This document shows positions 1 through 64,000 of a stretch of DNA of 64,000 nt, piece by piece. Source of the DNA: Vibrio sp. HB236076 (GTDB lineage: Bacteria; Pseudomonadota; Gammaproteobacteria; Enterobacterales; Vibrionaceae); assembly GCF_040957575.1 (NCBI RefSeq), contig NZ_CP162602.1, positions 124,001-188,000 of the forward strand. Direction: 5' to 3'. The position numbers and the translations under genes are program-made. Under the pieces are notes generated by a model. The model was not told where the DNA came from. It did not search any database and worked only from the letters and a program-made list of their open reading frames with translations. How positions within the stretch are numbered: position 1 is the first letter of the stretch; every line of letters begins with the position of its first letter.

Positions 1-522
1 ATCATCGTTATAGACTTGTTGAGCACTGCGAATATAGCGCTGTTTGATGTCGTCATAAAGTTCCACTAACGCATCACTTTTGGTGCGATCAAGCTGAATA
101 ATTTCAGAGCGGCTGTCAGAGATTTCACGTTCTAAAACATCAATTTGTGCTAAAGAACTGCTCACTTGTTGCTTGAGGTTAGCAATGGTTTGCGCGACCT
201 GTCGCAAGTGTTCAGAGAGTTGCTGGTCAAACTCACCTTGTTGGATCTTACTTTGCAGCGCCTGCGTGTCGGTACTAACAATATCGAAGTTGTTGACCAA
301 CTTGATTTTCGCCGATTCAACATTGGCATTCAGCTCGTTTAACTGATTGTTCTTGTCGTCGATGCGCGTTGCTTGATATTGGCTCTGATAAGCTTGGTTA
401 ATTTGGTTCAGTTGCTGCTGTTCGTTGGCATTGAGCAGATCAGCCGCAGAAAGATAGCCTGAATAACTGCTCAAAAAAAAGGCAGAAATAACGACTGATA
501 CATTTTTTAAATTAAAATTCAC
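1..522 (-). CDS. Exported coiled-coil protein, distal end of Tad locus (partial)
   Basis: This reading frame is open from a GTG at 522 to the window edge (174 codons) without a stop, so the C-terminus is missing. The start is preceded by AGGA about 10 bases upstream. Residues 1-27 look like a Sec signal peptide (NLKNVSVVISAFFLSSYSG, then an AA-type cleavage region). The rest is rich in Gln, Glu, Ala and Leu with heptad-like spacing, which predicts a long coiled coil. It follows the OmpA-like gene on the same strand with a gap of about 190 bases, so it may be the last Tad-locus gene or a separate unit. A periplasmic accessory role is inference; I do not recognise the family. Confidence 0.6.
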   Translation of the reverse strand, partial: MNFNLKNVSVVISAFFLSSYSGYLSAADLLNANEQQQLNQINQAYQSQYQATRIDDKNNQLNELNANVESAKIKLVNNFDIVSTDTQALQSKIQQGEFDQQLSEHLRQVAQTIANLKQQVSSSLAQIDVLEREISDSRSEIIQLDRTKSDALVELYDDIKQRYIRSAQQVYNDD

Positions 523-712
523 TTTTGATCCGTCCTAGGCTAAACATTCCTGAAATCGGTACGCACTAATAAATTGTTATATAAAGAAATAGTCTAACAA
601 AATTCCAACTGATGTCACTATCGTTTCCTTGTGTGATCAGGGTTCAAAGTCGACTTAATTCAAAAAATGACGATTTTGCTTTCAAACAAGTCGACTAAAT
701 CCGCTTGGCACG

Positions 713-1354
713 CTATTGCGAAAGCTCAATAAACTCGACCCGGCGGTTTTTTGAACGGCCAACATCCGTGAGGTTGGTCGCCACAGGCTGACTTTCGCCA
801 ACGGTCTCGATACTGGCTTGCTGTTGGCTAACCCCATTGTTGAGCAACACATCCACGGTACTAATCGCGCGTTTAAGGCCCAGCTTTTGGTTGTAATTGT
901 CACTGCCTTTGCTGTCCGTATTGCCAACCAAGAGTACCGACTTGCTTTCTTGTTTTAACTCGACCGCTTTGTCTCGCAATGCCTCTTTGGCCATTGGTGA
1001 GAGCGTCGATTGATCAAATTCAAAGTAGATCTTTTGTTTCGCCACAAATTGTTCGTCATCGGAAATAATCGACAAACAATCATCGGCATTGCTCACCCAG
1101 CGTGAAGAAGCATTGGCGAGGACCTGGTCTTCAAACACATCACCGCGAATGGGCTGCTGAGGCTGAAAAGCGCCCTGTTGGTGAGACGTGATACGATACG
1201 CTTTGCCCATGGTCACCGTGTAATAGATTTCACTGCCAATCCCTGCTTTGACCTTTTCTGACGGTGCAGCGCAATAAAAATGACTGCTGGCCGCTTGAGT
1301 AGTAAAACTGGCACCAAACAAGATTGCAGCCACCATCCAGGTTACTCTGTTCAT
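713..1354 (-). CDS. OmpA-family protein of the Tad locus
   Basis: 213 residues with a signal peptide ending near TTQA-A (residue 21). The C-terminal half (about residues 105-213) is an OmpA-like peptidoglycan-binding domain: it begins IYFEFDQSTLSPMAKEAL and ends in the usual NRRVEF block. The N-terminal part (about residues 25-100) has no family I recognise. Proteins of this type anchor envelope machines to peptidoglycan, and an OmpA-domain gene commonly closes Tad loci in vibrios. It follows the vWA gene by 25 bases, so co-transcription is likely. Here it probably stabilises the pilus machine at the cell wall, which is inferred from context. Confidence 0.85.
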   Translation of the reverse strand: MNRVTWMVAAILFGASFTTQAASSHFYCAAPSEKVKAGIGSEIYYTVTMGKAYRITSHQQGAFQPQQPIRGDVFEDQVLANASSRWVSNADDCLSIISDDEQFVAKQKIYFEFDQSTLSPMAKEALRDKAVELKQESKSVLLVGNTDSKGSDNYNQKLGLKRAISTVDVLLNNGVSQQQASIETVGESQPVATNLTDVGRSKNRRVEFIELSQ

Positions 1355-1379
1355 TATAATTCCTTAACTTAACGCTGTA

Positions 1380-2990
1380 TTAATATAGTGCCGTACGCCC
1401 ACTTGACGCAGCGCCTTTGGCAATCAGTTCTTCTATGTATTCGACCAATTGTTCTGAACTGGTGGCGACATAAATATGATCTGCCCCATCATCCCCTTCA
1501 CCAGAGCTCGCACAATCAACATACGCTTGATACAAACTGCCACCTGGCTCAAAGTCAACGCCAATCACGCCGATGTATAAGCCCGGAATGGCAACCCTAG
1601 CGGCATCGCATACGCCACTGTCAACCAGGTCGACAAAAATACTGTTATTCGGTGACTCTTCACCATCGGTTACGATAAGCAGCATTTTGACTTTTTCCGA
1701 GTAAGCCAACGCTTCGTCTTCTGTCGCATTATCACCCGGGTGCCCTGCATTGAGAACCTGTAAACCGCGTATGATGCCTTGGTATACTGCGGTACTGCCC
1801 GCCGCTTCCATATCATTAATGGCATCAATCGCCGTCAGTGAATTGGTTAATTCAATATTGTAAAACTGATCGTAGTCATCATCACCAAAGCCACTAAACA
1901 GTTCAACATCATCGACATCATAAAACGTTTGGTAACTCGAGTTAAATTTGTTGTTAAACAAGTCACTGACTGTGGTCTCAAAATCAACGTACTCGTTTTG
2001 ATCGGGGTAAGAACTGCCTCCAGAATACAAAGAGGTAATTCCTAACACGTCGATGACCCGCAACGCCTGTAGCCAATAAGTTGAACCCACAAAACAATCA
2101 CTGTAATAATTTATCGTACAACGATACACGGTACTGGCCGAAAACTGACGCCAAAAATCCCAGTCGACTTGTTCGTAATTGGTCGTCGAGAGTAACGCGT
2201 TTTTATTGGTTAAATACCTTAATTGCGTCACCGCATAGGTAGTGCCAATATCACAAAACGAACTGTCGGTGCAGGTTTCGCGAGTGCGCACATTAAACGG
2301 AACCACGCCAACACGATTTTGCAGTTTATCGGCGACTAAATCGGCATCATCGTCTTCACAGGTGCTGCCATCACGACTGACATTCGCACACAACACTTCT
2401 CCGGCTAAGTCTGTGATCGCTTGCTGCAAATCATCGATTTTACAATTAGAGCGACGGCTGCAATTGTTAGAACGATTGCTGCCCCACTCCCAGGTCATTG
2501 AGCCCGAAAAATCTGAAACAAAAACGATATCAATATTTTTGTTGGCAAATGAATAATATTTTCGCGCCGTACTCTCACTAACTAGGTTTTGAGTATTGCC
2601 AAACGAGGGAATAAAGTTACTGGCAAACCACGAATTGTGCGTAGTGGTGGCATTAACATCGTATTGTATCGACTGATCTTCATCGTTTTCTGTCCGCCTC
2701 GTGGTGATGGTATGAGCAATAACGTCTCGCACATAAGCATCGATGTACTTTTCCGCCATCAACTCAGCACTGGACTCGCCCGTATCTTCTATGGTCATGG
2801 CGAGTGCGGCCGCTTCCGCCGCGTCTTTTAACCGGCTCGACTCTTGAATATAGCGCGTGCCTTCAACCGCTAAAAAGGTAAATCCCATCACAGGAACCAG
2901 GGTTAACGCCGCCCAAATTCCAGCAACCCCTTGTTGGGCTGTCTTACGCGACTTTCGCACAAAATGTCGATTTAACCTTGTCATAAACAC
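1380..2990 (-). CDS. tadG: TadG-like pilus protein with von Willebrand A domain (copy 1)
   Basis: 536 residues. Residues about 20-45 form a pseudopilin-like N-terminal membrane segment (GIWAALTLVPVMGFTFLAVE), the signature of TadE/TadG-type proteins. A von Willebrand factor A fold follows, with the metal-dependent adhesion motif DFSGS near residue 160 and a later VTDGEES strand. The C-terminus ends ELVEYIEELIAKGAASSG. It is paralogous to the gene at 3167-4873: the first 75 and last 25 residues are nearly identical and the middle differs. TadG proteins are needed for Tad pilus assembly or surface adhesion. A 176-base gap to the upstream paralog leaves room for its own promoter, but I see no convincing one. 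Confidence 0.85.
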   Translation of the reverse strand: MFMTRLNRHFVRKSRKTAQQGVAGIWAALTLVPVMGFTFLAVEGTRYIQESSRLKDAAEAAALAMTIEDTGESSAELMAEKYIDAYVRDVIAHTITTRRTENDEDQSIQYDVNATTTHNSWFASNFIPSFGNTQNLVSESTARKYYSFANKNIDIVFVSDFSGSMTWEWGSNRSNNCSRRSNCKIDDLQQAITDLAGEVLCANVSRDGSTCEDDDADLVADKLQNRVGVVPFNVRTRETCTDSSFCDIGTTYAVTQLRYLTNKNALLSTTNYEQVDWDFWRQFSASTVYRCTINYYSDCFVGSTYWLQALRVIDVLGITSLYSGGSSYPDQNEYVDFETTVSDLFNNKFNSSYQTFYDVDDVELFSGFGDDDYDQFYNIELTNSLTAIDAINDMEAAGSTAVYQGIIRGLQVLNAGHPGDNATEDEALAYSEKVKMLLIVTDGEESPNNSIFVDLVDSGVCDAARVAIPGLYIGVIGVDFEPGGSLYQAYVDCASSGEGDDGADHIYVATSSEQLVEYIEELIAKGAASSGRTALY

Positions 2991-3166
2991 TGTCCCACGT
3001 TAGACCACGCTTTTCGCTATGGCGGAATCATTAAATGGGCTTTCAGCACAACTCAAACCCAGTTCGCATTTATAATTTTAGTTTTTTATCGCCAATCTGC
3101 GCGCTTTACCATGTCAGACTGTGACCATTACTGATCTTTTGTTAAAGAAATGATTTACATCAACCG

Positions 3167-4873
3167 TTAGTACAGAGTAGTTACGCCACTGGTACTCGCG
3201 CCTTTGGCAATCAGTTCTTCGATGTATTCGACGAGTTCATCAGGCTCATCAGCTTCATAGATAAAGTCTTCTGCTGCTTCTGTGGTAATTCCATTTATTT
3301 GGCTGATACAATCTAAATACGAATTATATAATGACGTATCGGTTTTCTCTATGTTAAAAGACACGCCTACAATACCTATATATAAATTCGTTATTTCGCT
3401 GTCAGCGGTTTCGCACATTCCCGACGAAACTAATTGTTCAAATGTTCCAAAATCTGGAGACTCTTGCCCATCAGTAACAATCAAGAGTATTTTCACTTTA
3501 TCGTTGTAGGTTTCTGTTTCTTCATCAGTTGGATTATCAGGTTTACCATCGTTGAGAATCTGAAAGCCTCGTAACATTCCTTGAAAAACTGCTGTACTGC
3601 CATCAGAATCCATTGAATAGATACCTGATGACGCGGTTTTCTTATAATAGTCATTCATGTCTTCAGTAATGTTATTAGTAATTTTCGATAAGCTGTTAGT
3701 CAATTCAATATTGTAGAATTGTTCATTATCATCACCAAAGTATGCATTAAATGAGTTATAATAATACGGGTAAGACTGAGAATAATCATCACTAAACAAT
3801 TCAATATCTGAGACATCAAAGAAAGTTTCATATGAACCAGAAAACTTTGAGGTAAACATGTCATCAACAGTATCGGAAAAGTCAATATAATCCAAACTAT
3901 CAGGAAGTAGATAATAGTATTGTTTATTCTTATATTTGTAGAACTTATTCGAGTCGGATTTTAAGACCGAATTGACTGTAGAGGCTTGTTGATGTAACTC
4001 GTTCTTCGTGTGTTCCGTTTTGTTACTGCATTTATTTTGTTTTTCATAGCAGTCAAGCATCGTATCGTAAGATTCACCAGCCCAATATGTCCAATCAACA
4101 TTCTCATAACTAGTCGTGTACCTTAGTTGACTTACTGCATAGGTATTACCACTTGTTCCTTTTTCTCTTGTACGTAAATTAAAAGGAACAATACCAACAC
4201 GGTTATCTAGCTTATTAGCCACTATGTCTACATCAGAATCATTGCAAGTTAAACCATCACTTGAAACTTCATTACACAAGATGGACTCTGATACGGTTGC
4301 GATAGCGTCTTTAAGTGTGTCTATTTTACATGATAAATCACGACTACACCCATTTGCCTCTGATTCTCCCCACTCCCAATTCATTGAACCGGAGAAGTCT
4401 GCCACAAAGACGACATCAATATTTTTATCTGCGTAAGTAAAGTATTTCTTGGCGGTGCTCTCACTCACCAAGGTTTGGGTATCATTAAAAGAAGGAATAA
4501 AATTACTGGCAAACCAAGAATCGTGCGTGGTGGTGGCGGTCACGTCATACTGAACGTACCCCTCGTCATCGTCATAAGTACGTGTTGACGTCACGGTATC
4601 AGAAGCAATATCCCGTACATAGGCTTTGACATACTTCTCCGCCATCACATCCGCATCATCCACATCATTATCTTGGATGGTGACCGCCAAGGCCGCCGCT
4701 TCGGCAGAATCTTTTAGGCGGCTGGACTCTTGCACATAGCGTGTGCCTTCGACCGCTAAAAAAGTAAAGCCCATCACTGGCACCAAGGTGAGCGCCGCCC
4801 AAATCCCAGCCACCCCCAATTGGCGGTGCTTCGCGATAACCTTTGAATGCAACAACCCTGACTGCCTTTTCAT
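3167..4873 (-). CDS. tadG: TadG-like pilus protein with von Willebrand A domain (copy 2)
   Basis: 568 residues from the ATG at 4873 (MKRQSG), one base after the tadF stop; an upstream in-frame start would overlap tadF and lacks support. It has the same layout as copy 1: a TadE/TadG-type N-terminal membrane segment (about residues 23-48), a vWA domain with DFSGSM near residue 165, VTDGQES later, and the C-terminal ELVEYIEELIAKGA block. The central stretch (about 3290-4440) is visibly more AT-rich than the ends and carries a Tyr/Asn/Asp-rich insertion not seen in copy 1. That suggests exchange of an internal adhesin module between conserved flanks. Confidence 0.85.
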   Translation of the reverse strand: MKRQSGLLHSKVIAKHRQLGVAGIWAALTLVPVMGFTFLAVEGTRYVQESSRLKDSAEAAALAVTIQDNDVDDADVMAEKYVKAYVRDIASDTVTSTRTYDDDEGYVQYDVTATTTHDSWFASNFIPSFNDTQTLVSESTAKKYFTYADKNIDVVFVADFSGSMNWEWGESEANGCSRDLSCKIDTLKDAIATVSESILCNEVSSDGLTCNDSDVDIVANKLDNRVGIVPFNLRTREKGTSGNTYAVSQLRYTTSYENVDWTYWAGESYDTMLDCYEKQNKCSNKTEHTKNELHQQASTVNSVLKSDSNKFYKYKNKQYYYLLPDSLDYIDFSDTVDDMFTSKFSGSYETFFDVSDIELFSDDYSQSYPYYYNSFNAYFGDDNEQFYNIELTNSLSKITNNITEDMNDYYKKTASSGIYSMDSDGSTAVFQGMLRGFQILNDGKPDNPTDEETETYNDKVKILLIVTDGQESPDFGTFEQLVSSGMCETADSEITNLYIGIVGVSFNIEKTDTSLYNSYLDCISQINGITTEAAEDFIYEADEPDELVEYIEELIAKGASTSGVTTLY

Positions 4874-4874
4874 C

Positions 4875-5447
4875 TTAACGCCCAACAATAATCGAGGATG
4901 ACAAAATGGTATTGGTGTCATCATCGCCTAAAAAAGCCAAAAACCAAGAATCAAATTGCTCACACAATGACACCCGATACAGTGGATACACCGTACCGTC
5001 ATCTTCGGGAACCAAATCACTGTAATCCGAAAAATCGTCGGTGACACAACCATATTGATCGAATTGGTCACTGTGCAGCGTGGTCACGGTTCCATCCACC
5101 ATAGATTGAATCTGAATCGCCACGTCATCACTGCTCATGTCTAGCAAACGAGCCCCAACGGTCTGCATATCTGATAAATTTGATGCCGTAACAATCAGGT
5201 TGGTCTCTGAACTGACCTCACCATCGTAATAGCGAGTGCGCTCTTTGAGCACATTGACCAAAGAAAAACTGGTGCGATCCAAGCTGGCGCGGATCAATAG
5301 CTGTTTACTCAAATCGGTACCGAACATAAAAATGGCGCACAAACCGAATAGCACAAAGGCCAGTTCGATAGCAAAGCTGCCATCTTGGCGTCGCCAACCT
5401 TGAGTCAAAGGGAGGCCATATGGGCCTTGAGTGTACTTATTCATCAT
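4875..5447 (-). CDS. tadF: Tad pseudopilin TadF
   Basis: 190 residues from the ATG at 5447, which overlaps the end of tadE and follows an AAGGGTGGG ribosome-binding stretch; a second ATG directly follows. Residues about 22-50 carry the pseudopilin-type hydrophobic segment after a basic leader (WRRQDGSFAIELAFVLFGL), with Glu five residues into the mature part as in prepilin-peptidase substrates. The remainder is a soluble periplasmic domain with two Cys (GCVTD, SLCEQF) that could pair. TadF is a minor pseudopilin processed by TadV. It sits between tadE and the vWA genes in the standard order. Confidence 0.85.
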   Translation of the reverse strand: MMNKYTQGPYGLPLTQGWRRQDGSFAIELAFVLFGLCAIFMFGTDLSKQLLIRASLDRTSFSLVNVLKERTRYYDGEVSSETNLIVTASNLSDMQTVGARLLDMSSDDVAIQIQSMVDGTVTTLHSDQFDQYGCVTDDFSDYSDLVPEDDGTVYPLYRVSLCEQFDSWFLAFLGDDDTNTILSSSIIVGR

Positions 5448-5934
5448 CCCACCCTTGATGCTCAAGGTTTAACACCATGGTGCGAGAAATGGTCCGGTCT
5501 TGCCAACCAAAGGCTGCCACCATGGGTGAATAATCGTAAGTCACCGTCATTTGCGCCAGATCGTAGGTGTAATTAAGTTTCAAATAATCACTGCCAATGT
5601 CATTAATAAAGTTATCGTAGGTTTGATAATATTTGCCCGAGAACGAAAACTTATCGGAATCGATCAAAAAACCCCACAAATTACTGTCGTCTTCGATCAA
5701 AGATTGAAAGGTATTTTGGTAATCTTGATTAATGTCTTCTATCTCTTCCGATTCACTGAGCGACACCTTGGTTTCTCGCACCGTTTCTCGCAAAGAGTAC
5801 TCAACCATATCAATCACATAAATATAATAACTGGCTTCAAACACCGCCAAGGTGATAAAAATCAGCGACATCCCCCCCAGCGCAAACTCGACGGCGGTGA
5901 CGCCCAATTGTCTGAATTTTGATGGTGTCTTCAT
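5437..5934 (-). CDS. tadE: Tad pseudopilin TadE
   Basis: 165 residues from the ATG at 5934 (MKTPSKFRQLG). An ATG at 5952, directly after the tadD stop, would add six residues but has no ribosome-binding site. The leader runs to G-VTAVEFALGG, the prepilin-peptidase site with Glu at +5, followed by a hydrophobic helix (about residues 12-35). The C-terminal part is a soluble domain. The family is TadE, a pseudopilin needed for Flp pilus assembly. The end overlaps the start of tadF by 11 bases, which argues for translational coupling. Confidence 0.85.
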   Translation of the reverse strand: MKTPSKFRQLGVTAVEFALGGMSLIFITLAVFEASYYIYVIDMVEYSLRETVRETKVSLSESEEIEDINQDYQNTFQSLIEDDSNLWGFLIDSDKFSFSGKYYQTYDNFINDIGSDYLKLNYTYDLAQMTVTYDYSPMVAAFGWQDRTISRTMVLNLEHQGWDDE

Positions 5935-5952
5935 CGTCTCGCCCAAAGTCAT

Positions 5953-6666
5953 TTAAGAAGTTTGATTGCGCAACTGGCTTTCAATTTGAATCAACTCGCC
6001 ATAAGAATAGTCTGTGTGCAACACTTCATTGGCTTGCTCAATTTGCCCCGAACGAATAAAGGCAATCGCCAAATTGGCGGCTACTTTCTGATTTTTGGGG
6101 TATTGCTTGGTCAAGGGCACCAAAATACTGATCGCTTTGTGGTATTGCTTTTGCGCAATGTACAGCACCGACAAATTGGTTTTGATCGCCAAATCGTTAT
6201 AACCACTGAGCCTAGCGGTTTTAAACGCTTGTTCGGCCAGGTCAAACTGGTTGTTCTCGGTGTAAGCAATGCCCATTAAGTTATGTAATTTGCCCGAATC
6301 GTTACCCAACTTATTCGCATTGAGGTAGGCTTCAATCGCCGCCGAGGCATTGCCTTTGCGCTGCTCAATTTGACCGCGCAATTGCCATAGCGACGCAGAA
6401 TACACTCCTTGCTCAATTAAATGTTGGCTATAAAAATCCGCCGACTCGATATCGCCTTCTGCAAAGTAGGCATAGCTGATTTGCTCCATGGCTTGCTGGT
6501 CATCGCGGTTTTGCTCCAGTTTTTGCTTGTAATGGGCAATTAACCCTTGGTTGTTGTCGACTTTCTTCATATCCGCGGTTTGCTGCGCTTCGCTGCGAGC
6601 AGTCGATTGACAAGCGGTTAAGCTCAATGCCAGCAAGGCAATCGAAATGGTTTTTACTAACATCAT
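5953..6666 (-). CDS. tadD: Tad assembly lipoprotein TadD (TPR)
   Basis: 237 residues. The N-terminus is a lipoprotein signal with lipobox LTAC (Cys at about 19). From about residue 45 to the end there are degenerate tetratricopeptide repeats, for example YAFAEGDIESADFYSQ-like and AYTENNQFDLAEQAFKTA helical pairs, roughly five to six in all. TadD/PilF-type lipoproteins help the pilus secretin assemble in the outer membrane. The gene lies 10 bases after tadC. Two Met codons open the frame (MMLV); either is possible. Confidence 0.9.
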   Translation of the reverse strand: MMLVKTISIALLALSLTACQSTARSEAQQTADMKKVDNNQGLIAHYKQKLEQNRDDQQAMEQISYAYFAEGDIESADFYSQHLIEQGVYSASLWQLRGQIEQRKGNASAAIEAYLNANKLGNDSGKLHNLMGIAYTENNQFDLAEQAFKTARLSGYNDLAIKTNLSVLYIAQKQYHKAISILVPLTKQYPKNQKVAANLAIAFIRSGQIEQANEVLHTDYSYGELIQIESQLRNQTS

Positions 6667-6676
6667 AGCCTCTAAT

Positions 6677-7513
6677 TTAAAGTTGTAATTGCATGATCCC
6701 CGGCGCCAAAATCAAAATGACAATCGGGAACATAATTAATAGTATCAGCGGCATACTCATTTTGGCTGACAATTTACCGACTTTTTCTTCTACCGTAAGT
6801 AGCTGTGCTTTGCGCATGTCTTCTGCCAAGTCACTCATGATGTCCGCCACCGAGGTGCCGTATTGCAAGTTTTGAATAATGGTGAGTACAAAACTGCGCA
6901 CTTCCGGAGTCGGTATCCGATGGCCAAAATCATCAAGCGCTTTTTCGATGCCCTTGAAACGAGCTGAATCGGAAGTGCGCCGAATTTGATAACATAAATC
7001 TTGATCAAAATCTTCCAACTCTTTGGCCAAGTAATTAAAGCTCGCTTCAATGGTCATGCCGGTTTGCACGCACACCGACATCAAATCCAACAAATAGGGC
7101 AACTGTTGCGAGACTTTATGGATTAACTTTTTACGGCGTAAATCGAGCACTAAATCCGGCAGTACAATGATGGCCACCAAAGAAAAAAGCGCAATAATCA
7201 ATGCCTTCTTAACATCGTCAACCATAAAAAACGTGATGGCAACGATGCTAACAAGTAGCATAATTTTCATCGGAAAATAAAAGCGCGCCCAACTTTTATT
7301 GTAAATACCTGCATCAACAAACTTTTTTTCTAACTCAGCTCGGTTCTCTTTGCCAAATTTGACCAAAAAGCCTAGTGTCCATGATGATTTTTTCTTCTCT
7401 GAATCACGTACGTATTGTTCGATGTATTTTCGGCGCCGCTCGGAGCGTAGTGACTCGACAATCAAAAACAGCAAGGCAAACAAGATAGCCAGCAATGAAA
7501 TTAATAACCACAT
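6677..7513 (-). CDS. tadC: Tad inner-membrane platform protein TadC
   Basis: 278 residues with the T2SF/GspF-type architecture: an N-terminal membrane segment (residues 1-20), paired segments around 85-120, a cytoplasmic helical region containing LLDLMSVCVQTGMTIEASF, and a C-terminal membrane helix (LILLIMFPIVILIL). The family forms, with TadB, the inner-membrane platform that couples the TadA motor to pilin polymerisation. Its ATG overlaps the tadB stop codon (TAATG at 7513), indicating coupled translation. Confidence 0.92.
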   Translation of the reverse strand: MWLLISLLAILFALLFLIVESLRSERRRKYIEQYVRDSEKKKSSWTLGFLVKFGKENRAELEKKFVDAGIYNKSWARFYFPMKIMLLVSIVAITFFMVDDVKKALIIALFSLVAIIVLPDLVLDLRRKKLIHKVSQQLPYLLDLMSVCVQTGMTIEASFNYLAKELEDFDQDLCYQIRRTSDSARFKGIEKALDDFGHRIPTPEVRSFVLTIIQNLQYGTSVADIMSDLAEDMRKAQLLTVEEKVGKLSAKMSMPLILLIMFPIVILILAPGIMQLQL

Positions 7514-8421
7514 TATTTCACCGCCTTAACCAATAACCAAACAATAAATAAACCTAAAAACTCACTGCCGAGCACATAATAAAGAATATAACGTCCTTTA
7601 GAATCATATAAAATAAAATCGACGTTACTAGGGTTAATGTAATTGAGTAAAAAGAAAAAGCACAAAGGGATAGCAGCGACTATTTTGGCAGAAATCCGCG
7701 CTTCCGAGGTCATGGCCATTTTCTTTTTTTCTAAGGTTCTTGAGTCGACCAGCACCCGAATCAAACGTGCCAACACCCCTTTTAATTGACCGCCACGGCT
7801 AATATTGGCGCGCATGGTGATGGTAAAAAACACAAACTCAGGATACGGGTAGTTTTTGCACGCCCGCTGGAACACCACCTCCGGTGTTTCACCTAGCCGC
7901 AGCCGGTCGCCCATCCATTTGAACTGACGGCCAATCGCATTATCGTCCATCGATTTACCCACATAACTGATCGCGTGCATCAAACTCTCGCCGGCGGTCA
8001 CCGCGCTCATCAAAATATTCAACGCATCGGGAAAGGTATTTTCAAACTCTTTGCGGCGCCGACTGGCTAAAAAGCGATAGCCCATGTAGGTAAACACCAA
8101 CACCAAGAGCGCCAATAAGGGCAAGGAGTTCAGTGTCAACAGTTTAAACACCAGATACCAAGCAGCAAAAAAAGCGCCGATGAAAAACAGGATCACCCAA
8201 AACCCAGCCCGCGCGCCTAACATATCCAAGGTCGGTTGTAATTGCGCTTTAAATTGCTCCCAGCCTTTTTGCGGAATCAAGGCCTTTAAGTTGACGGCAC
8301 TGACGCTTTCACTCTCGACAATGTCATCGCTAAAATACTGATCGATTTTTTTTTGTTTGCCATTCGAGGTCAGGATCAGCACCACAGCAAACAAGATAAG
8401 TGATAACCAAATTAACAGCAT
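7513..8421 (-). CDS. tadB: Tad inner-membrane platform protein TadB
   Basis: 302 residues, GspF/T2SF family. Membrane segments lie at about 1-17, 72-110 (two), and 245-300 (two), flanking a cytoplasmic domain with LNILMSAVTAGESLMHAI and the family's SRGGQLKGVLARL motif. It is the partner of TadC in the platform under the pilus. It follows tadA by 53 bases, and the stop overlaps the tadC start. Length and layout are normal for TadB. Confidence 0.92.
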   Translation of the reverse strand: MLLIWLSLILFAVVLILTSNGKQKKIDQYFSDDIVESESVSAVNLKALIPQKGWEQFKAQLQPTLDMLGARAGFWVILFFIGAFFAAWYLVFKLLTLNSLPLLALLVLVFTYMGYRFLASRRRKEFENTFPDALNILMSAVTAGESLMHAISYVGKSMDDNAIGRQFKWMGDRLRLGETPEVVFQRACKNYPYPEFVFFTITMRANISRGGQLKGVLARLIRVLVDSRTLEKKKMAMTSEARISAKIVAAIPLCFFFLLNYINPSNVDFILYDSKGRYILYYVLGSEFLGLFIVWLLVKAVK

Positions 8422-8474
8422 GTCGACTCTCCTAACCCTCTAGTATCGAATCAATAACCTTCATCAACATCTTG

Positions 8475-9749
8475 TTACCCTGCGCCATGAAAGCAGGCCA
8501 TCAGATCATCGTATAAACCAAAGAAATGGGCTTTTTTCACCAACTCGCTGCGCTGCATAATGCCATCGGTAATAAAATGCCCTTTAACCTTTTCACTAAA
8601 GTCACTGTCGTCAAATTTAAACCGATAGAGTTCTTCCATCACCACGCTGTCACCTTCCATGCCCACCACTTCGGATATGCTGGTCACTTTACGGCTGCCA
8701 TCGCGTAAGCGGTTAATTTGCACAATCAGTTGCACCGCACTGACGATGGTACGACGAATCGCACTCAAGGGCTGATTGAGATTGGCCATCATCACCATGG
8801 ATTCAATACGGGCAATCGCATCACGCGGGGTATTGGCGTGCAAGGTGGACATCGAGCCATCGTGGCCGGTGTTCATTGCCTGCAGCATCTCAAACGCTTC
8901 AGAGCCACGACACTCGCCGAGGATGATCCGGTCTGGGCGCATCCGCAGCGCGTTGATCACCAAATCGCGCTGAGAAATCGCGCCAGTACTTTCAATACTG
9001 GCGGCGCGGGTTTCCAAACGCACAATGTTGGGCTGACTGAGGCGCAATTCGGCGGCATCTTCGATTGTTACTACCCGCTCATCGTCAGACGCATAGCGCG
9101 ATAAGGCATTGAGCAAAGTGGTTTTACCCGAGCCGGTCCCGCCGGAAATGATGATGTTCATCCGACAGCGAGCGGCAATCATCAAAATGCGCGCCATGTG
9201 GGGCGACATCGAGCCAAACCCGACCAAATCCTCAAATTCGATTTTTTGCTCGCGAAACTTACGAATCGAGATCGACGTGCCATCGAGGGCAATTGGCGGA
9301 ATGACAATATTGACCCGGCTGCCGTCTTCTAAGCGGGCATCCACGGTTGGCGAGAGCTCATCGACCCGACGACCAACCCGCGAGGCAATGCGTTTAGCAA
9401 TCGACAGTAACTGCTCTTCATTGACAAACGACAGCTCGGATTTTTGCACCTTGCCGTGACGTTCAAAAAAGATATTGCTTGGGCCATTGACCATGATATC
9501 GGTGATCGATTGGTCTTCGACCAAGGGTTGTAACGGCCCAAGACCAAAGATTTCGTCAATTAAACTTTTCACCAGCCCCGATTTCATCATGGTGGTGATC
9601 GGCCGTTGATACGAAGAGGCCAATAAGTCCACCGCGCTGTGAATTTGCGTCTCGAGTTCGCGGCGACTCATTTGTTGCACCGCTTCGGGATCTAAGGCTT
9701 CGAAGATCTGACTGCGAAAGGTTAAATACAATTCTTTGTTGGAGCTCAT
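8475..9749 (-). CDS. tadA: Tad pilus motor ATPase TadA (CpaF)
   Basis: 424 residues. The N-terminal domain (about 1-175) precedes the RecA-like secretion ATPase core. Walker A is GGTGSGKT at residues 203-210, the Asp box [10 protein letters not shown] follows at about 226-235, Walker B is RIILGECRG near 275, and the His box is [11 protein letters not shown] near 300. TadA is the hexameric VirB11/CpaF-type ATPase that drives Flp pilus extension (and probably retraction) at the inner membrane. The ATG at 9749 lies 13 bases after the tadZ stop. All catalytic motifs are intact. Confidence 0.95.
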
Positions 9750-9762
9750 CGCTTAGTGACCC

Positions 9763-11019
9763 TTATTTTTTCTTTTTGCCCAAGCCAAACCACTTAGGTA
9801 ATTTGCTCTCTTCGATGCTGTTACCGTTGATCAAGCGGGCTAATTTATCCACTGAGGTGGCAATGGCGCGATCGTGTTTGTGCGCCTGTTTGCCGTCAAT
9901 GACGATATGAGCAAGATTTTTACTGTAGGCAAATTCCAAGTCGACCTCGGCGCCGAGGTATTTTTTCATCTCATCGGATTTGATCACAAACGAAGTCGGT
10001 GGCCGATGATAGTTGGCCACCAGCAGCAAACGGGTCTTTTTTGACAGCGTCAACTGAATACTTTCAATCCGTTCACGCAATTTGCGCGCACTGCGGATCG
10101 ATGACACCGACGGCTCAAACACCACCACCAACACATCAAAGGTATCGACCAGCATTTGCGCCTCGACTTTAAAATCGACACTGCCAGAAAAGTCTTCGAC
10201 TATGAAGTTGGTGTTGCGCGACAACAGCTCACACAAGGTTTGGTTGTAATTAAAAATATTCTCAGCCGGCATATCACCACTGATGGCCAGCAAACGCAGG
10301 TTTTTGCGCACTTCGTAGATGTAACTCAGGGCACCAGACTCATCCATTTCGTGCAGTGGGGCGGTAAATTCATCGACGCTGCGCGGCTGAAACTCACGAA
10401 TGGCAAATAAGATGTCGAGGTTGGTGTTATTGTATTGGTGGTCGACCAAAATGGTATCCGTCTGCTGGCCCGCTAAGTAAGAGCACAATTCTGCACTGAT
10501 AAAACTGGTACCGACCCCGCCTTTTACACCCACCATGCCGACGCGTTTGGCCTTGCGCTTTTCACTGACCCCAGAAAACGTTTGCAAGTTGCGATTGACG
10601 TGCATTAAAAAGTCGGCAAACTCTTGTTTGTTGACCGGCCAAAACACGTAGTAAAAGCCCATGTCTTTGAGCGCGCGCAAGGTGGAAATAGCGTCTTCTT
10701 TGCCAATCACCACCACCCCTTTGTGAGTGGGGACTTTGCTGGCAAATTCGCGCGCTTCTTCAACCACATTGTGGGATTCGGTCAGCTCTAAAATGACAAT
10801 TTGTTGCACTTGTTTGGGGTTAATCTTGCTGTCTTTGACACTACGGCGCAGTGCATCAGGCTCATCCCAACCCTCAAAGCGAAACACTTCTGTCACCAAG
10901 TCAAAACACTCTTGGCTTTGATAATACAAGGCCGCCGAGGCAATGCCGTTGCTGTTGCCGGTTTTGGTCACTGTGGTCGACGGGCTTTTACTGCTCAACG
11001 CTTTACTTAAGTCAAACAT
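9763..11019 (-). CDS. tadZ: Pilus localisation ATPase TadZ (CpaE)
   Basis: 418 residues. The N-terminal about 150 residues form a receiver-like domain lacking clear phosphorylation chemistry, as is usual for TadZ/CpaE. A MinD/ParA-type ATPase follows, with a deviant Walker A GVKGGVGTS at about 164-172. The C-terminus is basic (GLGKKKK). TadZ places the Tad machine at one pole or site in the cell. It lies between the CpaD/RcpB-like lipoprotein gene and tadA with 6- and 13-base gaps. Confidence 0.92.
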   Translation of the reverse strand: MFDLSKALSSKSPSTTVTKTGNSNGIASAALYYQSQECFDLVTEVFRFEGWDEPDALRRSVKDSKINPKQVQQIVILELTESHNVVEEAREFASKVPTHKGVVVIGKEDAISTLRALKDMGFYYVFWPVNKQEFADFLMHVNRNLQTFSGVSEKRKAKRVGMVGVKGGVGTSFISAELCSYLAGQQTDTILVDHQYNNTNLDILFAIREFQPRSVDEFTAPLHEMDESGALSYIYEVRKNLRLLAISGDMPAENIFNYNQTLCELLSRNTNFIVEDFSGSVDFKVEAQMLVDTFDVLVVVFEPSVSSIRSARKLRERIESIQLTLSKKTRLLLVANYHRPPTSFVIKSDEMKKYLGAEVDLEFAYSKNLAHIVIDGKQAHKHDRAIATSVDKLARLINGNSIEESKLPKWFGLGKKKK

Positions 11020-11025
11020 CGCCGT

Positions 11026-11568
11026 TTACTCCTCGATCAAACGTGATTTGTTGGCCACTTGCTGTAGGCGTGCCGACTCGGCCACGCAGTTCGATTGCCA
11101 AGTATTAATACCAATGCCATCACGAGGGCAAGGGCTAAGTTGCAAATGGGCCAAACGAATATGCAATTCAATCTCACTGCTTAAACGAGGTTGATAATCA
11201 TAGTGAACCCGAAAGCCCTTAACCTGATATAAGGGATAGTCGGCAAACGCTTGCTCGATGGCGAGACGACTGGCGCGACTCTTGTACAAGACATCAATAT
11301 GCGCCCCCATATCTTGTTGGTAAATCTGCGCGATCAAGCTGTTTAGTTGTGGGCGGTACTCGGCCAATTTGTTGATCGCCACAGTGTGCGATTCTTGATA
11401 AACCATGGCATCGACGCTATGGGTATCATTCGGCGCGGGGTAAAACGAAGGGTCATAGCTGGTACACGCACTTAAACTCAGCACAATCCCAAATAAACTG
11501 CCTATTTTGACTGTCACCGCCTTTATTGAGGTTCGGGAAAATATCATGTTATCGTTATCGATCATCAT
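11026..11568 (-). CDS. Tad outer-membrane lipoprotein, CpaD/RcpB position
   Basis: 180 residues with a lipoprotein signal ending in LSLSAC (Cys about 35 from the first Met; internal Met starts at residues 2 and 8 are alternatives). The mature part resembles a small OmpA-like alpha/beta fold (HIDVLYKSRASRLAI) but lacks a strong peptidoglycan motif. Its place between the secretin and TadZ is that of RcpB or CpaD, which support secretin function. The start codon overlaps the rcpA stop (ATGA), so the two are translationally coupled. Assignment rests mainly on position. Confidence 0.7.
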   Translation of the reverse strand: MMIDNDNMIFSRTSIKAVTVKIGSLFGIVLSLSACTSYDPSFYPAPNDTHSVDAMVYQESHTVAINKLAEYRPQLNSLIAQIYQQDMGAHIDVLYKSRASRLAIEQAFADYPLYQVKGFRVHYDYQPRLSSEIELHIRLAHLQLSPCPRDGIGINTWQSNCVAESARLQQVANKSRLIEE

Positions 11569-12980
11569 TCGATAAACCCTCCTTGAGCCAACAAGCGCGC
11601 GGTCGCCTCACCTGGCTTGTCGTGGTGTTTTTTGTTGCCATCGTGCAGCAAGCGACTCCAACTGGTGGTGCGCTCAATGTCTGGCAATTCGATCTCGGAG
11701 GCGCGAGTCGGTTTGACTAAGTTCACCGTCGCGACAATGACAATTTCGGTTTTGGTCCGTTCGGTTTGCGCCTTTTTAAACAGCGCGCCCAAAATAGGAA
11801 TGTCGCCTAATAGCGGCACTTTTTGAATCGCTTCGTAATCGGTGTTGTTCATCAAGCCGCCCAACACAAAGCTTTCACCATCCCCCAATTCGACGGTGGT
11901 TAATGCGCGGCGAGTCGATAATTGCGGCACTTCAATGCCATCGGCCTCGATGTATTGGTCAACCTCACTGACTTCGGGATTGAGCTGCATGCGAATTTTA
12001 TCTTCACTCAACACCTTAGCGGTGAGGTTTAATTTAATCCCGTACTCTTTAAAGCTAACGCTGACGGTACCATCGCTGGTAATGATGATCGGAACTTCAC
12101 CACCAACTAAGAAACTGGCAGACTCACCAGATAACACGGTTAAATTGGGCTCAGCGAGAATCTTAGCAATGTCGTCATTATCAAGGGCGGTAATCAAGGT
12201 ACTCAAATCGCCGGCTTTAAATTGAGTCAGCGAAAAGACGCCGGTATCCGAGCCATCACTACTCCAATCGACACCAATGGTCGAGTCGAAGCCCTTGGTC
12301 ACTTGCGCAATGGAAACTTTCACATTAACTTGCTGGACGGTCGCCACTTGCAATTGCTCTATGATCCCTTGCCAGGTGTGGTTTTTAGCAAAAATCATAT
12401 CTTCTGGTGCGGTGACATCGCCGGAGTCACTTTCGAAGGTGTATTTGTCGATACTGTTCCAGCGGGTGATTTTTTCTCGGCCGAGCAAATTAGCCACCAA
12501 GCGATAAATCTCATCGCGCTGCTCAATCGATTCGACGGTGCCACGCACCGCCACCTGTTCACCAATCGAGGTTAATTGAATGTCGAGGTCGGGGTAGCGA
12601 AACTTGAGCTGCTTGCGTACAAGATCCAAATTGACATCCACAATAATCCGGTCCGACAGTAACAGGTTTTCTTCCTTGCCGTAGACCATAAAGCGCGCTT
12701 GACCCACTTGATTGGCGTAGACCACTAAGGTGTGTTTATCGATGACTTTGTAGTCAGCCACCGCAGGGTTACTGATGAAAACCTTGCCAATCTCTTGCCC
12801 GAGGTGCACGTGTTGTCCCTCGTTGAGGGTGACGTAACGATCCGCCGCTTGCGCGACAAAAGGCATCGACAGACCGAGCAAAGCGAAAATCAAAAAACGA
12901 TGTATTGGCATAACAATAGGCATAACATTAAACATGTCTATACACCGGATAAATGGTGAACTGAATCGATGGCCTAGCAT
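11565..12980 (-). CDS. rcpA: Tad pilus secretin RcpA (CpaC)
   Basis: 471 residues from the ATG at 12980, two bases after the cpaB stop and seven bases after a GGGGG ribosome-binding stretch; later Met codons at 12935, 12923 and 12911 are alternatives that would shorten the long n-region. A signal peptide ends at VAQA-A. The N-terminal pilus-secretin domain (VTLNEGQHVHLG) and a BON-like segment are followed by the secretin core (about residues 240-430), with VSEVDQYIEADGIEVPQLS and the closing SFVLGGL strand. It forms the outer-membrane channel for the Flp pilus. Confidence 0.93.
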   Translation of the reverse strand: MLGHRFSSPFIRCIDMFNVMPIVMPIHRFLIFALLGLSMPFVAQAADRYVTLNEGQHVHLGQEIGKVFISNPAVADYKVIDKHTLVVYANQVGQARFMVYGKEENLLLSDRIIVDVNLDLVRKQLKFRYPDLDIQLTSIGEQVAVRGTVESIEQRDEIYRLVANLLGREKITRWNSIDKYTFESDSGDVTAPEDMIFAKNHTWQGIIEQLQVATVQQVNVKVSIAQVTKGFDSTIGVDWSSDGSDTGVFSLTQFKAGDLSTLITALDNDDIAKILAEPNLTVLSGESASFLVGGEVPIIITSDGTVSVSFKEYGIKLNLTAKVLSEDKIRMQLNPEVSEVDQYIEADGIEVPQLSTRRALTTVELGDGESFVLGGLMNNTDYEAIQKVPLLGDIPILGALFKKAQTERTKTEIVIVATVNLVKPTRASEIELPDIERTTSWSRLLHDGNKKHHDKPGEATARLLAQGGFIE

Positions 12981-12981
12981 G

Positions 12982-13824
12982 TTATTCCCCCCCAAAAGTG
13001 GCGGTTTTTTGCGAGCCACGGTATTCAACAATGTTATTGTAGTTCTCTATCACTTGATCCATTTTCGCCACCGGTGACTGGCGATACGCTTGGCTGCGAT
13101 AGACTTCCATGTGCATAGTACGCTCCGCCAACGCCAAGCGCGCGACTTGATCGGGCTCAATTTCAATCACTAGAGTGACGTTATTACCGTTACTAACCGA
13201 CACGCGTGAGCTGACTTTTTTTTCTACTTGCGCCGCGGTATCACCATCACCTTGAATACTAAGCACTTTAACCTTTTGCATGAACATACGCGCTTCTAAG
13301 CCGCTAAAGCGTTTTGGCTGATCCGCTTCTCCAGCTAGATTAGTGCTCGGTGAACTCACCGTGAGGATATCAATGTGCGATCCGGGGCGAATGTAGTCAT
13401 TAATCAAAGTTTGTTTATCCACGGTAAGCGGATATAAGGTCATGCCCGGGCTGATCAAAAGATCTATATAGCCTGGCGCATTGGGTTTGGTTTGATAGTC
13501 CGACAGTATGTATTCGCCGGAATGAATGTTTTTATTCAGTAAGGTACTCGGGCTAAAATCCAACGCCACATCTTGCTTGGCGCCAACTTTGACCGCTTCG
13601 CTTAATGGCAATTGCTGTTTTTGTACTTGGGCTTGGCTCAAGGGCTGGCCTTGGTTTAGGTCTTGAGTGGCTTGCCAAACGGTGACATAGGTTTCTGGTG
13701 CCACTTCTTGTTTGACGACCGGCTCATTGACCACCTGTGGTTTTTTTTTCAGGGCATCCATTACCCCGATGACACCGATTACCACAGCAATCAACGCCAA
13801 TAATAATACTAAACGTGATCTCAT
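12982..13824 (-). CDS. cpaB: Flp pilus assembly protein CpaB (RcpC)
   Basis: 280 residues. A single N-terminal membrane anchor (about residues 4-22) is followed by a SAF-type domain (VWQATQDLNQGQPLSQAQVQ) and the CpaB/RcpC domain with IRPGSHIDILTVSS. These proteins act in the periplasm with the secretin. The ATG at 13824 is preceded by AGGGAC. The gene is 109 bases after tadV, a larger gap than elsewhere in the locus, and the stop is two bases from the preferred rcpA start. Confidence 0.9.
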   Translation of the reverse strand: MRSRLVLLLALIAVVIGVIGVMDALKKKPQVVNEPVVKQEVAPETYVTVWQATQDLNQGQPLSQAQVQKQQLPLSEAVKVGAKQDVALDFSPSTLLNKNIHSGEYILSDYQTKPNAPGYIDLLISPGMTLYPLTVDKQTLINDYIRPGSHIDILTVSSPSTNLAGEADQPKRFSGLEARMFMQKVKVLSIQGDGDTAAQVEKKVSSRVSVSNGNNVTLVIEIEPDQVARLALAERTMHMEVYRSQAYRQSPVAKMDQVIENYNNIVEYRGSQKTATFGGE

Positions 13825-13933
13825 TTGTCCCTACCTAGCCAATAGTCATCTACTGATCATTTTATTTAGAATTGTTTATTTTTTGAGAAATTAGATGGTT
13901 ACCACATCATTAATTCAACTACATCTATCTACT

Positions 13934-14374
13934 TTAAGTGAAAAAAGTCAGCAAGGTGCCCAAGTAAAAGCCACCACATATGGCAACACCATAGGGAATG
14001 CCTTTGTCTTTAATGCTATGGTTTCCATTTTTTTTACAAAATATGTGTTTTATTAAATAATACGTTGCTTGGATACCGCCAATCAAAGCCATAAGCATTA
14101 ATGCATCATCGATAAAACTCATATCAGTACCGAGAGCAAATATCGTGGCTAATTTCACATCCCCAGCAGCAATAACTCTGAGTAAAAATAATGAAAAACC
14201 ACCAACAAAAATAACTAAGCTCGATAGCCAATAAAGATGCTCAAAATAGATAAGAAAAGCACATTGAAACATCAGAAACAAAAAGAGATCGAGATTTTTT
14301 ATCTTTCTTTTTTTAATGTCCCAATAGCTAAAGTGTAAATAAAAAAGTGAAAGAAAAATTAAGTAATCAGTCAA
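13934..14374 (-). CDS. tadV: Flp prepilin peptidase TadV (CpaA)
   Basis: 146 residues, polytopic (about four to five membrane helices), size normal for the short TadV/CpaA class. The two aspartates of type IV prepilin peptidases are visible: one in SYWDIKKRKI (about residue 19) and one in the AAGDVKL motif near residue 71. It cleaves Flp, TadE and TadF leaders at the cytoplasmic face. The start is TTG at 14374 with no good ribosome-binding site. It lies six bases from the foot of a perfect hairpin (14381-14402), so translation may be limited or controlled. The region is more AT-rich than the rest of the locus. Confidence 0.9.
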   Translation of the reverse strand: MTDYLIFLSLFYLHFSYWDIKKRKIKNLDLFLFLMFQCAFLIYFEHLYWLSSLVIFVGGFSLFLLRVIAAGDVKLATIFALGTDMSFIDDALMLMALIGGIQATYYLIKHIFCKKNGNHSIKDKGIPYGVAICGGFYLGTLLTFFT

Positions 14375-14380
14375 TTTTTT

Positions 14381-14402
14381 CAGGCTCTATTACTAGAGCC
14401 TG
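14381..14402 (-). promoter_or_regulatory. Perfect hairpin between flp and tadV
   Basis: A 9-base stem CAGGCTCTA / TAGAGCCTG closes a 4-base loop. On the transcribed (minus) strand it is followed by an A-run, not a U-run, so it is not a standard intrinsic terminator. It may protect the 3' end of abundant flp mRNA or partly block read-through or translation of tadV, whose TTG start is six bases beyond. Confidence 0.6.
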
Positions 14403-14437
14403 TCTTAATGTAATATTGAGTTTATACTGATAAATTA

Positions 14438-14650
14438 TTACGAAGAAGCACCGCTTAAATCAGTAATAATACCATTAAATACTGTTGAAAGTGCTGTTCC
14501 AACAGTACCGCCATCTGAACCAAATAAAACACCTAGAACAGCTGCCATAGCCACAGCAATCAGACCGTATTCAATTGCGGTTACACCGCGCTCATCATTT
14601 TTAAACTCAGTCACTAGAGTTTGTGCTTTACAAAAAAGTTTCGTTAACAT
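14438..14650 (-). CDS. flp: Flp/Fap-type major pilin prepilin
   Basis: 70 residues from the ATG at 14650, seven bases after AAAGGA; a longer frame upstream has no support. The leader is basic and ends ERG-VTAIEYGL: cleavage after Gly22 leaves Val as +1 and Glu as +5, as TadV requires. The mature part has the hydrophobic Flp core (IAVAMAAVLGVLFG) and a short Ser/Thr/Gly tail. It is the structural subunit of the bundle-forming adhesive Flp pilus. Only one flp gene is present in the locus. Confidence 0.93.
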   Translation of the reverse strand: MLTKLFCKAQTLVTEFKNDERGVTAIEYGLIAVAMAAVLGVLFGSDGGTVGTALSTVFNGIITDLSGASS

Positions 14651-14709
14651 GTTCAATTCCTTTAAAAGTAACATCGATAATTGTATCAAAAGCCACAGGG
14701 ACCACTTTC

Positions 14710-14737
14710 ATTCTATGCAAGTTTTACCCTAACGCAA
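14710..14737 (-). promoter_or_regulatory. Candidate promoter for flp/Tad operon
   Basis: On the minus strand TTGCGT and TAGAAT are separated by 16 bases, about 60 bases upstream of the flp start. This is a reasonable sigma-70-like pair, chosen by eye; no transcription data. I checked the same stretch for a sigma-54 GG-N10-GC pair and the spacing was off by one. Confidence 0.35.
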
Positions 14738-15077
14738 AATAGTTATTATCGATTTTTTCAATAACTTATCAGGCTTCGGGGTGTGCTTTTGATGAAAAAT
14801 GGCAGTTTATCACCAAAAATCAACCACTTGTCATGTGTTTGTTATTTTTACAATTTTCTGACACAACTCTCATTCTCCTAATACATTGATCATTTATGTG
14901 CGCGCAGTCACATTTAAATGCCTATTTTCATCATCTCTACCTCGGTTACCAGTCCGTTAACTGTCTATTTTTTAAGCTAAAAACCTCACCTGGTCCGATC
15001 TGACTTATCAAAAGTGTAAACTAGTGTAAATAAGTGTCATATTATAAATCAATCAGTTATGGTCAAATATTGAATAA

Positions 15078-15359
15078 ATAAGAGTCATTATCACCTTTGC
15101 TTTCCCCGATGGTCTGTTTTATGCTGGTTGTGGTGTGAATAGTTATTGTGTAAATGGTTATGCTGTGCATGCTTGGTGTATGAATAAAGACGGTGACGAT
15201 CGCGGTAATGAGGATGGCTCACCACCTTAAAAGATGACCAAATTCAGACCTAACACTGATGATCAGCCAGGTTTATCTGTGGATACTTCACCTTGGATGT
15301 ACGGCGATGGTACAGCGGGCTTAATACTTACTCTTACTGTCAGCGTCAGCCAGTGTTGA
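15078..15359 (+). pseudogene. Possible gene remnant: one frame broken by a single TAA
   Basis: The 800-base gap between flp and the LysR gene contains a frame that reads like protein on both sides of one in-frame TAA (15228-15230). The first half is Gly/Cys/Asn-rich (YAGCGVNSYCVNGY, HAWCMNKDGDDRGNE). The second starts at an ATG at 15234 and runs 41 codons (TDDQPGLSVDTSPWMYGDG) to TGA at 15357. There is no start codon for the first half and no ribosome-binding site. It may be the decayed 3' end of an older gene, or chance. I do not recognise the family. The remainder of 14740-15440 shows nothing else I can support. Confidence 0.3.
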
Positions 15360-15446
15360 ACACCACTGACTCATGTATTCACTTTTTTATTTACTTTTTT
15401 ATCCGCATTTATTGCGCAAAGGAACACAGCCACACCGGTATCAACT

Positions 15447-16325
15447 ATGAAATTGCAATTTGAACACATCATCGCCTTTGTTGCGGTCGCCGATTTGAGC
15501 TCTTTTAGTGGCGCAGCACGCAAACTGGGTAAGTCTCAGTCAACCATCAGTACCGCCGTGCAGCATTTGGAGTCCGATCTTGGTTTTACGCTCTTTCATC
15601 GACAAAAAAACAAATTCCGTTTGACCACGCAAGGACAGCGCTTTTTTCACCTTGCGCGCCCTGTGACGCAAAAATACCAACAACTGCTGCTGGCGGCAGA
15701 ACAGATGACCGATTCTGAACAAAGTGTCTTTCGAGTTGGCATCGACCCTTTAGTGTTCACACCAACTGTCAAAAAAACCTTACTCGAATTTAGCGACGCC
15801 TTCCCAAAACTGAATCTGTCTATCTACAGTAAACCGAGCTCGGTGCTTGGCCGCTTTATTCAAGAAGGGAAATTAGACTTGGCACTTGGTAACCTCTATC
15901 ACCCAGACAGCCATCAGTTAAACAGTCAAGAATTGTTTTCGATGCCGTTTCATTGGTATTGCCATGCCGATTTGCAACAGAAAACCACCCCAGACACTCG
16001 CCTTCTGTTGATGGATGGCAGTGAAGAATTGATCGGTCAAAGTGCCCTTTCCCACGCAAACCTGTGGCGCTTAGATGACATTTCAACCATCATCGATTTG
16101 TGCCGCGCCCGCAAAGGAATGGCTTTTTTACCCGAGTTTGTCTTACCTAAGGCCTGTGATGACCTAGTGTGTATTCAAGCGGATCAGGATTTTTATGGCC
16201 GGCAATTAACCGTGGGGTTATTTTGGCCCAGCCACAGTCCTCAGTCCCTACTCCATCAGTGGATGATTGATCGCTTGAGCCCAAAGGCAGTGAAAGACCG
16301 TGTAGAACAGTTAAAGACAGTGTAA
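15447..16325 (+). CDS. LysR-family transcriptional regulator
   Basis: 292 residues. The N-terminal winged helix-turn-helix (residues 3-62) reads FVAVADLSSFSGAARKLGKS then TISTAVQHLESDLG, typical LysR. A substrate-binding domain follows from about residue 90 (FRVGIDPLVFTP). It lies divergently from the Tad operon across an 800-base gap, so control of flp is possible but unproven. The last about 12 codons (from 16289) are in phase with the 10-bp repeat that fills the downstream intergenic region, and the TAA stop lies inside a repeat unit. The C-terminal residues (VKDRVEQLKTV) therefore appear to be repeat-derived. Confidence 0.85.
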   Translation: MKLQFEHIIAFVAVADLSSFSGAARKLGKSQSTISTAVQHLESDLGFTLFHRQKNKFRLTTQGQRFFHLARPVTQKYQQLLLAAEQMTDSEQSVFRVGIDPLVFTPTVKKTLLEFSDAFPKLNLSIYSKPSSVLGRFIQEGKLDLALGNLYHPDSHQLNSQELFSMPFHWYCHADLQQKTTPDTRLLLMDGSEELIGQSALSHANLWRLDDISTIIDLCRARKGMAFLPEFVLPKACDDLVCIQADQDFYGRQLTVGLFWPSHSPQSLLHQWMIDRLSPKAVKDRVEQLKTV

Positions 16326-16620
16326 GACAGTCAAACACAGAGAAATTAGATCGCTGCGCTGCAAGTAGCAAGAAGAAAAGAGTATAAGACAGTGTAACAC
16401 AGTGTAAGACAGTCAAACACAGTCAAACACAGTCAAACACAGTCAAACACAGTCAAACACAGTCAAACACAGTCAAACACAGTCAAACACAGTCAAACAC
16501 AGTCAAACACAGTCAAACACAGAGAAATTAGCTCGCTTCGCTGCAAGTAACAAGACGAAAAAGTATAAGACAGTGTGACACAGTTTAAGACAGTCAAACA
16601 CAGAGAAATTAGATCGCTGA
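16289..16620 (+). repeat. Decamer-repeat region AGTnnAAnAC with higher-order duplication
   Basis: Units of ten bases related to AGTGTAAGAC/AGTCAAACAC start inside the LysR 3' end (16289, 16309, 16319, 16329) and recur throughout the gap. A larger unit containing AGAGAAATTA, then a GATCGCT-like and CTGCAAGTA segment, occurs at 16339, 16521 and 16602, with divergence (last copy truncated). The layout suggests growth by slippage and segmental duplication. Confidence 0.85.
16411..16520 (+). repeat. Eleven perfect tandem copies of AGTCAAACAC
   Basis: Eleven consecutive identical decamers fill 16411-16520 with no spacer, so this is a minisatellite and not a CRISPR array. The preceding three units (16381-16410) are degenerate versions. 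The 10-base period matches about one turn of DNA helix. The copy number is likely to vary between strains. It lies between two convergent genes. Confidence 0.97.
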
Positions 16621-16650
16621 GTAGCATTGCGCGCGGCGATCTTCAGCCTT

Positions 16651-16704
16651 TCACTGTGTTAAGCGAAGCGGACTGTGTTTCACTGTTATTTACTGTATTA
16701 AACT
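16651..16704 (-). repeat. Inverted decamers next to the helicase stop
   Basis: On the minus strand the same decamer motif appears in phase: units AGTTTAATAC, AGTAAATAAC and AGTGAAACAC (16675-16704), with further traces to 16651. These can pair with the plus-strand array, so transcripts of either convergent gene could form long hairpins. It ends five bases before the helicase stop. Confidence 0.65.
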
Positions 16705-16708
16705 ATGT

Positions 16709-17998
16709 TTACTTCCGGCGTGCTTTAATACGCTTAACCATCGACAAACGACGCTCTGCTGCGGCTTGATCGCGCTCAACGGGTGGCTGATTCGGATTGT
16801 TCTTACGGCCTTGACGCTGCTGATAACCCGGTTTGGTCAGTTTAGCGAGATAACTGTCTCGCGCTTTTGGCTCATAGCCGGCCAACTCGATACGCTTGAT
16901 CGGCTGCTGAATCAAGTTCTGCACCTGAACCACGGTCAACTCTTCTTCGCGGTTAACAAACGACACCGCGTGCCCTTGTTTACCCGCACGACCCGTTCGA
17001 CCAATGCGATGAACGTAATCTTCGGCCAAAAATGGCATGTCGTAATTCACCACGTGCGGTAAATCGGCGATATCAATCCCGCGCGCGGCGACATCCGTCG
17101 CCACCATGACACGAGCTTTACCGGTTTTGAACTCTTCTAGGGCGCGACGACGGGCACTTTGTGCTTTATCACCGTGACACAATACCGCTTTGATGCCGTC
17201 AAGTTTAAGCTCTTTGACCACTTCATTGGCGGTTTCTTTGTAGTTGACGAACACCAGCACCTGTTGCCAGTTTTTACGGCCAATAAGCTCGGCCAATAAC
17301 TCGGTCTTGCGCTCTTGATCGACAGGATACAAAACGTGTGCCACAGTTCTCGCGGTCGAGTTTTCGGCTTCTACCGCAACGCGCTTAGGTTTGCGCAAAA
17401 TGGTCTTGGCGAGTGTATTCAGTTGGCTTGAGGTTGTGGCGGAAAACATCATGATCTGTGGATCGCTTTCGACGTCCAACATGATTTTACGCACCGGCTG
17501 AATAAAGCCCATGTCGAGAATGCGGTCTGCTTCATCAAACACCAAAAACTCTAGGTCTTTGATCGAGAGATTAAACTCAGCTAAATGTTCCTCAAGGCGA
17601 CCAGGCGTTGCCACCACAATGTCTTGCCCTTGCTCTAAGCGCTTTACTTGGCTCGACATTTTGACGCCGCCGTAAATGGCCGCCACTTTAAGATCGGTAT
17701 AGCGAATGTAAGCGGCGATGTTATCGGCAATTTGCGCCGCCAATTCACGCGTCGGTGCAAGAATTAAAGCGCGCGTAGTTTTCGGCGACACTTTTTGCGG
17801 ATTGTCGAGTAACTGCTGAATCAAGGGCAATGAAAAAGCCGCAGTTTTCCCTGTGCCAGTTTGAGCGGTGGCAAGTACATCATGCCCCTTGCGCGCCAGT
17901 GGGATCGCCTGCTGCTGGATCGGCGTCATTTTTTCATAACCGAGCTCTTCAAGCGCTTGTGCTAACGCGGGAGCAAAACCTTGGGATGCAAATGACAT
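16709..17998 (-). CDS. DEAD-box RNA helicase, RhlE-like
   Basis: 429 residues with the full DEAD-box set in order: Q-motif region (TPIQQQAIPLA), motif I AQTGTGKT (about 45-52), Ia PTRELA, II DEAD (about 156-159), III SAT, IV-V (VATDVAARGID) and VI HRIGRTGRAG. The basic C-terminal tail (QRQGRKNNPN to KRIKARRK) fits RNA binding. The helicase core most resembles RhlE-type enzymes, which act in ribosome maturation and RNA decay; the exact subfamily (RhlE, SrmB or a Vibrio paralog) is uncertain. It is convergent with the LysR gene across the decamer array. Confidence 0.93.
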   Translation of the reverse strand: MSFASQGFAPALAQALEELGYEKMTPIQQQAIPLARKGHDVLATAQTGTGKTAAFSLPLIQQLLDNPQKVSPKTTRALILAPTRELAAQIADNIAAYIRYTDLKVAAIYGGVKMSSQVKRLEQGQDIVVATPGRLEEHLAEFNLSIKDLEFLVFDEADRILDMGFIQPVRKIMLDVESDPQIMMFSATTSSQLNTLAKTILRKPKRVAVEAENSTARTVAHVLYPVDQERKTELLAELIGRKNWQQVLVFVNYKETANEVVKELKLDGIKAVLCHGDKAQSARRRALEEFKTGKARVMVATDVAARGIDIADLPHVVNYDMPFLAEDYVHRIGRTGRAGKQGHAVSFVNREEELTVVQVQNLIQQPIKRIELAGYEPKARDSYLAKLTKPGYQQRQGRKNNPNQPPVERDQAAAERRLSMVKRIKARRK

Positions 17999-18187
17999 GA
18001 TAGCCTTCCTCTATATACCTAAATCATTTTGGTTGTGCACTATAATCGAAATCGACCCAGTGTGCTGAACTTTCTTTCACTCTGGGTCAACTTAATGGTG
18101 GTGTTTACCACTTATTGGTCTGTCTTACTCGCCACAGCCACTTTCATAGTCACTTTAAATAGCCACTTTAAAGTGACAAACCGGCCG

Positions 18188-19207
18188 CTAATTCGCCGGT
18201 TGCTGAGAAATTCCGGCTAATGCCAACAAAATGGATTCGAGTTCGTGCCAAGGCAACAACTCAGTGTCAATCACCTCTAGACGGGACTCAAAGCCCTCCA
18301 AACTCATGGTATTCATGCTAACAATGCCGTTACTGACATTAAAACTCATGCAGCCTTGATCGGTATTGAGCACCCCTTTGATGCGCTCGGCGTTGAGATC
18401 GTTAAATAAAGACAACAGCTGATCGCAGTTAAAGGTGTATTCTGCGCCAAATAACCAACCACAACTGAAGTAACCTTCGCCTTTGTTTTCACGGCGTAGA
18501 TAACTTTGCGTTGGGCTGAGCGCAAATTGTGGCTCTTGACTGGCGTGATGGTGATGATGTGGCGCGAGAACCTCTGCCGTGTTCTGCGTTGCTTGATCTA
18601 GCCAGCGCAAATCGACTTGACCTTGGCTAACCAATTCGGTGTGTAACTTCGCCGGTTGCTGTGCGTTCGCCCATGCCTGAAAAGCCTCTAGGTCGTCTTC
18701 ACTACAGGCATCGGCTTTGTGGCCAATCACAATGTCGGCACACTCTAACTGATCGCGAAACGTCGCGTGCTCGGTGTACTTCTCGACCGATAAATGACGT
18801 GGGTCGACCAAGGTAATAGTGGCTTTTAGATCGACGTAATCTCGGTATTGCTCCGACAATAAAATCGCCATCACTTCTTTGGGGTGACCTAAACCGGTTG
18901 GTTCAATGATCAAACGGTCGGGTTGTTCACGCAATAGTGCGGTCAGTGCCACCGACATCGGCACGCCAACCGCACAGCACATACAGCCGCCAGGGACTTC
19001 TTTGATCAAGGCGCCTTCTTCAGACAAGATCGCGCCATCGATGCCGATTTCGCCAAATTCATTCACCAGCACCGCCCAGCGTTCACCGTCTGGTTTATTG
19101 GCCAACCAATGCATAATGGTGGTGGTCTTTCCGCTGCCCAAAAAGCCCGTTAAAATGGTCGTCGGGACTGGCTTCGACTGAGAAGGGGTAACTTGTTCTG
19201 TATTCAT
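18188..19207 (-). CDS. COG0523 (CobW/YjiA-type) metal-chaperone GTPase
   Basis: 339 residues from the ATG at 19207, preceded by AAGGAAACCAGA; the longer frame overlaps the upstream gene. The P-loop is GFLGSGKTT (about residues 22-30), followed by the family's metal-binding GGCMCCAVG (CxCC) and the GTPase motifs DPRH and GHKAD. A His-rich loop (HHHHH) near residue 205 precedes the CobW C-terminal domain. Family members deliver zinc or other metals; the His loop favours a metallochaperone. It follows the diguanylate cyclase by 16 bases and may be co-transcribed, with no obvious functional link. No Zur-like box was noticed. Confidence 0.88.
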   Translation of the reverse strand: MNTEQVTPSQSKPVPTTILTGFLGSGKTTTIMHWLANKPDGERWAVLVNEFGEIGIDGAILSEEGALIKEVPGGCMCCAVGVPMSVALTALLREQPDRLIIEPTGLGHPKEVMAILLSEQYRDYVDLKATITLVDPRHLSVEKYTEHATFRDQLECADIVIGHKADACSEDDLEAFQAWANAQQPAKLHTELVSQGQVDLRWLDQATQNTAEVLAPHHHHHASQEPQFALSPTQSYLRRENKGEGYFSCGWLFGAEYTFNCDQLLSLFNDLNAERIKGVLNTDQGCMSFNVSNGIVSMNTMSLEGFESRLEVIDTELLPWHELESILLALAGISQQPAN

Positions 19208-19223
19208 TCTGGTTTCCTTGCGG

Positions 19224-22200
19224 TTAGGTCTCAATCTTCTGAGGCTCGAATGGATTGACACCTAACCAATAAATGTCTTCGTTGGTGGCACTGTTGACCG
19301 CACGAATGGTTCGGTTGCGGCCGCCCTCTTTGGCTTTAAGCAGGGCTTCGTCTGCCAATCGAAATAGCGGTTCAATTTCAAACAGGGAGTAACTGTCACA
19401 AAGGCCGATACTGACGGTCAGTCTCATGCCTGGGGCTATGTGATCAAAGTGTTTATCGGCAATGGTTTGTCGCAATTGATCAACGTATTGATCAACCTCT
19501 TTTCGATTGCCTTTTAACAACAAGGTAAATTCTTCACCGCCCCAGCGCGCCACAGCCAAGGGATCATCAAAATGGTGACGAAGTATCGTCGCCACGCTGG
19601 TGATGGCCTGATCGCCGTGTAAGTGTGAGTAATTATCGTTGATTTTCTTAAAGAAATCGATATCAACAATGGCTAAATGCAACAGTTCATGACTTTGCTG
19701 ACACGCTTGAAATTGCGCTTTTATATGCTGGTTAAAGGCGCGGCGATTGGCCAACCCTGTCAAGGAATCCTCATGAGACAACTGTTCAAATCGTTTTGCT
19801 TGCCGCTGCAGTTCTTGGGTCTTTTCTGTCACTAAACGAGCGAGCTTTTTCTGGTTGAGTTTTAACTGCCTCACTCGCAACAAGATAATGCCAATGACCA
19901 AGGACACCATAGAAAGAATGAGAAGCGCCTGCACCCAACTTTTTTGCCACCAAAAAGGCAAAATCGTAAAGCTAATGGCGGCTGGGGTGTTGCTCCATTC
20001 GCCATATGGAAAACGGGTACTGACCAAGAATTGGTACTGGCCGGGCGGTAAATTGGTGTATTCGACTACGGTTTGCTTACCGCGAAACGTCCATTGCTGG
20101 TTAAAGTTTTCCAACCGAGTGCGATACTCCAAACCATCGGCCATCACATAAGACAGACCCGCGTATTGAATCGACACACGACTGGTACCGGGATTGGCAA
20201 TGCGATCGCCCTGAGTAGAGACAGACTGATTATCAAAGTGCAGGTTTTCAATCACTATCGGGGTCATCATGCTGTGCTGTTTATCAATATCAAGCGGATT
20301 AACGGTGGCCACCCCTTGCGCGGTCGCGACATAAAGCCGGCCTTGTGAGAAGGTGGCAGCAGGGTTTGAACCACCATTACTTTGACTGCTGGACAAACCA
20401 TCGTTTTTGTCAAAATGCTCAAACTTGATCGTTTCATCTTGGCCGTCGGCAACTTGATTTAACTGCTGGTAGTTGAGTTTCCAAATACCGCGATTACTGG
20501 TGAGCCAAATATTGTCTCTTTGATGCACAAACTGAAAAAATTTATCGATCGGAAAGCCTTTATTGCGCCCGACCATCACCAGATGGCCACTTTCACGATC
20601 GTAACGAACAATGCCGCGATCTGTGGTGAACCAGAGGTAGTCGATATCAATATCGATATCAAAAATATAGCGAGGGTCTTCATGATCGCGAAGATCAAAC
20701 GTCTCTATCTGGCCTTGAGGAGAAATGGTGGCCACGCCATTGCCCGTTCCTACCCATATATTCCCCTGACTGTCTTCAGCCAAACTGATAATGAAGTTGG
20801 ACGGCAAACCAGAATGGGTATCGTAAAGGACTTTCTCTCCATTGGCCTGGGACAACAGCAGGCCTTCCGCCGTCCCTACCCATAAATCACCATTGGCTTG
20901 CGAAAGTAAAGAATGGACTTCGTTATCGGGTAAGCCATTGTCAATCGAAAGATAAGGTGACAACTGGCCCGCCTGCCAAATTAACAGGCCTTGCCTTGAG
21001 GTGCCGACGAACACCTTATTGAGTGAGGGACTGTCTTGACGATAATCAAGGGATAAACTGAGCACCGACGCGTGTTTAATTGGGCTATATTGTGAAATCG
21101 CATTGACCGCTTGTGTCCCCATGACTAGGCTAAGGCCTCGGTTGGTGCCGGCCAGCAAGTGATCGGGCGTCATTGCGATGACCGCGCGTGTATAACTACC
21201 GATTAAGCCTTGTGAAGGGCTGATTGTGACGAAAGGGGCTTGTCGTAAACGCATGAGTCCGCCGTTGGTACCTACCCAAATACTCCCTTGGTCATCGGCG
21301 TACCAAGACAGCACCTTGTTGTCTAACCCCTTATTGTGTTCTAAATACTCTAATGTACCCGCCGGTGACATGCGCGCAATGCCTTGCTCAGTACCAATCC
21401 AATAATGAAACAAACAATCTTGCTCGATGAGGGAAATACTCTGCCCTTTCAACGCTTCACTGAGAGAGGTAAACGCCTTACCGTCGTAACGCCAGATGCC
21501 ATTGTCGGTCGCCAGCAGCAGGTTACCTTGATGGTCTTTGGTTAGGTAATGAATTTTTTGAAATTGGTAACTGTGGATCAACTGCGGCTGATGGCGCTTG
21601 ATCTGATACAAACCTTTGCTGGTCGCCACATAGAGTAACTGCTCGCCCATGGCCACAATTTGATACGCCGTCACCCCTTGAATCAGCCACTGATCATGGC
21701 TGTATTTGCCACTGCCTAGATATCGACGAAACGCCAAGCCACTGTCTTCAACCGCTAACCACAACCCTTGATGTTGATCGGTATACACATCGTGAATTAA
21801 ATTGTTGGCAGGGGGTTGAGGGTGCCAGCGGCCGAGTTGTAAATAGGTTAATGAGCCCCGTGTCCCCGCGACCCAAAGCCGATTAAATCGGTCGCGTTTG
21901 AGCACATTCGTCCCAGAGTCCGACATACCCGTTTGAGGTGAGCGAAGAAAGTTTGTGAAACTTTTTCCATTGTAACGCGAGGCGCCTTCCCAAGTGCCAA
22001 ACCACAAATAACCATCTTGAGTCTGGGCTATGGCGTTGATGCTGTTATGAGGTAAACCATCACTGGTTGTCCAGGTATCGATAAAATAATCGGCGATGTG
22101 CGTAGGGGCTTCGACCAACTTGGCGAAAACGAACGAGGGATAACTAAGAGTAAGCCACAAAATCAACACCACGAAACCGTTATGCACAATACCTAGGTTA

Positions 22201-22259
22201 CGCATCGTCCCTAAATGACGTTTAATACGGATTTCATGATTTGATGACATTAATTCCAT
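19224..22259 (-). CDS. Propeller-sensor diguanylate cyclase (Reg_prop, Y_Y_Y, GGDEF)
   Basis: About 1011 residues from the ATG at 22259; starts at 22250 and 22205 are also possible, the last giving the neatest signal peptide. The N-terminus has a membrane signal (VVLILWLTLSYPSFVFA). About 650 residues of two-component-regulator propeller repeats follow (DGYLWFGTWEGASRYNG, GSIWVGTNGGLMRL, GNIWVGTGNGVATI), then a Y_Y_Y domain (FRGKQTVVEYTNLPPGQYQF), a membrane helix (about 775-795), a short coiled coil and a GGDEF domain with an intact WGGEEF active site. There is no RxxD inhibitory site at the usual place. It probably makes cyclic di-GMP in response to a periplasmic ligand. Confidence 0.9.
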   Translation of the reverse strand: MELMSSNHEIRIKRHLGTMRNLGIVHNGFVVLILWLTLSYPSFVFAKLVEAPTHIADYFIDTWTTSDGLPHNSINAIAQTQDGYLWFGTWEGASRYNGKSFTNFLRSPQTGMSDSGTNVLKRDRFNRLWVAGTRGSLTYLQLGRWHPQPPANNLIHDVYTDQHQGLWLAVEDSGLAFRRYLGSGKYSHDQWLIQGVTAYQIVAMGEQLLYVATSKGLYQIKRHQPQLIHSYQFQKIHYLTKDHQGNLLLATDNGIWRYDGKAFTSLSEALKGQSISLIEQDCLFHYWIGTEQGIARMSPAGTLEYLEHNKGLDNKVLSWYADDQGSIWVGTNGGLMRLRQAPFVTISPSQGLIGSYTRAVIAMTPDHLLAGTNRGLSLVMGTQAVNAISQYSPIKHASVLSLSLDYRQDSPSLNKVFVGTSRQGLLIWQAGQLSPYLSIDNGLPDNEVHSLLSQANGDLWVGTAEGLLLSQANGEKVLYDTHSGLPSNFIISLAEDSQGNIWVGTGNGVATISPQGQIETFDLRDHEDPRYIFDIDIDIDYLWFTTDRGIVRYDRESGHLVMVGRNKGFPIDKFFQFVHQRDNIWLTSNRGIWKLNYQQLNQVADGQDETIKFEHFDKNDGLSSSQSNGGSNPAATFSQGRLYVATAQGVATVNPLDIDKQHSMMTPIVIENLHFDNQSVSTQGDRIANPGTSRVSIQYAGLSYVMADGLEYRTRLENFNQQWTFRGKQTVVEYTNLPPGQYQFLVSTRFPYGEWSNTPAAISFTILPFWWQKSWVQALLILSMVSLVIGIILLRVRQLKLNQKKLARLVTEKTQELQRQAKRFEQLSHEDSLTGLANRRAFNQHIKAQFQACQQSHELLHLAIVDIDFFKKINDNYSHLHGDQAITSVATILRHHFDDPLAVARWGGEEFTLLLKGNRKEVDQYVDQLRQTIADKHFDHIAPGMRLTVSIGLCDSYSLFEIEPLFRLADEALLKAKEGGRNRTIRAVNSATNEDIYWLGVNPFEPQKIET

Positions 22260-22740
22260 TAATGCTCTGCCTGATCTACATATTGTTGATAATACTATCA
22301 CAGAGCAATCGGGTTGTTGTACGATTAGGCGAATAAATACAGTGATCAAACTCACTTTTTATATGACACCATACGGTATATCGTGTATTTCAATGCGCCA
22401 ACGCTTTTTAAGCCATGAACGACAATCGAGAAAACGTGATCTTTTTTCATCAGCTTGCAGGCTCAACCATAACGAAATGACTTTTTTCTCCTCGCTTATC
22501 CGTCGTCACTCGGTTCAAAACCCCGCCTCACTTCGTTCAAAAAAGCAATGCAACCATCATTATTTCCCCACAAAAAGAACGCAACATCGCCATCTAGCGC
22601 AAATATCACACTGCGCCATTGTTATTTTACCGTCATAAAAGAAGTAACACTCTGTTAACTCAGTAAACCATCAATAACAGCCATAAAAGTTCAATTTTAA
22701 TTTCTCTTATAAATCATATAGATACTTAAAAAACCAGGCT
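22260..22740. other. Intergenic region without a supported gene
   Basis: This stretch separates the diguanylate cyclase from the peptide array. A 98-codon open frame on the plus strand (22342-22638) has no ribosome-binding site, no recognisable domain and an unusual composition, so I do not call it. Nothing else stands out. Confidence 0.5.
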
Positions 22741-22857
22741 CGAAAAAAATTTCATTTTTATTGATGCTAATTCGTCAATAATCTATTTCGTTATTTGATC
22801 TTTATCACACTTTTTGGGCTTGCTAACCTATTTACACGTTATCGGCACAGGCAAGTC
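22741..22857 (+). promoter_or_regulatory. Upstream region of peptide group 1, with candidate CRP site
   Basis: This region is strongly similar to 24307-24413 upstream of group 2, including TTTCATTTTTATTGATGC, the block AATCTATTTCGTT, a shared TTGCTA and ACGTTATC at equal spacing. A CRP-like site TTTGA-N6-TCACA lies at 22794-22809 (nine of ten consensus half-site bases). TATTTA at 22829-22834 would put it near -40, a class II position. The exact start is unknown. Confidence 0.55.
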
Positions 22858-22907
22858 GTTTTGCTCAAACCGATTAATCGTCAAACAACAAACAAGAGGG
22901 TTTCACC

Positions 22908-23087
22908 ATGATTAAACAAATTACTGCTGCACTACTCGCTGTTTCTTTTATCGCTGCGCCAGCGGCTATGGCGGCAACTTCAGGTGACAAAGGCGGCGTT
23001 CACGCCAACCACCAAGCTGATAAAGCCGGTCAACAAGCGCAATACATCAAGATCGTTGGCGTGTCTGAGAATAACCACCAACGTTAA
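22908..23087 (+). CDS. Small exported peptide, type A (copy 1 of 7)
   Basis: 59 residues, preceded by AAGAGGG at ribosome-binding distance. Residues 1-22 are a Sec signal peptide (MIKQITAALLAVSF, then APAAMA, cleavage after AMA). The mature type-A part of about 37 residues has SGDKGGVHANHQADKAG, then the core YIKIVGVSE and a polar tail NNHQR. There is no Cys and no lipobox. It is the first of seven paralogs; its DNA is nearly identical to copies 2 and 6. Function is unknown and I recognise no family. The conserved signal, ribosome sites and core across all seven argue that these are real translated genes. Confidence 0.85.
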   Translation: MIKQITAALLAVSFIAAPAAMAATSGDKGGVHANHQADKAGQQAQYIKIVGVSENNHQR

Positions 23088-23142
23088 TCTCTGAATTAAC
23101 ACTGCTAATCACACAACACTGAACTCTATTGAGGATTTGACT

Positions 23143-23322
23143 ATGTTGAAACAAATTACTGCTGTATTCCTTGCTGCTTCTTTTATCGCTGCGCCAGCGG
23201 CTATGGCGGCAACTTCAGGTGACAAAGGCGGCGTTCATGCCAACCACCAAGCTGATAAAGCCGGTCAACAAGCGCAATACATCAAGATCGTTGGCGTGTC
23301 TGAGCACAATAACCAGCGTTAA
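23143..23322 (+). CDS. Small exported peptide, type A (copy 2 of 7)
   Basis: 59 residues from the ATG at 23143, preceded by GAGGATTTGACT; a TTG six bases upstream is in frame but less likely. Signal peptide MLKQITAVFLAASF to AMA. The mature part repeats type A (SGDKGGVHANHQADKAGQQ) and ends YIKIVGVSEHNNQR. The spacing from copy 1 is 55 bases, suggesting one transcript. The coding DNA for the mature part differs from copy 1 by only a few bases, pointing to recent duplication or gene conversion. Confidence 0.85.
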   Translation: MLKQITAVFLAASFIAAPAAMAATSGDKGGVHANHQADKAGQQAQYIKIVGVSEHNNQR

Positions 23323-23401
23323 TCGGTATTAAGCCGCTCAATGGCTGTTTATACACTGATTGCACTATGACGTATTTTTATCGTTCTAAGAGGAAATAAC
23401 T

Positions 23402-23554
23402 ATGATTAAACAACTGACTGCTGCTTTACTTGCTGTTTCGTTCATCGCTGCACCTGCTATGGCTGCATCACAACAAAACGAACAAAATCAAGGTAAGCCT
23501 GCTGATTACATTAAAATTGTTGGTGTTTCTGAGTACAACAACAATGGCAACTAA
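23402..23554 (+). CDS. Small exported peptide, type B (copy 3 of 7)
   Basis: 50 residues, ribosome site AGAGGAAATAACT. Signal peptide MIKQLTAALLAVSF to AMA (residues 1-21). The mature type-B part is about 29 residues: a short Gln/Asn-rich stretch, QGKPADYIKIVGVSE, then YNNNGN. It lacks the GDKGGVHANHQ segment of type A but keeps the core. It closes group 1 (A-A-B). Too short for automatic gene callers at common cut-offs. Confidence 0.83.
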   Translation: MIKQLTAALLAVSFIAAPAMAASQQNEQNQGKPADYIKIVGVSEYNNNGN

Positions 23555-23577
23555 TTTGCCGCAGCAAAAAACATTAC

Positions 23578-23692
23578 ATTGGTAGGGAAACCAAATGTTG
23601 ACAAAGCAATGCTTAATAAGCAAAAAATCTATTGATTTCGGGGCAGAAGTACAGTGAAAAAGTCATTTTTCCTGATGCCCCTGATTTCTAAA
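23578..23692 (+). promoter_or_regulatory. 3' element of peptide group 1
   Basis: The stretch 23578-23601 (ATTGGTAGGGAAACCAAATG and four more bases) matches 25417-25440 after group 2 with only a few differences, and can form a TTGG/CCAA hairpin. Downstream, GGGGCA (23640-23645) and TGCCCC around 23676 can pair, enclosing GAAAAA/TTTTTC. It may be a transcript end or stabiliser; no U-run follows. Confidence 0.4.
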
Positions 23693-23699
23693 TTATTGA

Positions 23700-24300
23700 C
23701 TCATTTCATCAAAAAAATTAGCAATCTCCTTGCCTAAATAACAAACTTCTTTACCGATCAACTTCTCTTATCATTAACAATATTAATTGATTGTTTTTTA
23801 TCCCTTCTATATTTCAATTTAGCCACGTTTAAAATACCCTGATTCACTCTGGCGTTATCACCACGACAAAAACCGTCTTTGGTCAAAACCAATCACCGTT
23901 AAAGCAATTTTCTTATAAACAACCTCATTGAATGTTTAATCTCCGCTGTTTTTTATTTCTCCACCAGGCTTTCAATCTCGCCCTTTTTAAGTAATCAAGG
24001 TGACAGTTAAATACATTTTAGAGGGCATGCCAATAACGAATTAGACTTAACAAGACCTGCGAAAAATAAGAAAAAACATCGACATCACTTTTCTATTCTC
24101 ATTCACTAAAAAGTAGCCATCAGCGTATTCGTGAATACTTAATTGGTGTTCATCGGTTAATGAAAATCGAACGCCAAGCTCTATTCACTTCAAAGACAAA
24201 AAAATTTGTACTTTCTACGACCAAACAAGGTCGACAAGGCGATACAAAAAAGAAAAATAAAAATTTAATTCAATAAAATCAACATCATAGTCAAAATCGC
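23700..24300. other. Intergenic region between the two peptide groups
   Basis: An AT-rich gap of about 600 bases separates the 3' element of group 1 from the duplicated promoter of group 2. I looked for an eighth paralog or a remnant (signal-peptide or YIKIVGVS coding) and saw none. No other gene is supported. Confidence 0.5.
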
Positions 24301-24306
24301 AAGGTA

Positions 24307-24413
24307 AGAAAAACTTTCATTTTTATTGATGCGGATTTGTCATTAATCTATTTCGTTTTTTGATGTTTATCACACTTCTGGCCCTTGCTATTATCACCCC
24401 ACGTTATCAATGA
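24307..24413 (+). promoter_or_regulatory. Upstream region of peptide group 2, with candidate CRP site
   Basis: Near-duplicate of the region before group 1. The CRP-like site TTTGA-TGTTTA-TCACA lies at 24359-24374. An extended -10 (TGC followed by TATTAT at 24389-24394) is present. The conserved spacing between the CRP-like site, TTGCTA and ACGTTATC in both copies supports function. Confidence 0.55.
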
Positions 24414-24448
24414 CGACAAACATTCAACCAATCAATGAGGAATTGACT

Positions 24449-24625
24449 ATGACTAAATTAATGACTGCTGCACTTATCGCTGCTTCTTTTATCGCTGCCC
24501 CTGCTATGGCAAATACCTCAGGCGACAAAGGCGGCGTTCACGCTAACCACCAAGCAAATAAAGCAGGCCAACAAGCTCAATATATCAAAATCGTTGGTGT
24601 TTCTGAGAATAACCATCAGCGTTAA
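24449..24625 (+). CDS. Small exported peptide, type A (copy 4 of 7)
   Basis: 58 residues from the ATG at 24449, preceded by GAGGAATTGACT; a longer in-frame start at 24410 lies inside the promoter-like region and is rejected. Signal MTKLMTAALIAASF to AMA. Mature part NTSGDKGGVHANHQANKAG, core YIKIVGVSE, tail NNHQR. It is the most diverged of the type-A genes at the DNA level, mostly by synonymous changes, so the protein sequence appears to be under purifying selection. It opens group 2. Confidence 0.85.
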   Translation: MTKLMTAALIAASFIAAPAMANTSGDKGGVHANHQANKAGQQAQYIKIVGVSENNHQR

Positions 24626-24726
24626 TTAAACTCAGCTAATAAAGACACCCGTCATTAAGGTGTGTTGCATTTATTATTAAGACTGTTAAACAATACTATT
24701 TAAAATTAAAAAAAGAGGAATATATC

Positions 24727-24891
24727 ATGGTTAAACACATTACTGCTGCCCTACTAGCTGTTTCTTTTATTGCTGCCCCCGTTATGGCCGCTGAGCAAAA
24801 CACGACAAAACAACCACAAAGCCAACAGCAAGGCAAACCCGCTGACTACATCAAAATCGTCGGTGTGTCTGAGAACAACAAACAACGCTAA
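24727..24891 (+). CDS. Small exported peptide, type B (copy 5 of 7)
   Basis: 54 residues, ribosome site AGAGGAATATATC. Signal MVKHITAALLAVSF to VMA. The mature type-B part is EQNTTKQPQSQQQGKPAD, core YIKIVGVSE, tail NNKQR. The tail resembles type A, while the body is type B, so tails and bodies are partly shuffled between types. No Cys. Confidence 0.83.
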   Translation: MVKHITAALLAVSFIAAPVMAAEQNTTKQPQSQQQGKPADYIKIVGVSENNKQR

Positions 24892-24965
24892 GTGCTATAC
24901 ATGGTTCGTTTATTTTAAACCATTGAACGAACAAGAAAACTTATTCAATTAACGAGGATATTATC

Positions 24966-25142
24966 ATGACTAAATTATTTACTGCTGCATTGCTTGCTGC
25001 TTCTTTTATTGCTGCCCCTGCTATGGCAAATACCTCAGGTGACAAAGGCGGCGTTCACGCCAACCACCAAGCTGATAAAGCCGGTCAACAAGCGCAATAC
25101 ATCAAGATCGTTGGCGTGTCTGAGCACAATAACCAACGTTAA
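24966..25142 (+). CDS. Small exported peptide, type A (copy 6 of 7)
   Basis: 58 residues, ribosome site CGAGGATATTATC. Signal MTKLFTAALLAASF to AMA, close to copy 4. The mature region (SGDKGGVHANHQADKAG, core YIKIVGVSE, tail HNNQR) is almost identical in DNA to copy 2 although its signal region matches copy 4. That mosaic suggests gene conversion of the mature part between the two groups. Confidence 0.85.
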   Translation: MTKLFTAALLAASFIAAPAMANTSGDKGGVHANHQADKAGQQAQYIKIVGVSEHNNQR

Positions 25143-25240
25143 TCCGTTGTTGTCGCAGTAAAGTGCGACTCCGTGAGCTCATGATTGGCTATAGCCACGA
25201 GCGTAATAACCATCACATTGAATGAAAGAGAGGATTTATC

Positions 25241-25393
25241 ATGATTAAATCATTCACTGCAGCACTACTCGCGGTTTCCTTTATCGCTGCGCCCGCAATG
25301 GCGGCATCGAAAGCGGATGAACAACCGCAAGGCAAACCTGCTGATTACATTAAGATTGTTGGCGTTTCAAAATACAACAACAACGGTAACTAA
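25241..25393 (+). CDS. Small exported peptide, type B (copy 7 of 7)
   Basis: 50 residues, ribosome site AGAGGATTTATC. Signal MIKSFTAALLAVSF to AMA. Mature part ASKADEQPQGKPAD, core YIKIVGVS, tail KYNNNGN, closely matching copy 3. It closes group 2 (A-B-A-B) and is followed by the shared 3' element and a strong hairpin. Function unknown. Confidence 0.83.
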   Translation: MIKSFTAALLAVSFIAAPAMAASKADEQPQGKPADYIKIVGVSKYNNNGN

Positions 25394-25446
25394 TCCGTTT
25401 GCGCGGATAACACTCGATTGGTAAGGATGCCAAATGTTGATTAAAA

Positions 25447-25525
25447 ATGACCTGATCAAATCAGGGAAAGCGAACACATAATAAGAAATCACTGTGTCAC
25501 GCCCCTGATTTGATGTCATGTTTTT
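25447..25525 (+). terminator. Structured terminator after peptide group 2
   Basis: A 12-base perfect stem ATCAAATCAGGG (25455-25466) / CCCTGATTTGAT (25503-25514) is extended by ATGAC/GTCAT across a 3-base bulge and followed by GTTTTT. The 36-base loop can itself fold through ACACA/TGTGT. It fits an intrinsic terminator with an unusually large, structured loop. Confidence 0.65.
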
Positions 25526-25605
25526 AAAAGATAGGAATACTGAACTCAAGCAATATTGAACGTACTGTTTATCACGACCTGATACTGGCTCGGTGTGAAA
25601 CCCAA

Positions 25606-25836
25606 TCAGCTCTGTTTATCATTCGATTTTAACGGCTTGATAATCTCATCTAACCCTTCAATCTTCAGTGCCAAACACAACTGCATCAGCTCGCCCAATT
25701 CTCCACGGGGAAACTCACTTTTGTTGGCAAACCACAGCAGATACTCCTCTGGCAAATCGATCAACAATCGCCCAGCGTATTTACCAAATGGCATCTTGTA
25801 CTCGACAAGCTGTAATATTTGCTCTTTTTGTATCAT
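25606..25836 (-). CDS. DUF3820 family protein
   Basis: 76 residues with the DUF3820 signature MPFGKYAGRLLIDLPEEYLLWF and the following GELGELMQLCLALK. The ATG at 25836 is preceded by GGGGAG. These small proteins are widespread in gammaproteobacteria; some are annotated as quorum-regulated virulence factors, but I know of no firm biochemical role. It is convergent with the peptide array. Confidence 0.88.
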   Translation of the reverse strand: MIQKEQILQLVEYKMPFGKYAGRLLIDLPEEYLLWFANKSEFPRGELGELMQLCLALKIEGLDEIIKPLKSNDKQS

Positions 25837-25961
25837 AATCTCCCCAACCTTGCTGTTGATCTGCTATTGCTGGTTGTAAATCCGTATTGATTAAAGCAAG
25901 TCAAATCAACACACCGGTTTTCATCCGATTGATTTTAACCCATATCATTACAGAGAAAAAT

Positions 25962-26306
25962 ATGTCGATATCTACGCCCTGTCGAGCCGCTTGCCAAAGC
26001 CATGGCGGCATCTGTCTTGGTTGCCAGCGAACCCTAGAAGAGATCATGACTTGGAAAGACAAAACCGAGGCTGAGCGACTCGATATCATGACGAAGATAA
26101 AGCCACAAACCGAGCAGCGAGCAGACATTAAGCCAACTCAAGCCAGCTGCGCACACTGTCAGCAACCTATGCATTGTGATATCAGTGCCGGCAAAACGAC
26201 CTGCTGGTGCTTTGAGCTCGAGCGAAGAGAAATCCCCGCCCCCTTGCAAAATCAAAACGCCTGCCTATGCCGACACTGCTTAAGCAAACTGCCCCTTGCA
26301 ACATAG
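25962..26306 (+). CDS. DUF1289 plus cysteine-rich CWC protein
   Basis: 114 residues from the ATG at 25962; the longer frame upstream has no ribosome-binding site. The N-terminal half is DUF1289-like: CRAACQSHGGICLGCQRTLEEI and a WKDKTEAERLDIM segment. The C-terminal half is a cysteine-rich CWC-type domain: CAHCQQPMHCD, then CWCFELERREIP and CLCRHCLSKL. Thirteen Cys in total suggest one or more zinc sites. The two domains usually occur as separate small proteins, so this looks like a fusion. Function unknown. Confidence 0.75.
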   Translation: MSISTPCRAACQSHGGICLGCQRTLEEIMTWKDKTEAERLDIMTKIKPQTEQRADIKPTQASCAHCQQPMHCDISAGKTTCWCFELERREIPAPLQNQNACLCRHCLSKLPLAT

Positions 26307-26473
26307 CTAAGCAGTTTGACGTGTCTTTGCCTACCTCACTCAACAACCTGATGACAAACACAATGAAAGCGGCGCCCTTAGGTCAGCGCCAACGGGAGGT
26401 GAGCACTCACAATAGGTTAAACGCGATTTGTATTCATTCGCCCAAAAAAGACAGGGCGTATTGTGAGCGCGAT

Positions 26474-26818
26474 TTATTTACCCGTTAAAACCGGTGCGGT
26501 AAATGACACCCCTTGCCACCCGAAACGAATAAAATTACGAATATTCTGATGATCGTCATTGTCTGGGTGTTGTAGAACGTCTTGGCGGTAAAAACGACCA
26601 AAACAGTGTAAGGTATCTTGCTCTGATAGCCCTTCTTCTATACCGAACGCCAAAATTTTAGCCGAACCATTGTTCTGACCCGCGGCGTTTTGTACCTCAC
26701 CATTGGTAAAATCGGCGGCGCTAAAGGTATAGTGTGCATCAATCACCGCCATAGTTTGCTCAAACTCGATTCCTTGTGGGTTGGCTTTTAACTCGGCTAA
26801 GAACTCATTTTTATTCAC
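26474..26818 (-). CDS. HopJ-family protein
   Basis: 114 residues from the GTG at 26818, seven bases after AAGGA; a TTG further upstream is weaker. The protein matches the HopJ (type III effector HopJ-like) family: FTNGEVQNAAGQNNGSAKIL, FGRFYRQDVL and NIRNFIRFGW. The family name comes from Pseudomonas, but free-living vibrios carry it without an associated secretion signal; here no secretion system is nearby, so an effector role is doubtful. Confidence 0.82.
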   Translation of the reverse strand: MNKNEFLAELKANPQGIEFEQTMAVIDAHYTFSAADFTNGEVQNAAGQNNGSAKILAFGIEEGLSEQDTLHCFGRFYRQDVLQHPDNDDHQNIRNFIRFGWQGVSFTAPVLTGK

Positions 26819-26994
26819 TCGGTTTTCCTTTTCTTTCAATAAAATGTGATGTTTAACTCAATATGAATTGCGCTTTTATCATAACGGGCTTTCGACATGC
26901 TTTCATCATTTTAACGGCATAAAAATGACATATAACTTTTCTAGGCTTGAGTCGAATTTTTGTCGTTTATTATTTGTCATGAAGGATATGACCC

Positions 26995-28728
26995 ATGTCA
27001 CGCATTACCACTCTCGTTCTCACCACGTGTAGCGTCGCTTGTACAGCGGCTTTCAGTGGTTTTTCTCAAGCTCAATCGTTGAGCGTCGATTTGATCGGCC
27101 GTTACGTTGCCGATGCCCCCTTTGCTACCTCGGCAGCAGAGATCGTTACTTATGATAAAAACAACGATCAACTCTTTGTCGTCAATGCTCATGCTCAGCG
27201 TATTGAAGTGCTAAAACCGTCGGCAACGGGACTCGAAAAGTTGCGTTATTTAGATCTCCACCAAGCTGGTGAATGGGCTAACATTGACATTGGCGCCGCC
27301 AACAGCGTTGACAGTTATGGCAATTTATTGGCGGTGGCGATCGAAAATAAAATCAAAACCAAACCAGGTATCATTGCCGTTTACGATAGCCGTGATCTGT
27401 CATTACTCACCACCTTCCCCGCCGGCTCCCTACCCGATATGGTCGGTTTTTCCAAAGACGGTCGCTTTCTCGCTAGCGCCAATGAAGGTGAGCCCAGCGG
27501 TGATTACCAAGACGACCCAGAAGGCAGTGTCACTCTCGTCGACTTGAGCCCTGGCTTAGAGCAAGCCAAAGCGCAACAAATTCGCTTCGACGCTTTTAAT
27601 CAAACACGCCGTGCTGAGCTCAAAGGCACGGTTCGAATTTCGGGTAAACATGCCTCGGCCGCCCAAGACCTTGAGCCGGAATACCTCACCTTTGCCAGCA
27701 ATGGCAAGCTTTACGTCAGTTTGCAAGAAAACAACGCGCTGGCCATTATCGACCCCGTCAAAGCCGAGGTTGAAGCCATTCAAGGGTTAGGGATGAAATC
27801 TTGGCACAATGCGAAGTTAGACGCGTCCAACAAAGATGCCGATCCGGATACCAAGCAATCTGGATTAGCCAACTTTCATTCCTATGAAGGGTTGTTCGGT
27901 TTGTACATGCCCGATACGATCAAGAGCTATACCGTTAATGGAAAAAGTTACATTGTCACTGCCAATGAAGGTGATGGGCGTGAATACGGGTTTAAAACCA
28001 CCCAAGAACAATGCGAACAATTAGGTTTAAACTGGGACGGAGACGACCACCAAGGCACTAGCGCTTATAAGACCACATTGGATACGTGTATTAGCCACAG
28101 TGATGAAGTGCGCGGTAAAAAACTCGATGTCGCCAGTGACCATCCATTAGCAAACGCGCTTAAAGACAATCAACAACTGGCAAGGCTAAAATTCATCAAA
28201 CCCGATCATCCATTACAAGCCAATGAACCAGCGTTAACCTTTGGGGCGCGATCTTTCTCAATTTGGGATGACAAGGGGCATTTAGTCTTCGATAGCCAAG
28301 ACCAGTTTGCCAACATCGTGGCTGAACAATCCCCCAATACCTTTAATAGTACCAATGACAATAACCAAAGCGCGGACGATCGCAGTGATGATAAAGGCTC
28401 TGAACCTGAAGCATTAGAAGTGGCGATGATCCAAGGCCGTCAATACGCTTTTATTGGCCTTGAGCGCCAAGGGGGTTTTATGGTCTACGACGTCACCGAC
28501 CCCAGTCAGGCAAGCTTTGTCCTTTACCATCAAGAGCGTGATTTCTCGCAGCCAGTCTGTACGCAAGTCGATGCCGATGGAGAGTGTGAAAACCAAGAAT
28601 ACAACCCCAAAGCCGGTGATTTAGGCCCTGAGTCGATTCACTATTTCATGCGTGGCAATCAACATTATATCGCCATTGGCAATGAAGTGAGCGGCACCAC
28701 CAGCTTGTATCACGTGTCGATTCAATAA
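26995..28728 (+). CDS. Choice-of-anchor I family exported protein
   Basis: 577 residues, ribosome site AGGATATGACCC. A Sec signal peptide ends near SQAQS (residue 28). The rest is a beta-propeller-type fold with repeats such as PDMVGFSKDGRFLASANEGEPS, TANEGDGREYG and GPESIHYF, the pattern of the choice-of-anchor I family, often annotated alkaline-phosphatase-like. No sorting anchor is seen at the C-terminus, so it is probably periplasmic or secreted. A precise activity cannot be given. A repeat fragment and a terminator follow. Confidence 0.8.
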   Translation: MSRITTLVLTTCSVACTAAFSGFSQAQSLSVDLIGRYVADAPFATSAAEIVTYDKNNDQLFVVNAHAQRIEVLKPSATGLEKLRYLDLHQAGEWANIDIGAANSVDSYGNLLAVAIENKIKTKPGIIAVYDSRDLSLLTTFPAGSLPDMVGFSKDGRFLASANEGEPSGDYQDDPEGSVTLVDLSPGLEQAKAQQIRFDAFNQTRRAELKGTVRISGKHASAAQDLEPEYLTFASNGKLYVSLQENNALAIIDPVKAEVEAIQGLGMKSWHNAKLDASNKDADPDTKQSGLANFHSYEGLFGLYMPDTIKSYTVNGKSYIVTANEGDGREYGFKTTQEQCEQLGLNWDGDDHQGTSAYKTTLDTCISHSDEVRGKKLDVASDHPLANALKDNQQLARLKFIKPDHPLQANEPALTFGARSFSIWDDKGHLVFDSQDQFANIVAEQSPNTFNSTNDNNQSADDRSDDKGSEPEALEVAMIQGRQYAFIGLERQGGFMVYDVTDPSQASFVLYHQERDFSQPVCTQVDADGECENQEYNPKAGDLGPESIHYFMRGNQHYIAIGNEVSGTTSLYHVSIQ

Positions 28729-28790
28729 GACCAATTTCACTCAACAGCAGGGCACCCTCTCCAGTTAAAAACCTCGATAAGAGTGATAAC
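28729..28790 (+). repeat. Fragment of interspersed repeat (left end)
   Basis: The stretch begins GACCAATTTCACTCAACAGC, then GCACCCTCTCCAGTTAAAAACC and GATAA, matching the left 60 bases of the elements at 45903 and 58817. The right end is missing, and a terminator follows at once. Confidence 0.5.
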
Positions 28791-28792
28791 AA

Positions 28793-28825
28793 AAAAGGCA
28801 AAGGATTTTTCAACCTTTGCCTTTT
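28793..28825. terminator. Bidirectional terminator
   Basis: AAAAGGCAAAGG (28793-28804) pairs with CCTTTGCCTTTT (28814-28825) around a 9-base loop, with A and T runs on each side. It serves the convergent choice-of-anchor I and methyltransferase genes. Confidence 0.88.
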
Positions 28826-28854
28826 CTCATTCTTTGCCTCTCACTTCGCAAACC

Positions 28855-29433
28855 CTAAGCTTGCTTGCCAATCACCAGAGCGACTTCAAGTTCGCCGTTA
28901 TCGGTCATGAGGGTAAACGCTTTTTGTTGGGAAACTTGGCTAAAACCTGCTGACTGCATACTTTGTACGATGCGGTCAGTCTCAATCCCGTTGTCAGATG
29001 CGCTCTGTTGTACATCCCAAACCAACATCGCACCGCCTTGCTCCAACAAAGAGTATGCCACTGCCATCGTCATCTCGAGATCGTCAATAAACTCACAAAC
29101 CGACGCAGCGATGATGAGATCAAATTGCCCGCGAAAGGCAGGGTGTTGAGCCGCCAACCCACGTGTTAATTGATCAACAACGGGCTCGACGTTACTCAAG
29201 AGCTTTTTATCCAGCTCTTCAATCATGGCTTCTGAACTGTCGAGTGCCACAATGTCTTTCACTAACGGCGACAAATATTGTGCCAGCAGGCCCGTTCCAC
29301 ACCCAACTTCGAGTACGCGTTTATCGGTCAAGTCGGTCAGTTCGAGCAACTGATCAAACACAAATTTTGTGAACGCTTGGGTCGTAGGACGCGATTCCCA
29401 GTCCTTTGCAATTTCATCCCAATCCAATGCCAT
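28855..29433 (-). CDS. Class I SAM-dependent methyltransferase
   Basis: 192 residues from the ATG at 29433, which follows GGAGG by four bases; the longer frame is rejected. Motif I is LEVGCGTGLLAQYL (about residues 44-57), followed by VALDSSEAM (motif II) and DLIIAASVCEFI (motif III-like). It is a Rossmann-fold methyltransferase of the small-molecule UbiE/Methyltransf_25 type; the substrate is unknown. It is divergent from the LysR gene at 29682, which could be its regulator. Confidence 0.85.
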   Translation of the reverse strand: MALDWDEIAKDWESRPTTQAFTKFVFDQLLELTDLTDKRVLEVGCGTGLLAQYLSPLVKDIVALDSSEAMIEELDKKLLSNVEPVVDQLTRGLAAQHPAFRGQFDLIIAASVCEFIDDLEMTMAVAYSLLEQGGAMLVWDVQQSASDNGIETDRIVQSMQSAGFSQVSQQKAFTLMTDNGELEVALVIGKQA

Positions 29434-29681
29434 GAGGCCTCCGGTTGTAACTTTCTCTTCTGGGCAAAGATGTCGTTTGACTTCCAATGCATTGCCTTCG
29501 CGATGACATAAATTCAACGCCGCGGCAATACAGTGCGATACGATGCCCCTAAGAATACCTTAAAAAAATAAAAAGGTCATAGGGTTAATCACTGAAAATT
29601 AGATCAATGACACTCGCCAAGTGCTGCGAACTGACTTACTCTACGGTCTGTGTTAACAATAAGATACCTATCATCACTACC

Positions 29682-30560
29682 ATGAATTTATCTCAAGTTG
29701 AAGCGTTTTGCGCCATCGCCGATCACGGTTCGGTCTCTGAAGCTGCTCGACAACTCGATACCAACCGAACGCGTTTGAGTATGGCAATTAAAGCACTGGA
29801 AAAAGAACTCGACATCGAACTTTTTGCTCGCACCGGCAACCAATTAACGCTCTCTGAAGCGGGCAAAGCGATTTATAAAGATTGCAGTTCGCTTCTGGCG
29901 ACGTCATCGAGGATAAAACAAACCTGCGCGCACATTTCTGGCGAGTTCCACGCCGAACTGTGGATCGCCCGTGATGACTCTTTGCCCGATGATTTTTGGC
30001 ATGAGATCTCCCATACCTTAAGCCATCGCTTTCCATCGACCTCCTTTAACATCGTGTTGGCTTCCAGTGGCGATTTAGAAAACCTGGTTTTAACGCATCA
30101 AGTCGACTTTGCCTTTGGGGTTGACTACGAGCGCATTAACGATCCCATGATGAGCTATAACCCTTTGGGTAAAATCAGGATGATGTCAGTCTGTCGTCAG
30201 GACCACCGATTAAGTCAAATGCGCCGTGTCAGTGATGAGGAATTGCGCGGCCAACGCCAAGCCCTGATGGTCTATCTCAATGAGAAAGACAACCCCGAAC
30301 TTGAGCCTTTTTCCAATCGCTACATTGGTTTTTCCAGTTTCGATTACATGCTCAATACCATTTTGCACGAAAACACCTGGGGGGTTTTGCCAGAGCCTCT
30401 GATCCGCCATCATTTGCGGCAACAAACTTTATCAGTGATCAAGCACACTTACGGACTGACACAAGAAGATTACTGCATGTTTATGGCTTCTGGCATGATT
30501 GAGCACCCTGCCATCAGTTGGGTTGCCGATAAGATCAGTGATTACCTCTTTGACTTCTAG
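29682..30560 (+). CDS. LysR-family transcriptional regulator
   Basis: 292 residues from the ATG at 29682 (MNLSQVEAFCAIAD). The helix-turn-helix is ADHGSVSEAARQLDTNRTRLSMAIKALEKEL. The effector domain is less typical but keeps LysR length. The frame extends upstream to 29607 without a better start. It lies back-to-back with the methyltransferase across about 250 bases. No effector can be inferred. Confidence 0.85.
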   Translation: MNLSQVEAFCAIADHGSVSEAARQLDTNRTRLSMAIKALEKELDIELFARTGNQLTLSEAGKAIYKDCSSLLATSSRIKQTCAHISGEFHAELWIARDDSLPDDFWHEISHTLSHRFPSTSFNIVLASSGDLENLVLTHQVDFAFGVDYERINDPMMSYNPLGKIRMMSVCRQDHRLSQMRRVSDEELRGQRQALMVYLNEKDNPELEPFSNRYIGFSSFDYMLNTILHENTWGVLPEPLIRHHLRQQTLSVIKHTYGLTQEDYCMFMASGMIEHPAISWVADKISDYLFDF

Positions 30561-30769
30561 TCTTTGACGACTTACTGATTTCAAGGCTTAAAAAAGGGCA
30601 ATACAGTCAGTGTCAATTTTACTGACAGCATTAAAATGAAATAAGTAACTGATTTTAAAATACATATTTTTATTCTCTGTGATGCTGCCCATTTGTGACA
30701 GAGTTTTCATTTGTCTTCTACTATGCCACCGTTGAAAATAGAGCCGTGTTCATCACGAGATCAACAAAG

Positions 30770-31663
30770 ATGTGTGCGAATAATAATGATAATGAAAAAT
30801 CTGTTTTAACCTTCTCAGCCCTTGCTGCTTCTTTCTTTGCGGTCGGCGGCATCATCCTAGGCTACTTAGTCAGTTCTATGGTGATCATTTTTGACGGCGT
30901 TTATTCAAGTGTCAGTTTAGTGTTAACTTTATTGTCACTGGCGGTGTCTTACTACATCCGACGACCTCAAAAACAACAATTTCCTTTTGGCAAAGCCCTG
31001 CTTGAGCCCGCGGTCATCGCCATCAAAGGTTTGGTTATTCTATCGATTGTTTTTTATTCTTTATTCGAAGCGAGCCAAGCCATGTTTGCCGGCGGTCGTG
31101 AAATCGACACCTCAATTGCTACCTTATTTGGTGTGGTCAATGTGTTGGGTTGTGGTATGGCGTGGGGCTTTATTGCCCACAAAAACAAAACCGTATCATC
31201 AAACTTGGTCAAAGCGGAAATGGAACAGTGGAAAATGGACACTTGGTTAAGTGTCGCGGTAACCTTGGGCTTTTGTTTATCCATGCTGCTCACTTGGACG
31301 CCTTGGGCTAACCTCGCGGTGTACGCCGACCCAATGATGATGATATTAATTTCTTTCTACTTTATTAAAGTGCCGATGTGCATGTTAAAAAATGCATTGA
31401 AAGAACTGTTTATGATGAGTCCAAACCCGTCGTTGTGTCAGCAAGTCGACCGCGATATTCACGCTGTCGGTCAATTGAGTCAACAGCGTTTGAAATTGGC
31501 GGGGCTGACTAAAGTTGGGCAAGAATTGCGCGTTCACGTTGATATGCACTTGCCAAAACAGGTGTTAAACGTGCAAGAGTTTGAGCAAACACGTACTCAA
31601 CTGACCAAGCGACTGGCGAAACACGACTATGACGTGCAATTGCAACTCAACATTGCGTATTAA
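30770..31663 (+). CDS. Cation diffusion facilitator-like transporter, altered metal site
   Basis: 297 residues from the ATG at 30770 (MCANNNDNEKS). Six predicted membrane helices and a cytoplasmic C-terminal domain (about 205-297) match the CDF/cation efflux fold. The transport site is unusual: helix 2 reads DGVYSS, where CDF proteins usually have DxxxD, and helix 5 reads QWKMD where HxxxD is expected. Only two of four liganding residues are present, so zinc transport of the FieF/ZitB kind is doubtful; substrate or role may differ. The start choice is moderate (weak ribosome site). Confidence 0.8.
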   Translation: MCANNNDNEKSVLTFSALAASFFAVGGIILGYLVSSMVIIFDGVYSSVSLVLTLLSLAVSYYIRRPQKQQFPFGKALLEPAVIAIKGLVILSIVFYSLFEASQAMFAGGREIDTSIATLFGVVNVLGCGMAWGFIAHKNKTVSSNLVKAEMEQWKMDTWLSVAVTLGFCLSMLLTWTPWANLAVYADPMMMILISFYFIKVPMCMLKNALKELFMMSPNPSLCQQVDRDIHAVGQLSQQRLKLAGLTKVGQELRVHVDMHLPKQVLNVQEFEQTRTQLTKRLAKHDYDVQLQLNIAY

Positions 31664-31700
31664 CTCTTGATTGGCACCATTACTACTGAAGAGATTCGCC

Positions 31701-31734
31701 CTCACGACATCCGTCACCTCTTGGGTGTCGTGAG
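31701..31734. terminator. Hairpin in the gap after the CDF gene
   Basis: CTCACGACA (31701-31709) pairs perfectly with TGTCGTGAG (31726-31734) around a 16-base loop. No U-run follows on either strand, so it is at best a weak terminator. The rest of the 326-base gap to the next gene shows no supported feature. Confidence 0.4.
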
Positions 31735-31989
31735 AAAATAAGTTACCTCAAGGCATGCCGCCCTTCACCCTCTTATTAGTGACTGCCTCACTCTTTTTTC
31801 TTCTACCTTTTTCCTCTCTGTTGTTGATTGTCGCAGACTCTCTTTGTCGCTACTGACAACCTCATCATAAGCAACCAGTTTGATCTTACGCAAATTATCT
31901 CGTCGTCAATCGCGTCACACTAAAGCCAGAACAAGAGCGTGTATAACACCGCTCTAGACCACAAATAGACTCTCATCTGGAGATGGCTT

Positions 31990-33138
31990 ATGACCAGTGC
32001 ATTTTATATCCCTACCGTCAATCTTATGGGCTCTGGCTGTTTAACGGACGCCGCTAACCAAATTCAATCGCTTGGCTATCGTCAGGGCTTAATTGTCACC
32101 GATAAAATCCTCAACCAACTTGGCGTGGTGGATAAGGTGAGCAAGCTATTAACAGCGCGTGGTGTCGGCTACTGCGTGTACGATGGCACGAATCCCAACC
32201 CGACTACCAACAATGTCAACGAAGGCTTGGCGTTATTAGAGAAAAACCAATGTGACTTTGTGATTTCACTCGGTGGTGGCTCACCTCACGATTGCGCCAA
32301 AGGCATTGCTTTATTGGCGGCAAATGGCGGTTCGATTGGCGATTACGAAGGCGTTGATCAATCGGCCAAACCCATGTTGCCCCTGATTGCGATTAACACC
32401 ACCGCAGGAACAGCTTCTGAAATGACGCGGTTTTGCATTATTACTGATGAAGTGCGCCACATCAAAATGGCGATTGTCGATAAGCACACCACCCCGTTGA
32501 TCTCGGTCAACGACCCAGACCTCATGCTGGCTAAACCGGCCTCACTGACCGCAGCCACCGGTATGGATGCCTTGACTCATGCCATTGAGGCTTATGTGTC
32601 CACTGCGGCCACGCCGATTACCGATGCCGTGGCGTTAAAAGCCATTGAGCTTATTCAAGCCAACTTGCGCCAAGCAGTAACTCACGGTGACGACCTCAAT
32701 GCCCGTGAGCAAATGGCCTACGCGCAATTTATGGCGGGCATGGCCTTTAACAACGCCTCGCTAGGGTATGTACACGCCATGGCGCACCAGTTGGGTGGTT
32801 TTTATGACTTGCCACACGGGGTGTGTAATGCGGTATTATTGCCTCATGTCCAAGAGTACAACGCCGACGTAGCCGCGAAGCGCTTAAGAGATGTTGCCCA
32901 GGCTTTGCAAGTCGATACTCAGGCCATGACGGCAGAGCAAGGGGCAAACGCCGCCATTGCCGCGATCCGCACATTGGCCAAAGATGTCGGTATTCCCGCC
33001 GGGCTGACAGACTTGGGTGTCAATGTGGAAGACATTCCGACCTTGGCAAGTAACGCGCTCAATGATGCGTGTGGACTCACCAATCCAAAACAAGCGACAC
33101 ACGAGGAGATTTGCGCTATTTTCCAAGCGGCGCTGTAA
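31990..33138 (+). CDS. yiaY: Iron-containing alcohol dehydrogenase, YiaY-like
   Basis: 382 residues, the standard length for group III Fe-ADH. The NAD-binding motif [11 protein letters not shown] lies near residues 97-107. Metal ligands are in the [10 protein letters not shown] and [16 protein letters not shown] stretches (about 195-280). E. coli YiaY and Zymomonas AdhB are the closest types I recognise, acting on short alcohols or L-threonine. The ribosome site GGAG precedes the ATG. It stands alone, with an AEC transporter about 140 bases downstream. Confidence 0.88.
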
Positions 33139-33274
33139 ACCAGAGAGACCGTACCCGCGCGGTGAATTTGTAATTGCATTTAAAGGTATGGCTAAAATCT
33201 AGGTAACTCGACTTTAGCCATTTTCGTCTGCGCGGTTATGTGCAAAAATGCTCACTTCTACACAGGGAGTGAGT

Positions 33275-34237
33275 ATGACTAGTTTATTGGAACATCTGCA
33301 GTTTTCTTTTTCGGTTACCGGGCCCATTTGCATCGTGTTGTTTTTGGGGATGGGGTTTAAATATTTTCGTCTTATCAATGATAACTTCATCGAAGTGGCC
33401 TCTAAGCTGGTGTTTAAAGTCACGTTACCCGCCCTATTGTTTTTTAATATCGTCGATTCTGATCATCAAATTTCATCGAGTATTCCTTTACTGGTTTTTG
33501 CTTTGGTCGCCAATGTGGCCTTTTTTATCTTCACCTCGGTGATTGCTAAACGCTGCTTTGATAACCCCAGTGATCAAGGCGTGATCATCCAAGGAGGATT
33601 TCGCGCCAATACCGGCATTGTTGGCTTGGCCTATGTCGCCAATGCCTATGGGAACGACGGTATTGCCATTGCTGCCATTTACGTTGCCTGTACCACCTTT
33701 TGCTATAACATTTTGGCCGTGATAGCCCTGTCGCCCAAAGGCAATCAATCCGGCGCACAGTCCTTTGCCATGATGGGAAAAACCATGACCAAAAACCCAC
33801 TCATCATTAGCATTGTCGCGGGTGTGGCCTGCAAGGTCGTCGGTTTTCCGATCCCGACCGTGGTCAGTGAGGCGGGGCACTACTTTGCCCACATGACCTT
33901 GCCACTGGCCCTTTTGTGTACCGGCGGTGCACTCAATCTGCGCGCGTTAAAGGCCGATCTCAACAAGGCCTGGTTTGCTAGCGGCTTTCGTTTGGTCCTC
34001 GCGCCTTTGATGTTAACCGTTGCAGGCTACTTATTTGGCTTTCGCGGCGTTGAGCTGGGCGTCATCTTCTTGATGAGTGCCGCGCCAACCGCGGCCGCCA
34101 GCTACGTGATGGCGCGGGCGATGAATGCCAATGCCAATTTGGCCGCCAATATTATTGCCCTCACCACCTTGCTGAGTTTGATCAGTTGTACATTAGGCAT
34201 TGCGATGTTAAGTCACTTTGGTTTAATTTCGGCTTAG
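33275..34237 (+). CDS. AEC family transporter
   Basis: 320 residues from the ATG at 33275, five bases after GGGAG. About ten membrane helices in two halves, with the AEC/auxin-efflux-carrier pattern (FRANTGIVGLAY in the first discontinuous region; GGALNLR and LMSAAPTAAASYVMA in the second half). Family members export or import organic acids; the substrate here is unknown. It may be co-transcribed with the preceding alcohol dehydrogenase. Confidence 0.88.
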   Translation: MTSLLEHLQFSFSVTGPICIVLFLGMGFKYFRLINDNFIEVASKLVFKVTLPALLFFNIVDSDHQISSSIPLLVFALVANVAFFIFTSVIAKRCFDNPSDQGVIIQGGFRANTGIVGLAYVANAYGNDGIAIAAIYVACTTFCYNILAVIALSPKGNQSGAQSFAMMGKTMTKNPLIISIVAGVACKVVGFPIPTVVSEAGHYFAHMTLPLALLCTGGALNLRALKADLNKAWFASGFRLVLAPLMLTVAGYLFGFRGVELGVIFLMSAAPTAAASYVMARAMNANANLAANIIALTTLLSLISCTLGIAMLSHFGLISA

Positions 34238-34323
34238 TCATCGAGCGATAATATACTTTAGAGCGATTAACTAGTAACATTGGCCACCTAAGTTCCGATT
34301 GATGTTTACCTATCTTGAGTGTG

Positions 34324-34496
34324 ATACCAATCTCACGAAATAGCAGGTCAGGACAGCGGGGTTAAACTCGATAACAGCGTAAAATTATCCTCGGTAAAAT
34401 AACGAGTTAGATTCGTACTTTATCAGAGAAAAGTTACCTTGTTCTCGCGTTTTTGCCCTGCGCTATCATCGGCCACGGACTTGTTAAGACTGGTAT
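34324..34496. repeat. Interspersed repeat with inverted ends (copy 1, diverged)
   Basis: Begins ATACCAATCT and ends AGACTGGTAT, a 10-base inverted end pair with one mismatch. The interior shares AAACTCGATAAC and CCTGCGCTAT blocks with the elements at 45903 and 58817 but is longer and more diverged. No coding capacity. It occupies most of the 322-base gap before rnb, so it may carry or disturb its promoter. Confidence 0.65.
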
Positions 34497-34560
34497 AAAG
34501 ATCAGTTCTGGGAGAGAGCTGGAATCGTCATTCCATAAAACCAAGGTTTAAACTAAAAAT

Positions 34561-36567
34561 ATGTTCCAAGACAACGCGCTACTTGCACAACTCAAACAAC
34601 AGATTCAAGAGACCCTGCCAAAAAAGGAAGGGACGATTAAAGCGACAGAGAAAGGCTTTGGTTTTCTTGAAGTTGACCATAAAACCAGTTTCTTTATCCC
34701 GCCTCCTTACATGAAGAAAGTCCTTCATGGTGATAAAGTCATGGCCGTCATTCGCACCGAGAACGAGAAGGAAGTGGCTGAGCCTCAAGAACTGCTCGAG
34801 CCTTCGATGCCGCGTTTTATCGGCCGTATCAAGATGTTTAAAGGCCGCTTAAACGTCGCGCCCGATCACCCGCAAATGAAGAAAGTGTCTTTGAAGGCTC
34901 GTCCTAAAAAGGGACTGAATGAGTCTGACTTTGCTGAAGGCGACTGGGTAGTGGCTACGCTTACCCGCCACCCGTTGAAAGGCGACAATGGCTTTTTTGT
35001 CGAGATCACGCAGAAAATCACCGACGCTGACGATAAAATTGCCCCTTGGTGGGTGACATTGGCGCAAAATGATTTGCCCAACAGTGAGCCAAAGGGTCTT
35101 GATGAATGGGCACTCAATGACGACGAAGCACTCGAGCGCGTCGACGCAACCCACATCCCTTTTGTGACCATTGATGGCGCGTCCACCAAAGATATGGACG
35201 ATGCGCTTTACGCAGAGCAACTCGACAACGGTGATTTTAAATTATCAATCGCGATCGCTGATCCGACGGCTTACATCTCACCAGATGATGAAATGGACAA
35301 AGTGGCTCGCCAGCGTGGATATACCATTTACCTGCCAGGTCGTAACATTCCCATGTTGCCTCGCGATTTGGCCGATGACCTCTGTTCATTGATCGAGAAC
35401 GAACATCGCCCAGCGCTTTGCTGTACGGTCACCGTAGACAAAGACGGCGTGATCAAAGACGATATTGCGTTCTTTGCCGCAACCATTAAATCGCATGCTC
35501 GTTTGATTTACGATGAAGTGTCTGATTGGCTCGAAAACGGCAGCTGTGAAACCTGGTCTCCAAACGAGACGATTTCCCAAGTCGTCGAAACCTTATACGC
35601 GTTCTCCAAAGCTCGTGCCCACTGGCGTGAGACTCATGCGGTCGTCTTCCCTGATCGCCCAGACTATCGCTTTGAACTCAGTGAAGACAACGATGTGATT
35701 GCGATTCACGCCGATATGCGCCGCACGGCCAACCGCCTGGTTGAAGAGTCGATGATCACCGCGAACATCTGTGCTGGTCGTATTCTTGAGCGTCAATTCG
35801 GTACGGGCGTCTTTAATACCCACCTTGGCTTTAAGGAAGAAAAAATTGCCGATGTGATTGAGCTTGTTAACCCAGAAGGCACGCTTGAATTTACTCAAGA
35901 AAGCATAAAAGAGCTTGAAGGGTTTGCTGCGCTTCGTCGTTGGTTAGGCCAACAAGAGACCAGCTACCTAGACAACCGCATTCGCAAAATGCAAGCTTAC
36001 TCGGAAGTTGGCAACCAACCGCTACCTCATTACGCGATGGGCTTACCCGTGTATGCGACGTGGACCTCACCTATCCGTAAATACGGCGATATGATCAACC
36101 ATCGTATGCTCAAAGCACACATCTTACAAAAAGAGCCGGTACAAGTACCAGATGATCAGGTCGGTGAAGAACTGGCTTTGCACCGCAAACACCATAAAAT
36201 TGCCGAGCGCAATGTGTCTGATTGGTTGTACGCCCGTACTTTGGCCAACGCACCGGTTGAGCAAACACCGTTCCAAGCGGAAATTTTTGACATTAACCGC
36301 GCAGGGGCTCGCGTACGCCTACTAGAAAACGGCGCCAGTGCCTTTATTCCTGGCTCGCAAATTTGCAGCAATAAGCAGCGCCTAGAGTGTAACAACGACA
36401 ATGGCACTATCTCACTCGATAAAGCCGTGATCCTCAAACTCGGTGATACTTTGCCAGTGCACTTGATTGAGGTCAATCAGGAAAGCCGTAGCTTAGTGGC
36501 AAAACCTATCGAAGTGTATGCCAGTGAAGAGACTCAACCCGAGCCGGCGCAAGAATCAGAGAAGTAA
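34561..36567 (+). CDS. rnb: Exoribonuclease II
   Basis: 668 residues, slightly longer than the E. coli enzyme. N-terminal cold-shock RNA-binding domains (KGFGFLEVD) precede the RNB catalytic domain, whose acidic cluster is visible as D205, D211, D213 and D214 in [16 protein letters not shown]-terminal S1 domain (about 575-655) follows, then an acidic tail. It degrades single-stranded RNA from the 3' end. A terminator follows at 36618. Confidence 0.95.
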
Positions 36568-36617
36568 TCCCTGAGCGGTGACCGATTCGGTGAGTGAGGT
36601 TTGGCTCACACAACCCG

Positions 36618-36649
36618 AAAACCAGAGCTTAAACGGCTCTGGTTTTTTA
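36618..36649 (+). terminator. Intrinsic terminator of rnb
   Basis: AACCAGAGC (36620-36628) pairs with GCTCTGGTT (36636-36644) and is followed by TTTTT. Confidence 0.93.
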
Positions 36650-36737
36650 TTTTCGGTTTATCATTTTGAGAACTGATTCATGAAATTGAAATCTGAATTG
36701 ACTAAGATAACGTGAATCAAATCAATTGGGTTCTACT

Positions 36738-37568
36738 ATGAAATCGTCGTTACTGCTCACGTTAAGTCTTATTATTACCAGTTCACCTTTTGCCGCTGCG
36801 GCCAAAACCATAACGGTTTCAGGCTCAACCTCCGTGGCCAGAATTATGGATGTACTCGCAGAAAGCTATGAAAAGCAAAATCCAGAGCACAGTATTGCCG
36901 TTCAGGCCGTCGATTCAAGTGCCGGGATTACACTGGTTAACAAAGGCGTGGTGCCGATTGGAATGAGCTCTCGCTATCTGACCGAGGCAGAAAAAGAGCC
37001 TTCAATGGTGGTGGAAACGCTTGCCTATGACGGCCTAGCGGTTGTCGTTAACAAAGCCAACCCTATCGATAACCTCACAGAAAAACAGCTATTTAACATC
37101 TATCAAGGTAAGATCACCAATTGGTCAGAGCTCGGCGGCCCTGATAAGAAAATTGCGGTCGTGACTCGCGAAGCGTCTTCTGGCTCTCGTTATAGCTTTG
37201 AGACCTTACTTGGCCTGACTCAAATCATCAATGAACAATTGGTTTCCAATGCCAACCCGGGTAACTTGGTGGTCAACAGCAATGGCATGATGAAAACCCT
37301 GGTCAGTAACAACCCACAATCGATCGGGTTTATCTCACTTGGCTCTGTCGATCAATCCGTTAAAGCCTTAAAATTTAATGGTATTGAAGCCTCCAATCGC
37401 AACATTGCCAATCAAAGCTATGGCTTGATTCGCCCTTTCATCATTCTCTATCATCACGACCGCCTCGATGAAGAAGCACGTGCCTTCATCGATTACTTAC
37501 ACAGTAAAGAAGCCAAGCAACTGATGAATGACTACGGTTACAGCGCCAATAAAACCGCTGTTCAATAA
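36738..37568 (+). CDS. PstS-like phosphate-binding periplasmic protein
   Basis: 276 residues from the ATG at 36738; the upstream TTG start is less likely. Signal peptide to about residue 24 (SSPFAAAA). The PBP-like domain has the phosphate-binding blocks SGSTSVARIMD, VDSSAGI, GMSSRYL and REASSGSRYSFE, as in the short PstS-like group. No pstC/A/B genes are adjacent, so it must work with a transporter elsewhere or act as a phosphate sensor or scavenger. Flanked by terminators, it is a single-gene unit. Confidence 0.85.
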   Translation: MKSSLLLTLSLIITSSPFAAAAKTITVSGSTSVARIMDVLAESYEKQNPEHSIAVQAVDSSAGITLVNKGVVPIGMSSRYLTEAEKEPSMVVETLAYDGLAVVVNKANPIDNLTEKQLFNIYQGKITNWSELGGPDKKIAVVTREASSGSRYSFETLLGLTQIINEQLVSNANPGNLVVNSNGMMKTLVSNNPQSIGFISLGSVDQSVKALKFNGIEASNRNIANQSYGLIRPFIILYHHDRLDEEARAFIDYLHSKEAKQLMNDYGYSANKTAVQ

Positions 37569-37588
37569 TTCACTGTCACTCAATAACA

Positions 37589-37616
37589 AAAATGCCCGCG
37601 TTCAAGCGGGCATTTT
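37589..37616. terminator. Bidirectional terminator
   Basis: AAAATGCCCGC (37589-37599) pairs with GCGGGCATTTT (37606-37616) around GTTCAA-type loop. It separates the convergent PstS-like and MaoC genes. Confidence 0.93.
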
Positions 37617-37642
37617 ACGTTATACGAGCCAACAAAAAGGGA

Positions 37643-38320
37643 TTAAAAATGAAGTTGGATAACAGAAATCACCACCGCACCAGGACGGCGAACACCTTCG
37701 ATTTCTACTTTAATTTCTCTTTCTATTTCTAAGCCTTTCTTAACTGGTGTCACTTTTTTAAGCGTACTGACGGCGCGAACTCGACTGCCGGCTTTTACCG
37801 GGTACGGGAAACGCACTTGATTTAAGCCCATGTTCACCACCACTTTCGCGGTTGGGAACTGGTTTTGCTCAGGATCGACCGCATCGGTTAAACGCGGTAA
37901 TAATGCCAGCGTTAAAAAACCATGGGCAACCGTCGTTTTAAACGGTGATTCCTGGGCGGCACGCTCTGGATCAGTATGTATCCATTGGTTATCATCCGTT
38001 ACCGATGCAAATTGATTAATACGCTCTTGGCTCACATCCAACCAGTCGCCCGTGTGGATCACTTGATCGATTTTTTCGTTCAATTGATCGAAAACCGCTC
38101 GTGTTTCCGGTTTCATCACGATTGGCGCTTCTACTGGTGCGTCCTCGTTCACCGCTGGAGCTTGGTGATCACGGATGCGAGCAAACAAAGCACTTCCTTG
38201 AGCTTTGGTTAAAAAGTCACTCCAATATTCGCGCAGCGTTGGAGGCATCCTGTTCATAAACTCGGCGTGATGGTTAGAAAACGCATCCACTTTGTGTTTA
38301 AAAAGATTGGTGACTTTCAT
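37643..38320 (-). CDS. MaoC-like (R)-specific enoyl-CoA hydratase
   Basis: 225 residues. An N-terminal extension of about 85 residues (EYWSDFLTKAQGSALF) precedes the hot-dog MaoC domain, whose active-site pattern is visible as VTDDNQWIHTDPERA with AHGFLTL downstream. Such enzymes hydrate trans-2-enoyl-CoA to (R)-3-hydroxyacyl-CoA in fatty-acid or PHA metabolism. No PHA genes are near. Single gene, ending at a bidirectional terminator. Confidence 0.87.
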   Translation of the reverse strand: MKVTNLFKHKVDAFSNHHAEFMNRMPPTLREYWSDFLTKAQGSALFARIRDHQAPAVNEDAPVEAPIVMKPETRAVFDQLNEKIDQVIHTGDWLDVSQERINQFASVTDDNQWIHTDPERAAQESPFKTTVAHGFLTLALLPRLTDAVDPEQNQFPTAKVVVNMGLNQVRFPYPVKAGSRVRAVSTLKKVTPVKKGLEIEREIKVEIEGVRRPGAVVISVIQLHF

Positions 38321-38507
38321 AAAAACCCTTTGAAAATTAATAGCACAACTGGCCTTACCTGCTTAATTTTGAAGTACTTCACAGAATGTTGCAAACACTT
38401 TCGGGCGAACACTCGTATGCTATTAGGCGTTTTTTCAATTAAATACAAATAGTTATAAATAAAACAGCATTTTATTAGAGAGCGCTATTTTTACCTGCTC
38501 TTGACAT

Positions 38508-38540
38508 AAAAAAGCAAATCGGCTAACGAATGTTAGCCGA
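38508..38540 (-). terminator. Intrinsic terminator of the art operon
   Basis: On the minus strand a 9-base stem (TCGGCTAAC at 38519-38527 with GTTAGCCGA at 38532-38540) is followed by TTTGCTTTTTT. It lies 33 bases after the artM stop. Confidence 0.85.
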
Positions 38541-38573
38541 AAAAAGAGGATTCAATGAGAAAAAATACCCAGG

Positions 38574-39248
38574 CTATCGCGACGCTTCAAACTGCAAAAG
38601 TCGTTTTTCTAGACCTCTAAATAGCAGTGTCAAACCGCCATTGACCAAAAGGTAAAATACCCCGGCCATAGAGAAGATCACTAAGGTGTCATAAGTCTGG
38701 GCATTTAAGCGTTGCGCATAGCCCATTACATCCATAATGGTAATCGTGCTTGCTAAAGAAGTGCCTTTAAACACCAAGATGACTTCATTTGAGTAAGCCG
38801 GTATCGCCCGTTTCAACGCGTAGGGCAAGACAACGCGCAAGGTTTGCTGTTTGTTCATCCCCAATGCATAACAAGCCTGCCACTGGCCTTGAGGAATCGC
38901 TTTGACCGCCCCATAGAAAAGTTGGCTGCTGTAAGCGGCGGTATTTAACGCCAAGGCCAACATGGCGCAAAACCAGGGCTCTCTTAACCAATGCCAAAAG
39001 ACACTGGACTTGATCCAATCAAACTGGCCTGGGCCGTAATAGATCAAAAAGATCTGCACCAACAAGGGCGTACCGGTAAACAGCACAATAAAACCGCGCA
39101 ACAAAGGGGTCAGATAAGCCAGTTTCAAGCTAAACACTATAGTCATGGTAATGGCTATCACGCCTCCGACCGCCAAGGCCGCGGCCGTCAAACCCAAACT
39201 GGTATAAAGCCCGTCGAATAACGGCGACAAGTAGGTTGGATTAAACAT
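38574..39248 (-). CDS. artM: Arginine ABC transporter permease ArtM
   Basis: 224 residues, HisM/ArtM-type permease with about five membrane helices and the EAA loop (YALGMNKQQTLRVVLPYALKRAIP). The start overlaps the artQ stop at 39248, indicating coupled translation. It forms a heterodimer with ArtQ in the inner membrane and is driven by ArtP. It is last in the artP-I-Q-M order and is followed by a terminator. Confidence 0.92.
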   Translation of the reverse strand: MFNPTYLSPLFDGLYTSLGLTAAALAVGGVIAITMTIVFSLKLAYLTPLLRGFIVLFTGTPLLVQIFLIYYGPGQFDWIKSSVFWHWLREPWFCAMLALALNTAAYSSQLFYGAVKAIPQGQWQACYALGMNKQQTLRVVLPYALKRAIPAYSNEVILVFKGTSLASTITIMDVMGYAQRLNAQTYDTLVIFSMAGVFYLLVNGGLTLLFRGLEKRLLQFEASR

Positions 39249-39919
39249 CAGTAATTGGCCTCATTGAGCTGGTATCGATGATTGAGTTTATCGATGCCTT
39301 TTTGCGTTAGCAGAGTAATGACCAGATAGATGACGGCAATAATTGCATACCAAGTAAAACTTTGGTGGGTGGCCGCCGCGGTCAACTGCGCTTGTTTCAA
39401 TAAGTCCGTCACCCCAATCAGAGAAATCAATGCCGTATCTTTTAACAGAACTAACCATTGGTTGGTCAACCCCGGTAAAGCATGACGAAGTGCTTGTGGG
39501 AAGATGATCCGCCTAAAGCTATACCCTGGGCTAAGCCCTAATGCTTGGCACGATTCTAATTGTCCTTTGGGGACCGCTTTCAAAGCGCCGCGCAACGTTT
39601 GTGAGGCATAGGAGGCAAAAATCAACGCCAAGGCAATCACACCGCAAATAAAGGGACTCACCTCAACATATTCGCCAGTGAGATAAAACAGGATCTGCGA
39701 CGAGCCAAAAAAGATAAACAGCACGACCAGCAGCTCTGGCAGCCCGCGAATCACAGTCACCCACGCCGATGTCAACCAGCGCACAGGAGCTAATTTACTC
39801 GACTCACCAAGCGCAAATATCACCGCCAGTACTAACCCAACCACCAAACTGGTAAACGCCAGGTGGACGGTGATCCACGTGGCGTTTAACAAGGCTTGGC
39901 TATAGCCCAACAGTTCCAT
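39248..39919 (-). CDS. artQ: Arginine ABC transporter permease ArtQ
   Basis: 223 residues, same permease family as artM, with the EAA loop around [21 protein letters not shown]. About five membrane helices. It lies three bases after artI and overlaps artM. Substrate assignment to arginine rests on the operon order and the ArtP match. Confidence 0.92.
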
Positions 39920-39922
39920 AAA

Positions 39923-40654
39923 TTACTGACCGAAGTACTGCTGGTAAATTTTTTGATAAGTGCCGTTGGCTTTTACCGCCGCGAGACCTTGGTTAAGCTG
40001 CTTGAGTAGTGCTTGGCTGTCTTTGTTGACTGCGATACCGAAACCATTACCAAAGTAGGTTTTATTGGTCACAGGTTGTCCCACGTAGTGAAGCGAATCA
40101 TTTTGCTTAAACCACTCTGCGACAACAGCAGTATCGCCAAAGACGGCGTCCACACGGCCGTTTTGCATGTCGATAAAGGCATCTTGGTAGCTTGAATAAG
40201 GAACGGCAATCACACCTGGAGTTTGTTCAATTAAGTAGCTTTGGTGAGTTGAACCGTTTTGAACGCCAACGCGTTTGCTCTTAAGTTGCTCTGTAGACGT
40301 AATGGTGCTGTTGCTGGTGACAAAGGCCGCGGCATTGTCGTAGTAAGGGTCTGAAAACGCCACTTGCTTAAGACGCTCTTCGGTAATATCCATGGCAGAA
40401 ATTGCGGCGTCGTAGCGCTTAAATTTTAACGCTGGGATCAAGCTGTCAAAAGATTGGTTTGAAAAGGTACAGCTCGCTTTAATTTCCGCGCAGATTGCAT
40501 TGGCCAGATCAACATCGAAGCCCTGAATTTGGTTGTTTTTATCCATGTATTCGAACGGGGCGTAAGTCGCTTCCATTGCGAAACGGATTTTTTCTTGCGC
40601 CATTGCTGATGTACTAACAACGGCAATCGCAGTAGCAATGAATAATTTTTTCAT
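39923..40654 (-). CDS. artI: Arginine-binding periplasmic protein ArtI
   Basis: 243 residues. Signal peptide MKKLFIATAIAVVSTSAMA (1-19). The solute-binding domain has the family 3 pattern: YAPFEYMDKNNQIQGFDVDL, ITEERLKQVAFSDPYYD, and VGVQNGSTHQSY. It binds basic amino acids, probably arginine, in the periplasm. The gene sits between artP and artQ, as in enteric artPIQM. Confidence 0.92.
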   Translation of the reverse strand: MKKLFIATAIAVVSTSAMAQEKIRFAMEATYAPFEYMDKNNQIQGFDVDLANAICAEIKASCTFSNQSFDSLIPALKFKRYDAAISAMDITEERLKQVAFSDPYYDNAAAFVTSNSTITSTEQLKSKRVGVQNGSTHQSYLIEQTPGVIAVPYSSYQDAFIDMQNGRVDAVFGDTAVVAEWFKQNDSLHYVGQPVTNKTYFGNGFGIAVNKDSQALLKQLNQGLAAVKANGTYQKIYQQYFGQ

Positions 40655-40700
40655 GATATGACTCCTAGAGAACGAAGCGTCAGCTTGGCCAACGCTCCTA

Positions 40701-41429
40701 TTAATGGGTTAAGTAATCAGCAAACTGTTTGGTTTGTGGGTGAGTAAAATGGGTGTGATCGCCAAATTCAACCACTTTACCCTGTTCAAGATATAGCACA
40801 TGACTGGCAATTTTTTTAGCAAAATCAACTTCGTGTGTTACAACCACTTGAGTGATGCCCGTTTTACTCAGATCTTTTATGATCTTCACCACTTGTGAGG
40901 TGATTTCCGGATCAAGTGCCGCAGTTGGCTCGTCAAACAGCAAAACTTGCGGTTTCATCATCAACGCACGTGCAATGGCCACCCTTTGCTGTTGCCCGCC
41001 AGATAATTGCAAAGGCCAGGCTTTAGCTTTCTCTGCTAAGTTAAGGCTGGCCAAAATATCGAGCGCTTGCTGCTGCGCCGCTTCTTTTGTCAGTCCCAAG
41101 ACTTTGATCGGTGCTTCAATTAAATTGTCGAGTACGGTGAGATGCGGCCACAAGTGGTACTGCTGAAACACCATGCCGACATTTTTACGCAGAGCTTGAC
41201 CGCTTTTGTTATCGATGGGTTGAGCGAAATCAAATGCTTGACCGGCGACACTCAAGTGACCGCCTTGTGCGTTTTCCAACAAGTTGAGCACGCGCAGTAA
41301 AGAACTTTTGCCCGCGCCACTTGGGCCCAGTAAAACCAAGGTGTCTCCTTTGTCGCAATGGAAGCTGACATTGTCGATGACTTGGTGCTCACCGTAATAC
41401 TTGTTGAGATTGTGCGCTTTGATGCCCAT
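40701..41429 (-). CDS. artP: Arginine ABC transporter ATPase ArtP
   Basis: 242 residues from the ATG at 41429 ([13 protein letters not shown]), aligned with the E. coli ArtP start; the longer frame to 41498 runs into the operator-like region. Walker A GPSGAGKS is at 35-42, the signature [15 protein letters not shown] near 133, Walker [15 protein letters not shown], and the His switch VVTHE. All catalytic elements are intact. It powers uptake through ArtQM. Confidence 0.94.
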
Positions 41430-41481
41430 ACCGTTTTCGAATAACTCTGGTGGTGATTTGGTTAGCTTGAATACTACTAAA

Positions 41482-41499
41482 AAAGAATAATTATGCAAT
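41482..41499 (-). promoter_or_regulatory. Candidate ArgR box upstream of artP
   Basis: The minus strand reads TTGCATAATTATTCTT, close to the ArgR half-palindrome pattern TGAAT-N4-ATTCA (one weak position on the left side). A right half-site ATTCA occurs 16 bases on, which is not the usual 21-base step. Arginine repression of art genes is known in enterics. Confidence 0.4.
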
Positions 41500-41581
41500 A
41501 GTTACGCAATAGTATTGTTGATAATTTTAATATATCGTGCCGTTTCAGTTGATCACTCTGCTTAGATGACCCTTAGAATAC

Positions 41582-41609
41582 AAAAAGCCCTGACCGAATC
41601 GGCCAGGGC
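41582..41609 (-). terminator. Intrinsic terminator of the TonB receptor gene
   Basis: On the minus strand GCCCTGGCC pairs with GGTCAGGGC (one G-U pair) around a 5-base loop and is followed by TTTTT (plus-strand 41582-41586). Confidence 0.9.
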
Positions 41610-41637
41610 AAAAAGAAAGGCATTCTATTTCAATACA

Positions 41638-43719
41638 TTACATCTTATACGTAACCATTAAGCCCATCGTGCGAGTTTGGCCGACCGAGGCGCGATAACT
41701 GGTACCAGAGTTTTGCTTAAAGTAGACAACATCTTCATCGGTTAAGTTGTTGACGTAGGCATCAAAGGTCAATGGACCGTATAGGTACTGCAGTTTCACA
41801 TTGGCGGTTGTGTAGTCGCCTGCGGTTAAGTCTTCCGAGTTCGCCACATCCGAGTAGTATTCGCCAACGTAATTCACATTGCCGCCAAGTGACAGGTTGT
41901 CTGTCAGGTACTGAGTGAAGCCAAGTGAGGCATTAAAGTCTGGTGCAAACGTTAGCTCATCACCGAGACTACTGGAATCTGAGTTATCGACCTTACTGCT
42001 AAGTAGCCCCATGCTTGAACGCAACTCTAGGTCAGCGGTTGCCCAATATTTGGCCTCGAGTTCAGCGCCATAGGTATGTGCTTTATCAATGTTGACAATA
42101 TAGCCATCGGTGTACGCTTGATAGCCATCAAAGTCGTTATAGAACAAGTTTGCGGCCACATTGAGGTTGGCGGAGAGTTGACTCTTAATCCCTGTTTCAT
42201 AAGAAATCGAGGTTTCTTTTTCAAACGTATAGTAATCATAATCACCCGTAGAGAACTCAGCGCCGCCGCCGCCGGCATTGTAACCACGTTGGACTGATGC
42301 TCCCCATGTCGTGCGTGGAGACAGAGCATAACTCAACGCCAACTTAGGCAGTAATACGGTGTCATCAACCCCTTCATCGTAGGAAGTACTAAACCTAGCG
42401 TTGCTACCGCTAAAGTCGCGGTCGATAGCATCGTGCTGAACACGGGCGCCGAGCGTAACTTGTAAATCATCTGTCACATCATAGCCACCTTGACCATAAA
42501 TCGCCGCCGTATTCGTTGTTCCGTCGGCACCGATTGAGCTGGTACCAGAAATATTTAACTTCTCTTCTTCTCTAGACAGGTAAACGCCCAACAGGCCGTC
42601 AAAAGTCTCCCCCTTGTACAAGGTTCTATTTTCAAAGTTTATTTTATGTAGGCCTTGGTCAAGCGTTACGCTCGCACTGGGATAAGTATAAAAATAGATA
42701 TTCGTATAACGGTAACTTAAGTGTGTCGAGTTAGTCGTACGATCTGATACGGCATAATCGATATCGGTGGCAATCCCGCTTTGATCCGAGTTTTGTAAGC
42801 GCACATCATCCCACGCACTGCCATCGCCGAGTGTTTGCGTCTGAGTACTAAAGCCGCTATCGGAATCATTCGCCCAGCTGGTAAATTCACCTTGAGAGCG
42901 AGAGTTGGTCAGAGTCAGTTTCGCCTGTAGCTTCGGCATATCTGAAGGCTGCCATAAAAATTTCGCTCTTAAATTACTATTTTGCAGTGCCTCGACATCT
43001 GGGCCATCATCGAGCTCGGTATTCGCTTGAGCATAATTGAGCCAGGTGTCCCCTTTTTCACCATCAAAGGCAATGCGAAACGCCAATTCGTCGTCGATGA
43101 TTGGCCCAGACACCATCACTGCCAGGTTTTGTGTGGTATTGCTATTTTCATAACGCTCAGCACCAACTCTTACGGCCGATTCCCAATCAAAGGTCGGATC
43201 ATTGGTCTCCACAACCAAAGCACCACCGATTGAGTTGGTGCCTTGTGTCATCGATTGAGGACCACGTAGCACCTCAACCTGCTTAGTATCCCAAATACCG
43301 CTAGACAGGTAACTGTAACCAGACCAAGCGCTACTGTCGCCGTCAATGACGGTTGAGATTCGACTTTTTGAGCCGGTATAAAAAGCAACACCACCAAGAG
43401 CAGCACCACTGCCACTGACACCGCGGATAGCTAGGTTGCCAAAGCCTTCATAGTTGACGTTCGGCGCTGACGTCGCAATGTCAGAAACCGTCTCATTGCT
43501 GTGGGCAAGATCGTCTTCGGTAATCACGGTGACGGCTGAGGTGGTTTCTTGCAAAGAACGCCCCATTTTCTCACCGGTGACAGTAATGGTATCCAAAGTT
43601 TGATCAGCGGTTTTTGCCTGTGCAGAAGGCGTGATCACTGCGCCAGTAAAAAGTGCCGATGCCACTGCAATGGCTAAGGGACTAACTTTGATCGCCACTT
43701 GAGAACTCCTAAGTTTCAT
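41638..43719 (-). CDS. TonB-dependent outer-membrane receptor
   Basis: 693 residues. Signal peptide ends at SAQA-K (about 36). A TonB box-like LDTITVTGEK follows, then the plug domain (about 55-165, with RGPQSMTQGTNSIGG) and a 22-strand barrel ending in an aromatic-terminated strand (LMVTYKM). The substrate is not obvious; a siderophore receptor is likely given the Fur-like box upstream at 43806. No siderophore biosynthesis genes or ABC import genes are adjacent. Complete and terminated at 41582. Confidence 0.92.
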   Translation of the reverse strand: MKLRSSQVAIKVSPLAIAVASALFTGAVITPSAQAKTADQTLDTITVTGEKMGRSLQETTSAVTVITEDDLAHSNETVSDIATSAPNVNYEGFGNLAIRGVSGSGAALGGVAFYTGSKSRISTVIDGDSSAWSGYSYLSSGIWDTKQVEVLRGPQSMTQGTNSIGGALVVETNDPTFDWESAVRVGAERYENSNTTQNLAVMVSGPIIDDELAFRIAFDGEKGDTWLNYAQANTELDDGPDVEALQNSNLRAKFLWQPSDMPKLQAKLTLTNSRSQGEFTSWANDSDSGFSTQTQTLGDGSAWDDVRLQNSDQSGIATDIDYAVSDRTTNSTHLSYRYTNIYFYTYPSASVTLDQGLHKINFENRTLYKGETFDGLLGVYLSREEEKLNISGTSSIGADGTTNTAAIYGQGGYDVTDDLQVTLGARVQHDAIDRDFSGSNARFSTSYDEGVDDTVLLPKLALSYALSPRTTWGASVQRGYNAGGGGAEFSTGDYDYYTFEKETSISYETGIKSQLSANLNVAANLFYNDFDGYQAYTDGYIVNIDKAHTYGAELEAKYWATADLELRSSMGLLSSKVDNSDSSSLGDELTFAPDFNASLGFTQYLTDNLSLGGNVNYVGEYYSDVANSEDLTAGDYTTANVKLQYLYGPLTFDAYVNNLTDEDVVYFKQNSGTSYRASVGQTRTMGLMVTYKM

Positions 43720-43805
43720 TTTTAATCCTTATTCTTTTTTGTTTTGGTGCTGCTTTTGATTCTGTGCTTGGTCTCATCCACCAAGTGAATGCGAAAGATA
43801 GTACA

Positions 43806-43824
43806 AATGATAACTATTATCAAA
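43806..43824 (-). promoter_or_regulatory. Candidate Fur box upstream of the TonB receptor
   Basis: AATGATAACTATTATCAAA is close to the Fur 19-mer: TGATAA and TTATCA arms form a near-perfect palindrome about 87 bases upstream of the start. It suggests iron-repressed expression. Confidence 0.7.
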
Positions 43825-43829
43825 TAATA

Positions 43830-44211
43830 ATTTGTTACATCTATTCAATATCAAGCAGATTACTCCCCCAAATAAGGCGCTTATCTGTTATAAAATCAAC
43901 AAATTGTTACATGTTTTCATGACCTGATATTTTGTCTTAAAAACTTCATTTTACTGATAAAGTCTCGTCACATTGAAACTTAGTGAATATAAAAAGGTGA
44001 GGTATCGCAAATATTTTAGTCAAAACAGAAATAAAACGTTGACTATGAGAAGGAGTAAAGCAAAGATATACCCGCAGCTAGAAAAGAGTTCTTTGTTTTA
44101 CACATTTCGTTGGATTACTTGTAACCCGACCTGTGGTACGCAATAGCAATTTTTTTTCCATGCTATCCGCGCCAAAATGGCTCAAATTTTTATTTTAGAT
44201 TAGGAAATATC
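43830..44211 (+). promoter_or_regulatory. Upstream and leader region of the cold-shock gene
   Basis: About 380 bases without a gene lie before the cold-shock start. Cold-shock mRNAs of the CspA type have long structured leaders, so part of this stretch is probably the 5' UTR. A TTGACT occurs at about 44039, but its -10 partner is weak. I cannot place a promoter or cold box with confidence. Confidence 0.35.
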
Positions 44212-44421
44212 ATGTCTAACACAGTTACTGGTACCGTAAAGTGGTTCAACGAAACTAAAGGTTTTGGTTTTATTCAACAAGAAAATGGCCCAGACGTATT
44301 TGCACACTTCTCTGCAATCCAAGGTGACGGTTTCCGTACTCTTGTTGAAGGTCAAAAAGTTGAATTCGTTATCTCTCAAGGTCAAAAAGGCCCACAAGCT
44401 GAGAGCATCAAAGTTATCTAA
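44212..44421 (+). CDS. Cold-shock protein (CspA/CspE type)
   Basis: 69 residues, one cold-shock domain. RNP1 KGFGFIQQ and RNP2 VFAHFSA are intact. The ATG follows TTAGGAAATATC. It is an RNA chaperone of the CspA/CspE size class; which paralog cannot be decided here. A strong terminator follows within 30 bases, so it is a single-gene unit. Confidence 0.95.
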
Positions 44422-44444
44422 TTTTGATTTGCAACGATTTGCTT

Positions 44445-44478
44445 AAAAATAGCCAGCTTATGCTGGCTATTTTTTTTC
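44445..44478 (+). terminator. Intrinsic terminator of the cold-shock gene
   Basis: ATAGCCAGC (44449-44457) pairs with GCTGGCTAT (44462-44470), loop TTAT, followed by eight T. Confidence 0.95.
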
Positions 44479-44526
44479 CTGTTGGTACAGTAACGATTAA
44501 GTACCAAACACCGTTATCATCTTGCT

Positions 44527-45060
44527 ATGACAGATCTCCTGTTTCATCACATCCAAACCTTGAATATCAACCGTGCCAGCTGCTTTTCTCATTGCCACAC
44601 CGACATTGAACGCATCTGTTCACAATACAATGAACTTTTTAGCCATACTCAACAAACAAAACCTGAGCTGTCGATTAATCGGATTTTACTTGGCGTCCTG
44701 ACTAAGGCCCAAATTGACGCACGCAGTCATGTAGAAGCAACCCGTGATAGCCGACAAAGCATGAGTGATGTGTTTCAGCGCCATTTGTCCCCCTCAGACG
44801 CCAGCAAGTTTCAAGACCAGAGCCTCAGTGACTTTTTGCTCATCACTCAGCTTTGGTTGTATCTTCAAGGCTGGTTACATATGGATTTGAGCCTCGCCGC
44901 CGATCACGCGACCAGCTCAGCGGCATTGATCGCCCCCGACTCCAACCATCAAAGCCATCACTATCGCAGTTTGCTCATGGAAAGTTATTACACGGGTAAG
45001 GCGCACTCACCGGCAATACGACCACCTAAGCCGTGGTGGCAGCGCCTATTTCGCCAGTGA
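44527..45060 (+). CDS. Hypothetical protein, His- and Ser-rich
   Basis: 177 residues from the ATG at 44527. I do not recognise the family. It appears soluble and mostly helical, with no signal peptide; a central segment (SDFLLITQLWLYLQGWLHMDLSL split around residues 115-135) is hydrophobic but rich in Trp and His and may be buried rather than membrane-spanning. The C-terminus is Pro/Trp/Arg-rich (RPPKPWWQRLF). It stands between the cold-shock gene and a convergent OmpA lipoprotein gene. Codon use resembles the neighbours, so it is probably a real gene. Confidence 0.65.
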   Translation: MTDLLFHHIQTLNINRASCFSHCHTDIERICSQYNELFSHTQQTKPELSINRILLGVLTKAQIDARSHVEATRDSRQSMSDVFQRHLSPSDASKFQDQSLSDFLLITQLWLYLQGWLHMDLSLAADHATSSAALIAPDSNHQSHHYRSLLMESYYTGKAHSPAIRPPKPWWQRLFRQ

Positions 45061-45172
45061 TTCATTGATTGGGTTTAATGACGCGTCAGCCGAAACGAAG
45101 ATACTCGGATATTTTGAGGGATAACGTAGGGTAAAGCCTCATACGCGGGATGTGGGCTCTTAAAGCGATGAA

Positions 45173-45838
45173 CTACTTATCTAGAATTAACCACAAATCC
45201 ACTCGACGATTACAAGCTCTTGCTTCAGCGGTTTTCGCCGGACAAAGAGGCAAAAACTCACCATAGCCTTTGGTAAACACTCGAGTGGGCTCGATATTGC
45301 TTAATAACAAGCGTTTTTCCACTTGCCCTGCACGCAACTCCGATAGGGTATTGTTATAGGTGTAACTGCCTCGGTCATCGGCATTACCACCAATCACTAT
45401 GGTGATATTTTTACGTGGCGCCAAGTAATTGCCCAAACGATCGAGTTTCTCTTTCGCCGTTGGCGCGATCGTCGCAGAGTCGGTTTTAAATTGGAGCAGC
45501 TTTGGCAAATGAATCACCAAGGTGTTCCCTGGCTGAACTTGGTAGGTAATGCCCATTTGTTGCAGTGCACTTTCTAACTCGGCGTGATTGAGTGACCCGA
45601 GGTGAGGACTTGCTTGGCCGTTTGTGGTGCTTGAGTATTCCGTCATCTGTGTTGAGACCGAGACCACGGTTTTCTGAGTGCTTTGCGAGTGAGATACCGG
45701 CGCTTCTCCCCACTCAGGATACATCACCTCTTGACTGTTTTTCGGCGCGACAGACAACATCGATGGCCCTTGCAGCCATTGAGAGGTTTGGCTGCATGCC
45801 GTTAAAAAAGCCAAGCTCAATAAAGCGATGTTTTTCAT
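45173..45838 (-). CDS. OmpA-family lipoprotein
   Basis: 221 residues. Lipoprotein signal MKNIALLSLAFLTAC (Cys15). A low-complexity Ser/Thr/Gln linker (about 16-80) leads to an OmpA-like domain (about 105-221) with FKTDSATIAPTAKEKLDRL, GGNADDRGSYTYNNTLSELRA and a C-terminal NRRVDLWL. It should tether the outer membrane to peptidoglycan, as Pal-type proteins do, but no tol genes are nearby. Confidence 0.88.
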   Translation of the reverse strand: MKNIALLSLAFLTACSQTSQWLQGPSMLSVAPKNSQEVMYPEWGEAPVSHSQSTQKTVVSVSTQMTEYSSTTNGQASPHLGSLNHAELESALQQMGITYQVQPGNTLVIHLPKLLQFKTDSATIAPTAKEKLDRLGNYLAPRKNITIVIGGNADDRGSYTYNNTLSELRAGQVEKRLLLSNIEPTRVFTKGYGEFLPLCPAKTAEARACNRRVDLWLILDK

Positions 45839-45902
45839 TTTACTATCCCAATCAGCAATCTCTGACGTTGTATCGGCCCAGTCAGGGAATTCTTTATTTA
45901 TT

Positions 45903-46062
45903 ATACCAATCTAACTAAATCGCTGGTCCCCCTAACTGGTAAAAAACTCGATAACGTCGTTAAGAAAATAACTTGTAGAACAACGACTCACTGTCTTTTT
46001 TTGCCTGATTTTCAAGCCTGATCCTGCGCTATTATTGACCACATACTTAATCAGATTGGTAT
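45903..46062. repeat. Interspersed repeat with inverted ends (copy 2)
   Basis: 160 bases, bounded by ATACCAATCT and its exact inverted complement AGATTGGTAT. The interior (GTCGTTAAGAAAATAACTTG, ACAACGACTCACTGTC and CCTGATTTTCAAGC blocks) matches copy 3 at 58817 closely. No open frame. It looks like a small non-autonomous mobile element or extragenic repeat. It lies 60 bases before the FKBP start. Confidence 0.75.
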
Positions 46063-46121
46063 TAGTACCACACTGACCCGCAATTTTGTTACAGTAGCGG
46101 TAAAACTGTGAGGAGAAATTC

Positions 46122-46598
46122 ATGTCACCATTGATTATTCAAGCCATTTTATTGGCATTAATGATTGCCCTGCTCGCGCGCCAATGGCGTAAGCGTAAAC
46201 AAGGTCAGTTGGCTCGGCAGCAAGGCCAAGAATTTTTAACGGCTAACGCAGAGAAAGAGGGCGTGATCACCTTGGATTCAGGGCTTCAATATCAGGTGCT
46301 TGCCAGCGGTGAGGGCGATAAGCACCCCGAGCCCAAAAGCAAGGTCACCGTTCACTATCACGGCACCTTTATCGATGGCACCGTATTTGACAGCTCAGTG
46401 GAGAGAAATAAGCCCATCACTTTCCCGCTTAACCGTGTGATCAAAGGATGGCAATTAGGGGTAACTCAGATGGTCGAAGGGGATAAATGGCGCCTTTACG
46501 TACCGAGTGAGCTTGCCTATGGACGCTTTGGCGGCGGTAAAATCCCACCGCATTGCGTGCTTATTTTTGATGTGGAATTAATTAAGATTGTTTCATAA
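46122..46598 (+). CDS. FKBP-type peptidyl-prolyl isomerase, membrane-anchored
   Basis: 158 residues. An N-terminal membrane helix (IIQAILLALMIALLA, residues 4-20) with a basic stop region is followed by a short helix and an FKBP domain (about 50-158). The conserved VHYHGTFIDGTVFDSS, FPLNRVIKGWQ and PSELAYG motifs are intact. It probably acts on proline bonds in envelope proteins, facing the cytoplasm or periplasm depending on anchor orientation. The ATG follows GAGGAG. Confidence 0.9.
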   Translation: MSPLIIQAILLALMIALLARQWRKRKQGQLARQQGQEFLTANAEKEGVITLDSGLQYQVLASGEGDKHPEPKSKVTVHYHGTFIDGTVFDSSVERNKPITFPLNRVIKGWQLGVTQMVEGDKWRLYVPSELAYGRFGGGKIPPHCVLIFDVELIKIVS

Positions 46599-46650
46599 TC
46601 GACACGTAAACTTCCCCCACGAGCGACGATGCTCGCGGGGTTTATCAAGA

Positions 46651-47421
46651 CTATACGTGTAGCCAGTAGAGCAAAACCCCACCAAAGAGAATGCGGTATA
46701 TCCCAAAACCATTCAGTGTAAAACGATTTAAAAACGCCAGAAAGAGTTTCATCACTACCCAAGCGGACAGGTATGCAGTAATAAAGCCCACAATCAGGGG
46801 CATCATACGCACCCCTAAAAAATCATTGTAATGAGAGACAAATTCCAGTCCCGCCGCCGCCACCATCACAGGTAGTGCCAACAGAAAAGAAAATTCGGCA
46901 CTCACTGTTCGGTTCATGCCAGCCAATAACGCCCCCACCATGGTTGCCCCTGCTCGGCTCGTGCCCGGGATCAAAGCAAAAATTTGCGCAAAACCGACTG
47001 CTACCGCCTGTCGATAAGAGATGTCGTCGAGTGAGTGTACCCTTGGTGGCGAGCGCTTTAGGTACTTCTCTAACAGCAGAAATACCACACCGCCAATGAT
47101 AAACATCCAGGGTACGACCTCGATACTAAACAAGGTTTTAATTTGATGACGAAACAGAAAACCCACCGTCGCGATGGGAAGAAATGCCAAGGCCACTTTC
47201 AACCACAGTGAGAGGTGTTTTGGATGAAAACGCTGCTTATATTGCGTTACCACCGCCAAAATCGAAGCCAGTTGAATGATCACTTCAAAGGCCTTGTTGG
47301 TCTCTGTTTGAGCAACCCCTAACCATTCACTGGCGACAATTAAATGCCCTGTGGACGAGATAGGTAGAAACTCTGTGATACCTTCGATTAACCCTAAAAA
47401 AATGCTTTGAACTATATCCAT
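46651..47421 (-). CDS. uppP: Undecaprenyl-diphosphatase
   Basis: 256 residues from the ATG at 47421; the longer frame has no support. The two BacA/UppP signatures are present: EGITEFLPISSTGHL (residues 13-27, catalytic Glu) and the second motif LIPGTSRAGATM near 160. About eight membrane helices. It dephosphorylates undecaprenyl diphosphate to recycle the lipid carrier for cell-wall synthesis and gives bacitracin resistance. Length is slightly shorter than the E. coli protein. Confidence 0.95.
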   Translation of the reverse strand: MDIVQSIFLGLIEGITEFLPISSTGHLIVASEWLGVAQTETNKAFEVIIQLASILAVVTQYKQRFHPKHLSLWLKVALAFLPIATVGFLFRHQIKTLFSIEVVPWMFIIGGVVFLLLEKYLKRSPPRVHSLDDISYRQAVAVGFAQIFALIPGTSRAGATMVGALLAGMNRTVSAEFSFLLALPVMVAAAGLEFVSHYNDFLGVRMMPLIVGFITAYLSAWVVMKLFLAFLNRFTLNGFGIYRILFGGVLLYWLHV

Positions 47422-47699
47422 GTAATACTCTAAAAATGTGAAAAATTGCGTGGATAACGCAGCGCTTGTCGGACAGGGACAAAAAAACGCACTGGCTGCC
47501 CTGATAAAATACCAAAACAAACAAGATTGTTTTTTGGCCAATTCAACCTTGGTTTTGTATTCATCACTGCCTACGTAACAATGACGTGATGTGTTGGTAA
47601 CAGCGGTTAGAGACAAATAAGCACCAAGAGTTCCCTCTGGTGCCTTCTGTGCGCGGTCTTGCCAGCTATTCTAATCTAAATAACTGGTTTTTAGTAGTT

Positions 47700-48317
47700 T
47701 TAAGCCGTTTGGGTAACAGGGTGGAAGGAGAGTTGATTGTCTTTGACTAATACGCAATCCATACCAGCAGCATGCGCCGCTTGAAGGCCGAGTTCGGTAT
47801 CTTCAAAAACCACACATTGGCTTGGCTCTACATTAATACGCTTTGCGGCTAATAAAAAGGTATCTGGGTTCGGTTTGTGATTCACCACATCATTGGCGGT
47901 CACCACGGTCTCGAATCGATCAATAATCCCCAATTGTGTCAGCAGACGCGTCGCGGTTGACGTTGAACTCCCAGTGCCCACGGCCATCGGTTTTTGGCCA
48001 GAAAAAAACTCAACCAGTTCATAGGTGCAAGGGATTAACGTGACAATTTCTTCTAGATCCATATTCAAAAATTCACGTGTTTTAAAGGTTTGGACTTGCG
48101 CCGGATCCAAATTGAGTTGGTAGCGCTGATTGATCTCATGAGTGATTTTGTGGCTAGGCATCCCCCCCATGCTATGTAGCCACTCTTTGTCATAAGGAAA
48201 GTCAAAATGCCCTGACGTGAGTCGCCACGTTTGCAAGTGGGCTGGCATAGAATCGATCAATGTGCCATCCATATCAAAAATTAACCCTTGGTATTGCTCA
48301 AAATCTGTTGTCTTCAT
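47700..48317 (-). CDS. yqaB: HAD phosphatase, YqaB-like
   Basis: 205 residues. HAD motif I is FDMDGTLIDS (about 13-22), motif II GTGSST near 115, motif III KPNPD and motif IV VFEDTELGLQAAHAAGMD. It belongs to the beta-phosphoglucomutase-like subgroup; E. coli YqaB (fructose-1-phosphate phosphatase) is the closest type. It is divergent from arfB, 58 bases apart. Confidence 0.87.
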   Translation of the reverse strand: MKTTDFEQYQGLIFDMDGTLIDSMPAHLQTWRLTSGHFDFPYDKEWLHSMGGMPSHKITHEINQRYQLNLDPAQVQTFKTREFLNMDLEEIVTLIPCTYELVEFFSGQKPMAVGTGSSTSTATRLLTQLGIIDRFETVVTANDVVNHKPNPDTFLLAAKRINVEPSQCVVFEDTELGLQAAHAAGMDCVLVKDNQLSFHPVTQTA

Positions 48318-48375
48318 TCTTTACTCAACTTGTCGTACAATCGTTTTTTTTTCAATATTAAGGGCCGCTACTGAC

Positions 48376-48789
48376 ATGATTGCCATTTCTTCTTCACTCC
48401 AACTCAAAGACAGCGATGTTGAATTTCACGCTGTGCGTTCACAGGGTAACGGAGGGCAAAATGTCAATAAGGTCAATTCCGCGGTCCATCTTAGGTTTGA
48501 TATTAAACGATCTTCATTACCTGATCACTACAAGTCAATACTACAGAGTTTAAATGATCATCGTGTGACTCAAGATGGCGTGATTGTCATTAAAGCGCAA
48601 AATTCTCGCTCTCAGCAGTTTAACAAAGAGCAAGCCATCGCTCGTTTGGTCGAAATGATTCAAGAAGCCATTCGCCCTGTAAAGGCACGACGCGCCACGA
48701 AACCAACACGCTCATCACAGCGAAAACGACTCGATAAAAAGACGCAACAAGGCGATAAAAAACGCCAGCGACAAAAAGTCAATATTTAG
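48376..48789 (+). CDS. arfB: Peptidyl-tRNA hydrolase ArfB (YaeJ)
   Basis: 137 residues from the ATG at 48376; the longer frame overlaps the divergent gene. The release-factor GGQ motif is in RSQGNGGQNVNKVNSA (residues 20-35), and the basic C-terminal tail (RKRLDKKTQQGDKKRQRQK) that enters the empty mRNA channel is present. It rescues ribosomes stalled on non-stop mRNA. Confidence 0.93.
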   Translation: MIAISSSLQLKDSDVEFHAVRSQGNGGQNVNKVNSAVHLRFDIKRSSLPDHYKSILQSLNDHRVTQDGVIVIKAQNSRSQQFNKEQAIARLVEMIQEAIRPVKARRATKPTRSSQRKRLDKKTQQGDKKRQRQKVNI

Positions 48790-48957
48790 TATTGCTGTCG
48801 TCCCCCGGCTGAAACCGATTCTCCCCAATACTGGGTGGTTTCCATATTGGGTTTTATCCTTGTTGGTTAACGAAATTAATCGGCTGAGAGTTGGATTTTT
48901 AGTCACTGGCGATTACACTAAGCCAGTCAACCTTTTAAACGGATTTTGGAATAAACT

Positions 48958-49407
48958 ATGATCTCAAAATGGTCAAAGCGCTTTTATCAAATGGCCAAAC
49001 TCGTTGCCTCGTGGAGTAAAGATCCGTCCACTCAAGTCGGTGCGGTGATCACGAAACAAAATCGCATTGTCTCTGTTGGCTTTAATGGCTACCCACATGG
49101 CGTCTCTGACAGTGTTGAAACCGATGAGCGCGAACTGAAGTATTTAAAAACCGTCCACGCGGAAGAAAACGCGATTTTATTTTCCAAACGCGACCTCGAC
49201 AGTTGCGAGATGTGGGTGACTCATTTCCCCTGCCCGAACTGTGCGGCTAAAATCATTCAAACGGGTATTTCTGCTGTGCATTGCCCCGAGCAATCGGAAG
49301 ACTTTTTGTCTCGTTGGGGTGAAAAAATCAAAGTCAGCGAAGATATGTTCATTCAAGCCGGCGTCGCCATACACTGGTTGCCCATCGATGAATTGGACGA
49401 TCTATAA
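48958..49407 (+). CDS. Deoxycytidylate (dCMP) deaminase-like protein
   Basis: 149 residues, cytidine/deoxycytidylate deaminase fold. Zinc ligands and the catalytic Glu are in HAEENAIL (about 62-69) and CPNCAAKIIQTG (about 87-98). An N-terminal DPSTQVGAVI strand matches ComEB/dCMP deaminases. It probably supplies dUMP for thymidylate synthesis. The gene stands alone. Confidence 0.88.
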   Translation: MISKWSKRFYQMAKLVASWSKDPSTQVGAVITKQNRIVSVGFNGYPHGVSDSVETDERELKYLKTVHAEENAILFSKRDLDSCEMWVTHFPCPNCAAKIIQTGISAVHCPEQSEDFLSRWGEKIKVSEDMFIQAGVAIHWLPIDELDDL

Positions 49408-49608
49408 CATCGTTTTTTCCTGTCAGCGCCCATACCGAAAAATAGGTCAAATCGACCCGTCGCGGCAAATAAATCTTGTGATTATTGATAATATTTGCTT
49501 TTTACCAACATTTCGCTCTTGATGGTGTGTTACAAGATAGCAATAATATGTCACCTTGCCATATTCAATGATAAACGTTTGAGTAATCTCGGTTTAGGAG
49601 GAAAAATC

Positions 49609-49782
49609 ATGGCCGCAGCTGAGTACGTACAAGCCCGAAGTGAATACGTCATTCGCTACTTTGAACACGGCGAGATGCAGTGGATGACCATAGTCGCAGA
49701 CAGCAAAAAACAGGCTTACCAGCAGTATTTGGAGCTGGGTAAAAAGTCTTGCGATCTTTTTATGATTTGGCCTGACCAATAG
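49609..49782 (+). CDS. Small conserved protein, 57 residues
   Basis: 57 residues from the ATG at 49609, which follows a full AGGAGG site by eight bases; upstream in-frame starts are rejected. The sequence MAAAEYVQARSEYVIRYFEHG, then WMTIVADSKKQAYQQYLELG, ends CDLFMIWPDQ. Soluble, alpha/beta, no signal. The excellent ribosome site argues for a highly translated small protein. I do not recognise a named family. Confidence 0.8.
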   Translation: MAAAEYVQARSEYVIRYFEHGEMQWMTIVADSKKQAYQQYLELGKKSCDLFMIWPDQ

Positions 49783-50088
49783 GCCAAATCCCGCTGCTTG
49801 CCACTTTATTGCTTTGACAATCTCCATTTTCCCTCGTACTTCTTCCCTCTTTATTACTGATTTTTTGCCTATTTTGCGCGACATCAACATTTGAAATACC
49901 CAGGGCTGACTATTTTCTCCACACTGGGTGAATTGTGTTTATTAAACTGATTGCTTTTGGTAACATTTTGTCGCATTAGTGAGGACAATTTAACCAAAAA
50001 TGAAAAATATCCCCTATTTTTCACCGCGAATTCGCCCCCATTTCTGTCGTACAACCGCGCTTTATCATCAGTAAAAAGGAGTTATTGA
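49783..50088. other. Intergenic region before clcA
   Basis: AT-rich gap of 306 bases with no gene and no clear terminator. AAAAGGAG lies just before the clcA ATG. Nothing else is supported. Confidence 0.5.
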
Positions 50089-51525
50089 ATGTCTAAGAGT
50101 GAAAGAAGTATCCACTCTGCCTTGTTTAAATCGCCCAAAGATACGCTTAATCAATTTATTTCCCGCAGGCCACCCTCTGTGTCCACTTTACTACTTTCCG
50201 TTTTGGTTGGCTGCGGTGCCGGTATTGTCGGTACATTGTTTGAAAAAGCCGTACACCTTGTCTCGAGTACTCGTACAGAATGGCTAAAAGCCGAAATTAC
50301 CGCTTTCTTACCGCTGTGGGCTGTTGCCATCTTGATCAGTGCCAGTTTGGCTTTTGTCGGCTATTACCTAGTCCACCGTTTTTGTCCTGAGGCGGGGGGG
50401 TCTGGCATCCCAGAAATTGAAGGGGCAATGGATAATATTCGCCCTTTGCGTTGGTGGCGAGTCTTGCCTGTCAAATTTATCGGCGGTATGGGCGCGCTCG
50501 GTTCTGGTATGGTACTTGGCCGTGAGGGCCCCACGGTACAAATGGGCGGTGCGGTTGGCCGTATGATCAGCGATGTGTTTCGCGTTAAACAAGATGACTC
50601 AAGACACACCTTACTCGCCGCGGGGGCTGCCGGTGGGTTGGCCGCTGCCTTTAATGCACCGCTTGCAGGGATTTTATTTGTCATCGAGGAGATGCGTCCT
50701 CAGTTTCGCTACTCGCTGATCTCGATTAAAGCGGTGATCATGTCCTCAATTTTAGCCACTTTAGTGTTTCGCTTGTTTAACGGTCAGCAAGCGGTGATCA
50801 CTATGCCGCAATACCAAGCGCCAGAGTTGTCGACTCTTTGGTTATTTTTAGTACTCGGTGCTCTGTTTGGATTTTTTGGCGTAATATTTAACCGCTGTAT
50901 TACCTTTTCCCAAGATAGCCTAGTTAAACTTCACAAAAACAATCGTCGTCGCTACCTAACATTGGGTACAACTCTTGGTGGCGTGTTTGGTTTATTGCTT
51001 ATTTATTTGCCTGAATTGACTGGCGGCGGTATTGAACTCATTCCTGCCGTGACCAATGGCGACTATTCAATTGCCTTGCTGATCTTGATTTTTTTTGGCC
51101 GAATGTTAACCACATTGGTGTGTTTTGGCTCCGGCGCGCCTGGCGGCGTTTTTGCCCCTATGCTCGCCTTAGGGACCTTGTTTGGTTATGCCTTTGGCGC
51201 TGTGGCTCAATCGCTGTGGCCGAGCTTGCCAATTGAACCCGGTATGTTTGCCATTGCAGGCATGGGCGCTTTATTTGCCGCCACCGTACGAGCGCCGATC
51301 ACTGGCATTGTGTTAGTGATAGAGATGACCAACAACTACTACTTGATTTTGCCGCTCATCATTACAGCGTTAGGGGCGACCTTATTGGCCCAGGCATTAG
51401 GTGGTCAGCCGATTTATAGCCAATTATTAAACCGTACATTGCGCAATGAGAAACTGCAAAAACAAGAATTACCTTTTGAACAAAACGAGGTGAAATCCGC
51501 AGAGCCAAGCGCAAAAGCACCTTAA
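50089..51525 (+). CDS. clcA: H+/Cl- exchange transporter ClcA
   Basis: 478 residues with the CLC selectivity motifs GSGIPEI (about 104-110), GREGPTV (about 144-150, gating Glu at 146) and the third GAPGGVFAP. The proton glutamate is in VIEEMRP near residue 202, so it should be a 2:1 exchanger rather than a channel. About 18 membrane helices. ClcA supports extreme acid resistance in enterics. Single gene with a perfect terminator. Confidence 0.95.
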   Translation: MSKSERSIHSALFKSPKDTLNQFISRRPPSVSTLLLSVLVGCGAGIVGTLFEKAVHLVSSTRTEWLKAEITAFLPLWAVAILISASLAFVGYYLVHRFCPEAGGSGIPEIEGAMDNIRPLRWWRVLPVKFIGGMGALGSGMVLGREGPTVQMGGAVGRMISDVFRVKQDDSRHTLLAAGAAGGLAAAFNAPLAGILFVIEEMRPQFRYSLISIKAVIMSSILATLVFRLFNGQQAVITMPQYQAPELSTLWLFLVLGALFGFFGVIFNRCITFSQDSLVKLHKNNRRRYLTLGTTLGGVFGLLLIYLPELTGGGIELIPAVTNGDYSIALLILIFFGRMLTTLVCFGSGAPGGVFAPMLALGTLFGYAFGAVAQSLWPSLPIEPGMFAIAGMGALFAATVRAPITGIVLVIEMTNNYYLILPLIITALGATLLAQALGGQPIYSQLLNRTLRNEKLQKQELPFEQNEVKSAEPSAKAP

Positions 51526-51547
51526 TTCAGTGCTATTTCACCCAAAC

Positions 51548-51573
51548 AAAAAAGCGCCGGCCGGCGCTTTTTT
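51548..51573. terminator. Perfect-palindrome terminator of clcA/folE
   Basis: A 26-base perfect palindrome, AAAAAAGCGCCGG joined to its inverted copy, ends in T6 on each strand. It serves the convergent clcA and folE genes. Confidence 0.9.
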
Positions 51574-51638
51574 ACTATTCACTTTATGCCATCCTGTCAC
51601 CGAAGTGAGCTCAATAAGACAAGGTTAACAAACCGAGA

Positions 51639-52292
51639 TTAACGCAAGCCGTGCAGGAACTCATGTCGAGTGGCTGGATTTGATTTAAAGATACCACCTA
51701 ATGCCGTGGTCGTAGTTTCACTCGTCGCATCCATCACGCCACGTGATTTCACGCAAAAGTGAGTCGCATCAATCGTGACCGCCACATCTTCTGACTCGAG
51801 TAAGGTTTGTAAGGCGACGAGAATTTGCTGCGTTAAACGCTCTTGTACTTGAGGGCGCTGCGAGAAAAAACGCACAATGCGGTTAATTTTCGATAAACCG
51901 ATAATTTTGCCGCGCGGAATGTAAGCGACCGCGGCTTTGCCATCGATGGTCACCAAGTGGTGCTCACAGGTGCTGGTCAAAGTGATGTCTTTCACACGCA
52001 CCATTTCACTGACATTCATTTTGTTTTCAATTACAGTGATTTTGGGGAAGTTCGCGTAATCCAAACCCGAGAACACTTCATTCACGTACATCTTGGCGAC
52101 GCGTTTTGGCGTTTCGACTAGGCTATCGTCAGTTAAATCGAGTTGCAATAAGCCTAAAATCTCACGCATGTGATGTTCTATTTTCTCTCTTTTTACTTCT
52201 TGGCTTAGTCCGTTGCTTTCCATTGGAGTCTCTAAACCATTTTCTTCTAGTGCAGCTTTTACTTGTAATGCTGATGCACTCAGATCTGACAT
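51639..52292 (-). CDS. folE: GTP cyclohydrolase I
   Basis: 217 residues from the ATG at 52292, preceded by GAGGAAGAAAA; a longer frame reaches 52349 but the homologous start is here. Zinc ligands C109 and H112 in TSTCEHHLV and a later Cys in HFCVKSRG match the E. coli enzyme. It makes dihydroneopterin triphosphate, first step of folate synthesis. It is divergent from moeA, an arrangement common in vibrios. Confidence 0.96.
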
Positions 52293-52441
52293 TTTTCTTC
52301 CTCTAACTGACTTTTTTGCAGATTTTGCAAGCATACTCGCATTAGCCAATAATTACATCCCTATTTTCTGTCTGGGAATCATCTATTGTTGCCGGCGAGT
52401 GTGATAATCTTATGCCTCAAAGCCTCATGATAGGAGTGAAT

Positions 52442-53674
52442 ATGAGTTGCTGTGATAGCCCAGGGCTACTCGCTATAGAGCGCGCTGTCCAAGCCATGTG
52501 TGAACGCGCCACACCCGTCTCTGAAATAGAAACCTTACCCCTTGGAGAAGCGCTGGGGCGCGTCTTAGCCGAAGCGATCGCGTCACCCATGGATGTGCCT
52601 CCCTTTACCAATTCTGCGATGGACGGTTATGCTTGCCGTTTTGCCGATCTCACCTCCCCTGCCCTCACGGTGATCGGCACCGCATTGGCAGGGCAACCTT
52701 TTACTCAAGAATGCACCCCAGGCAGTGCGGTGAGAATCATGACCGGCGCGCCCTTACCCAAAGGGGCCGATGTGGTGGTTATGCAAGAAAATGTCACCGT
52801 GACTCAACAAGGGATCATCATCAATTCATTGCCAAGGTCTGTAGGGGCAAACATTCGCCCGGTTGGCGATGACATCACGCAAGGGGCACTGGTGTTACCA
52901 GCAGGCCATCGCCTGACGCCTCGTGATGTCCCTATGTTGGCATCACTGGGTATTGCCGAGGTTAAAGTACGCCGTAAACCCAAGGTTGCCATTCTCTCTA
53001 CCGGAGACGAGCTCAAGCCCTTGGGTAGCCCCCTTGAGCACGGCGAAATATACGACAGCAATCGCTACACGATGATCGCCTTACTCAACAATTTTGGCTG
53101 TGATGTTTTGGATATGGGCATTGTGGCCGATGAGTTAGACACACTCAAAGAAGCCTTCACCTATGCCGATAACAACGCAGATTTAGTCATTTCCTCTGGT
53201 GGGGTCAGTGTTGGCGAAGCCGATTACACTAAAACCGTCTTAGAAGAGCTTGGTAAGGTCGAATTTTGGAAAATAGCCATCAAACCTGGTAAGCCTTTTG
53301 CCTTTGGGCAACTCAACCATGCCCTCTTTTGTGGCTTGCCGGGCAATCCGGTTTCGGCCTTTGTCACTTTGTATGTTTTGGTACAACCACTTTTGGCTAA
53401 CCTGTCTGGGCATAGCCAATGGCAGCCGCCACTTTCGATGCCGGCCACCTTGTTAAGCCCACTTAAAAAAGCCCCCGGGCGTTGTGATTATCAACGCGGT
53501 TACGCCCGACTCGAACAGGGAAAATGGGTAGTAGAAACAACCGGTAATCAGAGCTCTGGCGCTTTTCGCTCGATGAGCTTGGCCAATTGCTTTATTGTCC
53601 TCGAGCGCGAACGCGGCCATGTCGCGGCGGGAGAAAGTGTCAATATCGAATGGTTTTCACCCCAGCTTTACTAG
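52442..53674 (+). CDS. moeA: Molybdopterin molybdenumtransferase MoeA
   Basis: 410 residues from the ATG at 52442, five bases after AGGAG. Domain motifs: NSAMDGYACR (about 57-66), IMTGAPLPKGAD, the MPT-binding ISSGGVSVGEADYTK (about 240-255), and GLPGNPVSAFVT. It inserts molybdate into molybdopterin. It is followed by moeB nine bases later, so they form an operon. Confidence 0.95.
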   Translation: MSCCDSPGLLAIERAVQAMCERATPVSEIETLPLGEALGRVLAEAIASPMDVPPFTNSAMDGYACRFADLTSPALTVIGTALAGQPFTQECTPGSAVRIMTGAPLPKGADVVVMQENVTVTQQGIIINSLPRSVGANIRPVGDDITQGALVLPAGHRLTPRDVPMLASLGIAEVKVRRKPKVAILSTGDELKPLGSPLEHGEIYDSNRYTMIALLNNFGCDVLDMGIVADELDTLKEAFTYADNNADLVISSGGVSVGEADYTKTVLEELGKVEFWKIAIKPGKPFAFGQLNHALFCGLPGNPVSAFVTLYVLVQPLLANLSGHSQWQPPLSMPATLLSPLKKAPGRCDYQRGYARLEQGKWVVETTGNQSSGAFRSMSLANCFIVLERERGHVAAGESVNIEWFSPQLY

Positions 53675-53683
53675 CGAGCAAGT

Positions 53684-54466
53684 ATGGACTCAACATTATC
53701 AAAACAAGAAGAGTTACGCTATTTTCGCCAAATCAGCCTGGCAGGCTTTGACTTTGACAAACAAGAGCAACTCAAAAAAAGCCGAGTGTTGATCATCGGC
53801 CTTGGCGGTTTAGGGTGTGCGGCCAGTCAGTACCTTGCCAGCAGTGGTGTCGGTCACTTAACGTTATGCGATGATGATCGCGTTGACGAGTCGAATTTAC
53901 ATCGCCAAGTTCTGCACCACGATGCCGATGTGGGCCAACCTAAAACCCACTCAGCAAAAGCCAAACTCGAAAAAATTAACCCATACCTTGCAATTGAAAC
54001 GTTGGATACGCGCCTTGAGGATGAGGCATTAATTGAGCAAATCAAGCAACACGATGTGATCGTCGATGCCAGTGATAACCTAACAACGCGCAATCAATTA
54101 AACCGCTGTTGTCATCAACTCAGTACGCCACTGATTTCCGGCGCCGCGATCCGCATGGAGGGCCAAGTCAGTGTCTTCGAGTATCGCGACGCTCTGCAAC
54201 CTTGCTATCAGTGCTTTAGTCAGTGGTTTTCACAAAGCCAGCTCAGCTGTGTAGAAACCGGCGTTATGCCTGCCGTCGTCGGTATCGTCGGAGCCATGCA
54301 AGCGTTAGAAGCCATTAAAGTGCTCTGTCAGTATGGCCAACCTTTATGTGGCAAATTGCTGCTTTTCGATGCCATGACGATGCAATGGCAAACACTGGCT
54401 CTGCCTAAATCACCAAACTGCCCCGTATGCGCGGCAGTCGAACCTTTACCAATGGATGGCCTATGA
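53684..54466 (+). CDS. moeB: Molybdopterin-synthase adenylyltransferase MoeB
   Basis: 260 residues. The nucleotide site GLGGLGC lies at 39-45, followed by DDDRVDESNLHRQVLH. Zinc-binding Cys pairs are visible as CYQC (about 174-177) and CPVC near the C-terminus. It adenylates the C-terminus of MoaD in molybdopterin synthesis. The stop overlaps the next ATG (ATGA), so the sulfurtransferase is translationally coupled. Confidence 0.95.
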   Translation: MDSTLSKQEELRYFRQISLAGFDFDKQEQLKKSRVLIIGLGGLGCAASQYLASSGVGHLTLCDDDRVDESNLHRQVLHHDADVGQPKTHSAKAKLEKINPYLAIETLDTRLEDEALIEQIKQHDVIVDASDNLTTRNQLNRCCHQLSTPLISGAAIRMEGQVSVFEYRDALQPCYQCFSQWFSQSQLSCVETGVMPAVVGIVGAMQALEAIKVLCQYGQPLCGKLLLFDAMTMQWQTLALPKSPNCPVCAAVEPLPMDGL

Positions 54467-55305
54467 AAAACCTCATTGAAGCAACCGAGCTCAACCAGAT
54501 GATGCAAGAGGGCGAGCTACACATTCTCGACGCCAGTATCGCTTTTCAAATCCCTGGCGAAGGAGAAAAGATCGTCGGACAGGTGATCCCTGGTGCCCTT
54601 CGTTTTGACTACGATGGTGACTTTGCCGATCCCAACAGCGGGCTACCTCATACGATGCCAAGCAGCGAGCGGTTTAATCACAGCGCGCAACACCTTGGTT
54701 TAATGAACGAGTGGCCCATTGTGGTCTATGACAACAGTGGCACCCTAGCCTCCCCAAGAGCTTGGTGGATGTTAAAGGCCATGGGACACAAGAATGTTAA
54801 GGTATTAAACGGCGGTTTACCTGCGTGGATTGACGCGGGATTTGACACTGACAGTGACTATCGCCAAACCACACAACCGGGCAATTTTAATGGTCAAAAA
54901 CACGGTCAAGCCTTTGTCGACTCAACCGCAGTCCTCGAGGCTAGTCAAACCCAGAGCCATGCGATTATCGACGCGCGCTCGTTGGCCCGTTTCCACGGCA
55001 CAGCACCAGAGCCGCGAGCAGGCATGCGCAGTGGTCACATTCCCAATGCTCAGTGTTTGCCCTTTAGCCAGCTCATTGAAAATGGAAAGTTCAAACCCGT
55101 CGCGCAATTGCAACATGCCTTTGACACACTGACACTAGATCGCAATAAAGGACTGATCTTTTCATGCGGCTCAGGGGTGACGGCATGTATCTTATTATTA
55201 GCAGCGGATGAGTTGGGTTACTCCTCCCTTTCGGTCTATGATGGCTCTTGGGCGGAATGGGGCTCGACACTTCGCCTACCGATAGAAAAAATTGAACATA
55301 TGTAA
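54463..55305 (+). CDS. Thiosulfate/3-mercaptopyruvate sulfurtransferase (SseA-like)
   Basis: 280 residues from the ATG at 54463, overlapping the moeB stop; longer starts are inside moeB. Two rhodanese domains: an inactive first (about 5-125, SPRAWWMLKAMGHKNV) and an active second with Cys235 in FSCGSGVTA, the CGSGVTA loop typical of mercaptopyruvate sulfurtransferases. It may supply sulfur for cofactor synthesis; coupling to moeB supports a role near molybdopterin, though MoaD sulfuration in E. coli uses IscS. Confidence 0.9.
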   Translation: MKNLIEATELNQMMQEGELHILDASIAFQIPGEGEKIVGQVIPGALRFDYDGDFADPNSGLPHTMPSSERFNHSAQHLGLMNEWPIVVYDNSGTLASPRAWWMLKAMGHKNVKVLNGGLPAWIDAGFDTDSDYRQTTQPGNFNGQKHGQAFVDSTAVLEASQTQSHAIIDARSLARFHGTAPEPRAGMRSGHIPNAQCLPFSQLIENGKFKPVAQLQHAFDTLTLDRNKGLIFSCGSGVTACILLLAADELGYSSLSVYDGSWAEWGSTLRLPIEKIEHM

Positions 55306-55451
55306 CAGATGAAAACAAATGTTCACTCTTGTGACATCGTGTGAAACTCTCACTTTTCACTTTCGATCGCAGTCTTTATCGACAAGGAAGCAAGCACTGC
55401 GATCAATACACAATTTTTCATACTCTTTTGGCCACAATATTGTCTGTACGA

Positions 55452-55479
55452 TTGACATTTATTGCGGATAAGATAAATA
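55452..55479 (+). promoter_or_regulatory. Candidate promoter of talB
   Basis: TTGACA and TAAATA are 16 bases apart, about 210 bases before the talB start. The -35 is a perfect consensus. The remainder of the 384-base gap (55306-55689) holds no gene. Confidence 0.45.
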
Positions 55480-55640
55480 TGGGAGCATCATTTACTCAGT
55501 GATGGGGCATATGTTCATTGCCAAACATCGCCGCCATGAACATGAGTGTGAATAATGTATAGAGCTAACAATCTGCGATGTTAATCGAGTGAGAAAATCG
55601 CGATTAGCCGGGCTAAAATTATTCATTCGCTTTACATTTT

Positions 55641-55665
55641 GTATCGCTCTACTTTTAAGCGATAC
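55641..55665 (+). promoter_or_regulatory. Leader hairpin before talB
   Basis: GTATCGCT (55641-55648) pairs perfectly with AGCGATAC (55658-55665) around a 9-base loop, 25 bases before the talB ATG. The AGGA ribosome site lies just outside. It could affect mRNA stability or translation; no terminator run follows. Confidence 0.5.
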
Positions 55666-55689
55666 GGCACAAAAATAGGACGAAAACAC

Positions 55690-56640
55690 ATGAGCAACAA
55701 GTTAGAACAACTTCGTAAACTAACCACAGTTGTCGCTGATACCGGTGAAATTGAAGCGATTAAAAAATACCAACCAGAAGATGCAACTACCAACCCATCT
55801 CTAATTTTAAAAGCCGCTCAAATCGCTGAATACGCTCCTCTCATTGACGATGCCATTGCGTTTGCCAAAACGCAAAGCGATGACAAATCACAACAAGTGA
55901 AAGACGCATGCGATGTGCTTGCCGTCAACATCGGTAAGGAAATCCTAAAATCAATCCCAGGTCGTATTTCGACAGAAGTGGACGCTCGTCTTTCTTACAA
56001 CACCGAAGCGACCGTTGACAAAGCTCGTCAACTGATCAAACTGTACGACGATGCTGGCATCAGCAAAGAGCGTATCCTGATTAAGATCGCGTCTACTTGG
56101 GAAGGCATTCGCGCGGCTGAGATCCTTGAGAAAGAAGGCATCAACTGTAACCTAACGCTGTTGTTCTCTTTTGCTCAAGCACGCGCGTGTGCAGAAGCAG
56201 GCGTCTTCCTTATTTCTCCGTTCGTAGGTCGTATCATGGACTGGTACAAAGCCAAAGAAGGTCGTTCATTTGAAGCCAGTGAAGACCCAGGCGTATTGTC
56301 TGTGACTAAAATTTACAACTACTACAAAGAATACGGCTACAACACCGTTGTCATGGGCGCGAGCTTCCGCAACACAGGTGAAATCCTTGAGCTTGCAGGC
56401 TGTGACCGTCTGACTATCAGCCCGCAATTGCTGCAAGAGCTTGCCGATGCTGAAGGCGAAGTGGTAGAAAAACTGAAAGACTCTGGCAGCACCAAAGCCG
56501 CCCCTGCCGCAATGACTCAAGCGGAGTTCTTGTGGGAGCACAACCAAGATCCTATGGCTGTTGAAAAATTGGCCGATGGTATTCGCAACTTTGCGGTTGA
56601 CCAAGGTAAACTAGAAGCGATGATTGAAGCTAAGCTTTAA
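55690..56640 (+). CDS. talB: Transaldolase B
   Basis: 316 residues from the ATG at 55690, after AGGACGAAAACAC. The Schiff-base lysine is K132 in [12 protein letters not shown], at exactly the E. coli position, and the [12 protein letters not shown] and [10 protein letters not shown] motifs are intact. It links the pentose phosphate pathway to glycolysis. Codon use (frequent CGT, GAA, AAC) suggests high expression. The transketolase gene follows after about 110 bases. Confidence 0.96.
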
Positions 56641-56752
56641 TTTTATTGCTGACGTTTTAGAATCAAAAGGATGGCCCTTATCTTCGAGACATCGGCCATC
56701 CATTATTTTGTTAGCGACACTATCACTAACGACAAGAGTTTAATAACGAGAA

Positions 56753-58753
56753 ATGACTATGGATCGTAAACATCTAGCTAACGCCATTCGCGCCCTTAGC
56801 ATGGACGGCGTACAACAAGCAAACTCTGGCCACCCTGGTGCGCCTATGGGTATGGCAGACATCGCCGAAGTTCTTTGGCGCAGCCACCTAAACCACAACC
56901 CAGCAAACCCTAACTGGTCTGATCGCGACCGTTTCGTGCTATCTAACGGTCACGGCTCTATGCTGATCTACTCACTACTGCACCTGAGCGGTTATGAGCT
57001 TGGCATTGACGACTTAAAAAACTTCCGTCAGCTGCACTCTAAAACGCCTGGCCACCCAGAGTATGGCTATGCACCTGGTATTGAGACCACCACAGGTCCT
57101 CTAGGCCAAGGCATCACTAACGCTGTCGGTATGGCGATCGCTGAAAAAGCACTTGCGGCTCAATTTAACCGCGAAGGCCACGATATTGTTGACCACTTCA
57201 CCTATGCATTCCTTGGTGACGGCTGTCTGATGGAAGGCATTTCTCATGAAGCCTGTTCACTGGCTGGCACCCTTGGCCTAGGTAAGTTGGTTGCGTTCTG
57301 GGACGACAACGGCATCTCTATCGATGGTCACGTTGAAGGTTGGTTCTCTGACGATACACCGAAGCGCTTTGAGTCTTACGGCTGGCATGTAATCCCAGCG
57401 GTTGATGGTCACGATCCTGAAGCAATCAACGCGGCAATCGAAGAAGCGAAAGCGGAAACTCAACGTCCGACCTTGATCTGTACCAAGACCATCATTGGCT
57501 TTGGTTCACCGAACAAGTCTGGTTCTCACGATTGTCACGGTGCGCCACTTGGCCAAGATGAAATCGCAGCGGCTCGTGAATACCTAGGTTGGAATTACGG
57601 TCCATTTGAAGTGCCAGAAGACGTTTACTCAGCGTGGAGCGCGAAGCAAGCTGGTGCTGATAAAGAAGCGGCTTGGAACGAGAAGTTCTCTGCCTACCAA
57701 GCGGCCTTCCCTGAGCTTGCAGCGGAATACACTCGACGTGTAAACGGCGAACTGCCAAGCGATTGGGAACAAAAAGCGTCTGAGGTTATCGCTAACCTCC
57801 AAGCGAATCCATCGAACATTGCGTCTCGTAAAGCATCACAAAACGCGCTTGAAGCCTTCGGTGCCATCTTGCCTGAATTTATGGGCGGCTCTGCCGATTT
57901 AGCACCGTCAAACTTGACCATGTGGTCTGGCTCTAAGTCTCTAACCAATGAAGATGCCTCGGGTAACTACATCCACTACGGTGTACGTGAGTTTGGTATG
58001 ACTGCCATCATCAACGGCATTGCACTGCACGGCGGTTTCATTCCTTACGGTGCAACCTTCTTGATGTTCATGGAGTACGCGCGAAATGCCATGCGTATGG
58101 CGGCACTGATGGGCGTACAAAACATTCAAGTTTACACTCATGACTCGATTGGCCTGGGTGAAGATGGTCCAACTCACCAACCGGTTGAGCAAGTGGCTTC
58201 TCTTCGTCTCACACCAAACATGAGCACTTGGCGTCCATGTGACCAAGTCGAGTCGGCTGTGGCTTGGAAATTGGCGATTGAACGCAAAGATGCTCCAACG
58301 TCTTTGATCTTCTCTCGTCAAAATCTTGCTCAGCAAGATCGTACCGCAGAGCAAGTGGCCAACATCGCTAAAGGCGGTTACGTGCTAAAAGACTGCCAAG
58401 GCAAAGCCGATCTTATTTTGATTGCAACCGGTTCAGAAGTTGAATTGGCTGTGAACGCCGCCGCTGAGCTTGAGAAACAAGGCAAAGCGGTTCGCGTCGT
58501 ATCCATGCCTTCAACCGATGCCTTTGACAAGCAAGACGCAGCGTACCGTGAGTCTGTACTGCCTTCTGATGTGACTGCGCGTATTGCCATCGAAGCCGGC
58601 ATTGCCGACTTCTGGTACAAGTACGTTGGCTTTGACGGTCGTATCATCGGTATGACAAGCTTTGGCGAATCAGCGCCTGCTGGTGAGCTGTTTAAGCTGT
58701 TTGGCTTTACCGTTGACAATGTCGTTGCAACCGCTCAAGAGTTGCTTGACTAA
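56753..58753 (+). CDS. tkt: Transketolase
   Basis: 666 residues; a second ATG at 56759 is an equally reasonable start. The thiamine diphosphate motif [13 protein letters not shown] lies near residues 156-168 and continues to [10 protein letters not shown]. The pyrimidine-domain ([31 protein letters not shown]) and C-terminal domain follow. It pairs with talB in the non-oxidative pentose phosphate pathway. Whether it is the TktA or TktB ortholog cannot be decided without comparison. Confidence 0.96.
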
Positions 58754-58776
58754 GTTTAAGTCAATCAAACCGATTC

Positions 58777-58803
58777 AAAAGCGCCGTTTACGGCGCTTTT
58801 TTT
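58777..58803 (+). terminator. Intrinsic terminator of talB-tkt
   Basis: AAAAGCGCCG pairs with CGGCGCTTTT around TTTA and ends in seven T. Confidence 0.95.
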
Positions 58804-58816
58804 ATTTCCAAACTCA

Positions 58817-58975
58817 GACCCATCTAACTTCATAACGGGTCACCCTTACAGGTTAAAAATTCAATAACATCGTTAAGAACATAACTGGTAGCACAACGAC
58901 TCACTGTCTTTTCTTGCCTGGTTCTCAAGCTTGATCCTACGCGCTCATTGTCCACAGACTCAATCAGATTGGTAT
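58817..58975. repeat. Interspersed repeat with inverted ends (copy 3)
   Basis: About 159 bases. The left end is slightly decayed (GACCCATCTA for the usual end) and the right end is intact (AGATTGGTAT at 58966-58975). The interior matches copy 2 over most of its length, including ACAACGACTCACTGTC and CTCAAGCTTGATCCT. It lies just after the tkt terminator in a 513-base gap. Nothing else was identified in the gap. Confidence 0.75.
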
Positions 58976-59266
58976 TCCCCCTTTTGCCCGTCTCACCAGC
59001 CTCGCCACCTTAGTTTTCAACACATTACCGTAACCATGAATTTGTCAATAACAGACACATTCACCGCAGTGATACCCTGAGTAAGTAGTGTGCCATTTTA
59101 CTCTCAACGTCTTGAAAAACTGAGAATTAAACCATAAAAGTTAACAATAAAAACCCAGTGTTAATAACTTAAACAATTTTGCAACTTTAACTTTCAGTTT
59201 TTGTAATTTAACTTTTGGTTAACAAGGTATATGTTGTTAGTCAGATCACAAAAGAGGAGATCAACC

Positions 59267-59443
59267 ATGAAAGTAACTGTAGAGTTTCTAAAACCTTATC
59301 ACTACCGTGAAAACTACTGGGAAGGTGAGCACTTCGTTGAAGCCGGTGAACACAAAGCCGTGAGAGCGACACTTGCCATGCACTTAGTACACAGCAAGAT
59401 TGCTTCTATTTACGACAATCAAGCCACGGTAGCTGCACACTGA
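59267..59443 (+). CDS. Small conserved protein, 58 residues
   Basis: 58 residues from the ATG at 59267, preceded by AGAGGAGATCAACC. Sequence MKVTVEFLKPYHYRENYWEG, then FVEAGEHKAVRATLAMHLV. No signal peptide or Cys; aromatic-rich and probably a compact alpha/beta fold. The ribosome site and even coding character support it, but no family is recognised. Confidence 0.75.
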   Translation: MKVTVEFLKPYHYRENYWEGEHFVEAGEHKAVRATLAMHLVHSKIASIYDNQATVAAH

Positions 59444-59623
59444 TCAGACCGTCGTTCGATGGTCAGTGAATACCCGTTAACACAACAACACTTGGTAACA
59501 ACAAAAAGCGTTATACCCTGTGGCACTATCGACCACAGCAGTAGAAAGAAGCAATGAGCAATAGCCATTGCCCATAAATGAAACAGTGGAGCCTTACAAT
59601 CTTTTCTCACCCCACTGTCACGT

Positions 59624-59661
59624 CAATCTCTTGTGATCATGAATTTGAATACAAGAGATTG
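59624..59661. promoter_or_regulatory. Long perfect hairpin in a 342-base gap
   Basis: CAATCTCTTGT (59624-59634) pairs exactly with ACAAGAGATTG (59651-59661) around a 16-base loop. No T-run follows on either strand. It may mark a transcript end for the 59267 gene or be an operator. The rest of 59444-59785 shows nothing I can support. Confidence 0.45.
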
Positions 59662-59785
59662 TCATTCCCATGATCCCATTTCCCGTTGACCAGTATAATT
59701 GTTTATTTCGTTAACATGGCATCTTGTCCAGCATGGGGCATCGCCAGTTAATATCTGTCGTCATCTGTGGTGCTTTCAATCTGTT

Positions 59786-59947
59786 ATGAATCGTTCACGT
59801 CAATCCAATCAACGTCGCAATAAAAAATCCGACTTACCCACCAAGGTATGCCCTATCTGTCAGCGCCCTTTTCATTGGCGAAAAAAGTGGCAGGCCTGCT
59901 GGCAAGACGTTATCTACTGCTCTGAGCGTTGTCGGCGATCCAAGTAA
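59786..59947 (+). CDS. DUF2256 family zinc-finger-like protein
   Basis: 53 residues from the ATG at 59786. Basic N-terminus, then CPICQRPFHWRKKWQACW and YCSERCRRSK, the DUF2256 pattern with two Cys pairs likely to bind zinc. These small proteins are often encoded beside photolyase-related genes, but none is seen here. Function unknown. Longer in-frame starts upstream lack support. Confidence 0.85.
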   Translation: MNRSRQSNQRRNKKSDLPTKVCPICQRPFHWRKKWQACWQDVIYCSERCRRSK

Positions 59948-59948
59948 A

Positions 59949-59980
59949 TCACCATCAAACTCAATAACGGGTCACCCTAG
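59949..59980. repeat. Short fragment of interspersed repeat
   Basis: CCATCAAACTCAATAACGGG followed by TCACCCTAG matches the left end of copy 3 (58822-58850). Probably a decayed copy. Confidence 0.4.
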
Positions 59981-60087
59981 TGAAACATCAACATGCGTAA
60001 CCTGGGTATATTGCGGAAAGAAAGTCTCCCTCAACGACTGGCCAACCAGCGGTAAGTTGAGGGAAAACTTGTGGTTAAATCAGGCTA

Positions 60088-60486
60088 TCAGTGTTGACGA
60101 GGACCGCGCAACAGGAAAAATAAACGACCAATAATAAAAACAGCGGTAATGATCACCATGTGATGATACAAATCACCCAGTGTGGGGACCAGCGCCTCAA
60201 ATACCGAACGGCTTTGGCGAACGACATCGAGATCGGCGACGGGTTTCGCCAATTGTTGACTGATGTAGTCGGCAAAAAAAACAATACTACCAGCGATAAA
60301 CATAAAGCACGCGGCAATTAAACTGGTCATGGCGACTTTTTCAAGTGCCATTCCCGTTAATCGATTTAGCAGTAGATAGATGAGTAACACCCCGGTATAA
60401 GGTAGCCACACCCATTGCCCAAAACCTAACCATGGCGAGCTGACGGTAAGCGCCAATAACGCAATGTGAATGTACTTCGCTATCAA
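60088..60486 (-). CDS. Small inner-membrane protein, unknown function
   Basis: 132 residues with four predicted membrane helices (about 5-22, 28-45, 50-72 and 105-127) and a short loop (SQQLAKPVADLDVVRQSRSV) between helices 3 and 4. No catalytic motif or family recognised. It is a single gene; the next gene on the same strand starts about 150 bases upstream of its start. Confidence 0.65.
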   Translation of the reverse strand: MIAKYIHIALLALTVSSPWLGFGQWVWLPYTGVLLIYLLLNRLTGMALEKVAMTSLIAACFMFIAGSIVFFADYISQQLAKPVADLDVVRQSRSVFEALVPTLGDLYHHMVIITAVFIIGRLFFLLRGPRQH

Positions 60487-60639
60487 AATAAAACCTCAAT
60501 ACTGCGCTTTGATGACATCCTTTTTCTTAGCATTGTGATGCTTGACGTACATTTGGCAGTTAAAATGCACCTCTCCACAACAAAAAGCCTCCATATTAAA
60601 GCAAGCGTGGAGGAATGAACCCATGGTCTGACCAAGCCA

Positions 60640-61005
60640 TCAACGGCGCACAATTTTCTCTAATTCAAAATCAAAATCATCCGGTGACAAAATAATCCCT
60701 TCCCCATCAAGACTTGGGTAGACAATCACGGCCAGTTCATCTTCTTCTAGGCCAGTTGTCCAACGACTGCGCCATTTGGCAATCGAAATGGCTTCCGGTT
60801 GCATCTCTTGCCAATCTTCTGTGGCTTGCTGTCGTGCGATATCTTCGCTTGGCCAAACCGGGACGCACTCATCCTCATCGGTACTGAGTAACACACTGCC
60901 GTGCTCATCGACAAGCAACCAAATTTTTTTGTCTTTCGCGATGGTGTTAAAGAAAAAACGCATGCGTTCTGAGGGCGTATTTAAAGCGGGAGTTGAAGAA
61001 GTCAT
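60640..61005 (-). CDS. DUF2750 family protein
   Basis: 121 residues. The DUF2750 pattern is clear: RMRFFFNTIAKDKKIWLLVD, VPVWPSEDIARQ, AISIAKWRSRW and GIILSPDDFDFEL. Soluble and acidic. Biochemical role unknown. It is divergent from the EamA transporter gene at 61202. Confidence 0.85.
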   Translation of the reverse strand: MTSSTPALNTPSERMRFFFNTIAKDKKIWLLVDEHGSVLLSTDEDECVPVWPSEDIARQQATEDWQEMQPEAISIAKWRSRWTTGLEEDELAVIVYPSLDGEGIILSPDDFDFELEKIVRR

Positions 61006-61201
61006 AAGTATTTTTCACTCGTTAGAAAACTGGCTCTACCATAACCACAACCCTTTCTCGGTTCAAGAACAAGTCTCCATTTTAAAGCGCGCTGATGGCT
61101 TCAGCGATAAAATGACAAATTGCGCACCAGCCATTTTTACATTAGAGTCTGAGGCCACGTCGATTACGCTTTAACCTAACTACTAACACTGAGTAACGCA
61201 C

Positions 61202-62083
61202 TTGTTGACTTTTCAATCGATCCCTTTGGGTGTCCGTTATATTCTCATCTCTGCGCTGGGCTTTGCCTTGATGTCAGCCTGTGTCAAATACACCAGCAAC
61301 AGCGGTATTCCTTTGTTTGAAATTGTGGCAGCGCGCGCTTTGGTCTCTTGCGTGATCAGTTTTATTGATATCAAGAGAAAGCGCATCGGGGTTTGGGGCC
61401 ATAATAAGACACTGTTATTCCTGCGCGGAGCGATTGGCAGCCTGGCATTAATGTGCGTTTATTACGCTCTGACGACCTTGCCATTGGCAGTGGCGGTTTT
61501 ACTGCAATACACTTACCCCATCTTTACCGCGTTGTTGGCTTATGCCTTTCTCAGAGAGAAGTGTTCGAGAACCACCTGTGCTTGTATTGCGATTAGCCTA
61601 CTTGGCTTAATGGTTATTTTTGTGCCCAATGCACAAACCAATCACCCAGGCGCACTAGACCATCTCGCCATCATCATCGCCTTGTTCGGGGCCTTAGGGA
61701 GCGCAACGGCCTATGTGATTGTGCGAAGATTGAGCCAAACCGAAGACAGTTCTGTGATCATTTTTTACTTCCCTTTTATCGCCTTACCTTTATCGGTTTT
61801 TCTCATGATCGCTTCGGGGTTTGTCATGCCAAGTTTAAGCCAAATGGGGATGCTTATTTTAGTTGGGATCTTTACTCAAGTCGGTCAATGGGGGCTCACC
61901 AAAGCAATGCAAACGGAATCTGCGGCTCAAGCCTCTGCGTACGGCTATGTGCAAATTATTTTTACCCTGGTATTGGGTATGGTGTTTTTTAACGAAATGC
62001 CACAATCAGAAGTTTGGCTTGGTGGCGGCTTAATTATTGCCGCGGCACTTGTTAATGCAACGCAAAAGCGAGCGGTAAAATAA
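61202..62083 (+). CDS. EamA-family (DMT) transporter
   Basis: 293 residues from a TTG at 61202 (a second TTG follows at once). Two EamA repeats, about ten membrane helices: repeat 1 includes RGAIGSLALMCVYYALTTLP and PIFTALLAYAFLREK, repeat 2 ends in FNEMPQSEVWLGGGLIIAAA. Such proteins export amino acids or metabolites; the substrate is unknown. It precedes the ars genes by about 170 bases, with a regulatory palindrome between, so it may be separate from them. Confidence 0.85.
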   Translation: MLTFQSIPLGVRYILISALGFALMSACVKYTSNSGIPLFEIVAARALVSCVISFIDIKRKRIGVWGHNKTLLFLRGAIGSLALMCVYYALTTLPLAVAVLLQYTYPIFTALLAYAFLREKCSRTTCACIAISLLGLMVIFVPNAQTNHPGALDHLAIIIALFGALGSATAYVIVRRLSQTEDSSVIIFYFPFIALPLSVFLMIASGFVMPSLSQMGMLILVGIFTQVGQWGLTKAMQTESAAQASAYGYVQIIFTLVLGMVFFNEMPQSEVWLGGGLIIAAALVNATQKRAVK

Positions 62084-62207
62084 CCAGCGATAACCGAAAA
62101 TGAATGAAAGCGGGCAAAGCCATATCATTGTCATTTTTACCATTTATACTGAAGTGTTTGGCGGTTGTTCTTCTCAGCCAGCAACTTTTGATTTTCCACA
62201 TGATAAC

Positions 62208-62227
62208 ATATATGATATTTCATATAT
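62208..62227 (+). promoter_or_regulatory. ArsR-type operator palindrome
   Basis: ATATATGA and TCATATAT are exact inverted arms separated by TATT, 27 bases before the arsH start. The TGA-N4-TCA form with AT-rich flanks fits ArsR/SmtB-family sites. No arsR gene is inside the window. Confidence 0.6.
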
Positions 62228-62253
62228 TAAATAACTTTAGGTGTTTTCTTCTC

Positions 62254-62973
62254 ATGTCCATTGATGATCTTTCTAATCCTAACTTGCATTCCGAACAGGT
62301 AAAAGTGCCCAGTCTCTCAGACTTTTCAACCGCTTTATCTTCTCATAAACCTAAGATTTTGTTGATGTATGGTTCGTTGCGTCAACGCTCTTACAGCCGT
62401 TTAGTGATTGAAGAATCAGCCCGCATTCTCACTGCGCTCGGCGCTGAAGTAAAAATTTTCAACCCAGAAGGCCTGCCATTGCCAGACAGTGTCGAAGACA
62501 CCCACCCAAAAGTACAGGAATTACGAGAACTGGTTATGTGGTCTGAAGGGCAAGTTTGGTGCTCGCCAGAACGTCACGGGGCGATGACGGGCATCATGAA
62601 AGCGCAAATTGATTGGATTCCCCTTAGCTTGGGCGCTGTTCGCCCTACACAAGGCAAAACCTTGGCCGTTATGCAAGTGTGTGGTGGTTCTCAATCGTTT
62701 AATGTTGTCAACCAATTACGCGTGCTTGGCCGTTGGATGCGTATGATCACTATTCCCAATCAGTCTTCCGTGCCCAAAGCCTTTTTAGAGTTTGATGACC
62801 GTGGCCGTATGAAGCCGTCTGGTTTTTATAACCGCATCGTTGACGTGCTTGAAGAGCTAATGAAATTTACCTTGTTAACTCGTGATAATAGTGAGTTCTT
62901 AGTCGACCGCTACTCTGAGCGTGTCGAAAGTGCTGAAGAGCTTATGGCTCGAGTCAATCAAAAAGAAATTTAA
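62254..62973 (+). CDS. arsH: Arsenical resistance flavoprotein ArsH
   Basis: 239 residues from the ATG at 62254; the in-frame extension to 62104 crosses the operator. Flavin-binding [10 protein letters not shown] (about 42-51) and the ArsH blocks [20 protein letters not shown] and [20 protein letters not shown] are intact. ArsH is an NADPH-dependent FMN reductase that oxidises trivalent organoarsenicals. It is followed by the arsenite exporter nine bases later. Confidence 0.93.
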
Positions 62974-62982
62974 GAGGTATCT

Positions 62983-63999
62983 ATGGGACTTTTTGAGCGT
63001 TATCTGTCTGTTTGGGTTGGATTAGCGATTCTGTTCGGATTGGGGCTTGGCATTGTGGCCCCTGACCTTTTCACAGCAGTGGCACAATGGCAGTACGCCC
63101 ATGTTAACCTCGCCATAGCCGTTCTGATTTGGTTGATGATCTTCCCAATGATGGTACAAATCGACTTTGCATCATTAAAAGATGTCGGTAAAAAGCCCAA
63201 GGGGTTGCTACTGACTTTGGTCGTCAACTGGCTAATCAAACCTTTTTCTATGGCTTTACTCGGCTGGTTGTTTTTTAAAGGCTTGTTTGCAGACTGGGTA
63301 GACCCGCAAAGTGCCAGTGAATACATTGCCGGTATGATTTTACTTGGCGTTGCGCCCTGTACCGCCATGGTTTTCGTTTGGAGCCAATTGACCAAAGGCG
63401 ATGCGAACTACACATTGGTTCAAGTTTCGGTTAACGACATTATCATGATCTTTGCTTTTGCTCCCATCGCTGGATTTTTGCTTGGTGTGAGTGACATTAC
63501 CGTGCCTTGGAATACCTTACTACTATCGGTCGTGTTGTACGTGGTGATCCCTTTGTTGGCCGGCGCTTACACTCGTGCTACGCTCAACCGCAAAGGTGAA
63601 CAAGCGCTGAGTGATATGCTGACCAAACTCAAACCTTGGTCCATTATTGGTTTGCTGGCCACTGTCACTCTATTGTTTGGATTGCAGGCGAATACCATCC
63701 TTGATAAACCCCAAGCCATCGTGCTGATTGCCATTCCGCTACTCATACAAACCTATTGTATTTTTGCCATTAGTTATTGGGCCGCCAAAAAACTCAAACT
63801 GCCTCATAACATTGCCGCACCAGCGTGCATGATTGGTACATCAAACTTTTTTGAATTGGCGGTCGCGGTCGCGATTGCTTTATTTGGCCTTCACTCTGGT
63901 GCCGCTCTAGCAACCGTGGTTGGGGTTTTGGTTGAGGTGCCCGTTATGCTGTCTTTGGTTTGGTTCGCAAACCGAACCAGACACTGGTTTACCAACTAA
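62983..63999 (+). CDS. Arsenite efflux transporter, ACR3 family
   Basis: 338 residues, complete, ending at the window edge with TAA. Ten membrane helices. The ACR3 signature [19 protein letters not shown] (conserved Cys near residue 127) and the later [15 protein letters not shown] motif are present. It exports arsenite or antimonite using the proton gradient. It forms an operon with arsH. Further ars genes (arsR, arsC) may lie beyond the window. Confidence 0.93.
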
Positions 64000-64000
64000 G

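Follow-up and report, generated by a model that had tools for sequence, protein, structure and literature searches.

A two-block array of small, putatively exported peptides with a constant YIKIVGVS segment in Vibrio sp. HB236076

The array peptides and described families of small exported proteins

Class II microcins and Sec-exported bacteriocins are short ribosomal peptides, and curli-type functional amyloids are exported, polar and prone to beta structure. The peptides considered here are encoded by seven near-duplicate genes (22908-25393 of the forward strand; precursors of 50-59 residues, four of type A and three of type B) in a window of 64,000 bases, the whole stretch of DNA analysed, which lies on the second contig of the two-contig, 3.88-Mb genome of Vibrio sp. 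HB236076. They share the shortness of class II microcins, but have an AxA-type Sec signal, no double-glycine leader and neither an exporter nor an immunity gene adjacent to them. By analogy, they could work like curli-type functional amyloids; each, however, contains a single short core, the neighbourhood is without curli-like secretion genes, and a curlin-repeat match from Pfam was found in none of the seven (E ≤1).

Another family of small exported proteins, NF047414 BRANT_His_rich of NCBIfam, has a model that matches all seven peptides (E 8.8e-11 to 2.7e-5), but the best score, 42.7 bits, falls below the curated cut-off of 44, and the mature parts of the array, with just 0-3 His each, are not His-rich. 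The model gave 24.8 and 28 bits on the two signal peptides tested alone and no match on mature parts alone (four of four), and no genome of the genus (0/196) rises above the curated cut-off. Membership was rejected, the sub-cut-off score resting mainly on the signal. The YdgH/BhsA-like domain (PF07338, DUF1471) also occurs in small exported proteins, and the peptides have an ADxAG...YxI stretch that looks like it. This assignment was rejected as well, on the grounds that PF07338 had no match at the array (E ≤1; elsewhere in the genome it matched twice, at E 0.059 and 0.849, both times on contig 1) and that profile comparison with E. coli BhsA aligned one column, with a probability of 0.7%.

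A protein database search (E ≤10) returned ten rows, five of them from the window's own genome, and eight of the ten proteins carry the precomputed label PF28279, under which the peptide family may already be represented in Pfam. The label is also on P0010, a His-rich protein whose likeness to the peptide family is N-terminal (E 0.17), and PF28279 may describe mainly the N-terminal part. Kinship with a known defence system (PADLOC, no matches among five proteins), with a solved structure (two weak matches only, E 0.16 and 0.36) and with a known RNA family (Rfam, searched to E 1, without a match) was rejected, and PHROGs gave weak matches only, to two of four peptides (E 0.019 and 0.082). An earlier note, made from the sequence alone, had placed the peptides in no family of known function, and the Pfam, NCBIfam and PADLOC results, all below cut-off or limit, bear this out. 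In the literature, searched by full text and by titles and the opening parts of abstracts, no description of the peptide family was found. The family is an unusual orphan of narrow distribution that was assigned to no known family.

Seven coding genes under constraint

The genes form two blocks, A1-A2-B1 and A3-B2-A4-B3 (Table 1), separated by an AT-rich spacer of 894 bases (23555-24448; GC 0.33 over 23600-24400). All seven have GAGG 7-8 bases 5' of ATG and end in TAA. In the list of open reading frames A2 begins at TTG 23137 and A3 at ATG 24410; the starts adopted here, ATG 23143 and ATG 24449, are those with a ribosome site. Every precursor opens with a Sec-type pattern of Lys, a hydrophobic stretch and an AMA or VMA end, from which export of the peptides may be inferred, and every one bears YIKIVGVS near its C-terminus. 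The earlier description of seven genes of two types with a common core and Sec-like signals therefore held for all seven, and so did the poor fit to double-glycine bacteriocins and lipoproteins, given the AMA/VMA-ending signals and the total lack of Cys (a lipobox is likewise missing from all seven). Its mature length of about 29-38 residues becomes 29-37 if the cut falls after AMA/VMA; its type A motif QADKAG fails for A3, which carries QANKAG; and its tandem array survives as seven genes, not as an uninterrupted run, since the two blocks have their own duplicated upstream regions.

Table 1. Features of the peptide array and its surroundings (window coordinates)
Feature	Coordinates	Strand	Remarks
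Reg_prop/Y_Y_Y/GGDEF sensor, divergent, candidate partner	19224..22250	-	1008 aa; Pfam domains
Upstream element, block 1	22751..22817	+	58/67 bases identical to 24316-24382; inside repeat D5
CRP/FNR-like site, block 1 (regulator inferred)	22794..22809	+	one mismatch to TGTGA-N6-TCACA
A1, type A exported peptide (predicted)	22908..23087	+	59 aa
A2, type A exported peptide (predicted)	23143..23322	+	59 aa
B1, type B exported peptide (predicted)	23402..23554	+	50 aa
24-base element after block 1	23578..23601	+	ATTGGTARGGANNCCAAATGTTGA
Hairpin after block 1, terminator-like (inferred), no T run	23630..23702	+	-18.9 kcal/mol, z -2.72
Upstream element, block 2	24316..24382	+	58/67 bases identical to 22751-22817
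CRP/FNR-like site, block 2 (regulator inferred)	24359..24374	+	one mismatch each to CRP-type and FNR-type palindromes
Candidate -10 hexamer TATTAT, TG 5' of hexamer (inferred)	24389..24394	+	promoter scan
A3, type A exported peptide (predicted)	24449..24625	+	58 aa
B2, type B exported peptide (predicted)	24727..24891	+	54 aa
A4, type A exported peptide (predicted)	24966..25142	+	58 aa
B3, type B exported peptide (predicted)	25241..25393	+	50 aa
24-base element after block 2	25417..25440	+	ATTGGTARGGANNCCAAATGTTGA
Hairpin after block 2, terminator-like (inferred), then five T	25446..25522	+	-28 kcal/mol, z -5.34

The core occurs seven times in the six frames of the window, always inside the seven genes, and A1, searched at the protein level through the entire genome (E ≤10), had seven matches, every one in the array. 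Between the copies the codons of the core vary and its residues do not. By the Nei-Gojobori method dN/dS is 0.05-0.33 in all nine within-type gene pairs; over all 21 pairs there are 20 finite values (0.05-0.57) and one saturated, those of A-B pairs deserving less trust, as their linkers cannot be aligned. A core constant in all seven genes with varying codons, its absence elsewhere in the window and the low within-type dN/dS together place the array beyond chance. Coding and constraint at the level of amino acids are thus well supported.

The codon adaptation index, calculated with a reference set of 30 ORFs from the tuf/ribosomal-protein region of the same genome (most of them ribosomal as judged from their first residues, with a few others and one or more that may be spurious), is 0.618-0.788 for the individual peptide genes and 0.691 for the genes combined, against a median of 0.446 and a maximum of 0.652 for the 40 window ORFs of at least 200 aa. 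Among 1278 background stretches of 55 codons, the number reaching a gene's value ranges from 0 (B1) to 63 (B2). Such near-ribosomal codon usage indicates high output, which favours bulk products over a trace signal. The peptide genes look real, strongly expressed and preserved by selection.

Within type A, the region from TSG to VSE is 91-92/93 bases identical among A1, A2 and A4, whereas codons 1-18 of the same genes agree at just 43-47/54 bases; A3 matches the other type A genes over TSG...VSE at 80-82/93 bases. From these patterns of identity, the mature parts of type A look as if they had been homogenised by gene conversion. Toxins often show a diversifying pattern, and gene conversion with low dN/dS is unlike it, which tells against antimicrobial or kin-competition peptides released to the medium, with types A and B acting together. 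Small size, predicted export, multiplication and the co-encoding of two types would suit such a role, but net charge without His is only -1 to +2 and the mature part is polar except for the core, so a membrane-lytic peptide is not favoured; immunity and exporter genes were not found adjacent by Pfam, and the five proteins compared with defence models had no match. We regard an antimicrobial role as rather improbable.

Flanking elements and a tentative reading of the array

An upstream repeat, D5 (22711-22825), recurs at 24276-24390 with 77% identity. The best-kept portion of it is a 67-base element, around which identity falls to 24/40 immediately 5' and 18/33 immediately 3'. Downstream, ATTGGTARGGANNCCAAATGTTGA has exactly two sites in the whole genome (≤2 mismatches), 3' of B1 and of B3. 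We infer from these paired flanks that the blocks are duplicated operons, or transcription units. Each is followed by a hairpin that may act as a terminator; the terminator scan listed none on the forward strand.

The survival of ATTGGTARGGANNCCAAATGTTGA after both blocks, although B1 and B3 have diverged at 69% of their synonymous sites (non-synonymous sites: 9%), and the strength of the two hairpins would fit a locus in which the transcript rather than the peptide matters, the blocks carrying a structured or base-pairing RNA. The 24-base element, however, is no more stably folded than its shuffled versions (z -1.22 and -1.17), Rfam is silent on the locus, and dN/dS well below 1 with ribosomal-like codons indicates selection on the protein. 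An RNA function is very improbable.

Both upstream elements contain TTTGAT[C/G]TTTATCACA, within which lies a CRP/FNR-like site; that of block 1 also matches the FNR-type palindrome at 22795-22808 with one mismatch to TTGAT-N4-ATCAA. The CRP-type (TGTGA-N6-TCACA) and FNR-type sequences used for scoring are consensus palindromes. CRP-like and FNR-like sites are common in the window (7 observed against 2.75 expected, and 14 against 4.35), so the case for this site rests on its retention in both copies (15/16 bases). The promoter scan that yielded the candidate TATTAT found 9 promoters overall, no better than the 9.1 in shuffles. Measured from the start predicted by TG-TATTAT, the centre of the block 2 site is about 34.5 bases upstream, rather than at -41.5, the canonical position, and activation cannot therefore be told from repression.

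Beta propensity in the three mature peptides scored peaks at YIKIVGV, with 1.37 where the mean is 0.96-0.97. AlphaFold gave the A4 monomer no confident fold (mean pLDDT 57.9, pTM 0.15); the block with the highest confidence was residues 41-50, most of the core (mean pLDDT 68), and the model contains no helix of four residues and no strand of three. In the alignment of 11 sequences, four of them from outside the genome (below), YIKIVGVS is invariant, the linkers vary in length and content, and constraint lies in the core and the signal.

Constraint in the core and signal, variable linkers and high-output codon usage together lead us to rank first, with less than even confidence, the reading that the peptides are made in abundance, are for the most part disordered, reside in the envelope or are secreted, and work through a beta-prone core. 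A CRP/FNR-type regulator would act on both operons; signal peptidase I would free mostly disordered mature peptides of 29-37 residues; and the hydrophobic, beta-prone YIKIVGVS segment would be the working part, borne on a variable polar linker. The mode of action can be proposed only tentatively: the core might act in the periplasm or outside the cell, by adding a beta strand to an envelope partner or by co-assembly with its own kind, with multiple copies and strong codon bias serving dosage. Against this reading stand the absence of a strand from the core in the AlphaFold model, the lack of a chaperone, secretion or nucleator gene adjoining the array (Pfam), the site centre near -34.5 together with the frequency of CRP/FNR-like sites in the window, and the codon values of B2 and B3, which 63 and 51 of the background stretches reach. 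With its purifying selection, ribosomal-like codon usage and lack of relatives of known function, the array is a clear example of a narrowly distributed gene family that seems to have turned into a bulk product, and a constant core on a swappable linker points to a functional segment that could be tested cheaply with synthetic peptides.

Distribution of the peptides and the divergent sensor

A nine-sequence profile (E ≤0.01) matched 26 of 329 genomes of the family, spanning the core solely in the window's own genome (7 matches). In the 25 others it is mainly the signal that matches (positions 1-25 for the best, E 1.2e-5); the match that extends furthest ends at position 46 and lies in a frame of 37 residues with a stop. 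A search with A1 only (E ≤1) gave a match in 38 of the 196 genus genomes, the best E outside the window's own genome, 0.073, being at chance level. Homologues beyond the strain, whose absence the earlier note had named as a case against its reading, are nevertheless found in P0002, P0004, P0008 and P0009, diverged relatives whose reported location is a 9,061-base contig (source NCBI). A plasmid or phage gene was rejected as an explanation, A1 having no match in 72,556 plasmid records or 50,697 phage records and no confirmed occurrence in viral contigs (9 pattern stretches); the genome contig collection likewise gave 280 pattern stretches and none confirmed. From all four of these collections the records nearest the window's genome may be absent. 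Sensitivity is low for a mature peptide of 30 residues, so more distant relatives are possible, and the very narrow distribution allows for a dispensable young family.

Divergent from the array is a gene for a protein with Reg_prop, Y_Y_Y and GGDEF domains, by its architecture a periplasmic propeller with a cytoplasmic diguanylate cyclase. The earlier note passed over this sensor, the neighbour of most interest. The peptides might be its ligands, binding of the propeller (perhaps by YIKIVGVS joining it as an added strand) controlling the diguanylate cyclase in a local peptide-to-c-di-GMP loop. Besides the head-to-head arrangement and the domains themselves, a homologue, P0012, identical at 761/982 residues (77%), is likewise reported from a 9,061-base contig, which makes linkage of the sensor to the peptides probable in a second taxon, the placing of P0012 and the four diverged peptides on one contig resting on equal size and source. 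Linkage in two related taxa, however, may be plain synteny, and ribosomal-like codon usage exceeds the needs of a signal. The sensor is present in 35/329 family genomes (E ≤1e-100, two candidates per genome scored) against one of 329 for the peptides, and the 3.8-4.0 kb around the start and upstream, read for 20 of the 34 other orthologues, contained neither YIKIVGVS nor a similar array of small ORFs (filtered for ATG, a ribosome-site motif and a hydrophobic N-terminus) in any of the 20. The core was likewise absent from all 80 sensor loci kept of 575 confirmed in the genome contig collection, where best-segment identity was ≤42%.

The link between peptides and sensor is thus a lead only, and a ligand role is unlikely, although it is the most interesting alternative: if the sensor were the receptor, a ligand would be gained for the Reg_prop-GGDEF architecture, for which a phrase search of titles and the beginnings of abstracts found no ligand paper. 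A further reading, in which a lineage-specific system exports, in bulk, two types of peptide with one beta-strand core in common, and these are read by, or assemble on, the periplasmic propeller diguanylate cyclase encoded head-to-head as a dedicated c-di-GMP input, is rather unlikely.

No exporter, immunity gene or protease was identified by Pfam directly beside the array, in agreement with the earlier note, and no exporter among the scanned neighbours; the closest peptidase seen, an A24-type prepilin peptidase, is 8.5 kb to the left of the array. To its right are genes for QSregVF_b, DUF1289/CWC and HopJ-family proteins. A choice-of-anchor neighbour is present in 12 of 31 genomes, and QSregVF_b has relatives in 60 of 227 genus genomes (E ≤1e-29), the best of which is 77% identical and is flanked by different neighbours.

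Element downstream of the blocks

The 24-base element, of which one copy lies past each of the two blocks of the peptide array (A1-A2-B1 and A3-B2-A4-B3), occurs nowhere else in the genome and is possibly an RNA element.

Features in and around the array
Feature	Position	Strand	Pfam match	Location
24-base element, copy 1	23578-23601			past block 1
24-base element, copy 2	25417-25440			past block 2
Reg_prop/Y_Y_Y/GGDEF sensor	19224-22250	-		beside array
QSregVF_b protein	25606-25836	-	PF12843, E 1.3e-28	adjoins array
HopJ-family protein	26477-26839	-	PF08888, E 9.8e-45	close to array
A24-type prepilin peptidase	13937-14374	-

Neighbouring genes

Homologues of the divergently encoded sensor were found in 35 of 329 family genomes (E <=1e-100), and the 20 sensor genes elsewhere, of 34, whose flanks were read have different gene surroundings. 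PF12843 is described as a "putative quorum-sensing-regulated virulence factor", and the QSregVF_b gene, being present in 27 of 31 relatives (E <=1e-6), is a common conserved gene. Left of the prepilin peptidase gene lie several consecutive minus-strand ORFs.

FNR-like sites

Sites matching TTGAT-N4-ATCAA with at most one mismatch, scanned over positions 1-64000, are commoner in the window (14) than in 100 shuffles (mean 4.35, maximum 11).
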